Below, in pieces: positions 1 through 64,000 of a DNA stretch of 64,000 nucleotides. The position numbers and the translations under genes were made by a program. The notes under the pieces were generated by a model. That model saw nothing but the letters and a program-made list of their open reading frames with translations, was not told the origin of the DNA and did not search any database. The stretch's first letter is position 1; each line of letters begins with the position of its first letter. This stretch comes from Pseudeuparius sepicola (lineage: Eukaryota; Arthropoda; Insecta; Coleoptera; Anthribidae), in NCBI GenBank assembly GCA_963920635.1, contig OY987305.1:3325153-3389152 (forward strand). The letters are read 5' to 3'.

Positions 1-501
1 TTTTATTTTACTCCCAATTTCCATAAAAATGATTTGAAATTTTGAATTAATTTTAAACTTTTAAACAAATCACTTTCTTAGAAAGAAATATAAAAACATG
101 TCTTTATGTTCCATTTGGCAGATCTAGTTCCTAAACACGCTGAAATAAACTTTTTGAAGGGGGCGCGACACAAGTTTTTGTTTATTTCTTTTTGTTTTGT
201 TCTGTCGGTATTTTCAATACGCCTATGAAACTTAAAAATTTTACTATACCTATGTTAACTTTTAAAAGATAAAGCAAAAGCATAAAGATAAAGTTGCTGC
301 ATGAACCAGGTTTTTAATCTTCAAATAAAGTAAATAAATAGGCAGTAATAATTGATTAATTTTTAAACTTCCTCCTTCAGGAAACAAACTTTATGGTGAC
401 TAATTGATAATTAATTTGGGGTCAACAAAATTATTGCTGGAAAATTACAGAACTGGAAAGTTCAGAATCCTGTTTTGAGTAAAACAATAAATGGCACATA
501 C
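1..501 (-). other. Cul4 intron 2 (partial)
   Basis: The sequence left of the exon 2 donor (GTATGT on the minus strand, 496-501) is AT-rich and I see no further Cullin exon in it. The next exon lies outside the window. Confidence 0.7.
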
Positions 502-1092
502 CTTCAGCAGCGTAAAGTCTTTCCGTGGCCTGCAGGAACTTATGTTCGAAAGCTTTATCGTAAATCTGCAGGTCCGTTAACATTCTCAGTAGGGACTTAA
601 GCAGGGTGCGATCTACTTTATCGCCTTGCCGCTCCTTCTCAATAAGCATCAAAAGCCCTTCGACGACTCTAGTCTGCACCAAAGTATTGAGTAGAATGTA
701 TTTGCTAAACAGCTCCAAGCCCATGTCCCATATCGACGAGATATTCGGGTTTTGCAGCACATACGTTCTATCCAAGTAAAGAAAAATACTCCTAATCATA
801 ATCATTTGGTTGCAATGTGCTTGCCACGTGTCGTTCATTTTCTTGAGAAACAAGAAGCGGTCCATAGATTCCGCCAGGAATTGTTCGATGTTATGTGCGA
901 CGTGCTGTTCGGTTAGTTTGTACAACCGCCAGTATATTACGGGGGCCATCTTATGATTGCACATGTTTTCTACGGCCTGGTAGAGTTCCTCGAGAGAGTA
1001 CTGGTTGGAGCGGGCATTTTGTATCGCCAGTACGGCGCTCTTCAATTTCTCCCATGTTTGCTCCTTATAGTCTTCAGGAAGTTTTGGCTCAT
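502..1092 (-). CDS. Cul4: Cul4 coding exon 2 (first cullin repeats)
   Basis: 591 nt. It begins two bases into a codon and ends one base into a glycine codon (GCTGAAG/GTATGT) after the conserved LYAAEG. It carries the first helical cullin repeats, the DDB1-binding end of the scaffold. Confidence 0.93.
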
Positions 1093-1275
1093 CTAAAACA
1101 AAGCACCCTATGTCATAGGCCGGGGAGACATGTTGTGAAACTACTCACTTTTCAGATTTTTTATCACAAGTTTCTTAGCGGTAGTTGGCTTGATGTTTAA
1201 CAGATTGATGTTCCTGCTTATCCCGTTTTGGGCTACATTCGAAAAATTTGGTCGTCGATTCGTCGTATCACTCAT
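502..1275 (-). CDS. Cul4: Cullin-4, 5' coding exons (gene continues off the left edge)
   Basis: Cul4 is the scaffold of the CRL4 ubiquitin ligases: its N-terminal cullin repeats bind DDB1 and its C-terminal domain, not in this window, binds Roc1 and is neddylated. Two coding exons are joined: 1149-1275 (ATG at 1273-1275, donor GTGAGT at 1143-1148) and 502-1092 (acceptor TTTTAG, donor GTATGT). Phases agree, one base plus two bases. The product has 239 complete residues. The motifs KKLVIKNLK, PKLPEDYKEQTW, LEELYQAVENMC, FLKKMNDTWQAHCNQMIMIR, YVLQNPNISSIWDMGLELF and DLQIYDKAFEHKFL are close to family Cul4A/B. I chose the ATG at 1273 because it opens the frame that runs into the conserved block. 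Recognition is from remembered family sequence. Confidence 0.93.
1149..1275 (-). CDS. Cul4: Cul4 coding exon 1
   Basis: 127 nt, 42 codons plus one base. It encodes a poorly conserved N-terminus ending in KKLVIKNLK, where vertebrate CUL4 has a nearly identical peptide. The donor is AAAA/GTGAGT. Confidence 0.9.
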
Positions 1276-3218
1276 ATTTTGAAATAAATTTCTCTAGAAA
1301 TCCTAACTAAATACGGATCCTTGAGGGACGTTTCAAGTTGTCTGAGGCTACAGCTCAGCTGGTGCAAGGCTAGCGTTCATGCTAAACAACAAATTGTAAA
1401 TTATTTGCACTACTCCGCCTAAGTATTAGTTTTATTTAAAACATCGCTACTAATCGGTAATAAAATTATTAGCTGCCCTCGACTACTAAACAACACTTTT
1501 CTCTACGCACAGGAACAGGGAACAATCAAAAATAGGCACGTTTTTTCTTTTCAACTGGAATACATCATCCGGTTGACAGATTACTAACAGGACCAATTTT
1601 TTAATATTCCTACTCTTCTTTATCAATTAGAATAAACTTCCCCTAATCTTAAATTCACTAAATATTTTCTTCGTAGACTTTTAGCAATGTCTTTAGACAG
1701 AACAAAAACGAAAAAATGCCATATTATTATAGAAAGTTATGGCGACACTTCTAGGACATTACAACCACAATTCAACCGGATCAAAAATGTAAGAACACTT
1801 GAAAACGCCTACTGGGTCTTCTGTCAAAAATTACCTTTCAAAATTATGGCGGCAATTTTAAAAAAAATTTTATTTCCAGCTAATTTTAAAGTAAGTTTTT
1901 TTGGTAGTTTATACTTATTAGTACAAAAAGTCAGTAAAAGATCTGTTTGTTTCTACCTAAAAATATCGTTAATGCCAAAAAATACTCTGTAATATATAAT
2001 GTTTTAACCTAAAATTCTACTTACACTTACCACTTACCACGCGTTTATTTTTAAGCCATTAAAATAAATCGCAGAGATTTTGCCAGTACTTGAAGAAAAA
2101 CACGCGACTTCCTTATTTCTCCCATTTTCGTAACACAACCACTTTTCCTGGTAATGATATTTATTATTATTTTTAAATGTTTTGACCAGGTAACAGCACC
2201 ATATAGGTGGGTAATAAACAACAATATATTTAATATCGTCTAGATATGAATTGCAATGTCATGCAGTCGAAAATCAGGAAGCCTAATAATAATACGAAAA
2301 TGTAAAACCAACGGTGCTTTATTACCAATCTGATACTAGGTAATTACTGTTTTGCAGCAATTATTAAAAATAATTTTAGAAAATCAATGAAGGCGTTTTA
2401 GAAATTTAGGCGTTTTATTACTAACTTACCTTCATAGAAAAAGTCCTGTAAAGGGTTTTTGTAGTGGGCAAAAAGCCCAAAATATCGAAGTAGGTATAAA
2501 TATTCAAATTTTAAAATAGGTATATTATGTTTATAATAAATCCCCAATTTTAAAATTTGCTTATAGTATCTCCATCTATTATTGGTGAATAAAACGACGA
2601 AAGTAAAGAAAAAAACGGCACTGTATGGAAACAAAATTTTATACTGTGGATCACAAAATATATAGGTTAGGTTAGCTGTAGCTGTGGATTACATCAAAGG
2701 CCCTCATAAAATAAACTGGACCGACAATGGGTCCTCGTCCCTCCACCAATTTTTAGCCATCCGGCAGAGGGCGCTGGCGCCCGCCTGGATTGCCGCCATA
2801 TTGTGTGCATTCTAGTGAATTTAGAGTGCATTCTAGGAGAAAAGCGAAAATTGTGGTGACAACACAAAATGACATGTGACAACGGCCAACCACGGCCTTC
2901 GTGCATTTGACAGCCAATAACTTGTGCGCCCAATATGGCCGACCTTTGTATATAGGCAGAGCATTATAAAGCAATCAGAAGAACTCCTCCCCATGGCGGG
3001 AAAATTCTGCGCACCTGTTCGCGCAGCCGCCATTTGGGAATAGATTTTGTCAAATGGATGCAGTGTCGGGGCGATTGGGCAGTTCTTTTTTGGCTGTATG
3101 AGAGATATTACAGTGCCGTGGAGTGTGCTTCTTTATAAATTGTGCTTTGTGCTAGTATCTTTAAATAAAGAATGCCAGGAAGGAGTCAAAGCTGCTTGTG
3201 CTTACCACACACTATATA
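1276..3218. other. intergenic region between divergent Cul4 and hook
   Basis: No supported gene. It must hold the Cul4 promoter at its left end. 2694-3033 is distinctly more GC-rich than its surroundings and may be an old repeat, but I find no ends. Short open frames here look like chance. Confidence 0.5.
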
Positions 3219-3700
3219 CAGTTCATACAAAATTTGAAGGCGGAGAATTCTAGGAAGTTTGTAAATAATACCCAGAAAACCCACCTGCACTGGCTCATTT
3301 CACACAGCAGCGTAACAACAATTGGAAAATACTGTATTATGTTATCAAAACCGAAGACAAGTACTTACAAAATGAAATTAATATAGACATAATCACAGAA
3401 CAGCTAATTATTACTAATTCCGAAAGTGACTCCTCCGATGACGATATTAGTGACTATGCATCAGATTGACAAATATTACCTATCCTAATTGTAAATTATT
3501 ATACTTAATAGTTGCGTAAGATAATAAATATATTATTTATTGCTAAAAATTATTTAAATTACTTTTTAATAAAATTCATCACTCGTAGTTTATTTCTGTG
3601 CAATTACTCTCCAAGCACGCCACTGAAATCTGTATTAATATTTACGAGTTCCTACAAATCTATTCTAGGAATTCTCCGCCTTCAAATTTTGTATGATCTG
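3219..3700 (+). mobile_element. Tc1/mariner-pogo-type non-autonomous element, TA-flanked
   Basis: Terminal inverted repeats of about 37 bp begin CAG[T/A]TCATACAAAATTTGAA; the left arm is 3219-3255 and the right arm 3665-3700. Both sides are flanked by TA (3217-3218, 3701-3702). The interior holds the end of an acidic reading frame finishing SDSSDDDISDYASD before a TGA near 3470, possibly a transposase tail. CAG termini plus TA duplication fit the pogo/Tigger group, which is inference. Confidence 0.7.
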
Positions 3701-4297
3701 TACTTTACTAATACTACTCTGTATTTCTGAATTGATTTTCTCGAATACACCTCTGACTTCTATTCCCCCAATATGGCTCAAGGTCTTTGAATTTGCGGAT
3801 GATTTCTCAAGAGTAGGTTATACTGCTGGTTGTTTTATATGCTCTGATATAGGTGGGACAAATGATTGTATTCGAAAACCAGTCCAGATTATTTTACGAG
3901 AGCCGTGATTACATCCCAGAAAAAAAACTCTTGTCTAGGAATGTGAGGATTGAAATTATTATTGTATGGCTGGCGCTGGCATGCCTGCGCCTCTGGGCTG
4001 CGCCATATGCCATTAAAAGATGATACGATAAAATAGGCAAACAAAATATGATCTGCATGGGACAAGCCTAAATGCTAAATGCTTTTTCATACGGTGAACG
4101 CAGCCCACATGTCGCCATTTAGCTGACCCAACCATTAAAATTTCTGCAGTTACCGACCATGCGTATTTCAATTCTTAAAACGTCCCATGAGAAAATAATT
4201 GTAGGTTAGAAACGTCGAAAAAAAAATAAAGTAAGCAAAGCGGGAAGAAAACATTTAACAAAATATTTACTTTATCATCTTTATAGAGTTTAAAGTC
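3701..4297 (+). other. hook upstream region
   Basis: Holds the 5' flank and untranslated leader of hook. I see no TATA box I would defend and no coding sequence. Confidence 0.4.
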
Positions 4298-4646
4298 ATG
4301 GACCCCAGCGACGAAATGTGCAAAAGCCTAGTGAAGTGGCTCCAAAAAATTGTACCGACTAGAACTAGAAACGTATCAGAAATATGTGATGGGGTAGGAA
4401 TCCTGGATGCCCTACTTCAGATAGAACCCGCACACTTCAGCAAGCTTGAACCCAAAATTAAAAGAGACGTTGGAACAAACTGGCGACTCAGAATAAGCAA
4501 TTTAAAAAAGATCGTCGAGGCAGTTTTAGAATATTATCAAGATGTCCATTCGTTGCAGATTCTTGAAATCGGAAGGCCAGATGTCAATAAAATTGGCGAA
4601 AATAGTGACCCTGTGCAACTTGCTAAATTGCTACGATTAATACTTG
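4298..4646 (+). CDS. hook: hook exon 1 (Hook N-terminal domain)
   Basis: 349 nt, 116 codons plus one base. The donor is CTTG/GTAAAT at 4647. Reading through the donor would give a spurious tail of about 25 residues ending at 4723, inside the transposon. Confidence 0.92.
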
Positions 4647-7600
4647 GTAAATTCATGAACTACACTCACCGGCACGAAAAACGGAGCACTTATAATTTTT
4701 ATTTAAAAAATGTAAAATTTTAATACTTTGCAATGGTTTATTATTATAATAAGTTAAAAGCAAACAACAACATGTTTTAAGTAATATCTAACAACAATTA
4801 AACGTTTATTTGAAAAGCAAGACTAGACTGTTTTGAATAAAAATTTCCAAAAATTAAATAGTACACAAGTCTTAGTTGGCCATGACTTTTCTTTTGTTTT
4901 TATTGTTTTGACATGTCTGAGTTTAAAGAAGTGAAACAGTTCACAACTGTACTGCGTTTATTTTAGGTAAAAATATGGCTGTTAATCCTGAAACAGCGGC
5001 TGCTATTGTTGCGTTGCTTCAAGACGGAAGAACTGAGCGATATGTTGCCCAACAATATGCCGTATCCAATAGCACTGTGCACCGTATTTAAACACGTTTT
5101 TTGGAAACTAGAGCTTACACCAGACGACCTGGAACTGGTCCCCAACGAAAAACTAACGCTCATGATGATCGCTTCATCCTCTTGCAAAGTCTACGAGATC
5201 GTCGTGCTACAGCTGTAGAAATCAGGAATAGACTTCATCATGTTCGGAATACCAATGTAAGCGAACGTACAGTTAGACGAAGACTTGGAGAAGCCAATCT
5301 TACCAGTCGTAGACCTGCAACAGGTCCAGAGCTTCTTAGGCGTCATCGTGTTGCGCGACTTCGGTTTGCCAGAAATCATGAGCACTGGGGTGAAAATGAT
5401 TGGGGGCGAATTTTATTTACTGATGAGTCCAGGTTTAGCCTGCGATCTCCAGATGGTCGCGAGAGAGTATGACGAAGACCACAAGAGCGTTTTGCAGAAT
5501 GTACCTTCAGTCCTAGAGTAGGATACCAAGGAGGTTCAGTAATGGTGTGGGCTGGAATTTCTCTGGAGGCACACACTGAGTTGTACATCGTACCAAGAGG
5601 CTCCTTAACTGCTGCCAGGTACATTGATGAAATTCTCCAAGATTTTGTTGTCCCGTATGTTGATTTTATTGGAAATAACTTTCTTCTGATGCATGATAAT
5701 GCCAGACCTCATACCGCAAGAATCACTCAACAGTATTTAAATGATGTAAACATTCCTGTTTTGGAGTGGCCAGATGTTAAGTCCAGATGCGAACCCGATT
5801 GAACATGTTTGGTACATGCTTGGGCAAAGAATGCGAAGTCGTGTTCCTGCTCCTTTAACCATAAATCAGTTGAAACAAGCTCTTTTAGAGGAATGGGACC
5901 TTATTCCTCAAGAGGACATTCGCCATTTGATTTTAGGCATGCCACGGAGAATGCATGCAATCATTCGAGCTCGCGGGGGTAATACCCGTTATTAAAAATG
6001 CTCCTCATTAGTTTTTGCTCAAAAATCGTTTAAGTTTTGATTCATTTAAGGACATTTTGCCACAACACCAATGTGGGTTTATCGTTCTAATTTTTTAAAT
6101 TGTAACAAAAGTTTTTATTTAAAAAAAAGCGCCCAATTGTTATTAGAAATTACTTAAAACATGTTGTTGTTTGCGTTTAACTTATTATAATAATAAACCA
6201 TCGCAAAGTATTAAAATTTCACATTTTTTTAAATAAAAATTGTAAGTGCTCCGTTTTTCGTGCCGGTGAGTGTATATTATGGTTATTGTTGTTAAATTTA
6301 TATATTTTTTCAGGATGTGCAGTATATTGCGATCGAAAGCAAGAATACATTACTATGATCATGGATATGGAAGAATCTGTCCAACAAAACATAATGCAAG
6401 CGATTCAACAACTCGAAGAGGTAACGGGAGGCCCTGGTCGGTCAGGTCTAAGTTTACTTATCCTTGATTCTGATACACGCGTAATGAAACTTGTCGCTGA
6501 CTTAGAAGCTGCTAACGAAGCAAACCAAGCGCTTACCCAGCAAGTACAACACTTAGAACAACAGGTACATCAACTGTCTGAAGAAAAACAGAATGTTTTG
6601 CAACATAACAATACATTACTAGAAAAAGAGGGTAGGAGTGCTGACACACGTAAACAGATGGAGTTGTTGAAAGAAGAATTGTTTAAAGCTGAGGTGATGC
6701 GAGACGATTTTAAAGCAAAGATTGCCGAGCAAGAAAAACAATTGCTTACATATCAGGATCGGATCACTGAATTGCAAATAGCAGCAAATGATTCTTCGAG
6801 ACTTAAAGATGAAATAGATGCTCTCTCCGAGTCTGCTGGTAAAGTTTTGGACTTAGAATTAGCCCTAGCGTCTTACAAAAAGCGACTGGAAAATTATCAA
6901 GACATCAAAAAGAATTTGCAGAAGCTCGAAGAAAAAAATATGGAATATATTCAAAAAAATATGGAGTTAGAAGAAGAACTAGCTAAGCACAACAGTTGGA
7001 AAACGCAGTGCGAAACTTTTCGCAAGCAAGTGTTGGATTTACAGCAAAAATTGGACGAAGAAACTCAAAGAGCAGATAAGGCGCAATTTAATCTAGAAAA
7101 ATTAGAATCGAAATATACAGCAGTGCAGGGCGAAAAAGATCGTCTTCTCCTCGAAAGAGATTCGTTACGGGAAGAAAATGACGAGCTAAAACTAGGACAC
7201 GTGAAAAACGAAACTGGAAACGCTGTTTCTCAAGAACTAACACCTACTGATTTAAAAGAAAGACTGCGGTTTTTGGAAAAAGAAAACAAGACCATGAGGA
7301 GCGCCAGTCAAGAACTTGAAGCGAATAAAGCACATTTAGACAGTTCGTTGAATAGAATAGAAAAGTTGCAACAGCAGAATCGCACTTTAAATCAAACGGT
7401 TTTAAAACTAGAAGCACAGGTTGAAGAATTTAAAAATCTAAATCTCGAGGAAAATGCTCCCTCTTCAAATTCATTCGCAAAAGAATACAAGGCTAAAATA
7501 CAACAGTTACAAGAAGTACTATTGTCGAAAGATGCAGAATTACAGGTAAATAAAACGTATTTTTGCAATTTTCATTGTTATTTCAAAAATTCTACCTATA

Positions 7601-9165
7601 TTATTATTATGCAATGAGCGTCTTAATAGCTACTGGATATAAGTGGCATATTTTTTCGGCCAGTAAGTACTTTCACTATCTACATTATTAAACCCAAGAA
7701 TAAACCTATAATTACATTATTCTGTTTAGCGTATATTTCCTGTGCATATTATACCTAATGAAATATTTCAAAACAGAATAACGTGTTTAAAAACTTGCGG
7801 CTTTCAATTTTTTAGGTAACTCGCAATATAAATAATTAAGCCGTTTTCTGAAATCCTGTTAATCTGATTTTTGTGTCCCCCAATCCATAAACTGAAAATA
7901 AAATTCTTTCATTCTCACTATCACACATTTTCATCGATTTTCACTGTAAAAAGCACAACTTTTTGGAATCTACAAGTAAAGGTAGGTTTATGCAAGCCTC
8001 TATGCAAGCCAATTTAACGTACCGTAAGAGAGAAGTTAATGTTAATCAATGGGAGTGTATGCAGCATAATTTAATGTAACGTAAAAGTTAACCAACTTAA
8101 CATTTGCGTTAAAATTAAAAAAAGTGAGAACAAAAACTACCTAGCACTGGTTGTTTATTATTCATTATTTAGGATGGTTATGAGTTAGTTTTGTAGGTAT
8201 TTTTGTGATGATGGGCGAAGTCCGACGTCGCCCAAGGGGTCTCCGATATTGAAATCAAGGGCTTATAGCTCTTGTGCGAAAATTTGATTTTGACATTTCC
8301 CCTGTTATTGCACAGGCATAAATTGTCTTGCATAAACCTACCTTAAATTGTCAAAATTGATAAATTTTAACAGGGTTGCTTTAATTAAAATCAATTGATT
8401 TGAATCAATGATTTAAATCGCGATTTTAATCCATCATTTAATTAAAATAAAAAAATCATTTGATTTAAATCAAAATTTAAACGCACTGTCTTTTTGTTGA
8501 AATCCTTAAATAAAAAATTCTAAGTAAAACGATTTCATTATTTATTTCTACGTTAAAAAATCAAATATAATTTCCCAATAAAATAATAAGAAGAAAACCA
8601 CTTTAAACAAAAAAACTATAAAGGACAAAAAATTCCATATATTGATCAAAAAATCCTATTTTTTATTTAAATCTGATTGAAATAAAAAAAATTGATTAAT
8701 TTGATTTTTTCTGAAAAAATAAAAAAAATCAGCAACCCCGAATTTTAAATATATCATGGTCATGGCAATCTCTGATATTGACCCAATATAGGATAACCAT
8801 GTATTTTTACTGGTTATAACCTTGAATTTTAATGAAAAATCTGTATCGTGTGTATGTAAATACATAAAATATATTTGTAGGTGGCACAAGCTAAATATAA
8901 CCGTAATGTTGAAAAAGCCCGTGAAGTAGTCCACCAGCTAGAACCAAAAAGCAATGGGGGAATTGATTCATCACGCCACTCACAAATGAAGGAACTGGAA
9001 GAAAGACTGCTAACGACTGCGTTTTATAAACTGAGTTTAAACTGTCAGAGGGAGGCGATAGATGAGAGATTGGCGGTGTTAAATGCCGGACAAGGACAGT
9101 CGTTTTTGGCAAGACAGAGACAGCCGACACCTAGGAAACCTATACAGAAATTTAAGTCTAAGTAA
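4298..9165 (+). CDS. hook: Hook homologue, microtubule/dynein adaptor, three exons
   Basis: Hook proteins link endosomes to microtubule motors. The N-terminal Hook (calponin-homology-like) domain binds dynein light intermediate chain, long coiled coils dimerise, and the C-terminus binds cargo through FTS/FHIP. Exons: 4298-4646, 6314-7545, 8881-9165; phases agree and give 621 residues (Drosophila hook is about 680). Residues 1-120 contain the family block [11 protein letters not shown] at 61-71. About 130-520 is a heptad-rich coiled coil (E, K, Q, L rich). The tail has QSFLARQRQ, the near-invariant Hook C-terminal motif. Start ATG at 4298 is preceded by AAAGTC. Intron 1 is almost wholly a Tc1-type transposon; intron 2 carries two MITEs, so the gene tolerates insertions outside exons. 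The short C-terminal coiled coil could mean a missed small exon in 7546-8880, but none is visible. Confidence 0.92.
4663..6272 (+). mobile_element. Tc1-like DNA transposon with long inverted repeats
   Basis: 1610 bp, flanked by TA on both sides (4661-4662 and 6273-6274). The terminal inverted repeats begin CACTCACCGGCACGAAAAAC and run about 137 bp (4663-4799 and 6136-6272) with few mismatches, so the insertion looks fairly recent. It fills nearly all of hook intron 1 and starts only 16 bp after the splice donor. Confidence 0.93.
4975..5995 (+). pseudogene. Tc1-type transposase, broken
   Basis: An IS630/Tc1-family DDE transposase of about 340 codons that starts at the ATG at 4975. An N-terminal helix-turn-helix is followed by the catalytic blocks [15 protein letters not shown] and [11 protein letters not shown], spaced as in DD34E enzymes. 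It is dead in this copy: an in-frame TAA at 5089-5091, a TGA at 5470-5472 (where family members have Trp), and a frameshift near 5776 between EWPDV and LSPDANP. The frame then closes at 5995. Confidence 0.93.
6314..7545 (+). CDS. hook: hook exon 2 (coiled-coil region)
   Basis: 1232 nt. Acceptor TTTTTTCAG at 6313, donor TACAG/GTAAAT at 7546. It starts by completing a glycine codon and encodes [12 protein letters not shown], the end of the Hook domain, then some 400 residues of coiled coil. Confidence 0.93.
7980..8343. mobile_element. PIF/Harbinger-like MITE
   Basis: 364 bp. Termini AGGTAGGTTTATGCAAG at the left and its complement at the right, with TAA duplicated on both sides (7977-7979, 8344-8346). 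A 3-bp TAA/TTA target duplication is typical of PIF/Harbinger. No coding sequence. Lies in hook intron 2. Confidence 0.75.
8371..8740. mobile_element. hAT MITE with exact 8-bp duplication
   Basis: 370 bp starting CAGGGTTGC and ending GCAACCCCG. The 8-bp duplication AATTTTAA is exact (8363-8370 and 8741-8748). The interior is made of near-repeats of AATCAATTGATTT and similar. In hook intron 2. Confidence 0.85.
8881..9165 (+). CDS. hook: hook exon 3 (C-terminal domain)
   Basis: Acceptor ATTTGTAG at 8880. 94 residues then TAA at 9163-9165. Conserved pieces: [13 protein letters not shown] and [11 protein letters not shown]. Confidence 0.92.
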
Positions 9166-9381
9166 ATGCTGTGATCGTGAGTATTTTTAGTGTGAAATGT
9201 GTGTACAGGGTTTGGTACTTACGGCGAATTTTTTGTGCACAAATGTATATATAATTACATTACAGTGTACAGTAACTTTACAGAGTGTTCTGTACAATGT
9301 AGAAATGATAAATGTTACCAAAAAATGTGCAACAGAAGTGTACAATTTACAAATGCTTTTGTAGAAACATGTACATTTTTT

Positions 9382-9387
9382 AATAAA
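9382..9387 (+). promoter_or_regulatory. hook: hook polyadenylation signal
   Basis: AATAAA about 215 nt after the hook stop. The intervening 3' UTR has repeated TGTACA and one TGTATATA (9244-9251), which matches the Pumilio consensus; its function is not shown. Confidence 0.5.
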
Positions 9388-9965
9388 CATATTTGTATTA
9401 ATTATATTATATGAAGAATATTCTATAAAATAAACAGTGATGTACAGAAGTGAACATTTTACAAATAATTCTGTAGAGTAACAACCACAATTTAAAAACT
9501 GACGATTGTTTCTGTAATTTTACATAAAAAGTGTGCAGGTGTAAAGTTTTATTTCTTTGTAAAATTACTAAACTACTACTAAACAGTGTAATTTTTTACG
9601 AAAATATTATAAGCTGTAAGTACCTTGCAAAATATAGCAAGATGCCCCATTGTACAAATTTCGTGTGTACAATTTTTAGGGAATTTTCCAGAATGTCTTA
9701 TTTTTTTATAGTTTGTGCTAGCAATACTTTTTAGGTTTTCAATTGCATGACATTAATTGCTCATTATCTTATGGAAGTTTAAAACTGGTTACTAATACTT
9801 TTTTAAATAACCTCGGGGTATCTAATTTTAATTTTTTAAACTATTTATCATTTTATTTATTTTTACTTTTTGATTATGGGCTATGATAGTTCAAATATGT
9901 TAATTATTTATTATCAAATGTCAATTTAATAATATGATCACTATCCAGAACATATCAATTTTTGA
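9388..9965. other. hook downstream flank
   Basis: AT-rich, no gene or repeat with recognisable ends. Confidence 0.4.
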
Positions 9966-9972
9966 ATTTAAG

Positions 9973-10032
9973 CATTGAGTAAAGGATATATTATATTCTA
10001 TATAGGGTAGAATATATATCCTTTACTCAATG
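9973..10032. mobile_element. 60-bp hairpin element, CATTGAGTAAAGG termini
   Basis: A near-perfect palindrome beginning CATTGAGTAAAGGATATAT and ending with its complement, flanked by ATTTAAG (9966-9972) and ATTGAAG (10033-10039), a 7-bp duplication with one mismatch. The same termini bound a larger element at 34776-35195. Confidence 0.6.
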
Positions 10033-10201
10033 ATTGAAGTATTAGCTATTTAAAATATGAATTGGCAATATACAATATACATATTAATTTTTAACTAAAA
10101 ATGACAATGTTTTAAATGACACATTGTATCATGAAATATATTATGGTGAACTATTGAACCTCTATATAAATTGTGTATTTATGCTTAATTATTCATATTA
10201 T

Positions 10202-10241
10202 CACAGACCTATATAGCTTAGCGAAGCTATATAGGTCTGTG
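10202..10241. mobile_element. 40-bp hairpin element with 7-bp duplication (copy 1)
   Basis: A palindrome of 40 bp. It begins CACAGACCTATATAGC, has a TTAG-centred turn, and ends with the complement. It is flanked by ATATTAT on both sides (10195-10201 and 10242-10248). The right duplication abuts the TA that precedes the foldback at 10250. Confidence 0.75.
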
Positions 10242-10249
10242 ATATTATA

Positions 10250-12048
10250 CAGGGTGGCCCACCACGAACTGTATCGATCAATATATGGAAAACTAAAAGT
10301 AGGAAAATTCTGAAAATTTGGCACCTCACCAATGCCGATGGGCGATGCTCAACTAAAATATTTTGGTGAATCTGGCACTTTCGGTTATACCGGAAGTCAA
10401 TATCAACTTTCTTATCTCAAATGGAACACCCTGTATATTATTGCATTTTTTGGATTCTAGGCATCCTTTTGGAACAAAAACATGCAATATGTCCTGTCTA
10501 AATCCAACCGTTTTTGAGATATTTGCATTTTTCCGAAAAAAATTACAGGTGCAGACCTAAAGTCAATTAGCAATTTATACGAGGAAACCGCGAAATTTCA
10601 AAACGAATTTTTGGCATCGTGTAACAGAAGCCCTGACCTAGTGACCTCTGCTGAGAAATAAATCCGTTCTTATACTAGGATTCTAGGCATCATCACAAAA
10701 TATGAATAAAAATTACATTCAAAATGTGCTTAAATCTGGAAATTTTCGAATGGAAACCCCCATTTTTTTAATGCGAACTTATTCACCACTAAAAATGATG
10801 TCAACTTTGTGTAAGGTTTCCTATACCTAAATGCAGTAATTTTCGATTCATTTACGAAAAACCCACTTTTCGCCTATAAAATGCGGGGTTTGCTTAACGC
10901 TTGGAAAATCATATTAGCCGTGGACGTGGAAAAGACAATCGCGGCTGAGGAAATGTCACTTGGTTTATAAATTATTGTCAACAATAATGCCGGCGCGTTT
11001 GAATCACACAAACGAAGATTATTTAATTTTGTTTATTATCTACGGAGAAAGCAACAAAGTAAAATCAAGAACGTGCGATACATTTGGGGCTCGCTATCCA
11101 CAAAAAACAAAACCGTCGCCAAACGTAATTTTTCTCTGACACGTCCATACTGTTTAAAATTTTGTATTATTTTTTTAACTGTGTTTGGCGACGGTTTTGT
11201 TTTTGTGGATAGCGAGCCCCAAATGTATCGCACGTTCTTGATATTACTTTGTTGCATTCTCCGTAGATAATAAACAAATTTAAATAATCTTCGTTTGTGT
11301 AATTTAAGCACGCCGGCATTATTGTTGACAATAATTTATAAACCAAGTGACATTTCCTCAGCCGCGATTGTCTTTTCCACGTCCACGGCTAATATGATTT
11401 TCCAAGCGTTAAGCAAACCCCGCATTTTATGGGCGAAAAGTGTTTTTTTCGTAAATTAATCGAAAATTACTGCATTTAGGTATAGGAAACCTTACACAAA
11501 GTTGACATAATTTTTAGTGGTGAATAAGATCGCATTAAAAAAAAATGGGGGTTTCCATTTGAAAATTTCGAGATTTAAGCACATTTTGAATGTAATTTTT
11601 ATTCATATTTTGGAACACCCTGTATAAGAACGGATTTATTTCTCAGCAGAGATCACTAGGTCAGGGTTTCTGTTACATGATGCCAAAAATTCGTTTTGAA
11701 ATTTCGCGGTTTCCTCGTATAGATTGCTAATTGACTTTAGGTCTGCACCTGTAATTTTTTTCGGAAAAATGCAAATATCTCAAAAACGGTTAGATTTAGA
11801 CATAGGACATGTTGCATGTTTTTGTTCCAAAATGATGCCTAGAATCCAAAAATGCAATAATATACAGGGTGTGCTATTTGAGATAAGAGAGTTGATATCG
11901 ACTTCCGGTATAACCGGAAGTGCCAGATTCACCAAAATATTTTAGTTGAGCAGCGCCCACCGGCATTGGTGAGGTGCCAAATTTTCAGAATTTTCCTACT
12001 TTTAGTTTTCCATATATAGATCGATGCAGTTCGTGGTGGGCCACCCTG
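10250..12048. mobile_element. 1.8-kb foldback element, CAGGGTG...CACCCTG, TA-flanked
   Basis: Two arms of about 870 bp (10250-11125 and 11179-12048) are near-complete inverted copies around a loop of about 53 nt. It begins CAGGGTGGCCCACCACGAAC and is flanked by TA at 10248-10249 and 12049-12050. Each arm carries the start of a transposase gene (next entry). It therefore looks like a head-to-head duplication of one transposon end. Confidence 0.88.
10987..11270. pseudogene. transposase N-terminal fragment, present in both foldback arms
   Basis: From the ATG at 10987 on the plus strand the left arm reads NHTNEDYLILFIIYGE then TFGARYPQKTKPSPN. The minus strand of the right arm reads the same protein and continues TVKKIIQNFKQYGRVREK. 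The pattern (acidic start, YGE, RYP, PS.NT, F..G.V) is that of the helix-turn-helix N-terminus (DUF4817 type) found in insect TA-inserting transposases. Only the N-terminus is present. Confidence 0.65.
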
Positions 12049-12490
12049 TATAAACATATACCTTTTTTAAAAGTGTTCTATTTATCTGCAATACTTTTTA
12101 TTGTATTATTTTGTTTTTATAATTTTAAATGTTGTATTTATTTATAAATATATTACATAATCTTTATGGTGTTTTTTATTTGTAGTGACAATAAACAAAA
12201 GCATGCTTTCAAAACATTTATTGTGAAAAATATGCGTGAACCATTTACCTTATAAAAATATCTTTAAAGCTGAATTCAGCTTTTCAATTGCACCTATAAG
12301 GTAAAAAAAAAACAAATAAAACTGAACTTTACTTCTAAAACTGAAAATTAAAAGGAGTATTCTGAACAAGCAACGTTTAAAATCAGTTATAAACCTATCA
12401 ATAAAAACGAAAAAATAAACTCAAATCTTATCCTAAAAAATTCAAAACAAACTTAACCCGAAAATTCTTCTGAATACAATCTGCAACATT
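12049..12490 (-). other. wash 3' flank
   Basis: AT-rich sequence downstream of the WASH stop; should include its 3' UTR. No further gene seen. Confidence 0.4.
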
Positions 12491-12694
12491 CTATTGCCAG
12501 TCTTCTTCTGATTCGGTCCCCGAAGAGGTGGTGTCCTTATTGGCCGCTGGAGGAGGAATCATCGCCGAAATTTTCGTGAACGTCGATTCGGCATCGAACG
12601 AAGTTTTCGGTTCCTGCCGATCGGACTTAGTTCCCGAAATACCCTTCCTGCGCATCTGCAGCTTGGAATGCAAGTCCGCCATTAGATCCACGCT
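12491..12694 (-). CDS. wash: wash exon 3 (C and A regions of VCA)
   Basis: 204 nt including the stop. Acceptor TTTTTCAG/AGC. The last residues EEDW carry the acidic, tryptophan-bearing Arp2/3-binding tail. Confidence 0.94.
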   Translation of the reverse strand, partial: SVDLMADLHSKLQMRRKGISGTKSDRQEPKTSFDAESTFTKISAMIPPPAANKDTTSSGTESEEDWQ

Positions 12695-15600
12695 CTGAAA
12701 AATATCAAGTTGGTGGAAAAAACAATTGAGGTTAGGAAGCTACTTAAAGTAGAGATGGGCAACGGAAACTTTCCAAGTCGGGAAAGTTTTCGTTTTTGGA
12801 AACTTTCCGGGAAGAAACTTTGAAGGTATAGGAAACTTTCTCTGGAAGTATCCAAAAATTTATGTAGAAATTTTAAATTTGCCGTCATAACTGCCTGGCC
12901 AAGATTCATGACATAACCTAAAAAATACAAAAAAGAACAAAGAAGAATCATGAACTGTGCTATAGACCACAGATCAAATATATTTTGTTATATTTTATTA
13001 TTTTATATTTTTTTATTAGACTTTTTCACTTCTGAAATTTAATAAGTTTAAATTAAATTAAACTAGATAAATAATGATAATATGAACAATATGTGAATTT
13101 ATTATTCTTTCATATTTGGTTTTATCTTTTATCCTTATGTTTTATTTTTACTTTTGTACAGGGTGTCACAATTAAGATGTTACGAGCGATTATCTCGGTA
13201 ATTTTTAAGATACTACATTGGTGGTTCAAAAACTAAACTTGTGTAGTTTTTGTTTTTTCCAAGAAATTGAATGCCGCCAAGAAAAAAACAGTTTAATTTC
13301 AAACAAAAAAGTTATCGCCAAATAACCGATTTTTTTAAAATTAAGATGGCGATTTTATTGCAATTTTTCATTAGACTAGTAAAGTGAATAAAAAATCTGC
13401 ACAACACGGTTGCATATCACTTTTGGTTTAGCAGGAGTAATGTTTTTTTGTCCCAGCTAAGTCTGCAAAAAAATAATAGTATTTTTTAACAAAAAAAAAA
13501 ACGTCACTTCTTACGTTTTTTACTGTAGGTAGTAATTAATTAATAATACTAATAATTTAAAATCTGAAAATGGAAATTTGAATTATGATCATGAAATACG
13601 AATTATAAAGCAAAACTTTTACATTTTGTGATATTATACCTTTTCTACAATATCTTTAGCAAATTTCACTTAAAATATGACATATTTGGCATTTTTAGAA
13701 AGCTCTAAGTATGACTAATTAAAGTAAACAATAAAAAAAGAAAATCGGAAACTTTCTGAAAGTTTCGGAAATTTTGGTCGGAAACTTTCCGGGAATTTTC
13801 GTAAAGAGAGAACTTTCCCATCTCTAATTTAAAGTACCTACCTAATTGACTTGTTTGTCAAACCCAAAAAGAATTGATTTTTTTAATGTTTAGAGTTTTG
13901 AAAATGTCTTGTACGATTTTATACTGACAAAAATCTGTTTATAAAACAAGTTTGGCACCAAATCTACACTGAAAGAGGATCAAAGCGGTTAGGAAAAATA
14001 ATTGCACAGTTTTATGTGCCAGGCCATAAAAATAATTAATTTTTTAACCTAGATCATATTAGAATTCGAAAATATTCTGTTCTGTTTCGAAAACAGTAAA
14101 TCTGTAATTAAATCGACACTCTAAAAGAAAACCAAGGTGGCTAGGACAAACAATTGAGGTTAGAACTTATTTAAAGTAGGTAGGGTCAATTCGCCCAGTG
14201 GTCAGACAGTTAAGGCACATCTAAACTTAAATTTTCAGTTAAAATTATATGTACTCCGTTAATGCGACGGAAACTTTTTCCAAGATGTAGTTTCATTATT
14301 TGTCTTTGCGTTAAATATAACTGTTAAATTTTAGAAACCCGAAGGTTATTTTTTATCAAATTTGATAGAGAAAAAAGGCTATTTTGCTGATGGTCGGACA
14401 GTATTTGCCAGTGGTCGGCCAAGTAGTTGCTAGTAATCGGACATCTCCTGATTGGTCAATATTCGTAAGTTCGCACAGGCCCGTATTTTGGAATATTGTT
14501 TGGTAGGATAAATTTGGGAATATAATATATTATATGTATACATAATATATGTATTATTTTATTAGATCTCAATTAATTTGAAAATGATATCTAAAAGTAT
14601 TCCATTATGAAGAAAAGGGACTGAATTTATTTACTAGGTACTTTAGATTTGGGTATTTTAGGAGAATGGGAGTTTTTTCAAAGATTATGATACCTAAATA
14701 GATAGTACCTATCTTACTAGGGAAGTATTATTGTAAATATATTTATTTTACTTCTATATAGAGTTAGCAAAAACTTAATTTCGGCATAACAAAAATAAAA
14801 TATAAAAACCGAACACCTACAAAATAAAAATAAATAAAAAATAATTAATTAAAAACTACTTTGCTTAGGTAGGTACATTCTTTGGCGACTCTTAGGAAAG
14901 AAGGTAAAGTATATAAAAAATAATTAGTACAATTTTTTTGGACATTATCCACTAGCATATTTTTTTGTATGGGAAGACCGCACCTCGCCAAGTTCGTAAT
15001 CCAAGCCACCAACTTTTTTCGTTTCGTCTTTTTAAAACAGGATCCGGGCCCATTTGTTTAAAAATATCGCCGACATTGCCTTTAATACGGTCCTGCACGG
15101 TAAATTTAGGAACCCCATAATTTCCGCATATTTCACGCAATTTCCCGCCATTACGAACAGCTTCTACCGCTTTTATTAAAGATTCATTGTCATATTGTTG
15201 AAATTTTCCTTTGGTTTTGGGCGCCATAACAGAAAATAATGAAAATAACAAAAAAAGAAATCAGAAAACCCCTCAAGAAAACGGAGAAATAATTAAGTGT
15301 CCGACTTCCGAAGCCTTGAAAATTACACCTTAGTTAGTGGTCGGACAAAATTTATTTTCCTTAATCCTTCTCTGTATTTAGATTTCGCTGTCCGACCACT
15401 GACTACCACTTTACACTTTTGGTTCACGACATGAAATAAAAAAGGATGGTCAATGCTATTGTTAATAAGTCAAAAAAGGGGGGAGGTATATGGACCGATC
15501 ATTTCCAGTAGTCGGACACCCGTCCGACTATTGGTTTATAACAGAATAATTTACCAGTTTGCCGGCCATTCAATTTTAACCACCAAATAGGGCAAAGTAC

Positions 15601-18600
15601 ATATTTTTGTGATTTATAATGCAAATTTAGATTATTTCTAATATATAAAGCTGTATACTACTCCTTAAATTTACTAAATCAAATTTATATTAACTCTTCC
15701 ACACTTATTGTTCACCTAAACATTTGAAGAGAGCACAAATACGTTAACTTTGGCGCGCTTTTATCGTTTCCAGGATAACAACTGCAGAAATGAAAAATAT
15801 ATAATATAATAACAAGGTTGCAAGATCTGCGATTTTAACTTTAGACGGCCAAATCTGTATCGCATTTTCTAGTTATTATTCAATATGCAAGTTTTGTCCG
15901 ACTATTGGCTGTGTCCGGCTTACTGGCGAATCGACCCTAATTGATTTGTTTGTCAAATCTTAAAAATAATTGTTTTTTTTTTATCTTTTACATTACATTT
16001 TAGAAATTTAGAAAAAAGTAAACATACAGGAGGGGCGATCTGCTTCCTCTTCTTCTGCATTCGAGTTTCAGTTCCCACCGGCTTCAACTTATCTCTCCCG
16101 CCAGCCTTCCTTATCGCCTCCATCAGATTTGTTCTCATTTCAAGCAACAACTCTCCGCTAGGTTTATGATATAACTCCTCAAATTCTGGTGGTTCAATTT
16201 TCTCGACGATTACCTTTGGAGTTGCGTCTCTTAATTTGTCCATGATCGTCTTCTTGTATGCCTTCGCTTTTGGCGGTTTTGGGGGTTCAACCATGGGTGG
16301 CGGCATAGGGGGCGGCATTTTGACAACATCGGGGGTGTCATCATCGTCAATGACGATGATTTCATCTTCATCATCGTCAATGACAATAGTCTCGATGGGT
16401 TTGTCGACAGCTGGTAAACCAGCTGGAAGAGCTTTGTTATCAGCTTCAGTGGCGACAGGACCGGTAGAAGGTTGTTTAGAGGTAGTAGCAGATGGGGCGA
16501 TACTGTCATTGCCACCCTGAAATATTGCAACATGAAAAATTTTAAAAATAAATGTTGCATACTAGTCATGGCAATATCAATGTTGTTTGAATTGACTTTA
16601 TTGGTGGCACTAGTGTTATGTTATGATGTTAATAATTTTAAAAAATATATGTATATTATTGGAAAATATAAGGAAATAATTGTATCTGCAAATACGTAAG
16701 TGCTTTTAAAAGTAAATAATAAAACAATAAAAATTCTAGGAACCAATGAAAATAGCGATTCAAATACCTATTTTATCTGCCTACTCACTTAAATTAAGTT
16801 GCACGTGGATTAAACAATTATAACCGTAACTTACTTTATCACAAATAATATTAATGTCAATAGGTATACCTAAATACAAAAACTCTAACGTACAAATTAT
16901 GTGGTATGAAAAACTTATCGAAATGAATTTTATTAAATACGGACCTGGATTTTTTATTCCATATTTCGAAATGAATCGTTGTCATTTACTAAGAACAAAA
17001 TTAATACGGTCCTGGACTATGCATTTTTCTCTTTTTTTCAAAGATAATAGGTGATCATTATTTTAATACCTACTGGATTAATTAAACTCCATGTTTGTCA
17101 ATTCTTTTTTACTTTAGGTAAAATGTATCCCACTTAGTTAATAATTATTTTACCTAAAGTATTTACAGAAAATAATTTCAAAATATGACAAACATGAAGT
17201 TTAATTAATCCAGTAGGTATTAAAATAAGGATCACCTGTTATCTTTGAAAAAAAGAGAAAAATGCAAAGTCCCGGACCGTATTAATTTTTTTCTTAGTAA
17301 ATGTGCATTTTAGCGGCCAAAACGAGAAAAAAATATGTATGTGTCATACATCGTTGTACTCAGGACAACGATTCATTTCGAAACATGGAATAAGAAATCC
17401 AGGTTCGTATTTAAAAAAATAAAGATGATCCCTCTATTTCAAAAACGAAACGTCGCCCCGAAAATCTAAAAATACCATGACGTAGTACAGAAAAGGTTGC
17501 AATGGAGACGTATAATTTATTTTTCTTGAAATCGGCAGTAAAGTGTCCCAAAATCGTCATTAAAAGCACAGAAATCGTACAATAATGGGCTACATTATTG
17601 TACGATTTTTTTCAATAAGTAGGCCTTGGCGAGATGTAAACATCAAACGTCAGACATGGAGAAATCGCCCGTCAAAAGTGACCAAATATTCAAAACCCGG
17701 GTGATAAAGGCCCATTTAACTTTTCGTACACATTGCGAAATTGTTTCCTATAGAAGCGCAATCCTTCAGTATACATATTTTAGTAAATTTGCATATCAAT
17801 AGATTTGTTGTGTAGGCTGCACAAGAAGCAGCAGTTTGGTTTTTCTGTACGAAGATGCCGTGTCTTGTCTTACTTGACCTAGGTAAAGCGATCGTCAAAG
17901 TCAAGCAACGCCGCGCGTAGTCGGTTCATGGACGGGTGATCACTTATTATTATTTTCTTGCCTAATAAAACTTTTTTTTTTCCGATTAAAAAAAATATAT
18001 ATGTACCTCGGCACTGAAGTTCTTTTTATGACTCATTTGCCTCGGCCAGAGGCCTCGGCAACTAAATTCCACATAAGTAATAAAAAGTTGAACTTCTGTG
18101 CCTTGGTACATAAATAACTATTTCAATATTATCACAAATGGCGCCAGAAAAAAGAAAATCTAGTTTTCAAAAATTCGGTTTTTCTTAAATATCTCAGCAA
18201 GCCATCAAAATGTTTTAACTTTCTTAACGGAATATTGTTAGGTACCCAAAGGCGCAACTTTGCCCTCGTTTGACCGACTTTGTATCTGTTATGGTTTCCG
18301 AGATCCCTATGTTGAGCACCGGAACTGAATCACCCTGTATACCTAATTCTTCAAAAATTTACTCAGCAATCACTTGTTAAAATATCTTCATGTTGATTTG
18401 GAACACCCCGTCTGTACTAAAATCGAGCAACTCTTACGTCTGGCGTAAACAAGAGCACGTGCTTTGAAATATCTGCCATAGCCGCACGGAGGTACGACCT
18501 TTATTTAATTTTAGTCTTGTGTACATCAAAATATTTCAGACAAGAATTACTGGCTCAATTAAAAGGGTCCAAACATCGATAAAATTATTTGTGGCAGTGT

Positions 18601-19477
18601 CTAAATAGCTGAAAACAACAAGATAAAACCGAATATCTACACTTTTGCGATCGAGCACGTCCCTGTTGCCAGGTGTACGGATTGCTCGATTTTACTATAA
18701 GTGTATTAAGAACTTAAAAATACTTACGTCAGTTTCATGGTATCTCACGTCGTCAGCGACCCCAGGTAAGTCGGGTAAGTCCAATGGAACATCCAGCAAT
18801 GGCAAATTGCCAATAGTAGGCATATACAAATAGTTCTGAGTGGTCGGTTTGGTCGACGAGGATCCTTCAGTAATCGACTGCGGAGCAGCCCCGATTCCAG
18901 AGACATCGGGAAACTCTTGTTTAGAAATAGAAATACATACCCAAAGCAAAGGGTCGGAGAATATGAAATTAGCGTACAAATTATTGCCGGTATTAAACTG
19001 CATCAAGCTGGTAATGTTTTCGAGATCAGCTGGATATTCCCCGAGCCCCTCAGTAGTAACGGTGTTTTCTTGAGTATCGTTAACTTGGACATGGTAAAAC
19101 TGTAGCCTGTCGACAGGTTCGTAAGCCGAGGTATAGTTCTGTTGCTGGATTTCGCGGTTCGGAAGCTCCACGGCAGCGGTTACACTGAAAATCGAAACAT
19201 ATTCCCTATTTACATCGGTCGCAGGGTATTTACAGCTCGAAAAGACTTGCGTGGCATTCTTAGCGCCTCTAAGTTTGTTTATTTTTTCGTTCACTTCATC
19301 TATTCTCTCAGAGAAAATTGATAGTTTTTCAAAATTAGATTCTAGACGTTTGTTTATCACTCGAAAGATATCATCGGTTATGTTGTTTAGGTGGTCTATC
19401 ATTTCGGCTATTTGGACAATTGTCTCATTTTTGTTTAGATTTTGCGGAATAATTGATACTTTGTATCGTGAGTCCAT
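12491..19477 (-). CDS. wash: WASH complex subunit 1 (washout/WASHC1), three exons
   Basis: WASH activates Arp2/3 on endosomes and works in a complex with strumpellin, FAM21, SWIP and CCDC53. Exons: 18728-19477, 16028-16516, 12491-12694, all in phase 0, giving 480 residues (family about 465-480). Exon 1 is the WASH homology domain: VFSSCKYPATD near residue 80, LYANFIFSDPL, NYLYMPTIGNLPLLDVP and DLPDLPGVADDVRY. Exon 2 has an acidic VIDDD repeat, a short proline stretch (MPPPMPPPMVEPPKPPK), and the WH2-like NLMEAIRKAGGRDKL. Exon 3 has the central helix DLMADLHSKLQMRRKGISG and the acidic tail ESEEDWQ, together the VCA module. The ATG at 19475-19477 is the only sensible start. The last intron holds two transposons; exons are intact. 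Confidence 0.94.
12750..13826. mobile_element. hAT-like non-autonomous element
   Basis: 1077 bp with termini TAGAGATGGGCAAC / its imperfect complement ending CCCATCTCTA, and flanks ACTTAAAG (12742-12749) and ATTTAAAG (13827-13834), 7 of 8 matching. GGAAACTTTCC motifs recur near both ends. A solitary TACAGGGTGTCAC end sits at about 13158. Confidence 0.78.
14183..15937. mobile_element. pogo/Tigger-like element, TA-flanked, internally deleted
   Basis: 1755 bp. Termini GGGTCAATTCGCCCAGTGG and, at the right, the complement of GGGTCGATTCGCCAGTAAG, with TA on both sides (14181-14182, 15938-15939). Variants of TGGTCGGACA are scattered near both ends and look like transposase-binding sites. It sits in wash intron 2. 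Confidence 0.8.
14920..15227 (-). pseudogene. CENP-B/pogo-type transposase N-terminus
   Basis: ATG at 15225-15227. The frame MAPKTKGKFQQYDNESL, AVEAVRNGGKLREICGNYG and VPKFTVQDRIKG is the helix-turn-helix (psq type) of jerky/Tigger transposases. A frameshift near 15017 is followed, in the next frame, by LVAWITNLARCGLPIQKN and MLVDNVQKIV. The catalytic domain is absent. Confidence 0.8.
16028..16516 (-). CDS. wash: wash exon 2 (acidic linker, proline stretch, WH2)
   Basis: 489 nt. Acceptor TATTTCAG, donor CCTCCT/GTATGT. It includes a duplicated ETIVIDDDE / EIIVIDDDD block that resembles SUMO-interaction motifs (inference). Confidence 0.93.
16727..16890. repeat. dispersed repeat, copy 1 of 3
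   Basis: Shares long stretches, for example TGTCAATAGG and ACCAATGAAAAT, with 40490-40615 and 45055-45215. Function unknown. Confidence 0.55.
16890..17420. mobile_element. imperfect foldback element in wash intron 1
   Basis: The left arm (through AAATACGGACCTGGATTTTT and TTAATACCTACTGGATTAATT) is repeated in reverse at 17150-17420, around a turn at TTTAGGTAAAATG / ATTTTACCTAAA. Clear ends are not visible. Confidence 0.6.
17572..17608. repeat. 37-bp hairpin
   Basis: Perfect 16-bp arms, AAATCGTACAATAATG and its complement, with a 5-nt loop. Unlike the CACAG hairpins it has no flanking duplication that I can see. Confidence 0.6.
17887..17943 (+). repeat. 5S rRNA-derived fragment (SINE3-like)
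   Basis: Contains CAAAGTCAAGCAACGCCG and then GGTTCATGGACGGGTGATCAC, closely following the internal control region of insect 5S rRNA (GTTAAGCAACGTCG ... TTGGATGGGTGACC). Too diverged and too short to be a 5S gene; likely part of a 5S-headed SINE. Confidence 0.55.
18419..18690. repeat. dispersed repeat shared with 58480-58735
   Basis: This block and 58480-58735 are copies in opposite orientation, sharing TTACGTCTGGCGTAAAC-type ends, CATCGATAAAATTATTTGTGG and GATCGAGCACGTCCCTGTTG. It sits next to wash exon 1. Confidence 0.65.
18728..19477 (-). CDS. wash: wash exon 1 (WASH homology domain)
   Basis: 750 nt, exactly 250 codons. Donor GAAACTGAC/GTAAGT. Encodes the N-terminal domain that binds the rest of the WASH complex. 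Confidence 0.94.
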
Positions 19478-21013
19478 TTTAAATGGGGTGTTATCGTTTA
19501 ATCATTATGAAAATAAATTAATATCTTTTTGTTTGTTATGATTTTGATAGACTTGGAATTTAGGGTTAGGTAGGGGGCGAATGTATCATAGAAATATCAA
19601 TAAGTAGTTTAGAAGATTCCACAAAGCTATATAAAATAGGTGTACGTGGGCACTTTGTTTAATAGAAAAGAAAAATGACTTTCAATCTGCCTAATGTAAT
19701 TAAATTTCAAAATATTGATAAAAAAATAATAATTTTATGAACTAAGTTTTTTTCTAGGAGCAAATATTATTTTAAATGCGATTATTTGAAAAGATTTATC
19801 TGTAATTCATTTAAAAAACCCCACAAGTTAGAATAAAACTTTATTGCCTCAAATTTAAATTTATATTAATAAAACAGGAACAGATTTAGAAAATTAGATA
19901 TACTTAAAATATGGTATTTTGATTACTTTAAACTTAGGCCAATATACCTGTAGCTTTTGTTTTTGTACGTAAGGATAATTAATAATTTTATATAAACGTA
20001 GATAAAAATATATTTGAAAATATTTGCTGTTCCTAACTAAGTATTAAATTTTTAAACCTGTCAAGAAATGTCAGGTACATTTCAGTCTCTTTGGAAAGGG
20101 TGAAAGTCAAATTGTTACGATTTAAAATTAATAATTGTAAAAAATTAATGGTATTCTAAAAAACTTATACTGCTGCCCTCAGACTGACATATAGGTGCCG
20201 ATCATTTTCAAATTTGATACACGGACATTATTGAACTTTTTCGATATCTTTTACAGAAAAGGAACTTTGCATAAACCCAATATAAAATTTTGACTCAATG
20301 AAAAATTTAAATGCGGAAAATATGCTTCAAATTACTTTCTAATATAGACCTATCCTTAAACGTCAAATTTATAACCCTTAAATTTTTTTATCATTTACAC
20401 TACACACCTTAGTGCAGTCAATCCAAGGACGCTCTGTAAAGGTATATTGTATCTAGTCTTTTAAAAACTTTGTACTATTCTACGTAATACTGCCCGTAAA
20501 AATGATCTAGGTTTATATAAACGTAGATAAATATAATTATATAATTATGTAATATAATTATATAGACTGAAAAAAATATAACTATACTATAATATTCAAT
20601 TTCAAGGGGTAGTGCTATGGAGTGCTTCTTATAGGGCTCCGTAGGCAGTGCATATAAACACTGAGAGGCCGTCACTGACGGACGAAACGACTATCATTGA
20701 AATTGAATATAATTTATATACTTGACAGTCTCATTACTTACTTAACAGTCATATTACGAGTAGGACTTTCAAAAATATTGACATTTAGTTAGCAAAAAAA
20801 TGAAACAAAAACTTTTAGGTATTAATATCCGCGAACAAGAAATGCGCAAATTCTATAAATGCTTTTGAAAGCCTCATCGTATATGTTTGTTTAGATAATG
20901 TAAAACGCAAGCAAAAAAATGGAAGCACCTGAAAAGGAACATAGGTTTCTACTAAACTACTAGCCTACTAGGTAACTACAAACAAAAAATGTAAGTCGCA
21001 TTACAAAGCGAAC
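19478..21013. other. spacer between wash and the unnamed gene
   Basis: AT-rich. I see no coding exon or element with clear ends. It must contain the wash promoter. Confidence 0.45.
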
Positions 21014-21585
21014 TTACGAAGAAGATCCATAATCGTCGCTGCCATCTCCGAAATACTGGCTGCTGCATCCGCTGCTTGACGGTTCCAATTGGTTACCGAA
21101 GCTGTCCATGTCCAAAGTATCGAGAGTGCTTAGAGGTGGTGTCTGGCTCGGTCCTTGGCCACTCCCCGACGTGAAGCTAAGGGCTCCTTCGGCGCTGCTA
21201 GTGGATGCGCCCTCTTCGTCCCTAGGAGCATACCCGGCCACCGCTTGTCGGCCTAAGATCGGATGCGGTATACCTCCGGCCTGTTGCAGACTCATGCGGT
21301 AGTTAGCGACAAACACTCTGTAAGAAGGGCAGATGATTCTACCGTCGTCTGTTGTGGTGCGATGGACTTGGTAATCGCTTGGTACCCAGCCCTTGGCCAG
21401 CTGCAGGGAGATACAATACGGGCAAAACGAGTATCTCCTCTCTAGAGACAGCTGGTCGTGACTTAAATCGGGTCCGCGCCCTAGGATCGGACGTCCGTTT
21501 AATGGCACAAAAAATCCTGCCTCAGGATCTAAATAAGGGCCAGCCTGAAGCCCGACAGGGAGAGCAACAGCTCCTGCTTCTCCAG
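21014..21585 (-). CDS. unrecognised gene, exon 2
   Basis: 572 nt to a TAA at 21014-21016. The stop lies inside TTC/GTAAGT, so splicing here would remove it and extend the protein. Confidence 0.7.
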
Positions 21586-22568
21586 CTGGAAATAAAATTC
21601 GAGATAAATAACCAGAATAATAACCTGCCACAGAATAAATAGCACCCACGAAGGCTGTTTATTCAGTATTAAAAATAAGAAAAAGATTTCTACAAACAAG
21701 GTCCCTTGAAGTTAGATGAATAGGGTGTACATTTCTGGCAGCATTTCTTTGGAGATGGTTACAGAAAAGCCTTATTTTCGTCCTACATTATTCTGTTAAA
21801 ATATTTAATATTTCTGCTACAGTGATTCAGAAAGTCCGTAGTATGTTTTTATTAATGCACCAAATATTTATAGTTATGCATTTTATTCTCTTATCATAAC
21901 GTTGTTTGAGTAATGTGCTTTATACTCATAGGTATTTAGATAAATAAAATATGATGACAAGGTAATATGTCGATATTTTTGCAATCATCAAAAATATGAT
22001 TCACCGGAAAGGCAAGTTTTTTGGTTTTGGTTGTAACCACGGAAATATTAAAAAAATGATAATACCTGCAAATTACGTAGGTGAAGCTTTAAAAAAATAC
22101 TACATATTTCCTACATTCTGGAACCTCAAACATGCAGTTTCAGACCTCACTTCAATATCAGTTACAAGAAAGACAGTTTTTCGAATCGGAAGTACCTCCC
22201 TAAGTATGAATATGAACGAGTACGCAAGCCTAACCTTGGACCTTGGGTGTAACCGAAAGCCCAACAAAATGACCTCGAAACTTCGTAAGAATGTCTTTTT
22301 ACCAAAATTTTATCCTGAATCTTCAAAAATGGCAACAAAATCCGCGTGATAATTGATTTTCATCGATCTTACCTTGTTCCTGGGCCGCTCTTTGGGCTTC
22401 CGCCGCTCGCATGTCCTCCTCTAAGTCAAGGGATTCTTCTAGAATGCGGTCTAACTCCGGATCAGACTCTTCCGAAAATACATGCCTGACGATGCTCTGG
22501 ATGTGCTCGTCCCTCTCAAATCCATATTCATCTTTGGAACCGTGAATCTGCTGGTTGTAATTGATCAT
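21014..22568 (-). CDS. unrecognised two-exon gene
   Basis: I do not recognise this protein. Exon 1 is 22373-22568 (ATG at 22566-22568; donor CAAG/GTAAGA) and exon 2 is 21014-21585 (acceptor TTTCCAG/CTGG). Phases agree and give 255 residues. The N-terminus is acidic and helical (SEESDPELDRILEESLDLEE, then an Ala/Gln-rich helix). The middle has a compact segment with CPYC and a later Cys (RYSFCPYCISLQLAKGW ... IICPSYRVFVANYRMSL) that could hold a metal. The last 80 residues are Ser/Gly/Pro-rich and probably disordered. No signal peptide or membrane segment. The two exons are 0.8 kb apart and GC-richer than the surroundings, as the real exons here are. The stop overlaps a strong donor, so the C-terminus may be wrong. 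Confidence 0.72.
22373..22568 (-). CDS. unrecognised gene, exon 1
   Basis: 65 codons plus one base; acidic helical N-terminus. The region just upstream (22600-22730) is GC-rich and is the likely promoter. Confidence 0.7.
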
Positions 22569-23087
22569 TTTGCTGCTGGAGCAACGAACACTTCACACCG
22601 GCCGGTAGTCAGGAAAGAAATAATGGCGCCCTACTCCCACTCGACTTCGTACTGGTCTAGGCGTCGCTTTGGGACGAAACGCCGCGATTGGTCGGTTTGA
22701 AATACGTGACCACGCAGAATCGGCAGCCGCGAAAATCAAATTTTTCGGATTTGAATATTCATGCGAAGTGACGATGTAAAATGAACGCTGGCGACTGCAA
22801 GCTGCGAGGTGGTGAAAAATGTTTAATGCCCGTTCAGCAATTTCATCGAATAACTTATCAATATGATCTGGTATGCGCTCACCGCGCTATTTCTTATCTT
22901 TATGGGAGTGTTTTGTCTAAATTTTGCGCTGTGAAGATTTTTGCCAATGATCATCATTTTTGATTCTTTGATATACAATATATAAATTCCTGTCTGTAGA
23001 AACTAAAAAGGAATTTTGAAATTTAAATTTGTCTAGGAATGTTGGATAGCACTACTATTGGCCAGTGAACACCTGTACAGCGATATA
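22569..23087. other. upstream flank of the unrecognised gene
   Basis: GC-rich near 22600-22730 (probable promoter), then AT-rich; no gene seen. Confidence 0.4.
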
Positions 23088-24030
23088 CAAATGTATATAA
23101 ACCGATAAATATTTTCAAAAACCCTTTTTTGTTCAAAAACACGTTATTACTTTTATCAAAATGGAAATCCAGGGACGGATTTCCATTTTTTTATACCCCC
23201 GATTTTTACGAAAACCATTTAGCGGTTTTTGTTTTTAAAATTGACATCTCAGCACCCCAAAACCGCCATATACTAAATTTGAACAAAAAATGCACAGGGA
23301 GTTCCGTTCTATAGGGTGCCCAAGTTGAGCAAAATGGGAATTTTAAAGGCATCTGGCAAGTCAAGTGTGCCATGGAACCCCCTCAAAATAGTTGAGTGGT
23401 CAACAGGACCACTCAAAGTGTAAAGATCCATTACAAAATATGTCTTTCTCTGCGCCATCTCAAAATACTGAATTTTTGGGGGTCAAAAATCGAGTATATC
23501 AAAACCGCCCCAGACACTATATAAACGAACTAAGCCTAAAAAAATACAGAAGCCTGCCAGTCAGTAAGTCCATATGAGGTGTCCCATAACAGGAAACGCA
23601 CACAGAGGATTTATCATCTTAGACAGTGAGTTTGTTGAGAAAGGTCCAATAATTTAAATTGTTTTTTACTTGTTGGTTGGCATTTTGTAAAAAAATAAAT
23701 TACTTTTGTGTTTATTAATATTTTTTTAATAATTCCAAATTGGCCAGTTTAAAGTTTAATAAAAATTCATCATTTTGAGATGGCTCAGAGAAAAGTACCC
23801 GGTAAATTTCTGCATTGTAATCTTTGCACATCAAAACTATGGGTGGTCCTATTGACCATTCAACTATTTTTAGGAGATTCCATGGCACATTTGACTTGCC
23901 AGATGCCTTTAAATGCCTATTTGCTAATAATGCCAAAAAAGCGTTTTTTAAGACCTTTTGAACAATAAAAAAGGTTTTTGAACATAACTCACAAAATAAT
24001 TTTTTATCGATTTGTATATACACATAAAAG
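23088..24030. mobile_element. 0.9-kb foldback element
   Basis: Inverted arms of about 250-370 bp: 23088-23470 matches the complement of 23770-24020, including TGGCAAGTCAA, GCCATGGAA and TTGAGTGGTCAA. The arms are diverged and the ends imprecise. Confidence 0.65.
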
Positions 24031-24092
24031 TAGACACAGTGAATGAAAATAACTCTTCTTCTTTAGCTAGTGGTGGTAGGTTTGTACCCAGG

Positions 24093-25960
24093 TTTTTTAA
24101 ATAAATAAATAAGCTTTATTGTCTAACAGAAGGGCATTCCATTTACAAGACAATATTCAAAAGATTACAGAAATACACTTTTGTTTAATTTGATTTGGGC
24201 ATAGATAACATAACTTATTACATGAAACAGGTAAAAATCAAGTAAAAATTAAAAGCAAAAATTAGTCCCCTGACCATCCTTTTAAAAGTGAGGAAGCTAT
24301 GTTGAGAAAAATCAAGTTCAGAAAACTCATTTGCTAGCCAACACATATTGTATATAGGAGATTTTAGTAACATATTAGTGTTAGTTCTATCCAAGTAAAA
24401 CATATTGCTGGATCTTGTATTAGATGGAATATGAAAATTGAGCCCACCACTACTTTGAATAGAACTTAAAGCGCCAGGACTTTGCGTCTGTCGACCAATG
24501 CAGGGACCTCAAATCTCTACAACAACTCCTATTGAGGAACACCTCTCGGAGGATATACGCACCATCTTGTTTAAAGGATAGAAACTTAAGAAACTTTCGC
24601 TGGATATTTTCGAGTTGATTGATGTATTCATTATAATATGGACACCACACAATTGAACGATACTCGAGTTTAGAGCGGACAAAGCTAAAATAAAGTGACT
24701 TTAAGGCATTTCTATTATTAATGTTTTCATTGAGGATGTTGTAAGATTTGTTATGTGATTATTGAATGACAACTTGGGGATAAAGGCAATCCCGAGATCC
24801 ACAAGCGAGAAAACCCGCTGAAGACTCACACCGTTGATATTGTATTCAGATGTAAGATGAGATTTCTTAGTCGTGAAAGACATGACTTTGCATTTGTCAG
24901 AATTTAGTGGCAATTTATTTTTGTTACACACCACACACATAATTTATGTAGATCAGCTTGGAGCTCCACGCAATCAGAATCAGACTTGATCTCACGAAAG
25001 ATTTTTAGATCATCAGCAAACATCAACAAACTCAACAAACCATAAGTATTAATATCGTTATGAACAAAGAGAATAGGAGTGGAGCCAAATTACTACCCTG
25101 GGGTGCTCCACTAGTAGCAAGCAAGCTATATGAGACCTAAATCCATAGCACTCAATAAACAGAGATCTGCCAGTCAAGTATGATGATGTTAAATCCAAGC
25201 ATTGAATAAGGAATACCTTAATCAATGATCCAAGAGATTATTGTGAAAGCCAATCGAGCAAAGTTTTTCTAAAAGGATGGTATGGTCCATGCAGTCAAAG
25301 GCCTTTGAGAAATCTGTGTAAATAGTGTCAATTTGGGAACACTTATCTAGAGCTCGACTGGTGAATTGAGTGAAATTTATAAGATTTGTAGTAGTACTTC
25401 TGGTTTCAAAAATACCATTCTGGGCTGGGGATATTAAATGCTTTACCTGGGGAAAGATCCTGTTATATAAAGTCATTTCGAAAACCTTAGACAAGCAGGA
25501 GCACAGACAGATAGACCTGTAGTTCTCAATGTTACCCTTGCCACCTTTTTTAAATACTGGACAAACCCTAGATTCTTTCCATGAGTTAGGAAATACACAA
25601 GTCTGCAGGGAAAGGTTGAAGATCTTCAGTAGGGGTTTCGCAAAGACTGCAGCACAATCCCTCACAAGGAAACTGGGGATACCATCCGGTCCACAAGTCG
25701 GTTTCAATTTTTTGAGTGCCTTAGTTACATCATCCTCAGAGAGTAAGTTGATGGTGATATTTGTATTGCTCAGAGGGCCTACATTCGATGCGTTTGATTT
25801 GGAAGGCAACGTATAAACACTACTGAAGAAGTCAGCAAAAGCTCTAACGATATTTTCTGGCTTCGACAAAATCTCATGTTTATATGTTACTACGCCAGGA
25901 ATGCTTGAGGTGCCCCGTTTTGATTTGACAAAAGACCAGAATTGGGTAGGGTAAGCCCCA
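24093..25960 (-). mobile_element. jockey-like non-LTR retrotransposon, 5'-truncated
   Basis: Reverse transcriptase on the minus strand with FWSFVKSKRG, LKKLKPTCGPDGIPSFLVRD, NSWKESRVCPVFKKGGKGN, NYRSICLCSCLSKVFE and YTDFSKAFDCMDHTILLEKL. Downstream, past stops and frameshifts, come NKNKLPLNSDKCKVMSF and the thumb-like YINQLENIQRKFLKFL. The 3' end has AATAAA and a TTTA-rich tail (24093-24120). The 5' end is cut at 25960 where another repeat begins. Not functional. Confidence 0.88.
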
Positions 25961-26524
25961 GTTAACCACATTTGACGTATAACGTCAATTTAACGTATTT
26001 TTATAACATAAAAAATACGTAAAGAAATTACGTTTCTAGAGTAGCGTTAAAATAACGTCATTATTTCGGCATCGTTAACCACATTTGATGTATAACGTCA
26101 ATTTAACGTATTTTTATAACATAAAAACTACGTAAAGAAATTACGTTCTAGAGTAGCATTAATATTACGTCATTACTACGATACCCAGCTAACCACGAAT
26201 TACCTATAACAACGTAACAAATACCTAGCTCAATTTACGGAAATATAACTTTATAAATACATCAAAAATGACATAATAAAAATAAGTAATAAAACTAGCG
26301 TCAATATTACGTTATTACAACGGTACAGATACTCCCGAATAAAAAAACTTGGAACAAGGTTTTTGGGAAATCACAATAGAGTCCTTTCCTCAGACGATTA
26401 AGATCCTTTTGGCTTTGTCCCTTCCGTTACATGAATTTTTAGGCACCTTTTATTTTATTTCTATTTATTTCTGTGACGTCATCGAGATTCTAGCTTACAC
26501 TGTTTTGGGCAATATTTTTCATGT

Positions 26525-26640
26525 GTTTCGATAGCTTAGTTGGTAAGAGCACAGACCTTAGCGAAGCTATATAGGTCTGTGGTAAGAGCGTCGACATTAA
26601 TTCCGATGTTCGTAGGTTCGAACCCTGGTGTTGGTGTGCG
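26525..26640 (+). repeat. tRNA-like core (SINE-type), interrupted
   Basis: An A-box-like AGCTTAGTTGGTAAGAGC with a D-stem and a B box GGTTCGAACCC. A 32-bp hairpin has been inserted in the D-arm side with a GTAAGAG duplication. The anticodon stem and acceptor do not pair well, so I read this as a tRNA-derived sequence, not a working tRNA gene. Confidence 0.6.
26550..26581. mobile_element. 32-bp hairpin element with 7-bp duplication (copy 2)
   Basis: Same sequence as 10202-10241 but lacking 8 nt (TATATAGC) of the left arm. Flanked by GTAAGAG on both sides (26543-26549, 26582-26588). Inserted in a tRNA-like sequence. Confidence 0.75.
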
Positions 26641-26865
26641 AATTTTATTTTTTATGAGGTTATATCTACGTTAAGTTTATGAGGATATTTCTACGTCAGG
26701 ATATTAACGTCACTCTACCGGACTTTTTGTCATAATTATAACGTTAGTTTAACGTGATTTTCCTAACGTTATGGAGTTATAACTATAACGGTATTTTGAC
26801 ATAAAAAAAGCGGTTGTTGGTTAGCTGGAGCACAGATGGATGAACCAACCTTTTTTTTACTAGGA

Positions 26866-26886
26866 CACAGAGTTACGTTCTCTGTG
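26866..26886. repeat. 21-bp CACAGA...TCTGTG hairpin
   Basis: CACAGAG, then TTACGTT, then CTCTGTG. The GTTACGTT centre is shared with the 49382 hairpin. No matching flanks were found. Confidence 0.45.
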
Positions 26887-28084
26887 ATTTGTCCCGATTT
26901 TTTAAAATGTGGGGTCCATGTCCATGAAGCCTAAAGGAATTCTTTTTCGGCCGGGGAGTGTTTGAAAAATAATCACGTTTTATGTGATTGGCTGAATATT
27001 GAGAAAATCTCAATTTGGTTTCAACGTTTAAACAGAGAACTGACAATTTTGAATCTTGGCGAAAACGCCAGTATTATTGAGTGATATTATAAATTCCCGG
27101 CCTAAAAGAATATATTTAAGAAATCCTGGCAACAAGAGCTATTCTCATTGTATACAAATTTCGCGTTGTAAAATAAATAATATTTATTTTTTTATTAAAA
27201 GAAAATATTTTATTTCTATTGCCTTAAAAGAACCTGTTAAATAAACTACAATTAGAATAAAATATTTATTTCCGCAACTTTTTAAAATACGTACAAAACT
27301 ACAACTATAGCTACATTGAAACAACTAACATGTAATGTGTTATACAGGTATCACAATTCGTCAAAATCATTCACTAATGCTAATAGAGAACAAAAGTTAA
27401 TCTTCAAGTTTTACTGTATTAAGACAAATTAATACTGTACTTTTTATATACCTAGGTAATAATAAATATATGGCACTTGGTAGATAAGTAGATATATATA
27501 GTTTGGTGAAACAGCTTTTTTGGTAAACATAAGTAAGTGGCACTAACTTTAGTTTCAACTGAATTATTTTGTTCTCAGTCTTCAAATCTACAGTGTGTGT
27601 CCACCGATTAGTGTTTTAAGGGGGAGTAAAGGGACAAAAAGATAAGTAAGATTAAAAAAATGAGGGTTGTTTACTCTTGAGTGCTTTAAATTTTTAAATT
27701 TTTTTAACCACAGATCGGCAACGCTTTTTATCAAGAGTAAGTATATACCTTTTTCAGAAAACAGGAAAATAAAAAAGTCCCCCTCCCTTCTGAAAACTAC
27801 AATCTCAGGGGACACGTTTTATACAATAACGTAAGCATAGGAATGTTACAAACGAAATTTGACGTATCAGTCAAAAGTGTTAAAATAAAATAATAGAAAA
27901 ATAAATCTACAGAACTTCAACATACACGGAAATAAGTGCAAGTTGAATTTGACGACATAGCTGTATGTACAGGATCTTTCCGTACATTTTGAGGTAGGTA
28001 CCTACGCCTACAGTCAATATATATTTTTTTGATGATTCAGAAAAAAATCTAACTTTTGCTTAAAAAATAATGGCTGTTAGATGT
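26887..28084. other. AT-rich spacer
   Basis: No gene, array or element with ends that I can define. Confidence 0.4.
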
Positions 28085-29245
28085 ACTTATAAATAATCCG
28101 AACTCCTTCTGATCTGAACTAATTTATAATCCGAACGCGCCAATTGCACCATAATAATGCCATAATCTGAATGTTTGGAAAATCCGAACAAAGTCTACCA
28201 ACTTTCTGTTCGGATTGTGGATATTATTTATTATGAATTCCATAATCCGAATGTTCAAACACGTTCGGATTATAATGCCATAATCCGAATGTTTGAACAC
28301 GTTAGGATTATAATGCCATAATCCAAACGTTCAAGCATGTCTGTATTATAATGCCATAATAATCTGAATGTTTGGCCAATGTTTACCAACTTTTTGTTCG
28401 GATTATGGATATTATTTATTATGAATTCCATAATCCGAATGTTCGAACACGTTTTGGATTATAATGCCATAATCTGAAAGTTTGGGCACTCCGAACAGGG
28501 TCTACCAACTTCCTGTTCGGATTATGGATATTATTTATTATGAATTCCATAATCTCAATGGTCGAACCCGTTCGGATTATAATGCCATAATCTGAATGTT
28601 CGGATGATAATGCCATAATCTGAATATTTGGCCAATCCGAACAGGGTCTACCAACTTTCTCTTCGGATTATGGATATTATTTATTACGAATTCCATAATC
28701 CGTATGTTTGAACACGTTCGGATTATAATGCCATAATATGAAAGTTTCGGCAATCGGAACGGGGTCTACCAACTTTCTGCTCGGATGATGGATTATAACG
28801 CCATAATCTGAAAGTTTGGGCACTCCGAACAGGGTCTACCAACTTTCTGTTCGGATTATGGATATTATTTATTATGAATTCCATAATCTCAATGGTCGAA
28901 CCCGTTCGGATTATAATGCCATAATCTGAATGTTCGGATGATAATGCCATAATCTGAATATTTGGCCAATCCGAACAGGGTCTACCAACTTTCTCTTCGG
29001 ATTATGGATATTATTTATTACGAATTCCATAATCCGTATGTTTGAACACGTTCGGATTATAATGCCATAATATGAAAGTTTCGGCAATCGGAACGGGGTC
29101 TACCAACTTTCTGCTCGGATGATGGATATTATTTATTATGAATTCCATAATCTCAATGGTCGAACCCGTTCGGATACATTCGGATTATAATGCCATAATC
29201 CAAAAATGTTAGAGCATGTCCGGATTATAATGCCATAATCTGCAC
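28085..29245. repeat. tandem array of palindromic TTCGGATTATGG units
   Basis: Built from variants of CCATAATCCGAA and its complement, with GGGTCTACCAACTT linkers. A higher-order unit of 334 bp is repeated almost exactly (start near 28489 and again near 28823). It ends about 100 bp beyond the moody stop codon, and most units contain AATAAA on the minus strand. Confidence 0.85.
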
Positions 29246-29348
29246 CTTCAAATATACAGAAAGATCCTGTGGATTCGTTTTACTAATTTTTGGCATAAAT
29301 GAAACATATTTTTGGAGTATCTTCTCTAGCTGCGAAAAATGATAGTAT

Positions 29349-29724
29349 CTACTGAGCACTGCTGCCTCCATTTGGTCGCAAACTAACACTTTGATTCTTA
29401 TTATCCTGTCTAGATTTCAGGGAGTTTGAGTGTCTAGAGTCGGAAAAAGCGACGCTAGACCTAACAATCCTCAGTAACTTCGAATATGCGGACCTATACT
29501 GTCTATTACTCGCCGCATATATAAAAGGGTTTATAACGCTCGATGCCCAAGCTAAAATGGAGGCCAGGACATGCAGAACTGGATAACTAACGTCGTCGTC
29601 GAAGACGTTGACAAGCATGAGTGGCAGAAAGCAAAATAGGAAGCACACAAAGATTAGCGCCATCAATTTCGTCAGTCTGCTGTCGTCTTTCTCGCGCCTG
29701 CTGCTTCGTTTGTCTTTGATTGGC
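29349..29724 (-). CDS. moody: moody exon 6 (ICL3, TM6, TM7, tail)
   Basis: 376 nt. Acceptor CTTTTTAAAG; basic third loop KDKRSSRREKDDSRLTK, TM6, NPFIY, and a serine-rich tail ending SSAQ, TAG at 29349-29351. Confidence 0.93.
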
Positions 29725-32700
29725 CTTTAAAAAGAAACGTTGTTACTGATTTGTAACACAAAAGTATCAGGTACTTACTGGTGTGACTGCAGCTTCTTTC
29801 GAGATTTTCGTACGCTGTAATATATGCAGGAATACGCCAAAATGATGACGGCGCAAGGCAGAACGAAACCGATGAGGAAAATAACCTTTTTGGGCGACTT
29901 TCCGTCTTTTTTCAAAATCGTACATGAGAACGTCGATTCGTGCAGCCCCAGTCTACCCCAGACCTCTAGTAGAGGTGGTAGCTGCAAGAAAAAACACATA
30001 TACAGGATGTTTCTTAACAACATGCTAATATTTAAAGGGGTTATTCTTGGGCCCATTTTGAGAAAAAAACTTCATATGAACGTATGTCCTAAAAGTCTTA
30101 ACTTTTGAGATACAAGGTGGTAAAATTGGACCATGTTAATGTTAACGTTAATGACTCAAATACGTGACAACTAGACTAGGTAGACAACTGTCAAAACTGT
30201 TTATGTTTACAAAACAAAATCTGCTTCTTGCCAACTAGATATTTTTGAATAATTGTTAATATCTAATTTTATACTCTGGGAATGACCCAGAGGTGTGCTT
30301 TAATGTCTTTCATAAAACGATTTTTGAAAAGTGCTTTCTATTGGAAAACCTTGGATAAATGATAAAATAATGGACCTCTCTAGGATTAAACCTGATTTGC
30401 ATCTAATCTACTAATAACTGTACAAATAAAAATGCTTATAGAACTATTAAAAATAAATATGAAAATATTTGTCATAACATTAGACATGAAATAAATGTAG
30501 CTAAATTTCATTGTAATGAACACTTAAAAGGGATTGTAAAGAACAATCCTAGGCAGGTTTGGCATAGGGACGTTCGGTCTGAGGAGCAAAGGGGGCCTGT
30601 GGGAGGAGTTCGAATCTCATAAACAAGGAGAGCACGTGTGGCTAGCATACGATGGCAGACATCGGGGCAGACACTGGGCATGCAGCGTTGCCATGCACTA
30701 AGATGCAACGCCGGTTACTGAGTGCCGGAGATATCCGCTATAAAATAAACCCCTCATCCGGTATCGCAGCAAATATAGGAGTTCGTTAATATCCAATAGA
30801 CTTTCAGAGAGGAACCCAAGTAACATTTAAAGTTGCATAAAACACGTGAAGACGTTGTTGCGACCAATAATACAACTTGTCTATAGACGTATCGTCCTTT
30901 TTACAACTCTTTTATGACTGAATATGGACGGTTCGAAATGGGTTTTCATGACTTTTCATACAACTTTTATCTGACTTGACTGGATATGACTTTTATAAGT
31001 CCATTAGGTCGTGTAAATTCAAAAATACCTTAACATCATAAAGAAGTAGCTCTAAAGTTGTGAAGATCTCTATTAATACCTTCATATTACCAATTGGTCG
31101 TAAATATGGAACGTAGTGATATATTGTGCAGTGTTTGCTTGTAATACGAAGACATTTCATTCTGTCTCGGCCGTAAGTGGTAAAAACGAAATTATACGTT
31201 GGTGACATTATGCAATAAAGGATCTCGGTTTTTGACGATTGTACTCAACGGAATCTATTGCGAATTTTTATTTACTGTGAAAATTATAAATATAGCTCGA
31301 AAATTTACAACGCGCCTTTAAAATAATGGAAATTAAAGGAAATGAATGAAAAAATTTAAAATATGAACGTGCTTTAAATTAAAATTTAAAGTGTTACAGT
31401 TGTACAGGATCGTTCCATATGTCGAAAATACATGTTTTCCACTCAAATTTCTATTATTTGTGCCCACAAATTAAATTAGAAGTTTTGCCACTTTCGTAAG
31501 ACAAACATGGTTGTCCTATTTAACTGAATTTCTGATGGCAAACGTGGCCGACGGTGCTTATATGACTTAGTAGTTGTAAAACTTCAGTCAAACTACTAAG
31601 AGGTCATAAATAGTTCTAAAACTGTCAAACGACTATTAAGAGATTATAAAGCGACTAAAACTAAAATCAAAATTACAGTATTTATATGCGCATGTTCGTA
31701 GTAGTGCTAGTAGTAGTAGTAGTACCTATAAAAAAATAAAGATTTGTATGACAAAACTGATTTTATTCCAAATTTTTGTAACTGCGTGTATGTAACTTCC
31801 TGAGCATTTGTATTTGCCCAGTCTTTTGTAAAACTCTTAATAATTTTTAACAGATGCTGATATGCTTATACTGTCTTATTACTGCTTTACATTTACTGTA
31901 TGATATATGTATATGGCACATGATACATATTATGATACAATAAATGTATGTCTCACTTTTACTAATGACCCTACGAAAGTCGTATAAAAGTATTTTATTA
32001 AAATTACCACTTACTGGGGTCATATAATGAGGTTGAAATTAATATTAACGCGCATGTGCACTACTTTCTTACCGTCATGTTATCATTTCTGTTGTATTAA
32101 GATCTTGCTTAAAACTGTTCTACAACATTTATGACTTCCACTTACTGATGTCTTATAATATATTTAAATCGTCTTTATACGACTATCGCTCCACAAAGTT
32201 TTAATGTGGTCAAATTATTTTCTTTACAACCGTCGTACAACTATATTTCTAAAGTCGTAAAAGTTGTTGTATTCTCAACGACGGAGACCTCTTTACAACC
32301 TTATAATAACCTTTGAAAGACTATATAATGTTGACGTTAAAGTAACCATGTTATGCCTGTTATAAGACTTTTATAGAACAATTATACTTTCACGATTCAA
32401 GTAAATAACATCCTAACAACTACTATAAGACCTATAGTTATTTTGTCTACCCTAAGCGACAATTTTATAACCCTAATACAACTATTTGGACTTAAGATAA
32501 ATAATTATAACTTAAAATGTTACTTGGGAAGGGGAACTGCATTCCTCGCATTCCTGCCAAGTATCACCTTATTGCGGCTCAGCTTTATATTAAGTTTGGC
32601 AACTATGGTTTATAATGATACGATAAATGTTAATGGACAAGAAATATTGTTGGAAGACCAATGTTAAGTTTTTGGGTACGATTTTTGATAACAGGTTTTC

Positions 32701-35700
32701 TTGGAAACATCATACCGTTCTGAACAAGATAAGTAAATATTATTATCTTTTGCTTAATTTGAGATTTGTTGTCCCCCGTAACATCTTGCTAACACTTTAC
32801 TATGGATATGTATTTTCAAATCTCAAATATGGTATATTTTTTTGGGGCAATTCTCCACATGCACTTGTTTGTTTGTGTTAAAAAAAATGTCTTCGATGTA
32901 CCTATATATGGACTTAAGCAGGGTGAGAGCTGTAAAGGTGTTTTACAGAATGATGTTTTGACTTTACCGGATATTTATATATTTGAAGTGGCTCTTTTTT
33001 TATTCTAAGTATGACTTGTTGTTTCCTGATTCTGCACGAAACAACACGTTACAAGGAACAAAGGATGTTTTACTGGTTCAACAATGAACCACAAAGGTTG
33101 TCTATCGAGGACTGTAATATTATACCATAAAAATATTTAATAAACTGCTGATTTATTTATATTAAAAACTTTAAATCAGAATTAAAAAAATATTTGGCAA
33201 ATAGGTGTGACTATAGTGGGGAGGAATTTTTATTCTAGAGTAAAAATGGTTTCTTAAATTATTTTACTTTGCTTTTATATATTTTTTTAATGTTGTTCTA
33301 CATTGTCTGTGTACCATTTTAAAGAAATAAATGTCTATTCTATTCTACCACGGTGCAAATGAATGAATTTTATTTTTTTATGCGAAAACCGTACGTCAAA
33401 CAAAAAAGATCAAGATACCTCATTTGCTCAGAAAGGAATGGAGATTTCAAAAATAATTTTTACTTAAAGAAAAAGCAGGGGCGTAACATATTTTTCTTTA
33501 AAAATATTTAATTCAAAACCCGTACAGACGCCACTGGTAAAAGGAATAAAATTGTTTGTACATCAGAAAATGCATCTTGATGCATAGAAGGCGTGTACCA
33601 AATTTCACAAAAATATCTAGGGTGTAATACCAAAGTTATAATAAAAAAAAAGATTTTTTTCTTAAAATTTTAGCCCCCTGTAGTTCAAAAGTTAAGATTT
33701 TTTAGGACATATATGTTCATATGAAGTTTTTTTCTCAATATTGACCCAAGAATAACCCCCTTAAGTATTAGCACATTATTAAGAAACACAATGTATACAA
33801 AAAATACTACTAGGTATATGAATGAAAATAAAAGAAAAAGTATGTAGGTACTCGAATCTTGAAATTTAAAGTAAGTAGGTACCTAGAGGTAGGTACTGTA
33901 GAAAGGGGAATTATGAAATGATTTTGTTATATCTTTCGCCATTTTCGCGAAAACGGTTTACAGCTACGACCTTCTCTATTACCTTGCGGCAATCGACACA
34001 ACGGCGGAAGATGTATGTATAATATTTGATAAAATCAGGTCCTTTTTTAACTTTATTTATCACAGTTTGCATTTTACATTATATATCCTATCCAATCTTG
34101 ACTAACATTTGCCATAAAAATAAATTGTTTAATACAGTTTTTTTCTTAATCTTGAACCTATATAACTGCATTGATTTCAGAAGCAAAATATATATCTATC
34201 TATTACATTTATCTTTCCCATAACTCTTACATTTATCTCTTTTCCTTCTTATATAAATTATAAAAAGTTCTTTCTCACTTTTTCCTTAAAATTCCAAAAT
34301 ACCAAAGCAGCAACAAACCATTTGAGTGCGTTATTTTTTCTGTATTTCTCAGTTTAAAATGGATGATTTCCTGTACTGAATTAAAGTTTTCTCTTTGAAT
34401 TTTGAATTTTCTTGACAAATGGAACAAATATTTTCCGAAGAGTCAACCCTTTTGGTAATGGACTAACACAACACTTTTTTTAGTTGTTTATTCGATTGTA
34501 TGGTTTGAGAAGATAGAAGATTTCACGGTATTTGAAAGAAAAAAATGTCGACGGGAATTTGCTGGAAAAAATAAAAAAATTCAACAATTTCCCTTACTAT
34601 CGGGTAAAACATATGGCGCTCGGATTCCCGCCACATTTAGACCAATGATGAAGGGGCATTTGTGGGCAGGCGCATTATTTGCTCCCTCGCCGACCGCCGA
34701 TATCGGACCATAGAGATCCTATAGGTATAATAGAGTGCTGAAGCATGCGCCATTAGTAGCTAATTTTATCTATAATCACACTGAGTAAAGGATATATTCT
34801 ATATAGGGCGAATTTATATTGTTTGAAATACCCACAGACGAGAGAAATACCACATATATGTCGATGCCGCTCTGGAACTCGAAACGAAACCGAGGCATTC
34901 GGGATTCGGATTCGATGCGCCTCTAATTTATAACTTTCTTTGACCTTCAACACAACTGCAGATTTGGATTTGGCAACGTCGACCGCGAGACGATCCACGT
35001 GGGTGGATGTCTCCTCTAAAATGAATGCAGAAATCCCTCTGAAGAGTCCGCCGCTACCGGAAATTTAGTTCTCGTGCCGTCTCACTAGGTGGAGACACAC
35101 GGTTTCGGCACGAGTAGGTACTTGTTTTAAATTAAGCTTAAGGATTGATTCTCTTACCCTATATATAGAATATATTATATATCCTTTACTCAATGCTATA
35201 AATGAAGGACGACTACGGGTTTACAGCAAGTTGCTGTCAGCAACACAGTTTAACCTACACTATAATTGTAAACATTCCAAGCTTTCGTTCATCATTAAGA
35301 ACTTCGTCAGGGAAATTTTAATGACAGCTTTATAATAAATAAATTTAAGATGTTATAAAGCCAAAATAGATCAAGAAAAGGTACTAATTGACAGATGTAT
35401 CTTATCTATTAGTACTAACTGACAGATGTAACTGTCGATTAGTACTAATTGACAGATGTATCAGTCAATTAGAAGAAAAATTTTCGTGGCCCTTATACAA
35501 TATTTCATTAAAAATTGTTGCATGACTTGACATTATGTTAGCCTCCATCGACGGTATGACACAAAAGTAAAAACGATAACTACAGCATTTTTATACAATT
35601 TGATCCTTTAGGTAAAATTTTAGATATTAGAGGAATTATATTTGCTATTGCTAGAGTTTTGTAAAGTTTTTTCCATAAAAAGTAAATTAGAAAAGGTAAT

Positions 35701-38700
35701 ATTAAGATCATGAATATCGTTTGTTTAACATTCTCTTCTTGATTAATCCAACACATTTCTAAAAACAACTATTATTAAAATGTTTTTCTGTTGCCAAAAT
35801 TTTAGTATTATCAAAATCCATTGCTGAGACAATGCACAAGCATCAGGTCTTAGTCACATTATATATGTCACTTTGATATGAAGAAATTAGAACCTTTAAA
35901 TTTCGGGATATTTGGTCAATATAATTTTTGTTACAATTCCGACAATTTATTTTATAAACATTTGATTTATCTAATGTTTTAGTTTTATCTTTAAGAAGAA
36001 AAAAATATTATCAACTGTTTTAATTGTTTTATTAGCTAACTAGCTCTTTCTTCAAAATAGTTGAAAAAGCTCTAATTTTCTTTAATTGTTATTTCTCAAG
36101 TTGTTTGGTAAATAAATTGGCGTTCTTGTTGAAAAAAATCGTTTAAGTAAAGTAGTTTTTCTGGATAAGAGCTGTCCAAAAATAACGATTTCAACGTTTT
36201 CAAATTCATATTTTTTAACGTAGAATGACAAATTTTAGAAATTCTGTTTTCATACCAAGTACGAAATTAACTTTCGTTTTTTCAATATGGTATGAAAAGT
36301 AATTTAAATTTCTACCAGTGCTAGGTTTTATATACCAATCTAGTATAATTTTATTTTCTGGGATTCTTATTACTCTAGTGTCATCCACATATTTTTTAAA
36401 AAAGGTAAATCGAAAGATAATTTTAATATGCAATTTTCAAGATCATCCATGATATATGGGGAAATATTAGAGCCCTTAGGTGTCCCAAAAATTTGTTTGT
36501 ATATAACATTATTAAAAGAAAAGCACGTGTTATTAAACACAAATCATAGAATGATAAGAAAAATGTCTTTGTTTAAATTACAATTTTTTAAATGATATTC
36601 CATTTCTTTTCGATACTAAAATATCAATATATTTATGTGGAATTATATCATTAAAAAAATTTGAAATTTAAACAAAGAAATTTTTTTTATGATTTTTAGA
36701 TTTGTGTTTAATAACATTTATTTTTCTTTTAATAATGTTATTATATATGAAATTTGCATATCACAATTAGCTTTTGATTTACCTTTTTTAAAAACCATAA
36801 AGGATCGAATTTCTTCACATAAAAGTGACATACGACTATATCTCAGCATAATGTTTACTGGACGATATTCAATGGATTTTGATACCTAATAAAATTTTGG
36901 CAACAGAAAGACATTTTAATAAGAGTTGTTTCTTTATTACTTTTAAAAACTTTTTTATTTTTGTGACATATGTCAATAAATTGAATAATGAAATGTCACA
37001 CCAATCTAACATGTGCGCTTAAATTTTTTAACAACAATATATACAGGGTGAGTTTTTTCGATGACCACTATGGCGATCTCGGAAACTAGCGGAGCTAGAA
37101 CAAAGTTTAATTGGGAAATAATTGCGGTTTTGAATGCTCAATGTAATGCCCCTTTTGGATTTTTAAAAAAGTTCATGGCTCACTAGATATTTTGAAAAGA
37201 GTGATTTTTTGCTATTTCATCAGATCTCTGTAGCTCCGTTATTTCTAATTATACAGAAAAACTGTAGAGGCAAAAAGTGTAGATAATAGATATGACATAA
37301 ACTTGTGTCTATAAAATAGAACGTAATTATGAAAATATTCCATGGCCGACTATGTGAAAATTAAAAAAAATCAGAAAATTAGCCATAGCTATTTTATTTA
37401 TTATAACAACTATGCCGAATATTATATTTTTGGAAAGCTCAAAAAATGGCCGATTTGATAAGGCCACAGGCCAACTATGATTTACATTTAAAAAAAAACA
37501 AAAGTTTATGTCATATCTCAAAAATTACAGAGAACATAAAAAATTGGATCAGATTATCTTATTAAGCCCAAAATTATCTACAATTTTTGTCTCAACAGTT
37601 TTTCTGTATAATCAGAAATAACGGAGCTACAGAAATCTGATGAAATAGCAAAAAATCACTCTTTTCAAAATATCTAGTGAGCCATGAACTTTTTTGAAAA
37701 TCTAAAAGGGGCATTAGATTGAGCATTCAAAACTGCAATTCTTTCCCTATTTAACCTTTGTTCTAGCTCTGCTAGTTTCCGAGATCCCCATAGTGGGCAT
37801 CGAAAAAAACTCACCCTGTATATGTAGTAGGAACTCGCTTTCTATGTAAGTAAAATTTAATATTGTTAAATTTATATTTATAATGTTTTTGGTGACAGAT
37901 CAAGCAATAAAATAATTGCGAAAGCTTTCACATAGGAAAAAGAATCTTTCACTTTTGAATTGGCTTAATCCCCACTAAAAAACATAAGCTATTGTATATT
38001 GATATTTATTTTGGCCAGAACTGATTAAAATGTCAAAGTAATCAAACAAAAAACTAATGACATCCCCGGCCAACTTTTATTTTGCCACCTATTTTTAATG
38101 CCAAAAGTCACGTCATCAATGAAATTATATAATAATTAACGAACACAGCACACCCATATAAATTTGTCGTTCTTCGTTAAAGTTTCAATTTTCAACTATA
38201 CAATTTCTCAGCTCTTCCAAGCAATTTGTTTTGAATTTAAGGACAGCTGTACATCCCTAAATTCCGAATTCACCCCTGCCCTAACCAATTCGCACATGTG
38301 ATGGGATTTACTCACCATTATCAAAAATGCAATGGCCCAAGTCGAGAGCAGCTGCAGGCATATGGATACCTTCGAATACAATACTGTGTAGTATTGATGG
38401 CAAGATATTAGGACGTACCTGAAAGTTAAAGTTTCTGTGGTAAAATTTGGGGTATTATTTTCTTAAAATAATTTCGGAGATATATTAATCAATTATGCAC
38501 CAATTAACCGGTTTAATATTGGTTAATGGATTGCCCTACCTACTTGACTCATGTTAGCTATTCTATCTGTATTATATTCTTGGTAATGAAGCCTAATTTC
38601 CTGTTTGTAATTTTATTTGAGAACGAAAACCGCGCAAAAAGGCAAACGAAATGACGTCCTGGGTATTTAAAACAAATATTTTATTGCTTAGTTCGTTGAT

Positions 38701-41700
38701 ATCAGCGAAATCTCATTTATTTATTTGTCCATAAACCTGTGAATCAGCTCAAAAGATTTCCTGTCGGGACAAACTGAAAGACATCGCGGTCATATTATTT
38801 ATATACGATTTTAATTGAATCTTGTACGGTTTGGATGTCACGTAAAATAAAGTCAAGAAACCCACCGCTAAAAGTGGAAGATTTCAAATGATGGGCCAAA
38901 ACTAACGCTGAAAATATCAATATTTCCCGAGAAAATATTTTGAAAATCAATACATTTCCTTGTTATTGGATTTCGATTTGCCGTCATAAATTATATCAAA
39001 AAGACTAATTGGCTTGTGTACTTGCTGCTATATTTACAACAAAAGAGTGTGCTCGCGTTGTTTCGAAATTTTCATTGTCGACTCTATAGCCAATTATATT
39101 CTGGTACAAGATCTAATTTAGAAACCTAATCACTTAAAAAAAATACAAAAAAAATGCCCCAAGTGTTCGTCCAAACATTTCGTAACGTATATGTTTCCTG
39201 TAGGTATCGTATTACTTCGTTCAATCTAAGGAAACCATCAAATATATTATTATGACACATGTTAAGACAGTAATTTGTTTATACAGTACCATTCACATAA
39301 TTGATCAATACCAGAAACAGACATCTATGCCATTTCCATTACCTAATTGCTATTTACCGCCTATAAAAGTCAATATACCAAAATATCGTATACAGGGTGC
39401 CCTGATAATTACCATAAATCTTGAAAATGACTCCTATAAGAAATGCCACCACATACTGTCGGGACCAACATTAAAAATGACTCGCCTTCTATACGCCTTT
39501 ACTCATCTATTAATTAAACAAATAGTATAATAATTGACCGATTTTCAAAGGGAACTCGGTTTTTCCTAGAATTATCAAAGTCTAATATCATTCCGTAGAC
39601 TTTGGTATTAGGTACTAGTACATAAGAGTTGTAAAGGACATCGGCCTGTGAGCGATTAAGAAATCGTAAGGCATAAGAATCTCCATTAACCGACATGTAC
39701 ACAACGTATATGGCAGATAAAAACAACACATGCACTTATTAAAGGAAGCAATTGATGAACCGAACTGAAAACAGAACACCACGAATAAGAACGTAGCCAC
39801 TTCAGGCCGAAATGTGTAATGAAAGGTGGCAGTTGAAAGCAAAATTTTGCAGAAATGAAAAATACACTAGCTTTCTAGTCTGTCAGTTGCAGGGTTGGCT
39901 CCCCAGTGGGTAACCCAAAAAAAACCTACTGGGTTTTTTGGGTTACCCACCTAAAAAACCCCAAAGTGGGTTTTTTAAATAAGGTGTTTATGATTTTAGA
40001 ATTTTTTATTTGATTTTCTATGGTTGAATAAGGACTGATCAGTGAACACAGAACAGAAACACAACATATAACAGCACGAAACAGGTCTGGACTCGCCTAC
40101 TCTGTTCACCATCTAATATGAACAGAAGACAATATTGGATAATTTCTGATTTAGGTATTTTTTTATTAGATATGTATTTTTGTATTGGAGAAAATATCAA
40201 TTTTTCAACTTTTGTAACTATTAGTCAGGAAATTTAATATTTAATTAATGGCAAGGCGCAAAATAAAAAACCCAATTAAACCCAAAAAAACCGATTATTA
40301 AACCCAAAAAACCCACTGGGTTTTTTTTTTATATAAAACCCAGGTTTTTCCAACCCTGGTCAGTTGCCAGTTGAAAATGTATTAGGATATGTCACGAAAT
40401 AAATAATTGCAAAAAACATGTTTTGATAACTGACAGAGTATACAGGGTGTGTAAAAAATGTAGCGATGTTTGTACCAAATGTTAAAAATATGGAATAATA
40501 AAAATTCTAGAAACCAATGAAAATCGCGAATTAAGTACCTACCTATAAAACAATTAAAACTGTAGTTTACTTTATTACAAATAGGTAGTAATGTCAATAG
40601 GCATACCTAAATACTTATGTTTTTTAAATGCTCTATTTTTAATGCCTATGGTCTATTTTTTTATGAGAAATTCAGCAATATAAATAGATTCTTATATTTG
40701 TGTGAACCACTGATCAAAATTTATGCTGTTGTACTAAAAGATATAGGTGTAAAACACAGTTTTCTGAGCGATATCAATTTCTTAATTAAGTGGTTAATTC
40801 TAACAGCTTGCACTTGCTTTGTCTGTAAATCGTAATAAAGCCTGACATTTTAACCTCTGTAATTTACTGAATAACCTTATTTTTTCTGCTTATCTCCCAG
40901 CTAACATAAAGAAAATTGTTATGGTGGTTGTTCTGGAATTCCTTTTTGAATACTCCTTTTATTCTAGTGATAATTACTTGAGAGAGAGACCTAACAAAAT
41001 AAAATTTTATTTACAAGTGCATAGCAGTCATATAAGAAAATCAACGAATAGCGTCTTAAATATTTATTTTATGGGCATTTAAACTAGTGTTTCGATGCTA
41101 GTGAAAAATGAAACTGGTCCGTGTAAATTTCTTGATACGAAGCAGGTTAAATGTCAACAGTTCTTAATGACATGATTCACTAAAGGCCTTATGTCCCCAG
41201 ATTAAAGAAATATACACAAAAACTGTAGTTTCAACACCTAATAAATGAAAAACCCGTTATCACATCACCACCGATGGATTTTTCTATGAGTCACGGTACA
41301 CATTTTTCCAGACCACCCATCGAAGTCTACACGTGATGCATTGTTTTAGTTTGATGGCCATAAAACCAAATAATAGTTGCGTACCTATTTAAAGTAATTG
41401 CCACCATGTTCAACAGTGACACTGCCACATTTCCATAGAACAACACTGGGAACAGCTTGCACAACACGTCTCCAAGTATCCATTCCTCGTAGATGTATCT
41501 GAAAAGTTAATTATCCGCTTGGGCTGGATTGGGAATTTCCATAACATACCTGTACGGGGTTATTCAAACTCTATTATGTCACAGGCAAATTTGAGACAAA
41601 ATTTAAAAACTTAGTAGGTACGACCCCTGAAGCAGATATTTTTTGTCTTTCCGTTTGCCTACAACAGACATCGAGTTTTAATGACCCTGTTATTTAAAAA

Positions 41701-44700
41701 AAATAGGTAGGTACCTGACTGCCGTGAGTGGTAGATTAATAGCGCAAAAAATTAGATCTGACACGCACAGTGACAGCACGAAGGCTGTGGTGGCATGTGA
41801 CCTCAGTTTCGGACATCTGACTAGTGCCAAAATTGTAACAAAATTTCCTGTAACAAGAACAAATCTTTTAGAATGAAAGAAACAGTCTTGGGGAAGTAAG
41901 AAAGCTCGAGGATGCATCTCATAAACACATTTTATGTATGTTCTCACTGAGGAACAAACAATAAGTTCCTTGTTTGAATTAATGATTAAATAAGACACTA
42001 ATTTCAACGCACAGCAGCAACAGAGAGGTATAGTTTGTGTTTTCTGTGATCTTGCCGACAGAAAAAAGAGCGGGGCAAACGTTTTTTCTTTATTATTAGA
42101 TATTATTTTTTTATTTTCTTCCAATGAAGCTGCCTCGTGTCACTGTTTATAGAATATAATATATTCTATAAACTGCTCTTTATAGAATATATATACGGAT
42201 GATTTTTTTAGGTCTACCACCGCGATTTTCTCGCTCATTTTGCGTAAGAGACAAAAATGTGGCAATTTTGGACAGCTAAGTGGTGCTGCAAAAGAAATCG
42301 GCATCAATGGCTAACTTGTCGCGCTTTATTAAAAAAACCTCAAATTGAACAAAACTATTAATGGCCGTGTAATGTTTATTTTAAGAGACAGAGGAAAACT
42401 TTTGTTTTGAAAATTGATGGCACCGAGAAGCTTTATCCACCCAGGTGCTCAGATAGTTTCAGCAAATTACACGGGGTCTTCGGCTCTCTTGAGGCCATGA
42501 AAATTTTTGTCGATTTTAGGTTTTTTTAGTACACTGCGAAAAGTCGGGTATGGAGGCCCATTCCTTTTTTAATGTCGCCTCGCTGACCAAAATTGCCATA
42601 TTTTGGTTTCTTACATATTTTCTGTGTGGCCCAAAATAAGCGAGAAAATCGCTTAATAAGAAATAAACAAAAAACATTCATAGCCTCAAGAGAGCCGAAG
42701 ACCCTGTGTAATTTTCTGACATTATCTGAGTACCCTTTTGCATAAAGCTTCTTAGTGCCATCAATTTTCAATATAAAAGTTTTTCTCTGTCTCTTAAAAT
42801 AAACATTCCACGACCATTAATAGTTTTGCTCAATTTAAGGTTTTTTTAATATTGCGCGAAAAGTTGGCCATGGATGCCGATTTCTTTTGCAGCACCACTT
42901 AGCTGTCCAAAATTGCCACATTTTCGTTTCTTACGTTTTTTTTTGTAGGCCGAAACTGAGCGATAAAATCGCGGTGGTAGACCTAAAAAAAATCATCCTG
43001 TATATTCTATAAACTGTGCTGGCGTGGTGGATTTTTAAATTTTCGAAAGGACCCGATTTTATGGATCTCGAAATTGGAAAATCCTGATGTAAAATTAATT
43101 GGATTGCAACTGGTCCAAGCACTTTTTTAATCACACACGTGTCGCGAAAACATGCGAAATTGTTTGGAAATTGAATCAAATTCAGGATACTAAGACACAA
43201 AATTGTTGGAATACTTAGTTGTTTGTATCACTAGAGAGAAAAGTGAAAATTACTTGTCAAAATAGGTACCAGTTTCCAAATATGTACTATGACAATACCC
43301 TCCTCCCTCAGGATGAAATTAGGTATACTTATAAATAATTTCTGACCGAAAAAGCCTATCTTTTATACCTATCCAGTTTAAGTCATCCTAACACTACCGA
43401 TGGTATTGTTTACCTATGGGCAGGTAAACAATTCGAACAAATACATTGGAAGAATTTTCTTATCGAATAAATATTTAGCTTGAAGATTATCCTACCTGGG
43501 CCATTAGTTTATTGATAAGGAGAATTTTTAATATTCATCTTTAGGTTTGTTCTATTCTACAAGTAGTATTCACACAACTGCAAAATTTAAGTTTATTTTT
43601 TTAAATAGCGTCAATACAGACCCTGAAATAATTTTGACCCACATTTTCTATCTAAATTATATTTTAATACACAACTGATGACGTCAATATTAATCGGCAA
43701 TTAACAAATCTTTAAATTCCATCTAATGAGATCGCCACAAAATGCCAAAGGTAAAAATTAATTATATATGCCTATACAGGGTCAGTTTTTTTTATGATCA
43801 GTATGGGGATCTCGGAAACTAGCGGAGATAGAAGGAAGAATAAATTGGAAAGAATTGCATGTTTGCGGGCCCAACTCAATACGTCTTGTGGATTTTTGAA
43901 AAAGTCATGTCTTACTAGATACCCCTACGTTGAAAAAACGAAATTTTGGCGATTTATTGTAATCCAAAAGTGTAAACACCAAAGTTGAAGGGATTTGTGT
44001 CTCAAAAAATCAGGCATTTCTAAAGCTTTCTAACGATATAATACTCGATATGGTTATTCAGAAAAATAACGGAAATAACTATGGTTTCCATTAAAAAAAA
44101 GTTTGTGTGATATCTCGAAAATGGCAGCTGTCACGGAAATTAGGACATGATAACCGCATTGGGGACACAATTCCCTCCAACTTTGGGATTTACACTTTTT
44201 ATCTAAAATCAGAAACAACGAAGCTAGATGGACGAATAAATCGCCAAATTTTCTTTTTTTCCAAAATAGCTAGTAAGCCATGACCTTTTTTCAAAAATCC
44301 ACAAGGCCCACAAAACTGCAAATCTTTCCCCATTTAACCTTCCTTCTATCTCTGCCAGTTTCCGAGATCTCCATACTGATCATAAAAAAAAACTCACCCT
44401 GTAAATTATTATTATAGGTCAAATACCTAAATGTTGTAAATAAAAGGAAAATACGAATCAATATTTAAAATATTTTCTAAAATTTATTTGTGGCGCAAAT
44501 AGATCCATTTAATTAAAAGTGAAGTGACAGATTAATTGACGTGGCAAGATCTTTGAGAAAGGAGGAAGATTTGTTCTCCGAAAGCTCAGAAAACAAATTT
44601 GTTGAAGTTATTTTTGAGTTACACGTTTAAAGTTTCGTTCATTCACTGTTAAGAATTTTATGAATTTTCCAGGCAACTTAAAAAAGTTGTCTTTCGATCA

Positions 44701-45771
44701 GTTTGGTGGCGAAAAACCCAATTAAAAATTAAATGGAGCAATTTTTAAAATATTTGGCGATTATATTATTTGTGCCTATACAGTGTGATCCACTTAAAAC
44801 AGGAAGAACCTCATAAAATTTGTATTTATCATCTAATTTTGATCGAGTTTTTTTGTAACGATAGGTCATCAAAGACTGTACTTTAGGGCAAAACGGCACA
44901 TTTTATTAAAAAAAAAACTAAAAACCAAGGCCTACTGCGACATATTTTTTGGGTCAAAAATGGTAAAAACGTAGAAGGCATATTTTTATAAAAATTCTGA
45001 CTACGCCACTGGATTGGGCATTCCTTAAAAGGGGTTTGTACAAAATTTTGTTAAAAAAATACTATTTTACCTGCCTACTCCCTTAAATCAAGTTGCATGT
45101 GGATTAAAAACAATAATTAAAACTGTAGGTACCTAACTTACTTTACTACAAAATAATATTATGTCAATAGGCATACATAAATACAACAATCCTAAAGTAA
45201 AAATTGTGAGGTACGAACAATTTATTATTTGTAATAAATAAAGACAACTAAGTACAAATTGTATGGGGTTTTCTCATTTGAAGTGGGTCATACCACACTG
45301 TATATCAATTTTCTACCAGTAAAAATTGATTTTTTCGGGACATGTATGTACCTTTGATTAGGTAATTAAAAAATATTTGTTTATATACATTTTTGTGCTC
45401 AGGTTCACGGTCATTTCAACTAATCGAATAATTAATTATGATGAGAGCTATCGTGAATTTTAAAAATAATTAATTTAAATTTTTTATAATGTGGGATATT
45501 TAAGCTGTGATATGGGTATCATGGGAAATGAGCCCAACTCCAAAAATTATTGTTGTACCTATCTTAAAATGAAGTTATATATTGTCGTCTTCGTATTATT
45601 TTGATTTACATCATCAACTGGACTGATTTACTATTTTTTCAATGTGGACAGCATGTTGTTTTTTTGCTTACCTATGACTCCGACGACACAAAACCAGATG
45701 GCACAGAAAGCAGCGGAGACTGTGGCCTCCCTAGGGTATTTTATAGCGGTAAAATTCGTAGCACTATACAT
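29349..45771 (-). CDS. moody: G-protein-coupled receptor moody, six exons
   Basis: Moody is a class A receptor needed in subperineurial glia for septate junction and actin organisation at the blood-brain barrier. Exons 5' to 3': 45672-45771, 41715-41847, 41385-41498, 38316-38418, 29779-29981, 29349-29724; all phases agree, giving 342 residues. Seen: possible N-glycosylation NFT at 6-8; TM1 about 17-42; TM2 with CVSDLIF (Asp64); Cys91 and Cys170 for the TM3-ECL2 disulphide; NRY at 115-117 in place of DRY, as in moody/Tre1; Trp143 in TM4; LPPLLEVWGRLGL; FSCTILKKDGKS; Pro192 in TM5; CFLFCFLPLM in TM6; NPFIY in TM7. TM6-TM7 (LHVLASILAWASSVINP) favours moody over Tre1. Introns are long and filled with mobile elements; no exon is interrupted. 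Confidence 0.92.
29779..29981 (-). CDS. moody: moody exon 5 (ECL2, TM5)
   Basis: 203 nt. Acceptor TTCTTGCAG at 29982, donor CACCA/GTAAGT. The foldback element at 30003 ends only 21 nt upstream of this exon. Confidence 0.92.
30290..30814 (+). pseudogene. jockey-like element fragment, left part
   Basis: Reading frames KPWINDKIMDLSRIKPDLH and YRTIKNKYENICHNIRHEIN resemble the linker between endonuclease and reverse transcriptase in jockey-type elements. Interrupted on the right by the element at 30815. Confidence 0.5.
30815..32528. mobile_element. 1.7-kb TIR element with CCCAAGTAACATTT ends
   Basis: Left CCCAAGTAACATTTAAAGTT, right AACTTAAAATGTTACTTGGG. Flanks GAGAGGAA and AAGGGGAA match at 6 of 8 positions, so an hAT-type origin is possible. 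The interior is rich in variants of CTTTTATAAGTC and has no transposase. Confidence 0.65.
32529..33350 (+). pseudogene. non-LTR reverse transcriptase C-terminal fragment
   Basis: Broken frames carry INVNGQEILLEDQ, CKFLGTIFDNRFSWKHH, YGYVFSNLKYGIFFWGNS, YGLKQGESCKGV and LTLPDIYIFE, the thumb/C-terminal part of jockey-type RTs. A 3' end near AAGAAATAAATG and TCTATTCTATTCTA. The central RT core is missing. Confidence 0.8.
33796..34769. other. moody intron sequence
   Basis: AT-rich, no element with defined ends and no coding sequence. Confidence 0.4.
34776..35195. mobile_element. 0.42-kb element with ACTGAGTAAAGGATATAT ends
   Basis: Left CACTGAGTAAAGGATATAT, right the complement of CATTGAGTAAAGGATATAT, flanked by CTATAA on both sides (34770-34775, 35196-35201). 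It has the same ends as the 60-bp hairpin at 9973. The interior is unusually GC-rich for this window and might include captured host sequence. Confidence 0.6.
35280..36920 (-). mobile_element. Penelope-like retroelement remnants, partly inverted
   Basis: On the minus strand: YKQIFGTPKGSNISPYIMDD, KYVDDTRVIRIPENKIILDW, KPSTGRNLNYFSYHIEK, then MDFDNTKILATEKHFN and FLEMCWINQEENVKQTI. These are the RT (YVDD) and the C-terminal GIY-YIG region of Penelope-like elements. At 36660-36920 a second piece lies on the plus strand (SSHKSDIRLY, SMDFDT), so the copy is rearranged. A hammerhead-like motif is at 35283-35310. Confidence 0.8.
37044..37818. mobile_element. 0.78-kb foldback element, CAGGGTGAG ends
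   Basis: TA-flanked (37042-37043, 37819-37820). Arms begin CAGGGTGAGTTTTTTCGATG. A partial copy of the same family is at 49816-50070. Confidence 0.85.
38316..38418 (-). CDS. moody: moody exon 4 (NRY, TM4)
   Basis: 103 nt. Acceptor CTTTCAG, donor ATAATG/GTGAGT. Encodes YVLISCHQYYTVLYSK and TM4 with Trp143. It is 8.3 kb from exon 5. Confidence 0.9.
38419..39899. other. moody intron 3 sequence
   Basis: No gene. One unpaired TACAGGGTGCCC end at about 39391 is the only element sign. Confidence 0.45.
39900..40358. mobile_element. hAT MITE, CAGGGTTGG ends
   Basis: 459 bp. Starts CAGGGTTGGC, ends CCAACCCTG, with exact 8-bp duplication GTCAGTTG (39892-39899, 40359-40366). The ends are packed with AACCCAAAAAACC / GGGTTTTTTGGG. 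Confidence 0.9.
40490..40615. repeat. dispersed repeat, copy 2 of 3
   Basis: Matches 16727-16890 over ATTCTAG[A/G]AACCAATGAAAAT and TGTCAATAGGCATACC. Starts about 50 bp after an unpaired TACAGGGTGTG end. Confidence 0.55.
40616..41384. other. moody intron 3 sequence
   Basis: Nothing recognised. Confidence 0.4.
41385..41498 (-). CDS. moody: moody exon 3 (TM3)
   Basis: 114 nt. Acceptor CTTTTCAG, donor AATAG/GTACGC. Encodes YEEWILGDVLCKL and LLNMVAITLN; the NRY arginine is split by the intron. Confidence 0.92.
   Translation of the reverse strand: MHLRGMDTWRRVVQAVPSVVLWKCGSVTVEHGGNYFK
41715..41847 (-). CDS. moody: moody exon 2 (end of TM1, TM2)
   Basis: 133 nt. Acceptor GTTACAG/GAAA, donor GTCAG/GTACCT. 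Encodes NFVTILALVRCPKLRSHA and the TM2 Asp. Confidence 0.92.
42145..42173. repeat. 29-bp palindrome GTTTATAGAATATA...
   Basis: The same half-site recurs at 42180 and, past the foldback, at 43001-43017 (ending ATAAACTGTG). It resembles the 58115 hairpin but I see no 7-bp duplication. Confidence 0.5.
42196..43000. mobile_element. 0.8-kb foldback element, C[G/A]GGATGATTT ends
   Basis: TA-flanked (42194-42195, 43001-43002). Arms share AGGTCTACCACCGCGATTTT and TGCTGCAAAAGAAATCGGCA. It split a TTTATAGAATATA palindrome. Confidence 0.85.
43777..44401. mobile_element. 0.63-kb foldback element, CAGGGT[C/G]AG ends
   Basis: TA-flanked (43775-43776, 44402-44403). Arms share ATGATCAGTATGG and GATCTCGGAAACTAGC; related to 37044-37818. 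Confidence 0.85.
44781..45300. mobile_element. 0.52-kb element, CAGTGTG ends
   Basis: Left CAGTGTGATCCACTT, right AAGTGGGTCATACCACACTG; TA on both sides. Contains copy 3 of the dispersed repeat (45055-45215). Confidence 0.7.
45672..45771 (-). CDS. moody: moody exon 1 (N-terminus and TM1)
   Basis: 100 nt; ATG at 45769-45771, MYSATNFTAIKYP, then TM1. Donor CATAG/GTAAGC. An in-frame TAA lies upstream, so this Met is the likely start. A foldback element begins about 150 bp upstream. Confidence 0.85.
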
Positions 45772-45920
45772 TTTCGATTCGTCACATAATTCATATCGGA
45801 ATTTCTCGCATTATAAACGCTATGCAGCCACGACTGCCCGGCTCAAGCCGCACCGCACACTGCGATCTGCTGGAGGTTTGTTGTGGCCCGCCATGTGCTT
45901 GTTTCGTGGTGGGGGGAGGC
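45772..45920 (-). promoter_or_regulatory. moody: probable moody promoter/5' UTR
   Basis: A GC-rich island (45825-45920) in AT-rich surroundings directly upstream of the moody start and bounded by a foldback element. Position is the main argument. Confidence 0.35.
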
Positions 45921-46631
45921 CAGCAAGCACCAACACATCTAAAGGCAGAGCCGAAAACACAAGGTAGAATTCGCTAAAATAAGCACATATGCTTAATAAA
46001 CATTAGCTCAAAAACGCTTGGTTCTCCATATACAGCGTGTTGAAACTTTTCCAAATATTTTTTAATTTTTTTCTAGCCCGTTTAGGAATTATTTTATACA
46101 TATTATGGGTTGTCATTTTGTGCAATAATTTGGCCCTGTTCAGATGAGCAGCGGCGTAGATACAAATAATTTTATTTAAAATGCCACCATAATCACCTTG
46201 ACACTAGTTTAAAAAATCCAAAATTACGAAGAAACTGTACCAGAAATAAAAAAATACCAAGAGGCACTTTTTGTTCCAAATTAAATGGGCTATCCAAAAA
46301 AGGCAAAATTTTTGGTTTTGCACAGGGCCGTACTACTTTTTTTCTACAATTATTTACAGTCACTATTTGTACCTACGCCGCTGGTGATCGGAACGGGGTC
46401 AAATTATTCCACAAAATGGCAACCGTCCAGTGTATAATGTGTACCAAATTTGGTTGGAATTCCTAAATGGGATCGAAAGAAATTAAAAAATATGTTATTT
46501 TTGGAAAATTTTAAACACGCTGTATATGGAGAACCAAGCTTTTTTGGGCTAATGTTTATTAAGCATATGTGCTTATTTTAGCGAGTTCTACCTTGTGGTT
46601 TCGGCTCTGACTTTAGATGTGACTCACCCTG
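45921..46631. mobile_element. 0.71-kb foldback element upstream of moody
   Basis: Right end CACCCTG then TA (46632-46633). Arms share CACATCTAAAG, GCAGAGCCGAAA-type sequence, GCTAAAATAAGCACATATGC and CTCCATATACAGCGTG. The extreme left end is degraded. Confidence 0.75.
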
Positions 46632-47624
46632 TATAAAAACACGGAGGACCCATCACCCATCAATTATTGTTTATGATGGATTCGGTATTTTGTTATTTTG
46701 GGATCATTACTAAGATTGTATTGAACACATGGTACCTATATGTAGTTAGAGAGTGTAACTTAGAGCACAGAAAAACGGCAAGCTTAGAGACATATAGAAT
46801 GGTCCATTTTACAACAATTTCAAGCAGTGGCGTATCCAGGATTAACGTCTGGGGGGGGCAATCAATTATAAATAAGAAAACTCTGTCGATAATTTTGATG
46901 AATAAAAACAGAACAAAAACATATTTTCTAAAATAAATAAATACAGGGTGCCCGGAAATAAATGCACCAACTTGAAAAATTAAAAAGAAAAATGGAAAAT
47001 ATGACGAAAAGTTGCAGATGTTTGGTTTTCGAGATGCAGGATGTTGAAATTGAAATTTTATTTTCGATTTTTTTAAGTAACTTTTTGGGACGACAAAATT
47101 TTCTTGCAAAATATGGTAGCCGGGGTTTTTTGGGAAGAGAAGGCATAATTTGGTATTATTTTTGGTGCAATCCGTAGAGGGCGCTGCGTACGCTATCATT
47201 TAATTTAATTTGCCCGAACTTTTTTGACAGTAAACTTTTACGACATTTTGTGAATGTATCCTCTTCCCACACGTTTTCTAAGCGAAAAAGGTATACTTGG
47301 TGAATAACGCCAAAGGTGACCGTTTTCGAGAAATTTTCAAATTTCTGCATCGATGCAGGTGCATATCGACACTCGTATGCAATTAACTTCAAAATAAAAT
47401 TTAAATAAACAAAGCACATTCATTTTTTGACAGATTAATTAACTTGCTGTTGTTGTTATTTTTGCAAGAAAATGTTGTCGTTTCAAAAAGTTACTTAAAA
47501 AAATCGAAAATAAAATTTCAATTTCAACACCCTGCATCTAGAAAACCAAACATCTGCGGACAGAAAGTTCATATGAACTTTTCGTCATATTTTCCATTTT
47601 AAAAGCTTTTATTTAACTTGCAAT

Positions 47625-47652
47625 GTATGTATGTATGTATGTATGTATGTAA
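47625..47652. repeat. GTAT microsatellite
   Basis: Seven consecutive GTAT/TATG units, at the left of the Helitron-like insert. Confidence 0.9.
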
Positions 47653-47698
47653 TTTGTTCGGGTGGAATCTTGCAACTCAATTTTGAAGCAGATATCTT

Positions 47699-48186
47699 CA
47701 ACCGATCGAGCTGAAATTTTGTACACACGTTTAATTTGGATGACAATGCATGATTATATGTGTGACGTCATTCTAAATCCAACATGGCGGATCACCCAAG
47801 ATGGCGGACTAGTTAAATTTCAACCGATCGAGCTGAAATTTTGTACACACGTTTAATTTGGATGACAATGCATGATTATATGTGTGACGTCATTCTAAAT
47901 CCAACATGGCGGAACACTCAAGATGGCGGACTAGTTAAATTTCAACCGATCGAGCTGAAATTTTGTACACACGTTTAATTTGGATGACAATGCATGATTA
48001 TATGTGTGACGTCATTCTAAATCCAACATGGCGGAACACTCAAGATGGCGGACTAGTTAAATTTCAACCGATCGAGCTGAAATTTTGTACACACGTTTAA
48101 TTTGGATGACAATGCATGATTATATGTGTGACGTCATTCTAAATCCAACATGGCGGAACACCCAAGATGGCGGACTAGTTAACTTT
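47699..48186. repeat. 122-bp minisatellite, four copies
   Basis: Units start at 47699, 47821, 47943 and 48065 with CAACCGATCGAGCTGAAA and differ by one or two bases. Each contains TGTGACGTCA and two ATGGCGG motifs. Minisatellites are common inside Helentron-type elements. Confidence 0.95.
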
Positions 48187-48229
48187 GACTTGTGTAGTTT
48201 GGTGAGATAGGCGTCAACAGCATTGGTCT

Positions 48230-48436
48230 GCAACCTGTCTCGTTGTATATTTAGGCTCCAAGCTCTTCGCGCCTGGTCAAGCATACGTGGCCTTAAGTAG
48301 GGTTAGATCATTAGAAGGTCTCCTCATTGAAGAGCTAGACTGTTCTAAACTAACCGGCAAACGACCTTGCAATAATGATGCGTTAACTGAGATGAATAGA
48401 CTCAGACACCTGGCCAAACTAAAAATTACAAAATAA
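48230..48436 (+). pseudogene. Pif1-type helicase C-terminus (Helitron/Helentron)
   Basis: Frame with LGSKLFAPGQAYVALSRVRS and LEGLLIEELDCSKLTGK, stop TAA at 48434-48436. GQAYVALSRVRSLEGL is motif VI of Pif1-family helicases, including the RepHel protein of Helitrons. Only the last 68 codons remain, and no Rep domain is seen. Confidence 0.8.
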
Positions 48437-48763
48437 ATTAAAAGTAAAAAAATATTTTTAAAAAAAGCTTTTATTTAAATGCGCTAAAAAGAATAAAATA
48501 ATCTTTTCTTTTAAAACTTTTACTATCAACTTATAACGTCATTCCACAATTTATATGATATAAAAGCTTGTCGCGAGATTTAAGTTTTCAAACTAAATAA
48601 ATACCACTACTTAAATCTCGCGACAAGCTTTTATATCATATAAATTGTGGAATGACGTTATAAGTTGATAGTAAAAGTTTTAAAAGAAAAGATTATTTTA
48701 TTCTTTTTAGCGCATTTAAATAAAAGCTTTTTTTAAAAATATTTTTTTACTTTTAATTTATTT
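48431..48763. repeat. near-perfect 154-bp inverted repeat with 25-nt loop
   Basis: Arms 48431-48584 and 48610-48763, loop 48585-48609. The left arm overlaps the helicase stop codon. Includes CTTAAATCTCGCGACAAGC at the loop edge. Confidence 0.9.
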
Positions 48764-49298
48764 CTTTTTAAGTTTTTAAGTTATCACCGGACACCCTGTA
48801 TAACATAAAAATAAATATTCTTCGAACCAGTAAAATCTATATCACAAAACCAAGTATTCTTTTTTTGATAGGCAAATATCTCCTCTAGAGATATGGTTAT
48901 TTCAGGGTACACATAAAGGAGTGTTAACCCATTCACCATTCAGTCGGTTTTCGCTAATATTGTTTCTAATATAAATTTTTGGCGTGGCGGTGCACACTGT
49001 AATAATTGTGCAAAATATGTTTAGTAGGTTGTTTTGCCTAATTTACGGTTAACCGACAGAGCGTGATAATATACGGCGGCGCGTTCTCAAATCTACTGCA
49101 CAGGTTTTAATTTCGAGAAGACAAGATGAAACAAATAACAAATTGTAGATGTTTGATGTTCACTGCATTTTCAGATTGAGTATATAATTTTTGGTATTAT
49201 TAATCTTGATATTACAAATCTTTTTTCTCGACATCTCGGGGGGGGGGGGGGCAATTGCAATTGCAAATACGCCACTGATTTCAAGTAGTTACATGATA

Positions 49299-49381
49299 TA
49301 CAGGGTGTTCCGGTTTGTTTGGGGAAAACTTTAACAGATGATAGAAAAACTCATTTTAAGGTTGGTTTTATTTCATATAAG
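49299..49381. mobile_element. unpaired CAGGGTGTTCC foldback end
   Basis: TACAGGGTGTTCCGG just right of the hAT duplication. No opposite end found within 2 kb. Confidence 0.45.
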
Positions 49382-49406
49382 CACAGATAAGGTTACGTTA
49401 TCTGTG
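49382..49406. mobile_element. 25-bp hairpin element with 7-bp duplication (copy 3)
   Basis: CACAGATAA, centre GGTTACG, then TTATCTGTG. Flanked by ATATAAG on both sides (49375-49381, 49407-49413). Confidence 0.72.
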
Positions 49407-49815
49407 ATATAAGTAAACATAGGTCCGAAAGTTATTCGTTTCTGAGACACAGGGCGTTGTAGTTGTCTTTTTGAAATTGAATTAAGTATGGCAATATCTC
49501 CCAAAATAATCGATCTGCTGAACTGAAATTCGGCACTGCATATGTGTTTGGGTATGGAGAATAAGCTGAAACTGTCAATTTCTACGTATCTCACAGAGGG
49601 CGCCACTTGCGCTATTTTTGGATGGTGCTTTTACTCGTAACTTTTTTGAGGTTATCTTTTTGGTCTTGCAGATCCATCATTTTAGTGCATCTTTTTATTC
49701 TGCAACAGAAAGGTAGGTACACCTACAAGTCACTTGAAACAGCATAAAAAACTCTAATTGGCGCCATAAAAAGAATATAGGACATAAGCGTCACGCAGTT
49801 TTCAAAAATATACAT

Positions 49816-50070
49816 ACAGGGTGAGTTTTTTCGTGAGTTTTTTCCAAATTGGATAGGACTATCTTATTAAGCCCAAAATTATCTACAATTTTTGTCTCAA
49901 CAGTTTTTCTGTATAATCAGAAATAACGGAGCTACAGAGATCTGATGAAATAGCAAAAAATCACTCTTTTCAAAATATCTAGCGAGCCATGAACTTTTTT
50001 AAAAATCCAAAAAGGGCATTAGATTGAGCATTCAAAACTGCAATTCTTTCCCCAGTTAACCTGTATATTC
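49816..50070. mobile_element. partial foldback copy (family of 37044)
   Basis: CAGGGTGAGTTTTTTCG end followed by the right-arm sequence of the 37044-37818 element (GAAATAACGGAGCTACAGA and more). Confidence 0.7.
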
Positions 50071-51369
50071 TACAAGCAACATAATATTTCACTTTTAAGG
50101 TTTTTTTAAGGTTGTCGTCAAACACAACGCAAAGGTTAATTAATGCACCATATAATATTGTCAAAAGGTTTCTAAAAAGCCATATCGATTATAACTATTT
50201 ACGCAAGTATCTAAGATCTTTGAAATTATGGCACGGCTATGCACCGCATTTCGTTGCCGGCCGTCGAACATGTAACCCATGCAAAGTATTGGTGATATTA
50301 TATTAGGCGAGCATGCAGTCACTTGTTTTTACTACAATATATATCGTCTCTGTCTCCTTCATATCTTTTTACTACTATTACCAGGTGTGGTTTAATATGG
50401 TTAAAAAAATGTTTTGTCTTGTAATTTATTGACGAGGCGCCTGTTCTCGAGCTACCCTGGTAAAATATAAATAAACTCACTTGGAACACAGTGCGGTCTA
50501 TTTCATAGCATTTACCACGCCCTGCTACTAGTAAAAATACCAGACTTATTGGCAGAAATCACCTATATAAAATTCAAAGGTTTTTATGCAGTCGGCGTCG
50601 ACCTAGTCAAGGAGGCAGCCAATAAGAAAGCGAGCGTAGCGATTTGATTGGTCGGCGTTTCGGAGATCCACGGAGCAGGTGTCGACGTGGGCCAGTTAGG
50701 CCAGTATAACCAGTGCCGTGCACGGAAATAAGGATTGCGCTTTATTTTACGGATTTTGGCTTTGTGTATAGATTTTGTGTGGTGTTGTTTTGTGTGAAAC
50801 AAAATTATTGGTTTGCTTTGGTTTGAATTATTTCAAAGTTTATTTTATTCTCTTTTAAATAAAATTTGTATATTTTCTTGTTTTACAAAGCAAACGCCGC
50901 CCAAGCGTTTTTATGCTGTTCCAAGTGAGTTCATTTATAGTATAACTCCTCATTTAATCTCACTTTTCTTAACTTAAGGAAACCATTTTTTTTTTTAATT
51001 TTTATTGGTGGCGATTTGACATAAAATATGTCAAAATCGACCTTAGGTTATTGGGCATGGAATGGAGAAAAGATTTCTTAGAATACTTTTTTAATATCTC
51101 AAAATAGGTAAAAATTGTTCTCATTTGTTGCAAACTTTTGGATCACACTGTATAAGCATTGTTCAACGCCCTATTGAGAAGAAAAGGAGAAAAGGCATCA
51201 TCATCATTTAAACTATTTTTTTGTCCCTACAGTTTCTTAGAATTTTTGTCAGCTGACAATCAACTTTTGTCTTTCTATAAAAGAAAAATGAGTACTTATA
51301 GGTTTATAGGTAAAGTCTTCGTTTACTGCATAAATGTTTATGGTCATATTAGGTTAGGTACCTACCTAC
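50071..51369. other. intergenic
   Basis: No gene recognised. 50580-50730 is GC-richer but I can assign nothing to it. An unpaired CACACTGTA end lies near 51150. Confidence 0.4.
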
Positions 51370-51729
51370 CATGATACAACAAAAGATATATATGATATTG
51401 CGCAGGTTGGACACCATATTGGCGCGTCACGCGGTTATAAACAATGGTACAAGTTGTATCATCTGGTTATAAACAACCGAAACGTCAGACACGTCTGAGT
51501 GTCATTGTAGTGTGTTCTCTGCATTTTCAGCCAATTTGCGGAAGTTTGCGTTGTAAAATTACTGTTAATTACTCTTTGGTCCATTTGTCCCTTTGTAAAC
51601 TCAATCAGTGGACATACTGTAATACTTTGCATGTCATAAGTGGGCGGGAACTTACCGCGTGACGTAATTGCGCAGAAGGGAACGAAATTGAGGCGGCTAA
51701 ATATCATATCTCTCTTTTGTTGTATCATG
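51370..51729. mobile_element. P-element-like MITE
   Basis: 360 bp with inverted ends CATGATACAACAAAAGA (about 30 bp in all). Flanked by CCTACCTAC on both sides (51361-51369, 51730-51738). CATGAT termini with an 8-9 bp duplication resemble P elements. Confidence 0.65.
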
Positions 51730-51750
51730 CCTACCTACTTCGAATTGTTT

Positions 51751-52392
51751 CTTAGACAAGGAAATATAGGGGACACCGCTGTACATTGTGAGTTAATTTC
51801 GTGAATAACAGTGATTGAGGGGAAAATATACTCTTACGATGGTGAATTGTTCAGCGTTTGGTTGCAAAAGCAGAAGTGGAAAGCAAGAGCCCGGGATTTC
51901 GTTTCACAGGTATAAATATTTGAAAGAAGCCGTAAAACTTTATTTTTTCTCAATATAACTTCTTCAAATTCCTTCTACCTTTTAGTATGATAAAGCGCAT
52001 TGCTTTGTTTGTAAATAGGATCAATATAATTATTTTTTAACATCGTTTTTATTGAAAATTTCTTAATTGATTATGATAGTTTCATAAAATATGGACTGGT
52101 TTCCATGGTCGTGCATTATTTATTTTATTTTGATTGATCCGAGATCGCCGCAAATAAATATTTTTCAGCACTTGACACTAGCTTTACATTTGGAAAATTA
52201 TCTGCAAATAAATACCAATATTTCAAATTACATGCAAGTCAAAATTAAGTAGGTACCTTTCAATTTTTAACATTTTTGTGATATTGGCTAAGAACGCGTT
52301 TCAGGCTACGCCACTGGCCTGTCGTGCGATGTGCCAGTCAGTAACACGGTAGATAGAGGCCGCGGGGCGTTGTCTCTCTTTCCTTGTCTAAG
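51751..52392 (+). mobile_element. THAP-exon transposon, internally deleted
   Basis: 642 bp with ends CTTAGACAAGG / CCTTGTCTAAG and exact 8-bp duplication AATTGTTT (51743-51750, 52393-52400). It carries the first exon of a THAP-domain protein, as P-type and some hAT-type transposases do. Confidence 0.75.
51839..51909 (+). CDS. THAP-domain first exon (transposase remnant)
   Basis: MVNCSAFGCKSRSGKQEP then GISFHR, ending at CACAG/GTATAA. It has the C..C, then GISFHR spacing of the THAP zinc finger. No later THAP exon (the second C and H) is present, so this copy cannot encode the full domain. Confidence 0.72.
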
Positions 52393-52400
52393 AATTGTTT

Positions 52401-53180
52401 TCTATAGTTCTCCTTACGGCAGAATGCGTGCGACATAAGGGGGAAGAACTCGCAAATATTATATAGTCACAGTTCAGGGGAGTAACTCAATTTTGTGTAA
52501 CTCACTGACTTAATTTTCATATAATTGTTATTTAATTTAGGTATTGTTAATATTATTCTTAACGGTGATGCCTTAGACTATGGAGGAAGGCAAACCCTTA
52601 TAACATTGGCAATTATTTCTCGTGCTTGAGAATGCAACGTTCTTCTCTGTTTACTCATTTTCCACACGTTAACTCCGGAACATACGAAACGCCACTGAGC
52701 TCTCTGAGCCGGTGGAAAAAACTTGCCAGCGGCCTAAAAAAAGAGGTCTGTATGGTAGCCCAAATACGCAGTTAACTTTACGTACTATAGAAACAGGCAC
52801 AAAACGCGTTGGCTAACTGATTTTGTCAGCCGACTCCTTGCCGTATTTCAAAGGCGATGGTAGACGCGACGATGTTGACAAAAATATAATAGGTGTTTTA
52901 TCACACCGCGTTAAAAATAAATGATAAACAAAAATGGGTAAGTGGTCCCGTGATGCGAGCTTTATTTTTTCGGTATAACAGAGTTCAGAAATTCGGCTTC
53001 AATATGATAAAATTTGTAATCGCCAATAAATAACGACTACTCGTATAGGAAATCTCGCAACGCTTCCCGCATTCTTTAGAAACGTTTTCTTTCGTGCTTT
53101 GGACTATATCATTTAAACCTTTTGACCTTGAACATTTGAAAAAATACATAAATGTTGTAGGGAGGGGCCCCATGGGCGTA
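52401..53180. other. intergenic
   Basis: Nothing recognised apart from an isolated hAT-like CGCCACTG end near 52690. Confidence 0.35.
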
Positions 53181-53188
53181 CCCATGGG

Positions 53189-53800
53189 CACGGGCGTAGC
53201 CCGAAATAAGCAAAATATTACCTCAAAATACGAGGAGTGAAGAGTTAAATTATTATTACGTTTGAATATATGTAGTAATAGTAGCGCCTAGCGCCATCTT
53301 TTGACGAGAGGCAGAGGCAGTTGCAGCCGAACTTGCCTACCCCGAAATCTAGTTTGGAATGCCTAGATATGTGCGATAAACACCTTTATCCTAATATTTA
53401 CACATTACTACAAATCTTGGCTACCATTCCTGTATATCCACTGCTACCCCAGAAAGGTCTTTGTCGAGCCTAAGGAGACTGAAAAACTATTTACGAAACA
53501 CTACAAGTAAAAACAGACTTAATGGTTTGGCTCTAATGAACATTCACTATGGAACAGAAATTCATGCAGATGAAGTAGTGGATATATTAAAGCCGAAGAT
53601 TTCTTCTTTAATGGTTTTAGATTTAGCGCAGAGGAACGAAATTAATTTATCCATTTCATTTAAAGTTAAGAACTTTATAAATATGTCGTAGTTTTTCGGA
53701 TGAATATATAGATATTAAATTTCATGTAAGTATATTTTTGTTGTTTTATTTACTTCTCAAACTAAACCCCCCCCAAAACTAAATCCTGGCTACGCCCGTG
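53189..53800 (+). mobile_element. hAT element, deletion derivative
   Basis: 612 bp. Ends CACGGGCGTAGCC / GGCTACGCCCGTG with exact 8-bp duplication CCCATGGG (53181-53188, 53801-53808). Lies just beyond the Ca-alpha1D poly(A) signal. Confidence 0.9.
53419..53691 (+). pseudogene. hAT transposase C-terminus
   Basis: STATPERSLSSLRRLKNYLR, then NRLNGLALMNIHYG: the hAT dimerisation domain, in which ERSFSALRRIK...LNGLAL is diagnostic. Stop at 53691. The rest of the transposase is missing. Confidence 0.85.
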
Positions 53801-53866
53801 CCCATGGGTGTTGCCCCCTGGGGTAAAACCAGAGAAAACCACAGAACACCATTTGAAAAGAAAAGA

Positions 53867-53872
53867 TTTATT
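53867..53872 (-). promoter_or_regulatory. Ca-alpha1D polyadenylation signal
   Basis: AATAAA on the minus strand about 200 nt after the stop codon. Confidence 0.5.
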
Positions 53873-54070
53873 TATAATAGTTTGACATATGTTGGCATTA
53901 CAAAATCGTAATTACAGTTCGCTCTCGCACCCTGTTCGCGGAATTTTTGTAACTGGAGAAACAATCCATCGAGTGTAAAATCGTCCGAGTTAGAAAACTA
54001 CACGTAGAATATTAGTCTGTTTGGACCAGAGGGGTAGTTAGGCACTTGGTTCGGAGCGGGAATGGTGCTG

Positions 54071-54294
54071 CTATGACGGCGGGACCGCCCGCTCCTGCTG
54101 CAGGATCTGGTGAGCCGCGCGGTCCATCTCCTCCCGCGTCATGTTCAGGGCCTCCTGCATCTCCTTGGAGGTGTACCGGACGAAGTCCGGGTCGCAGTAC
54201 TTGCCCAGGCCCTGCTCGGCCAGCACGCGCCCCACCAGGCTTTCCGCGGAACCCACCACCTCGAAGGAGGCCGGTCTCCTGTCAGCGGGACTCC
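54071..54294 (-). CDS. Ca-alpha1D: Ca-alpha1D terminal exon
   Basis: 224 nt: two bases completing a Gly codon, 73 codons, and TAG at 54071-54073. GC-rich compared with everything around it. An in-frame TGA just upstream shows that an acceptor is needed; TGTTCTTCCAG/GG is the best. Confidence 0.88.
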
Positions 54295-57200
54295 CTGGAA
54301 GAACACCTTCGTCTCAGGCACTTGTGACGTGCCTCGTGCGAGGCATGCCAAGCAACGCCTTGCGCTTAGTCTCGCCAGAATCTTAGGAAATATCAAATCG
54401 AGGCACCCCGCCTCACGGCGCGAGGCAACGTGCCTCATTCGAATTTACGTTTTCAAAAAGCTCTGCAAGATTAATATACAGGGTGATTCACGTAAGTGGT
54501 TCATTAGAAGTTTACGGGGAAGGAGTGCGAATTTTAATTTGAAACTTTATTAAATGGTCTGTATGCCATTTCAAAATATAGTACAGGGTGTTCGGGAAAA
54601 ATTCTCAATATCAACATCGAAAAATTGAAAAATCTCATTTTTTTCAAATGGAACCCATATTTTTTTATTGCACCATTGAAATGCTTGTGAAAAGACAGTT
54701 CAAAAAGATATACACACTATATGTGCTTCGTTATTACGCAAAATACGTATTTTTTCTGCTCTGTATCAACAAAGATGCCATTTCTCAAGGAGCGTCACAT
54801 TATAGGGGGCCATGGAAAATTAAATAACGTAATTATATGACAAGGTTAAGGGCTATTTAATAATATTTTTTCCCTGAGAAGCAACAATACAAAATTAAAT
54901 AATACTAACAATTACATAATAATAGGTACTAGAAGAAAAAACAAGAAACTACATACGAAATTTCATAGTCCATGGCAAGGTCCAAACAAAGAGAAGCAAA
55001 TGTAAATACGTAACAGGTAAATAACATAACATAATATGAATAAAGTGTTTTACTTATATGTAGTTTCTTGTTTTTTCTTCTAGTACCTATTATTATGTAA
55101 TTGTTAGTATTATTTAATTTTGTATTGTTGCTTCTCATGGAAAAAATATTATTAAATAGTCCTTAACCTTGTCATATAATTGCGTTATTTCATTTTCCAT
55201 GGCCCCCTATAATGTGACGCTCCTTGAGAAATGGCATCTTTGTTGATACAGAGCAGCAAAAATACGTATTTTGCGTAATAACGAAGCAACCGCTTCATTT
55301 AGACATATAGTGTGTTATATCTTTTTGAACTGCCTTTTCACAAGAATTTCAATGGTGCAATAAAAAAATATGGGTTCCATTTGAAAAAATGAGATTTTTC
55401 AATTTTTCGATGTTGATATTGGGAATTTTTTCCCGAACACCCTGTACAATATTTTGAAATGGCATACAGACCACTTAATAAAGTTGACTTTCGCCTACGA
55501 CAGTCCAAAATTTCAGTTTTCCAGATTCATAAATTTCAAAGTTATCATCACTATGGTCGATGGCTGCAACACTCAAAAAAATCAAAAATTTGCGAATATC
55601 TCGAAAAGGGTTAAGAATAGGGTACATATTATATTCAGAAAAAAGATTTGGAATTTAATAGGGAACCAAATGGTGTAATAATATATAGGGTGTTCTATTT
55701 GAAATAACAAAGTTGCTATCCACTTCCGGTATAACCGGAAGTGATCGGAAGTTGAAAATATTTTAGAAAGAAAGTTTACAACCTGTTATATAAGTGACCA
55801 AAATTTCAAATTAAAATTCGCACTCCTTCCCTGTAAACTTCACAATGAACCACTTACGTGAATCACCCTGTATACACTGTGTCCCGGATAAGAATGAACA
55901 GCACGGGGATATTGCAAACGGCGAGAGATAGAGCAACGGTTAAATGGGGAAAAAGTTGCGCAATTTTGAGGTCAATAAAATGGCACAAACAGATTTCTAA
56001 TGTCTTTTTCGTTTTTGAGTTATTTTGAAAAAAGTGAAATTTTGCTTTTTCGATTTTATTTTTTTCCGAAGTTGTTATCACAGATAGAAAAAAAGAAAAA
56101 CACTTTCTTGTGGCACTTTTTAACGTGCTTTAAGATGGCGTTTTTAGATTGGTTCTCCAACGTTTCGTTTTTGAGAAACCTTCTTCAACTTTATTTTTTT
56201 AAATACGGACCTAAATTTTTTTGCAGATTTTGAAAGCACTTTTTATTGCAAATACCATGATGTATGACACGAAATATTTTTAAAATGTTTTGAGACAATT
56301 ATACTGAAAATTCTTTTTTTTTTCATTCATTTTTTTCTAATGCGGGCCTGTATTTATAATAAGAAGTGTAAATATTAATCAGTATTGTCAACTGTCAACA
56401 ATTTAACTTACAACTTATCTTTCAATTGGAGAACTAAAAAAAGGACGGCACATACGATAATAAAAAATAAATAAAAATCCTCCACCTAGAAGGCTTTGAA
56501 ACAACGAAACCAACCCCTTGTCATTTGTCATAACTCCCACTGTATCATTTAGTTAACGATTTATTTCATTACAAATGGAGGGTGCTTTTTCAAATGACGG
56601 CAAATTTAACATGTCAGCATGTTATATCTTGTGTCACAGAAATAGTGTAGAGGCCGAACAAATGTATTGTTGCAATTAATAAATGGCAAAAGTATTGGAG
56701 CTTTCTTGTCACAATTAGAAAAAGCGAAGAATTTACTCCAAAACACAATGCGAGACTGTTTGCTGTACAACAACAGAGGAAAACACTTACCGGACAGGGC
56801 CGTATTTAAAAATATTTAGTTTTCGAAGTAAAAAATAAACTGTAAGTTAAATTGTTGTCAATACTAATTAATATTTAGACTTCTTATTTTTAAATACAGT
56901 GCCGCAATAGAAAAAATTAATGGAAAAAAAGGAATTTTCAGTATAATTGTCTCAAAACATTTTAAAAATATTTCGTGTCATACATCATGGTATTTGCAAT
57001 GAAAAGTGCTTTCAAAATCTGCAAAAAAAATCCAGGTCCGTATTTAAAAAAATAAAGTTGAAGATGGTTTCTCAAAAACGAAAAATTGTAGAACAAATCT
57101 AAAAACGCCATCTAAAAGCCCGTTAAAAAGTGCCATAAGAAAGTGTTTTTCTTTTTTCTATCTGTGATGACAACTTCAGAAAAAAATAAAATCGAAAAAG

Positions 57201-57459
57201 CAAAATTTTACTTTTTTCAAAATAACTAAAAAACGAAAAAAGATATTACAAATCTGTTTGTGCCATTTTATTGACCTCAAAATTGCGCAACTTTTCCCCC
57301 ATTTAACCGTTGCTCTATCTCTCACCGGTTGCAATATCCCCATGCTGTTCATTCTTATCCGGGACACAGTGTATAAATGAATTGTATACTTCCTGGTACC
57401 TGGCAATGAATGTGTTAATCTTTCAGCACCCGCGTGGCCGTTTTGTTCTCCAGGGCCAA
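54071..57459 (-). CDS. Ca-alpha1D: L-type voltage-gated calcium channel alpha-1 (Ca-alpha1D), 3' end
   Basis: The pore-forming subunit of L-type channels in insect muscle and neurons; only its cytoplasmic C-terminal tail lies here. Last exon 54071-54294 (acceptor TTCTTCCAG). A probable 60-nt exon lies at 57400-57459 and joins it in phase. The last exon encodes [17 protein letters not shown] and [40 protein letters not shown], and ends AVPPS. This matches the distal tail of Cav1 channels (vertebrate GGLGQYAKDPKFVAATKHEI, DMTIDEMESAA). The gene extends off the right edge. The intron between these exons is filled by two foldback elements. Confidence 0.85.
54479..55870. mobile_element. foldback element CAGGGTGATTCACG (outer)
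   Basis: TA-flanked (54477-54478, 55871-55872). The right arm is 55447-55870. The left arm is only 105 bp, having lost about 310 bp between two AACTTT sequences, judging by the copy at 63017. Confidence 0.85.
54584..55444. mobile_element. foldback element CAGGGTGTTCGGG (inner)
   Basis: 861 bp, TA-flanked, nested in the outer element. Its left arm ends with the last codons of a transposase exon ([17 protein letters not shown]) and splice donor GTAAAT, matching 63743-63953. Confidence 0.88.
55875..57371. mobile_element. 1.5-kb foldback element, CACTGTGTCCCGG ends
   Basis: TA-flanked (55873-55874, 57372-57373), starting 4 bp after the previous element. Arms share ATAAGAATGAACAGCA and CAAAATTGCGCAACTTTT-type sequence. 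The centre holds ATG at 56576, reading [20 protein letters not shown], probably another transposase N-terminus. Confidence 0.85.
57400..57459 (-). CDS. Ca-alpha1D: probable Ca-alpha1D penultimate exon (60 nt)
   Basis: Acceptor GGTTTACAG and donor TTGCCAG/GTACCAG bound exactly 60 nt, open only in the phase that joins the last exon. Peptide [19 protein letters not shown], then a Gly split with SPADRRPAS. Supported by splice sites, phase and GC content; I cannot confirm it by homology. It may be alternatively spliced. Confidence 0.55.
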
Positions 57460-58114
57460 CTGTAAACCAAATATTGTTACTAAAAATAAAACGCATATCG
57501 AAACACCTAAGCCACATTTACGACATTCATTAGGCAACTTTGGGTTCACTCCTGTCTTCAATCGAAGGAACTCCAAGCAGAAAACTAGACAAAAAGATGT
57601 TCATGCCACCCCAAACACGCATAATATACAACATGCAATGCAAGAAAGGTATAATATTACACAATATTTGTTGACCTGTTTGTTCTTCTCGTTCTCGAAA
57701 AATACAGTCAGGCCAGCCAAATACATCGAACATTGATGCAACGTCATTTACCTAGGAAATATTTAAGTTGGACGCCACAGTTTTTTATCGTTTTGTTTTT
57801 TAGCCGATATTGAGCAAATGACTGTGTTATAAATGGGATCACAACAAAAAGATAATTGTTTAAAATCAATTAAACGCACTATCTATAATTTACAACCTAA
57901 AAATAGTAATAAAATAGTTCCTAGGCACAAATCATGCGAAATGTTAAAATAAGTATAAATAAATAATATCGATTTTGTAGTAGAGAATTCAACGCCTGCC
58001 AAGATGAACCAATGAAATGACATAATTTGTGAAACATTAACCAATCAGGTGATGACTTCAGCGATAATACCACTAGGTATTATTGCTGAAATCCTACTCT
58101 CAGTTACGCTAAAC
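57460..58114. other. Ca-alpha1D intron or flank
   Basis: No further exon that I can support, on either strand. Confidence 0.4.
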
Positions 58115-58154
58115 CACAGTTAAAAGAAGATATATTATATTCTTTTAAACTGTG
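58115..58154. mobile_element. 40-bp hairpin element with 7-bp duplication (copy 4)
   Basis: Starts CACAGTTAAAAGAAGATATA, ends TTCTTTTAAACTGTG; flanked by GCTAAAC on both sides (58108-58114, 58155-58161). The arm sequence differs from copy 1 but length and CACAG/CTGTG ends are the same. Confidence 0.75.
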
Positions 58155-58369
58155 GCTAAACCATTGAGGTAGCTAAAACTGATAGGTAACCCGATAACTT
58201 CTTCACAGTATCAAATTTAATATAGGACTAGAAGAAACAATTTCGGTTAAAAAACAACAAAAAATATATTAAAAACTGAAGGCTCATCCTAAATGATATA
58301 TTTCAACTTTTAAGCATGGTGATTAAATTTAAATGCAGCTAGTTAAGTAAATTTTATATGGACGCACAA

Positions 58370-58770
58370 TGCGGTCTATAGATACTAAAATCGAGAAATT
58401 CTTACGACTGGCGTAAATAAAAGCACGTGTTCGATGACGTTCCGCGAAACAAGGCGATTGGTCAATAGGCCATAAAATATCAGCGCGCCTGGCAACAGGG
58501 ACGTACTCGATCGCAAAAGTATATTTACGCGGTTTTATCTTGTTGTTTTCAGCTATTTAGACAAAGCCACAAATAATTCTATCGATGTTTTGAACTATTT
58601 TAATTAAAGCAATATTTTTCTGAAATATTTTTATGTAAACAATTGTAAAACTAAAATTAAATAAAGGTCGTGCCTCAGTGTGGCTCTGGCGAATATTTTA
58701 ACGCATGTGCTCTTGTTTACGCCAGGCGTAAGAGAGGTCCCGGGTTCAAATCCCAGTTGTGGCTACTCTT
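58370..58770. repeat. dispersed repeat with inverted ends and a tRNA B-box-like tail
   Basis: Ends TTACGACTGGCGTAAA / TTTACGCCAGGCGTAAGA; 58480-58735 matches 18419-18690 in reverse. At 58740-58765 follows GGTCCCGGGTTCAAATCCC, a B-box-like motif without an A box. Confidence 0.55.
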
Positions 58771-59194
58771 TTTAATTTTTTTAAATCACATTTTCGAAAG
58801 GAAAAATATTTATAATGTTTGTAGTTAACTTATTTAACAGGTTTTTTGTCAAATTACGCCTAAACACCGAATAATTACCTAAATTATTTGAAGTTGTTAA
58901 ATTCTCTTCCTAAATACAACTCGTGGTATGCCTAAAAATCAGATAATACCTTTCATTTCATAATCACAGTGCTAAAAGAAAATACTACTCCTATGCTGCG
59001 CAGTCGTGGTATTTTCAGCTATGGGATTATAATTCGTAAAATTAACGAAAGGTATTATCGATAATAGGCACACCACTTGTTACCCCTGATAAGCCCTTAC
59101 TTATTTGTTTTTGTACACTATATATTTAGAAACTACAACATTATGACTACGGTACATCTTTCATTGGCGTGTCCAAACATTTTCCAAATAAATA
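58771..59194. other. no feature seen
   Basis: AT-rich flank of the next foldback. Confidence 0.4.
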
Positions 59195-59196
59195 TA

Positions 59197-60522
59197 CAGG
59201 GTGTCCCTCAAATAGCGCGCAATGATTTGTCAGCGTGTTCTGCTACTTAAAAAAATTAAAAAAGTTCCTATAAACATATGGACTCAAAAATGCCCCCTGA
59301 GGGCGCTATAGCCCCCGAAATGGACACTTTGACAAACGATTATTTTTAAAATAATCATTTAAAAAACGATCAAGATAAAATTCTGAAATTTGGTATGTTA
59401 AGTACAGGGTGGCCCAGATACCATGTCCTATCCCCTTATCTCGAGAATTTGGGCAGATACGGAAAAAAGTTTCATACAAAAGTTGTTTACAATCAAGAGA
59501 AATTCTTATTTTTTAAGGTTTGATGTAAACAGGGTGTTGCAAAATTATCGAAAAACACCAAAGTTATGTTTTTTAAATGTAATGGCCCTCTTTTTTATAC
59601 ACTTTTTTGTTTTTGAAGATCGGTTGCGGCGTTGCCAAGTTATTAGATATTTCCTATAATTGCAGACATTTGGAAAATCTCTGATATTCCCGTTTCTGAT
59701 GCATACTTTTCAAAGTTTAGTTATATGGGGATAACTATTAGTACCCCCTATAGTATGGTGTAGCCAAAGTTTAATTTAGCTATACAGGGCCTTCAATTAT
59801 GATCGCCATTTTTTGTTATTTGGAAGAGGCCATAACTTTTGTTTTTCAAATATAACGACCACTTTTTGATTATGCTAGACGATTCTACTGTTCAATAATT
59901 ACAATTTACTATATCGGCGTTATATTAAATTTTTTTATAGTTTTTGAATGATTTTCAAGTATTTGTTTTTTCATTGATTTATTGGCGGTTTGTCGAACCC
60001 CAAACATGGTCTCTTATTTTCCCCTTATTATGCATCTTTATATTATGCTCCAACTTTTTAAAATTGTAAATAACATATGTAAAACAAAACGCACACAATT
60101 GCTTTTGCCATGGCAAACTAAATATGGTGTCCTATTGTTATAATAACTAGCAACAATAGTAACATAAGTAAAAATTCGTTAAAAGTGATAAAATTTTCTC
60201 AATTCTCTCAATTCAACATACCTTTACAAAAAGCTAAATTTGATTGCCGATGAAGAAATTCAATTAAGACTTCTTCTCTATGATGAAGAATATCAAACTA
60301 TCTCTAGCTCTACCCTAATATGCACATACCTACCAAATTTCAGAATTTTGCCTTTGTTCGTTCTGTAAATATTTAGAGAAAACCGTTTGCCAAAGTGTCC
60401 ATTTCGGGGGCTATAGCCCCCTTTGGGGGCATTTTTTGGTCATGTTTATAGGAACTTTTTTTATTTTTTTGGGACGCAGAACGCGCTGACAAATTATTGC
60501 ACGCTAGTTTCGGGACACCCTG
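59197..60522. mobile_element. 1.3-kb foldback element, CAGGGTGTCCC ends
   Basis: TA-flanked (59195-59196, 60523-60524). Arms share GCGCTATAGCCCCCGAAATG-like sequence, GTTCCTATAAAC and AATGGACACTTTG. Further CAGGGTGGCCC and CAGGGCC ends inside (59405, 59785) indicate nested copies. Confidence 0.85.
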
Positions 60523-60842
60523 TATAAATTGGACACTCCTACGAATTTCAGCAAAATTTTGATAGGCCAAAGGCTACAGAAACGAGAAAAAAAAAATCAT
60601 TTAAATTTTACTATTTTTTCGTATACTATTTTTTTCGTATACCAAACTTTATATGTTGTGTCATTAAAAACGCTATTTGCATTTTCCTCTCGTTTTCTGT
60701 GATATTTGGCATCGCAAACAGGATTGGATAAACATAAATGTTTGATTGCAATCCGTATACACTGCAATTGCTTTGTACATCGGGTCACAGAACTCTATAC
60801 TAGGGCAAAATCGATGATATTAGGGATGAGCTACAAGCTAAA

Positions 60843-61068
60843 CAAAGGGTGTTCCAATCAAAACTAACTCACAAAATAAATATTTGGCTTTTCCTAGAAA
60901 TACAGACACTAGAAATCGTTCATTTAATGATATAAACGAGCTAGTGGAATTTTCTTAATTTTTTAGGCAATTTTAAAGTTTCGGAAAATATAAAAGTATT
61001 TCCATTTGTTTTATAATTAAAAAATGCGTTAAAAAATTTGTTATGTGAGTTTTATTACAAACACCCTG
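60843..61068. mobile_element. 0.23-kb element with (C)AGGGTGTT ends
   Basis: Left AAAGGGTGTTCCAATCAAAAC, right TTGTTATGTGAGTTTTATTA then CAAACACCCTG and TA (61069-61070). The smallest member of the CAGGGTG group here. Confidence 0.65.
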
Positions 61069-61070
61069 TA

Positions 61071-61653
61071 TGTATTTACTTATATTTATATAATAAACCA
61101 TACACAAATGTATTGTTGCTATTATTTTTAACGGTCAAATAAATATGATGTGTATATATCAAAAGCAATAACCTAAAAGAGTGCCTGTGAGGATGGGAGT
61201 AAGTATAGGTACCTAATTAAATTTGTAGCACCACCAAAAGTTTTCCATCCTCATGGAACACCCTTATAACATTCTCAAGTTTCTTATATGCATTCACATC
61301 TAATAACAAAAACTGTATAAGGACACATATTTTATTTTGCTTATTTTGCAAAAAACGCGTGAACAGACAAATTTATTTCCAAAATTTTGAAAAATAAGCA
61401 AAATTGTAGCGTTGCCAAGTACTTAGATATTTCGTGAATCAAATTTAGCGATAAATTAAAATATTTGGAAACGCTGCCTAGCTAATAGTCAACCGAAAAT
61501 TATTTTGTTGGAATCGTGGAGAAACATCACATGCGCTTTATTGTTAATAATATAGTTTTGAATTTTTTGAACTCTTTAATTAATTGTCTAGAAAACATAA
61601 TAAATTACAGAAATGCATTACTCACGACATAATTGTATGTTTGCTATCAAAAT
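61071..61653. other. no feature seen
   Basis: AT-rich, no gene. Confidence 0.4.
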
Positions 61654-61661
61654 GTACGTAC

Positions 61662-62639
61662 TAGGGAGTCCAATCCCGGGATTCCGGAATCCCGGCCTTT
61701 TTCCAATTTCGGGATCCCGGGATTAAAATATTAGATCCCGGGATTTCAATGTATGTAGTTAGCCTTTATTTTTGGAGCATGCATGTGAAAAACTCTTTTT
61801 TAGTTGATTATTTCCTATTTGCTGCCTATAATTCGCCAGCATAGCATCTGTAATTCCCCTAATAGCGATATTTTGCGCTATTTCTATAAAATCTAGAATA
61901 ATCTTTTTTAGTTAGATTTTTTAAAAGATATATAAGGTACAGTTCTGTATCGAATTTTATGGTTTCAGTTTCAATTTCTGGAATATAAAGTAAGAAAAAG
62001 ACGAATATCCTTCTAAAAATTGACAATAATACAATACGAATACGAATAATTGACAATAATACAATACGAATACGAATAATTGACAATAATACAATACGAA
62101 TACATTTTCTTAATAACCTTTTCCGATTTCCAAGATAATACCCATTTTTCCACCAACGTATATAGCCCGACATCACATTGTCAAAAAATCTAATAATAAA
62201 AATTTTTGGTGCAAAGTTTATGAATAGCATTGTATTTTCTGTGGATTTTTCTAATTTTTGTTTACCTATTTCAATTCAACTAAACACAGTAGACGGCAAT
62301 ATTTCACAAAGAAAAGATTTCGGAAAATTTTCTTTTCCCACTTTTTTCTTAGAAAAGCGTCCTTGCTAAAGCTTTCACGTCAAAATATTATTAAGGAAAC
62401 TTGTTTATCCTGAAAAAAATATCATTTTTAACGATATTTATTATAACCTTGACGAAGCGAAACGCGCGTCAATTTTATAATAAATATTGAGCAAGTTTTA
62501 AAATGAAAATGTTTTATATTTTATCTACATTACTGTAACTATTAAAAAATATCAATTTAATAAAAATCTTGGGATTGAGTCCCGAGATCCCAGGATTTGC
62601 ATTTGAAAATCACAGACTTTTTCGGGATTGGATTACCTA
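61662..62639. mobile_element. hAT-like element, TAGGGAGTCCAATCCCG ends
   Basis: Right end is the complement of TAGGTAATCCAATCCCG. Flanks GTACGTAC and GTACCTAT match at 6 of 8. The ends are full of GGGATCCCGGGAT motifs. A 30-bp unit (TTGACAATAATACAATACG...) is repeated three times at 62019-62102. Confidence 0.72.
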
Positions 62640-63016
62640 GTACCTATAATTACCCAAAACGATATTTATCTAAGAAAAAGCATTTAAATTTATCCTTTCT
62701 TTAAAATAGGGGACCCTACGTATGTAAAATAAGTTTTTTCGATATTTCGGTAAGTGGCGTTTTCTTTTGGTAATTGTCAAATTTGACAGTTACTGCAAGT
62801 CACTTTTAGATGACCAAACTGTAACAGGTGATAGATCTTCAAAAAATAACCCGCAATTTCTCGAACAAAATGTATATTTTTTAAGCCTTTTTTTAGCAAA
62901 CGTTGAGATATTTATAGATTTTAATTATAAACAAAAATGCCCTCTTGGCAATTTTTCGTATGTCTCATGGTTTCATGGCAAATTTGATTTTTTTGTATTA
63001 CCTATGATAGGATACA

Positions 63017-64000
63017 CAGGGTGATTCACGTAAGTGGTTCATTAGAAGTTTACGGGGAAGGAGTGCGAATTTTAATTTGAAACTTTGGTTACTTATATAA
63101 CAGGTTGTAAACTTTCTTTCTAAAATATTTTCAACTTCCGATGACTTCCGGTTATACCGGAAGTCGATAGCAACTTTGTTATTTCAAATAGAACACCCTA
63201 TATATTATTACACCATTTGGTTCCCTATTAAATTCCAAATCTTTTTTCTGAATATAATGTGTACCCTATTCCTAACCCTTTTCGAGATATACGCAAATTT
63301 TTGATTTTTTTGAGTGTTGCAGCCATCGACCATACTGATGATACACTTTGAAATTTATGAATCTGGAAAACTGAAATTTTGGACTGTCGTAGGCGAAAGC
63401 CAACTTTATTAAATGGTCTGTATGCCATTTTAAAATATTGTACAGGGTGTTCGGGAAAAAATTCCCAATATCAACATCGAAAAATTGAAAAATCTCATTT
63501 TTTTCAAATGGAACCCATATTTTTTTATTGCACCATTGAAATGCTTGTGAAAAGACAGTTCAAAAAGATATAACACACTCTATGTCTAAATGAAGCGGTT
63601 GCTTCGTTATTACGCAAAATACGTATTTTTGCTGCTCCATATCAAGAAACAACGGACCTTTTCTAATAGGCGGTCATGGATTTTTCATTTGTGATTGTCA
63701 TTTATTGTGTTCCAAACAATAAAATATTAACTGTTGACAAGAATGGCTCAAATTAACTATTCCAACGAAGATATTTTGAATATGTTTTACACTCATGGAG
63801 AGTGTAAAAGAATTCTAGAAAGAACAATAATTATTAATGAAAGGCATTTACATTTACCACCTTTGATGAAAAGAAAATTCAGAAACTTCGAACGAAATTT
63901 CATAGTCCATGGCAAGGTCCAAACAAAGAGAAGCAAATGTAAATACGCAACAGGTAAATAGCATAATATGAATAACGTCTTTTATCTTATATGTAGTTTC
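63017..64000 (+). mobile_element. composite transposon copy matching 54479-55870, runs off the right edge
   Basis: Begins CAGGGTGATTCACGTAAGTG as at 54479 and continues with the full arm that 54479 lacks. At 63445 the inner CAGGGTGTTCGGG element starts at the same site as at 54584. It then leads into a transposase exon. Confidence 0.8.
63743..63953 (+). CDS. transposase first exon of the CAGGGTG family
   Basis: ATG at 63743. MAQINYSNEDILNMFYTHGE, then [39 protein letters not shown], ending CAACAG/GTAAAT. The order (NxEDil.m...yGEc, a basic linker, nF...G.V) matches the HTH N-terminus in the 10250 foldback. It is probably the source-type sequence from which the foldbacks derive; the catalytic exon is outside the window. 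Confidence 0.6.

What the first reader, a model, noticed from the sequence alone, without database searches (positions are those of the whole stretch)
10202..10241. A family of 25-40 bp palindromes with exact 7-bp target duplications
Four hairpins in this window start CACAG and end CTGTG, and each is flanked by an exact 7-bp direct repeat: 10202-10241 (ATATTAT), 26550-26581 (GTAAGAG), 49382-49406 (ATATAAG), 58115-58154 (GCTAAAC). Two are exactly 40 bp. Four independent 7-bp matches are very unlikely by chance. The duplicated sites share a purine at position 1, a pyrimidine at 2 and A at 6. Such elements are far smaller than normal MITEs and consist only of a hairpin; 7-bp duplications are rare among known DNA transposon superfamilies. 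They may be the minimal DNA product of an undescribed transposase, or a hairpin inserted during repair.
Basis: partly seen in the sequence, partly recalled or inferred. Interest (0 to 1): 0.92.

Follow-up and report, generated by a model that had tools for sequence, protein, structure and literature searches.

The report
Scars left by excised P-type transposons
The small hairpins are best explained not as jumping elements themselves but as repair scars in a beetle genome, left where larger cut-and-paste transposons of the fruit-fly P-element kind jumped out and left behind both copies of their 7-base target and the joined tips of the element.

Summary
In detail: four CACAG…CTGTG hairpins, each between exact 7-bp repeats, none seen in the chance controls. 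They are best read as excision scars of P-type transposons, not as mobile hairpins. The beetle-like 769-Mb genome holds 167 identical copies of hairpin 1 and 2264 of its 18-nt arm. Long elements with that end exist: 4577 and 4586 bp, 7-bp duplications GTAGGGG and CTAACAT. Hairpin 3 carries the end of a second family: of nine 2.0-2.35-kb elements read, 7 have exact 7-bp duplications and 2 match at 6/7. A third, coding family has CACAG ends, 8-bp duplications and an 821-aa P-type transposase. The hairpins have the anatomy of sequenced P-excision junctions: duplication, up to 17 nt of each end, short filler, duplication (PMC2895639). The uninterrupted form of hairpin 2's site exists at 40 of 40 scored loci. 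Open: family A keeps up to 23-24 nt of one end; no transposase was found in its two long copies; hairpin 4 is assigned by anatomy only.

The parts
10195..10248 (.). Hairpin 1 (10202-10241, 40 bp) with 7-bp duplication ATATTAT on both sides: family A scar, matching 18 nt of one end and 23 nt of the other (overlap 1 nt)
26543..26588 (.). Hairpin 2 (26550-26581, 32 bp) with GTAAGAG duplicated: family A scar, 9 nt of one end and 23 nt of the other, inside a tRNA-derived (SINE-like) repeat
   Evidence: site without insertion at 40 of 40 scored loci
49375..49413 (.). Hairpin 3 (49382-49406, 25 bp) with ATATAAG duplicated: family C scar, 9 nt of one end and 16 nt (all that was tested) of the other
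58108..58161 (.). Hairpin 4 (58115-58154, 40 bp) with GCTAAAC duplicated: taken as a scar by anatomy; the tested 18-nt end occurs nowhere else in the genome
26866..26886 (.). Hairpin 5 (21 bp, CACAGAG…CTCTGTG) without flank duplication; its end differs from that of family C at one of 14 bases; possible scar that lost its duplication
26525..26640 (+). tRNA-derived repeat that carries hairpin 2 in its D-arm region; end coordinate approximate
   Evidence: (RF00005 at 26525-26598, 21.3 bits, below the gathering score of 29)

Best explanation
Each hairpin is an excision scar (footprint) of a cut-and-paste transposon with CACAG ends, of the P-element kind. An element of kilobase size inserted and duplicated 7 bp of target. 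A transposase later cut it out with a long stagger, leaving on both sides of the break the outer 17 or so nucleotides of the inverted repeat. End joining (microhomology, trimming, short filler) sealed the break, so both target copies remain with two inverted end pieces back to back: a hairpin. Shown: for hairpins 1-3, long elements with the same ends and the same duplication length; variable centres with constant outer ends; P transposase genes in a CACAG-ended family of the same genome; insertion at the site of hairpin 2 by comparison with other copies of the repeat. Inferred: that a P-type transposase acts on families A and C, the staggered cut itself, and the same origin for hairpin 4.
For: Family A long elements with the end of hairpins 1 and 2: C1:14728873-14733449, 4577 bp, GTAGGGG on both sides; C2:38904978-38909563, 4586 bp, CTAACAT on both sides; two ends 9.7 kb apart with ATATCAG on both outer sides (C1:9611929 and C1:9621646). 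Family C end CACAGATAACGTAACC: 646 hits, reversed control 1; of 10 convergent pairs whose ends I read, 7 have exact 7-bp duplications, 2 match at 6/7 (my reading of the printed flanks) and 1, the only 12-kb pair, is not such an element. P transposase family PF12017 in the own genome: 150 matches scored out of 849 candidates, every listed row over the cut-off; 0 of 14 control genomes, whose identity I do not know. One such element, read at two loci, 4597 bp, has perfect 20-nt CACAG end repeats and 8-bp duplications and an 821-aa ORF with P-type HTH, RNase H, GTP-binding and THAP9 C-terminal domains, matching Drosophila P transposase 6p5a at E 2.6e-22. Scar spectrum: of 41 arm hits in 37 loci, 25 (22 distinct scars, three met from both arms) are hairpin scars of 29-61 bp with a 7-bp duplication, 22 of the 25 exact; 3 are ends of long elements; 13 unresolved. 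Laboratory P-excision junctions have the same anatomy (PMC2895639, sections 7 and 9 read): of the 66 isolates listed in Table 1 I entered 63; 63 keep both target copies and 37 have palindromic arms of 8 nt or more, lengths 4-44 bp. 17-nt stagger: PMC7776569, section 7 read. Empty site of hairpin 2: 40 of 40 scored loci, 97-99% identical.
Against: The 40-bp form of hairpin 1 is very regular: 167 identical copies, whereas the commonest hairpin-forming junction in the Drosophila table is 14 of 66. 15 of the 22 distinct sampled family A scars keep 23 or 24 nt of one end, more than the 17 nt of Drosophila P. The coding family makes 8-bp, families A and C 7-bp duplications, and its 821-aa ORF shows no THAP zinc-finger match at E 0.001. 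The two long A copies show no transposase: no match of the 821-aa protein and no Pfam match in 10 of the 12 listed frames of one copy's interior; frames of the other copy and interiors of family C were not scanned. Hairpin 4 has no long partner. 13 of 41 sampled hits stayed unresolved.
Confidence: 0.92

Rival explanations
1. The 25-40 bp hairpin is itself mobile: a minimal non-autonomous element moved whole by a transposase that reads CACAG ends.
For: 167 identical 40-mers; 25 of those read, in loci L126-L163, each have an exact 7-bp repeat, mostly of differing sequence; tandem and nested hairpins such as CTATAAT-hairpin-CTATAAT-hairpin-CTATAAT (L129).
Against: Long elements with the same ends and duplication length exist; centres vary from site to site while the ends do not, as in repair junctions; the 32-bp form occurs 4 times against 167 for the 40-mer; hairpin 4's end does not recur. 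P transposase binds sites inside the element (PMC7776569), which a 40-mer would lack (inference).
Confidence: 0.05
2. The hairpins are extreme internal deletions: after excision, gap repair copied only the outermost bases back from another copy and was then aborted and end-joined, rather than direct joining of the overhangs.
For: Family A arms reach 23-24 nt, beyond 17 nt; PMC2895639 states that most wild-type products come from incomplete synthesis followed by end joining (passage).
Against: 15 of 22 distinct sampled scars stop at 23 or 24 nt although the end repeat goes on to at least 28 nt; aborted synthesis should stop at varied places.
Confidence: 0.15
3. Chance palindromes or ordinary MITEs.
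For: A 252-bp MITE-like element with CACAG ends exists (L128:5321-5572, duplication ATATAAG).
Against: 0 in 40 simulated windows and 0 in 1.06 Mb of unrelated DNA; a 25-40 bp hairpin has no interior.
Confidence: 0.01

Closest known systems
Drosophila P-element excision junctions (PMC2895639, Tables 1-3; sections 7 and 9 read)
   Same: Both target copies kept, inverted end pieces back to back, microhomology or short filler between them; 4-44 bp in the 63 of 66 Table 1 isolates entered
   Different: 8-bp instead of 7-bp duplication; at most 17 nt kept per end, family A here up to 23-24; laboratory events, here natural and very numerous
Galileo (P superfamily, Foldback-like; PMC2775673 and PMC4168063, passages seen)
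   Same: 7-bp duplications with GTANTAC-like targets; long internally repetitive elements: the two A copies share repeats at roughly 240-bp steps in both orientations
   Different: Ends here begin CACAG; no transposase seen in the two A copies; the passages describe Galileo from Drosophila
Zebrafish Pdre2/THAP9 elements (PMC10983969, passages seen)
   Same: P superfamily, ends beginning CA, THAP9-type domains as in the 821-aa ORF here
   Different: 8-bp duplications and 13-bp end repeats CATACCTGTCAAC
P-derived MITEs of Anopheles gambiae (PMC1562414, passages seen)
   Same: Non-coding elements with P ends spread through an insect genome
   Different: 8-bp duplications and a central region; not scars

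Membership tests
P-element excision scar | Both target duplications retained around two inverted pieces of the element ends | tested here: met
P-element excision scar | Long element with identical ends and the same duplication length in the genome | tested here: met
   hairpins 1-2; hairpin 3. Not met for hairpin 4
P-element excision scar | Variable junction (trimming, microhomology, filler) between constant outer ends | tested here: met
P-element excision scar | Retained arm no longer than the 17-nt stagger | tested here: inconclusive
   hairpin 3: 16 of the 16 nt tested; family A: 23 or 24 nt in 15 of 22 distinct scars
P superfamily (families A and C) | Transposase with HTH, split RNase H and GTP-binding insertion | tested here: inconclusive
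   present in the CACAG-ended coding family of the same genome; not found in two A copies, partly scanned; C interiors not read
P superfamily | 7- or 8-bp target duplication | tested here: met
Galileo | Target consensus GTANTAC | tested here: met
   among 22 exact arm hits at 19 sites, T2 in 17 and A6 in 18
Galileo | Transposase of the Galileo clade | not tested
   no tree built
Self-standing hairpin MITE | No longer relatives with the same ends; variants multiply as units | tested here: not met
   the 167 identical 40-mers are the one point in its favour

The most novel reading that the evidence does not exclude
A Galileo-like foldback element of this beetle is cut with a longer or unequal stagger (about 23 nt at one end, 17 at the other), so that its excision leaves a near-programmed 40-bp hairpin; the genome thereby holds on the order of a thousand scars of one break type, a natural record of germline end joining.
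Probability: 0.3. Interest if true: 0.55.

Novelty: new member of a known kind. Interest (0 to 1): 0.4.

Why it matters
It turns a puzzle (hairpin-only 'elements') into a readable record. Exact 18-nt family A arms (2264) outnumber exact 28-nt intact ends (137) about 16 to 1, and among 41 sampled arm hits 25 were scars and 3 were ends of long elements, so much of what this family left in the genome is scars that annotation by element similarity could miss. The scars look like many separate repairs of one kind of break in a non-model germline, so microhomology use and filler synthesis could be measured there, and the cut position of an uncharacterised transposase inferred.

Tried and rejected
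Chance and composition: rejected. In one search low-complexity ends (ATATA 8, TATAT 6) had as many 7-bp-flanked pairs as CACAG (7, of 49 in all), so only the non-repetitive ends speak. Transib/RAG-like ends were considered from memory because of CAC; 5-bp duplications (recalled) do not fit. Dada elements (RNA-gene targets, 6-7 bp, recalled) were considered because hairpin 2 lies in a tRNA-derived repeat; I saw no such target for the other three. The first idea that all scars stop at 17 nt was not met for family A. The hairpin-as-element reading gained weight at the 167 identical copies and lost it when long elements with the same ends and duplication length were found. No P transposase was found in the 15 distinct window frames scanned (54 stop-to-stop frames of 95 aa or more exist). 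Overlap of the listed PF12017 loci with listed family A end pairs was looked for by eye only; none seen. No paper on natural genome-wide P-type scars was seen in the listings; that library lacks most subscription journals, and no repeat database was searched. ARAGORN did not settle the tRNA origin of hairpin 2's site (only weak, conflicting calls at a lowered threshold).

Sampling notes: one search scored 40 of 1002 candidates chosen by likeness to the 40-mer, so lengths are biased to 40 bp; L120-L125 repeat the centres of L126-L131. The sample covers 41 of the 45 consecutive hits listed from C1:384679 to C1:13452423; the other 4 hits are two exact 40-mer sites (C1:6854393, C1:9180577) not fetched; three scars were counted from both arms. 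Needing an intact 18-nt arm leaves out scars trimmed on both sides. Counts of convergent pairs are by eye on the listed places only.

Full report
OBSERVATION. The four hairpins and their exact 7-bp flank repeats are real and at the stated coordinates. A scan for CAC…GTG segments of 6-150 bp with an exact 7-bp flank repeat returns these four and nothing else in the window. Simulated windows gave 0 in 40, and 119 unrelated viral loci, 1.06 Mb, gave 0. Each of the four, folded as single-stranded DNA, beats 200 of 200 shuffles. A fifth hairpin, 26866-26886, lacks the duplication. The window is richer in them than other fetched DNA: 186 kb of flanks outside it gave one further case (L127) besides two query hits in L139.

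SETTING. The window holds cullin, HOOK and WASH-complex gene pieces and a reverse transcriptase fragment; the WASH protein is closest to beetles (Zophobas, Anoplophora, Tribolium, 53-55% identity). The genome held for it has 769 Mb in 16 contigs, the window being C11:3325153-3389152.

GENOME COPIES. The exact 40-bp hairpin 1 occurs 167 times (92 forward, 75 reverse; reversed control 0). In loci L126-L163, chosen by likeness to the 40-mer, 25 exact 40-mers lie between exact 7-bp repeats, in both orientations of their off-centre middle; others there have one or more differences in the repeat or a different centre. The 32-bp form of hairpin 2 occurs 4 times, the window's own included. The 18-nt arm occurs 2264 times.

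LONG ELEMENTS WITH THE SAME ENDS. Reading arm hits along contig 1 showed C1:14728873-14733449, 4577 bp, with end repeat CACAGACCTATATAGCTTCGCTACAGAC and GTAGGGG on both sides, and ends at C1:9611929 and C1:9621646 with ATATCAG on both outer sides. A further copy, C2:38904978-38909563, 4586 bp, has CTAACAT on both sides. The 28-nt end occurs 137 times; among the places listed I count by eye 19 convergent pairs 1.4 to 10.7 kb apart. The two A copies share repeats in both orientations; 10 of 12 listed frames of one interior gave no Pfam match, and neither copy gave a meaningful match to the P transposase below. For hairpin 3, the end CACAGATAACGTAACC occurs 646 times (reversed control 1), often as convergent pairs about 2.0-2.35 kb apart. 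Of 10 pairs read, 7 have exact 7-bp duplications; 2 match at 6 of 7; 1, the only 12-kb pair, has flanks that are reverse complements of each other and is not an element of this kind. Hairpin 4's tested 18-nt end occurs nowhere else.

THE TRANSPOSASE KIND. The P-element family PF12017 gave 150 scored matches of 849 candidates in the own genome, every listed row over its cut-off, and 0 of 14 control genomes. Two 99.8% identical 4597-bp copies have perfect 20-nt end repeats CACAGACTAAACAGACTTGC and 8-bp duplications GTAAGAAC and ATTCCAAC. Their 17-nt end occurs 10 times, including 4 convergent pairs about 4.6 kb apart. The 821-aa ORF carries RNase H, GTP-binding, HTH and THAP9 C-terminal domains of P transposases but no THAP zinc-finger match, and matches the solved Drosophila P transposase (6p5a, E 2.6e-22). 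So CACAG ends belong to at least one P-type family in this genome.

MECHANISM. Drosophila P transposase cuts one strand 17 nt inside the element and leaves 17-nt extensions (PMC7776569 section 7). End joining of such breaks gives target copy, up to 17 nt, microhomology or filler, up to 17 nt, target copy (PMC2895639 sections 7 and 9). Of 63 Table 1 isolates entered (66 listed; the paper's Figure 6 legend says 68 junctions), 63 keep both target copies and 37 have palindromic arms of at least 8 nt; lengths run from 4 to 44 bp. The hairpins fit: hairpin 3 has 9 nt of one family C end and 16 (all tested) of the other; hairpin 1 has 18 and 23 nt of family A, hairpin 2 has 9 and 23. In a nearly consecutive sample of 41 arm hits in 37 loci, 25 hits (22 distinct scars) are scars of 29-61 bp with a 7-bp duplication, 22 of the 25 exact; 3 are long-element ends; 13 are unresolved. 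The outer ends are constant and the centre differs, the signature of repair rather than of a copied unit. The 7-bp targets favour T at 2 (17 of 22 exact hits) and A at 6 (18 of 22), like Galileo's GTANTAC (PMC4168063, PMC2775673, passages).

EMPTY SITE. Hairpin 2 lies in the D-arm region of a tRNA-derived repeat (below the family's gathering score). The sequence with hairpin and one 7-bp copy left out matches 40 of 40 scored loci (of 555 candidates) at 97-99% over 86-89 of 89 bases. These are other copies of the repeat, not the same site in other animals; still, hairpin plus one repeat copy must have been gained here.

WHAT STAYS OPEN. 15 of 22 distinct sampled family A scars keep 23 or 24 nt of one end, and the 40-bp product is strikingly common. 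A longer or unequal cut, a preferred microhomology, or limited fill-in could each explain it; I could not decide. The transposase that moves A and C was not identified, and the coding family found makes 8-bp, not 7-bp, duplications. Hairpins 4 and 5 are assigned by anatomy.

VERDICT. A correct and acute observation. The thing is best explained as an excision scar of P-type transposons, a known kind of product, here in natural abundance and from families that I did not find described in the literature listings named under Tried and rejected; no repeat database was searched.

Noticed in passing
L129:4920-4994 (= L123:1501-1575); L131:4906-4985 (= L125:1491-1570): Two scars in tandem sharing one target: repeat-hairpin-repeat-hairpin-repeat (CTATAAT; CTAATAG). 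Looks like re-insertion into the already duplicated target followed by a second excision.
   Followed up: no
L166:345-384 and L207:4381-4420: Both long family A elements read carry an older hairpin with a 7-bp repeat about 244 bp inside one end, so scars can become part of elements and be multiplied with them.
   Followed up: partly
L226, L227 (C1:3760571 and C1:3772539): A single-arm trace ATATAAG-CACAGATAACGTAACC-ATATAAG sits at both ends of a 12-kb inverted arrangement; several other listed family C pairs are also about 12 kb apart.
   Followed up: no
L129:6287-6326: Perfect 40-bp CACAG…CTGTG palindrome of another sequence; flanks TCGAGAC/CTCGAGA are not an in-register duplication.
   Followed up: no
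L128:5321-5572: 252-bp MITE-like element with CACAGAGAATATC ends and 7-bp duplication ATATAAG.
   Followed up: no
window 10242-10441 and 11756-12053: Repeat with TACAGGGTG…CACCCTGTA ends; hairpin 1 lies at its border.
   Followed up: partly
window 60516-63449: CACCCTGTA…TACAGGGTG ends 2934 bp apart with an exact 7-bp flank repeat TTCGGGA.
   Followed up: no
window 26525-26640: tRNA-derived repeat with at least 40 near-identical loci in the genome.
   Followed up: partly
window 47697-48186; 28230-29175: Tandem arrays: a 122-bp unit, 4 copies at 98%, and overlapping units of 28-334 bp.
   Followed up: no
window 26013-26113: 101-bp segment with inverted ends flanked by a 12-bp direct repeat TTATAACATAAA, another insertion-like structure.
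   Followed up: no
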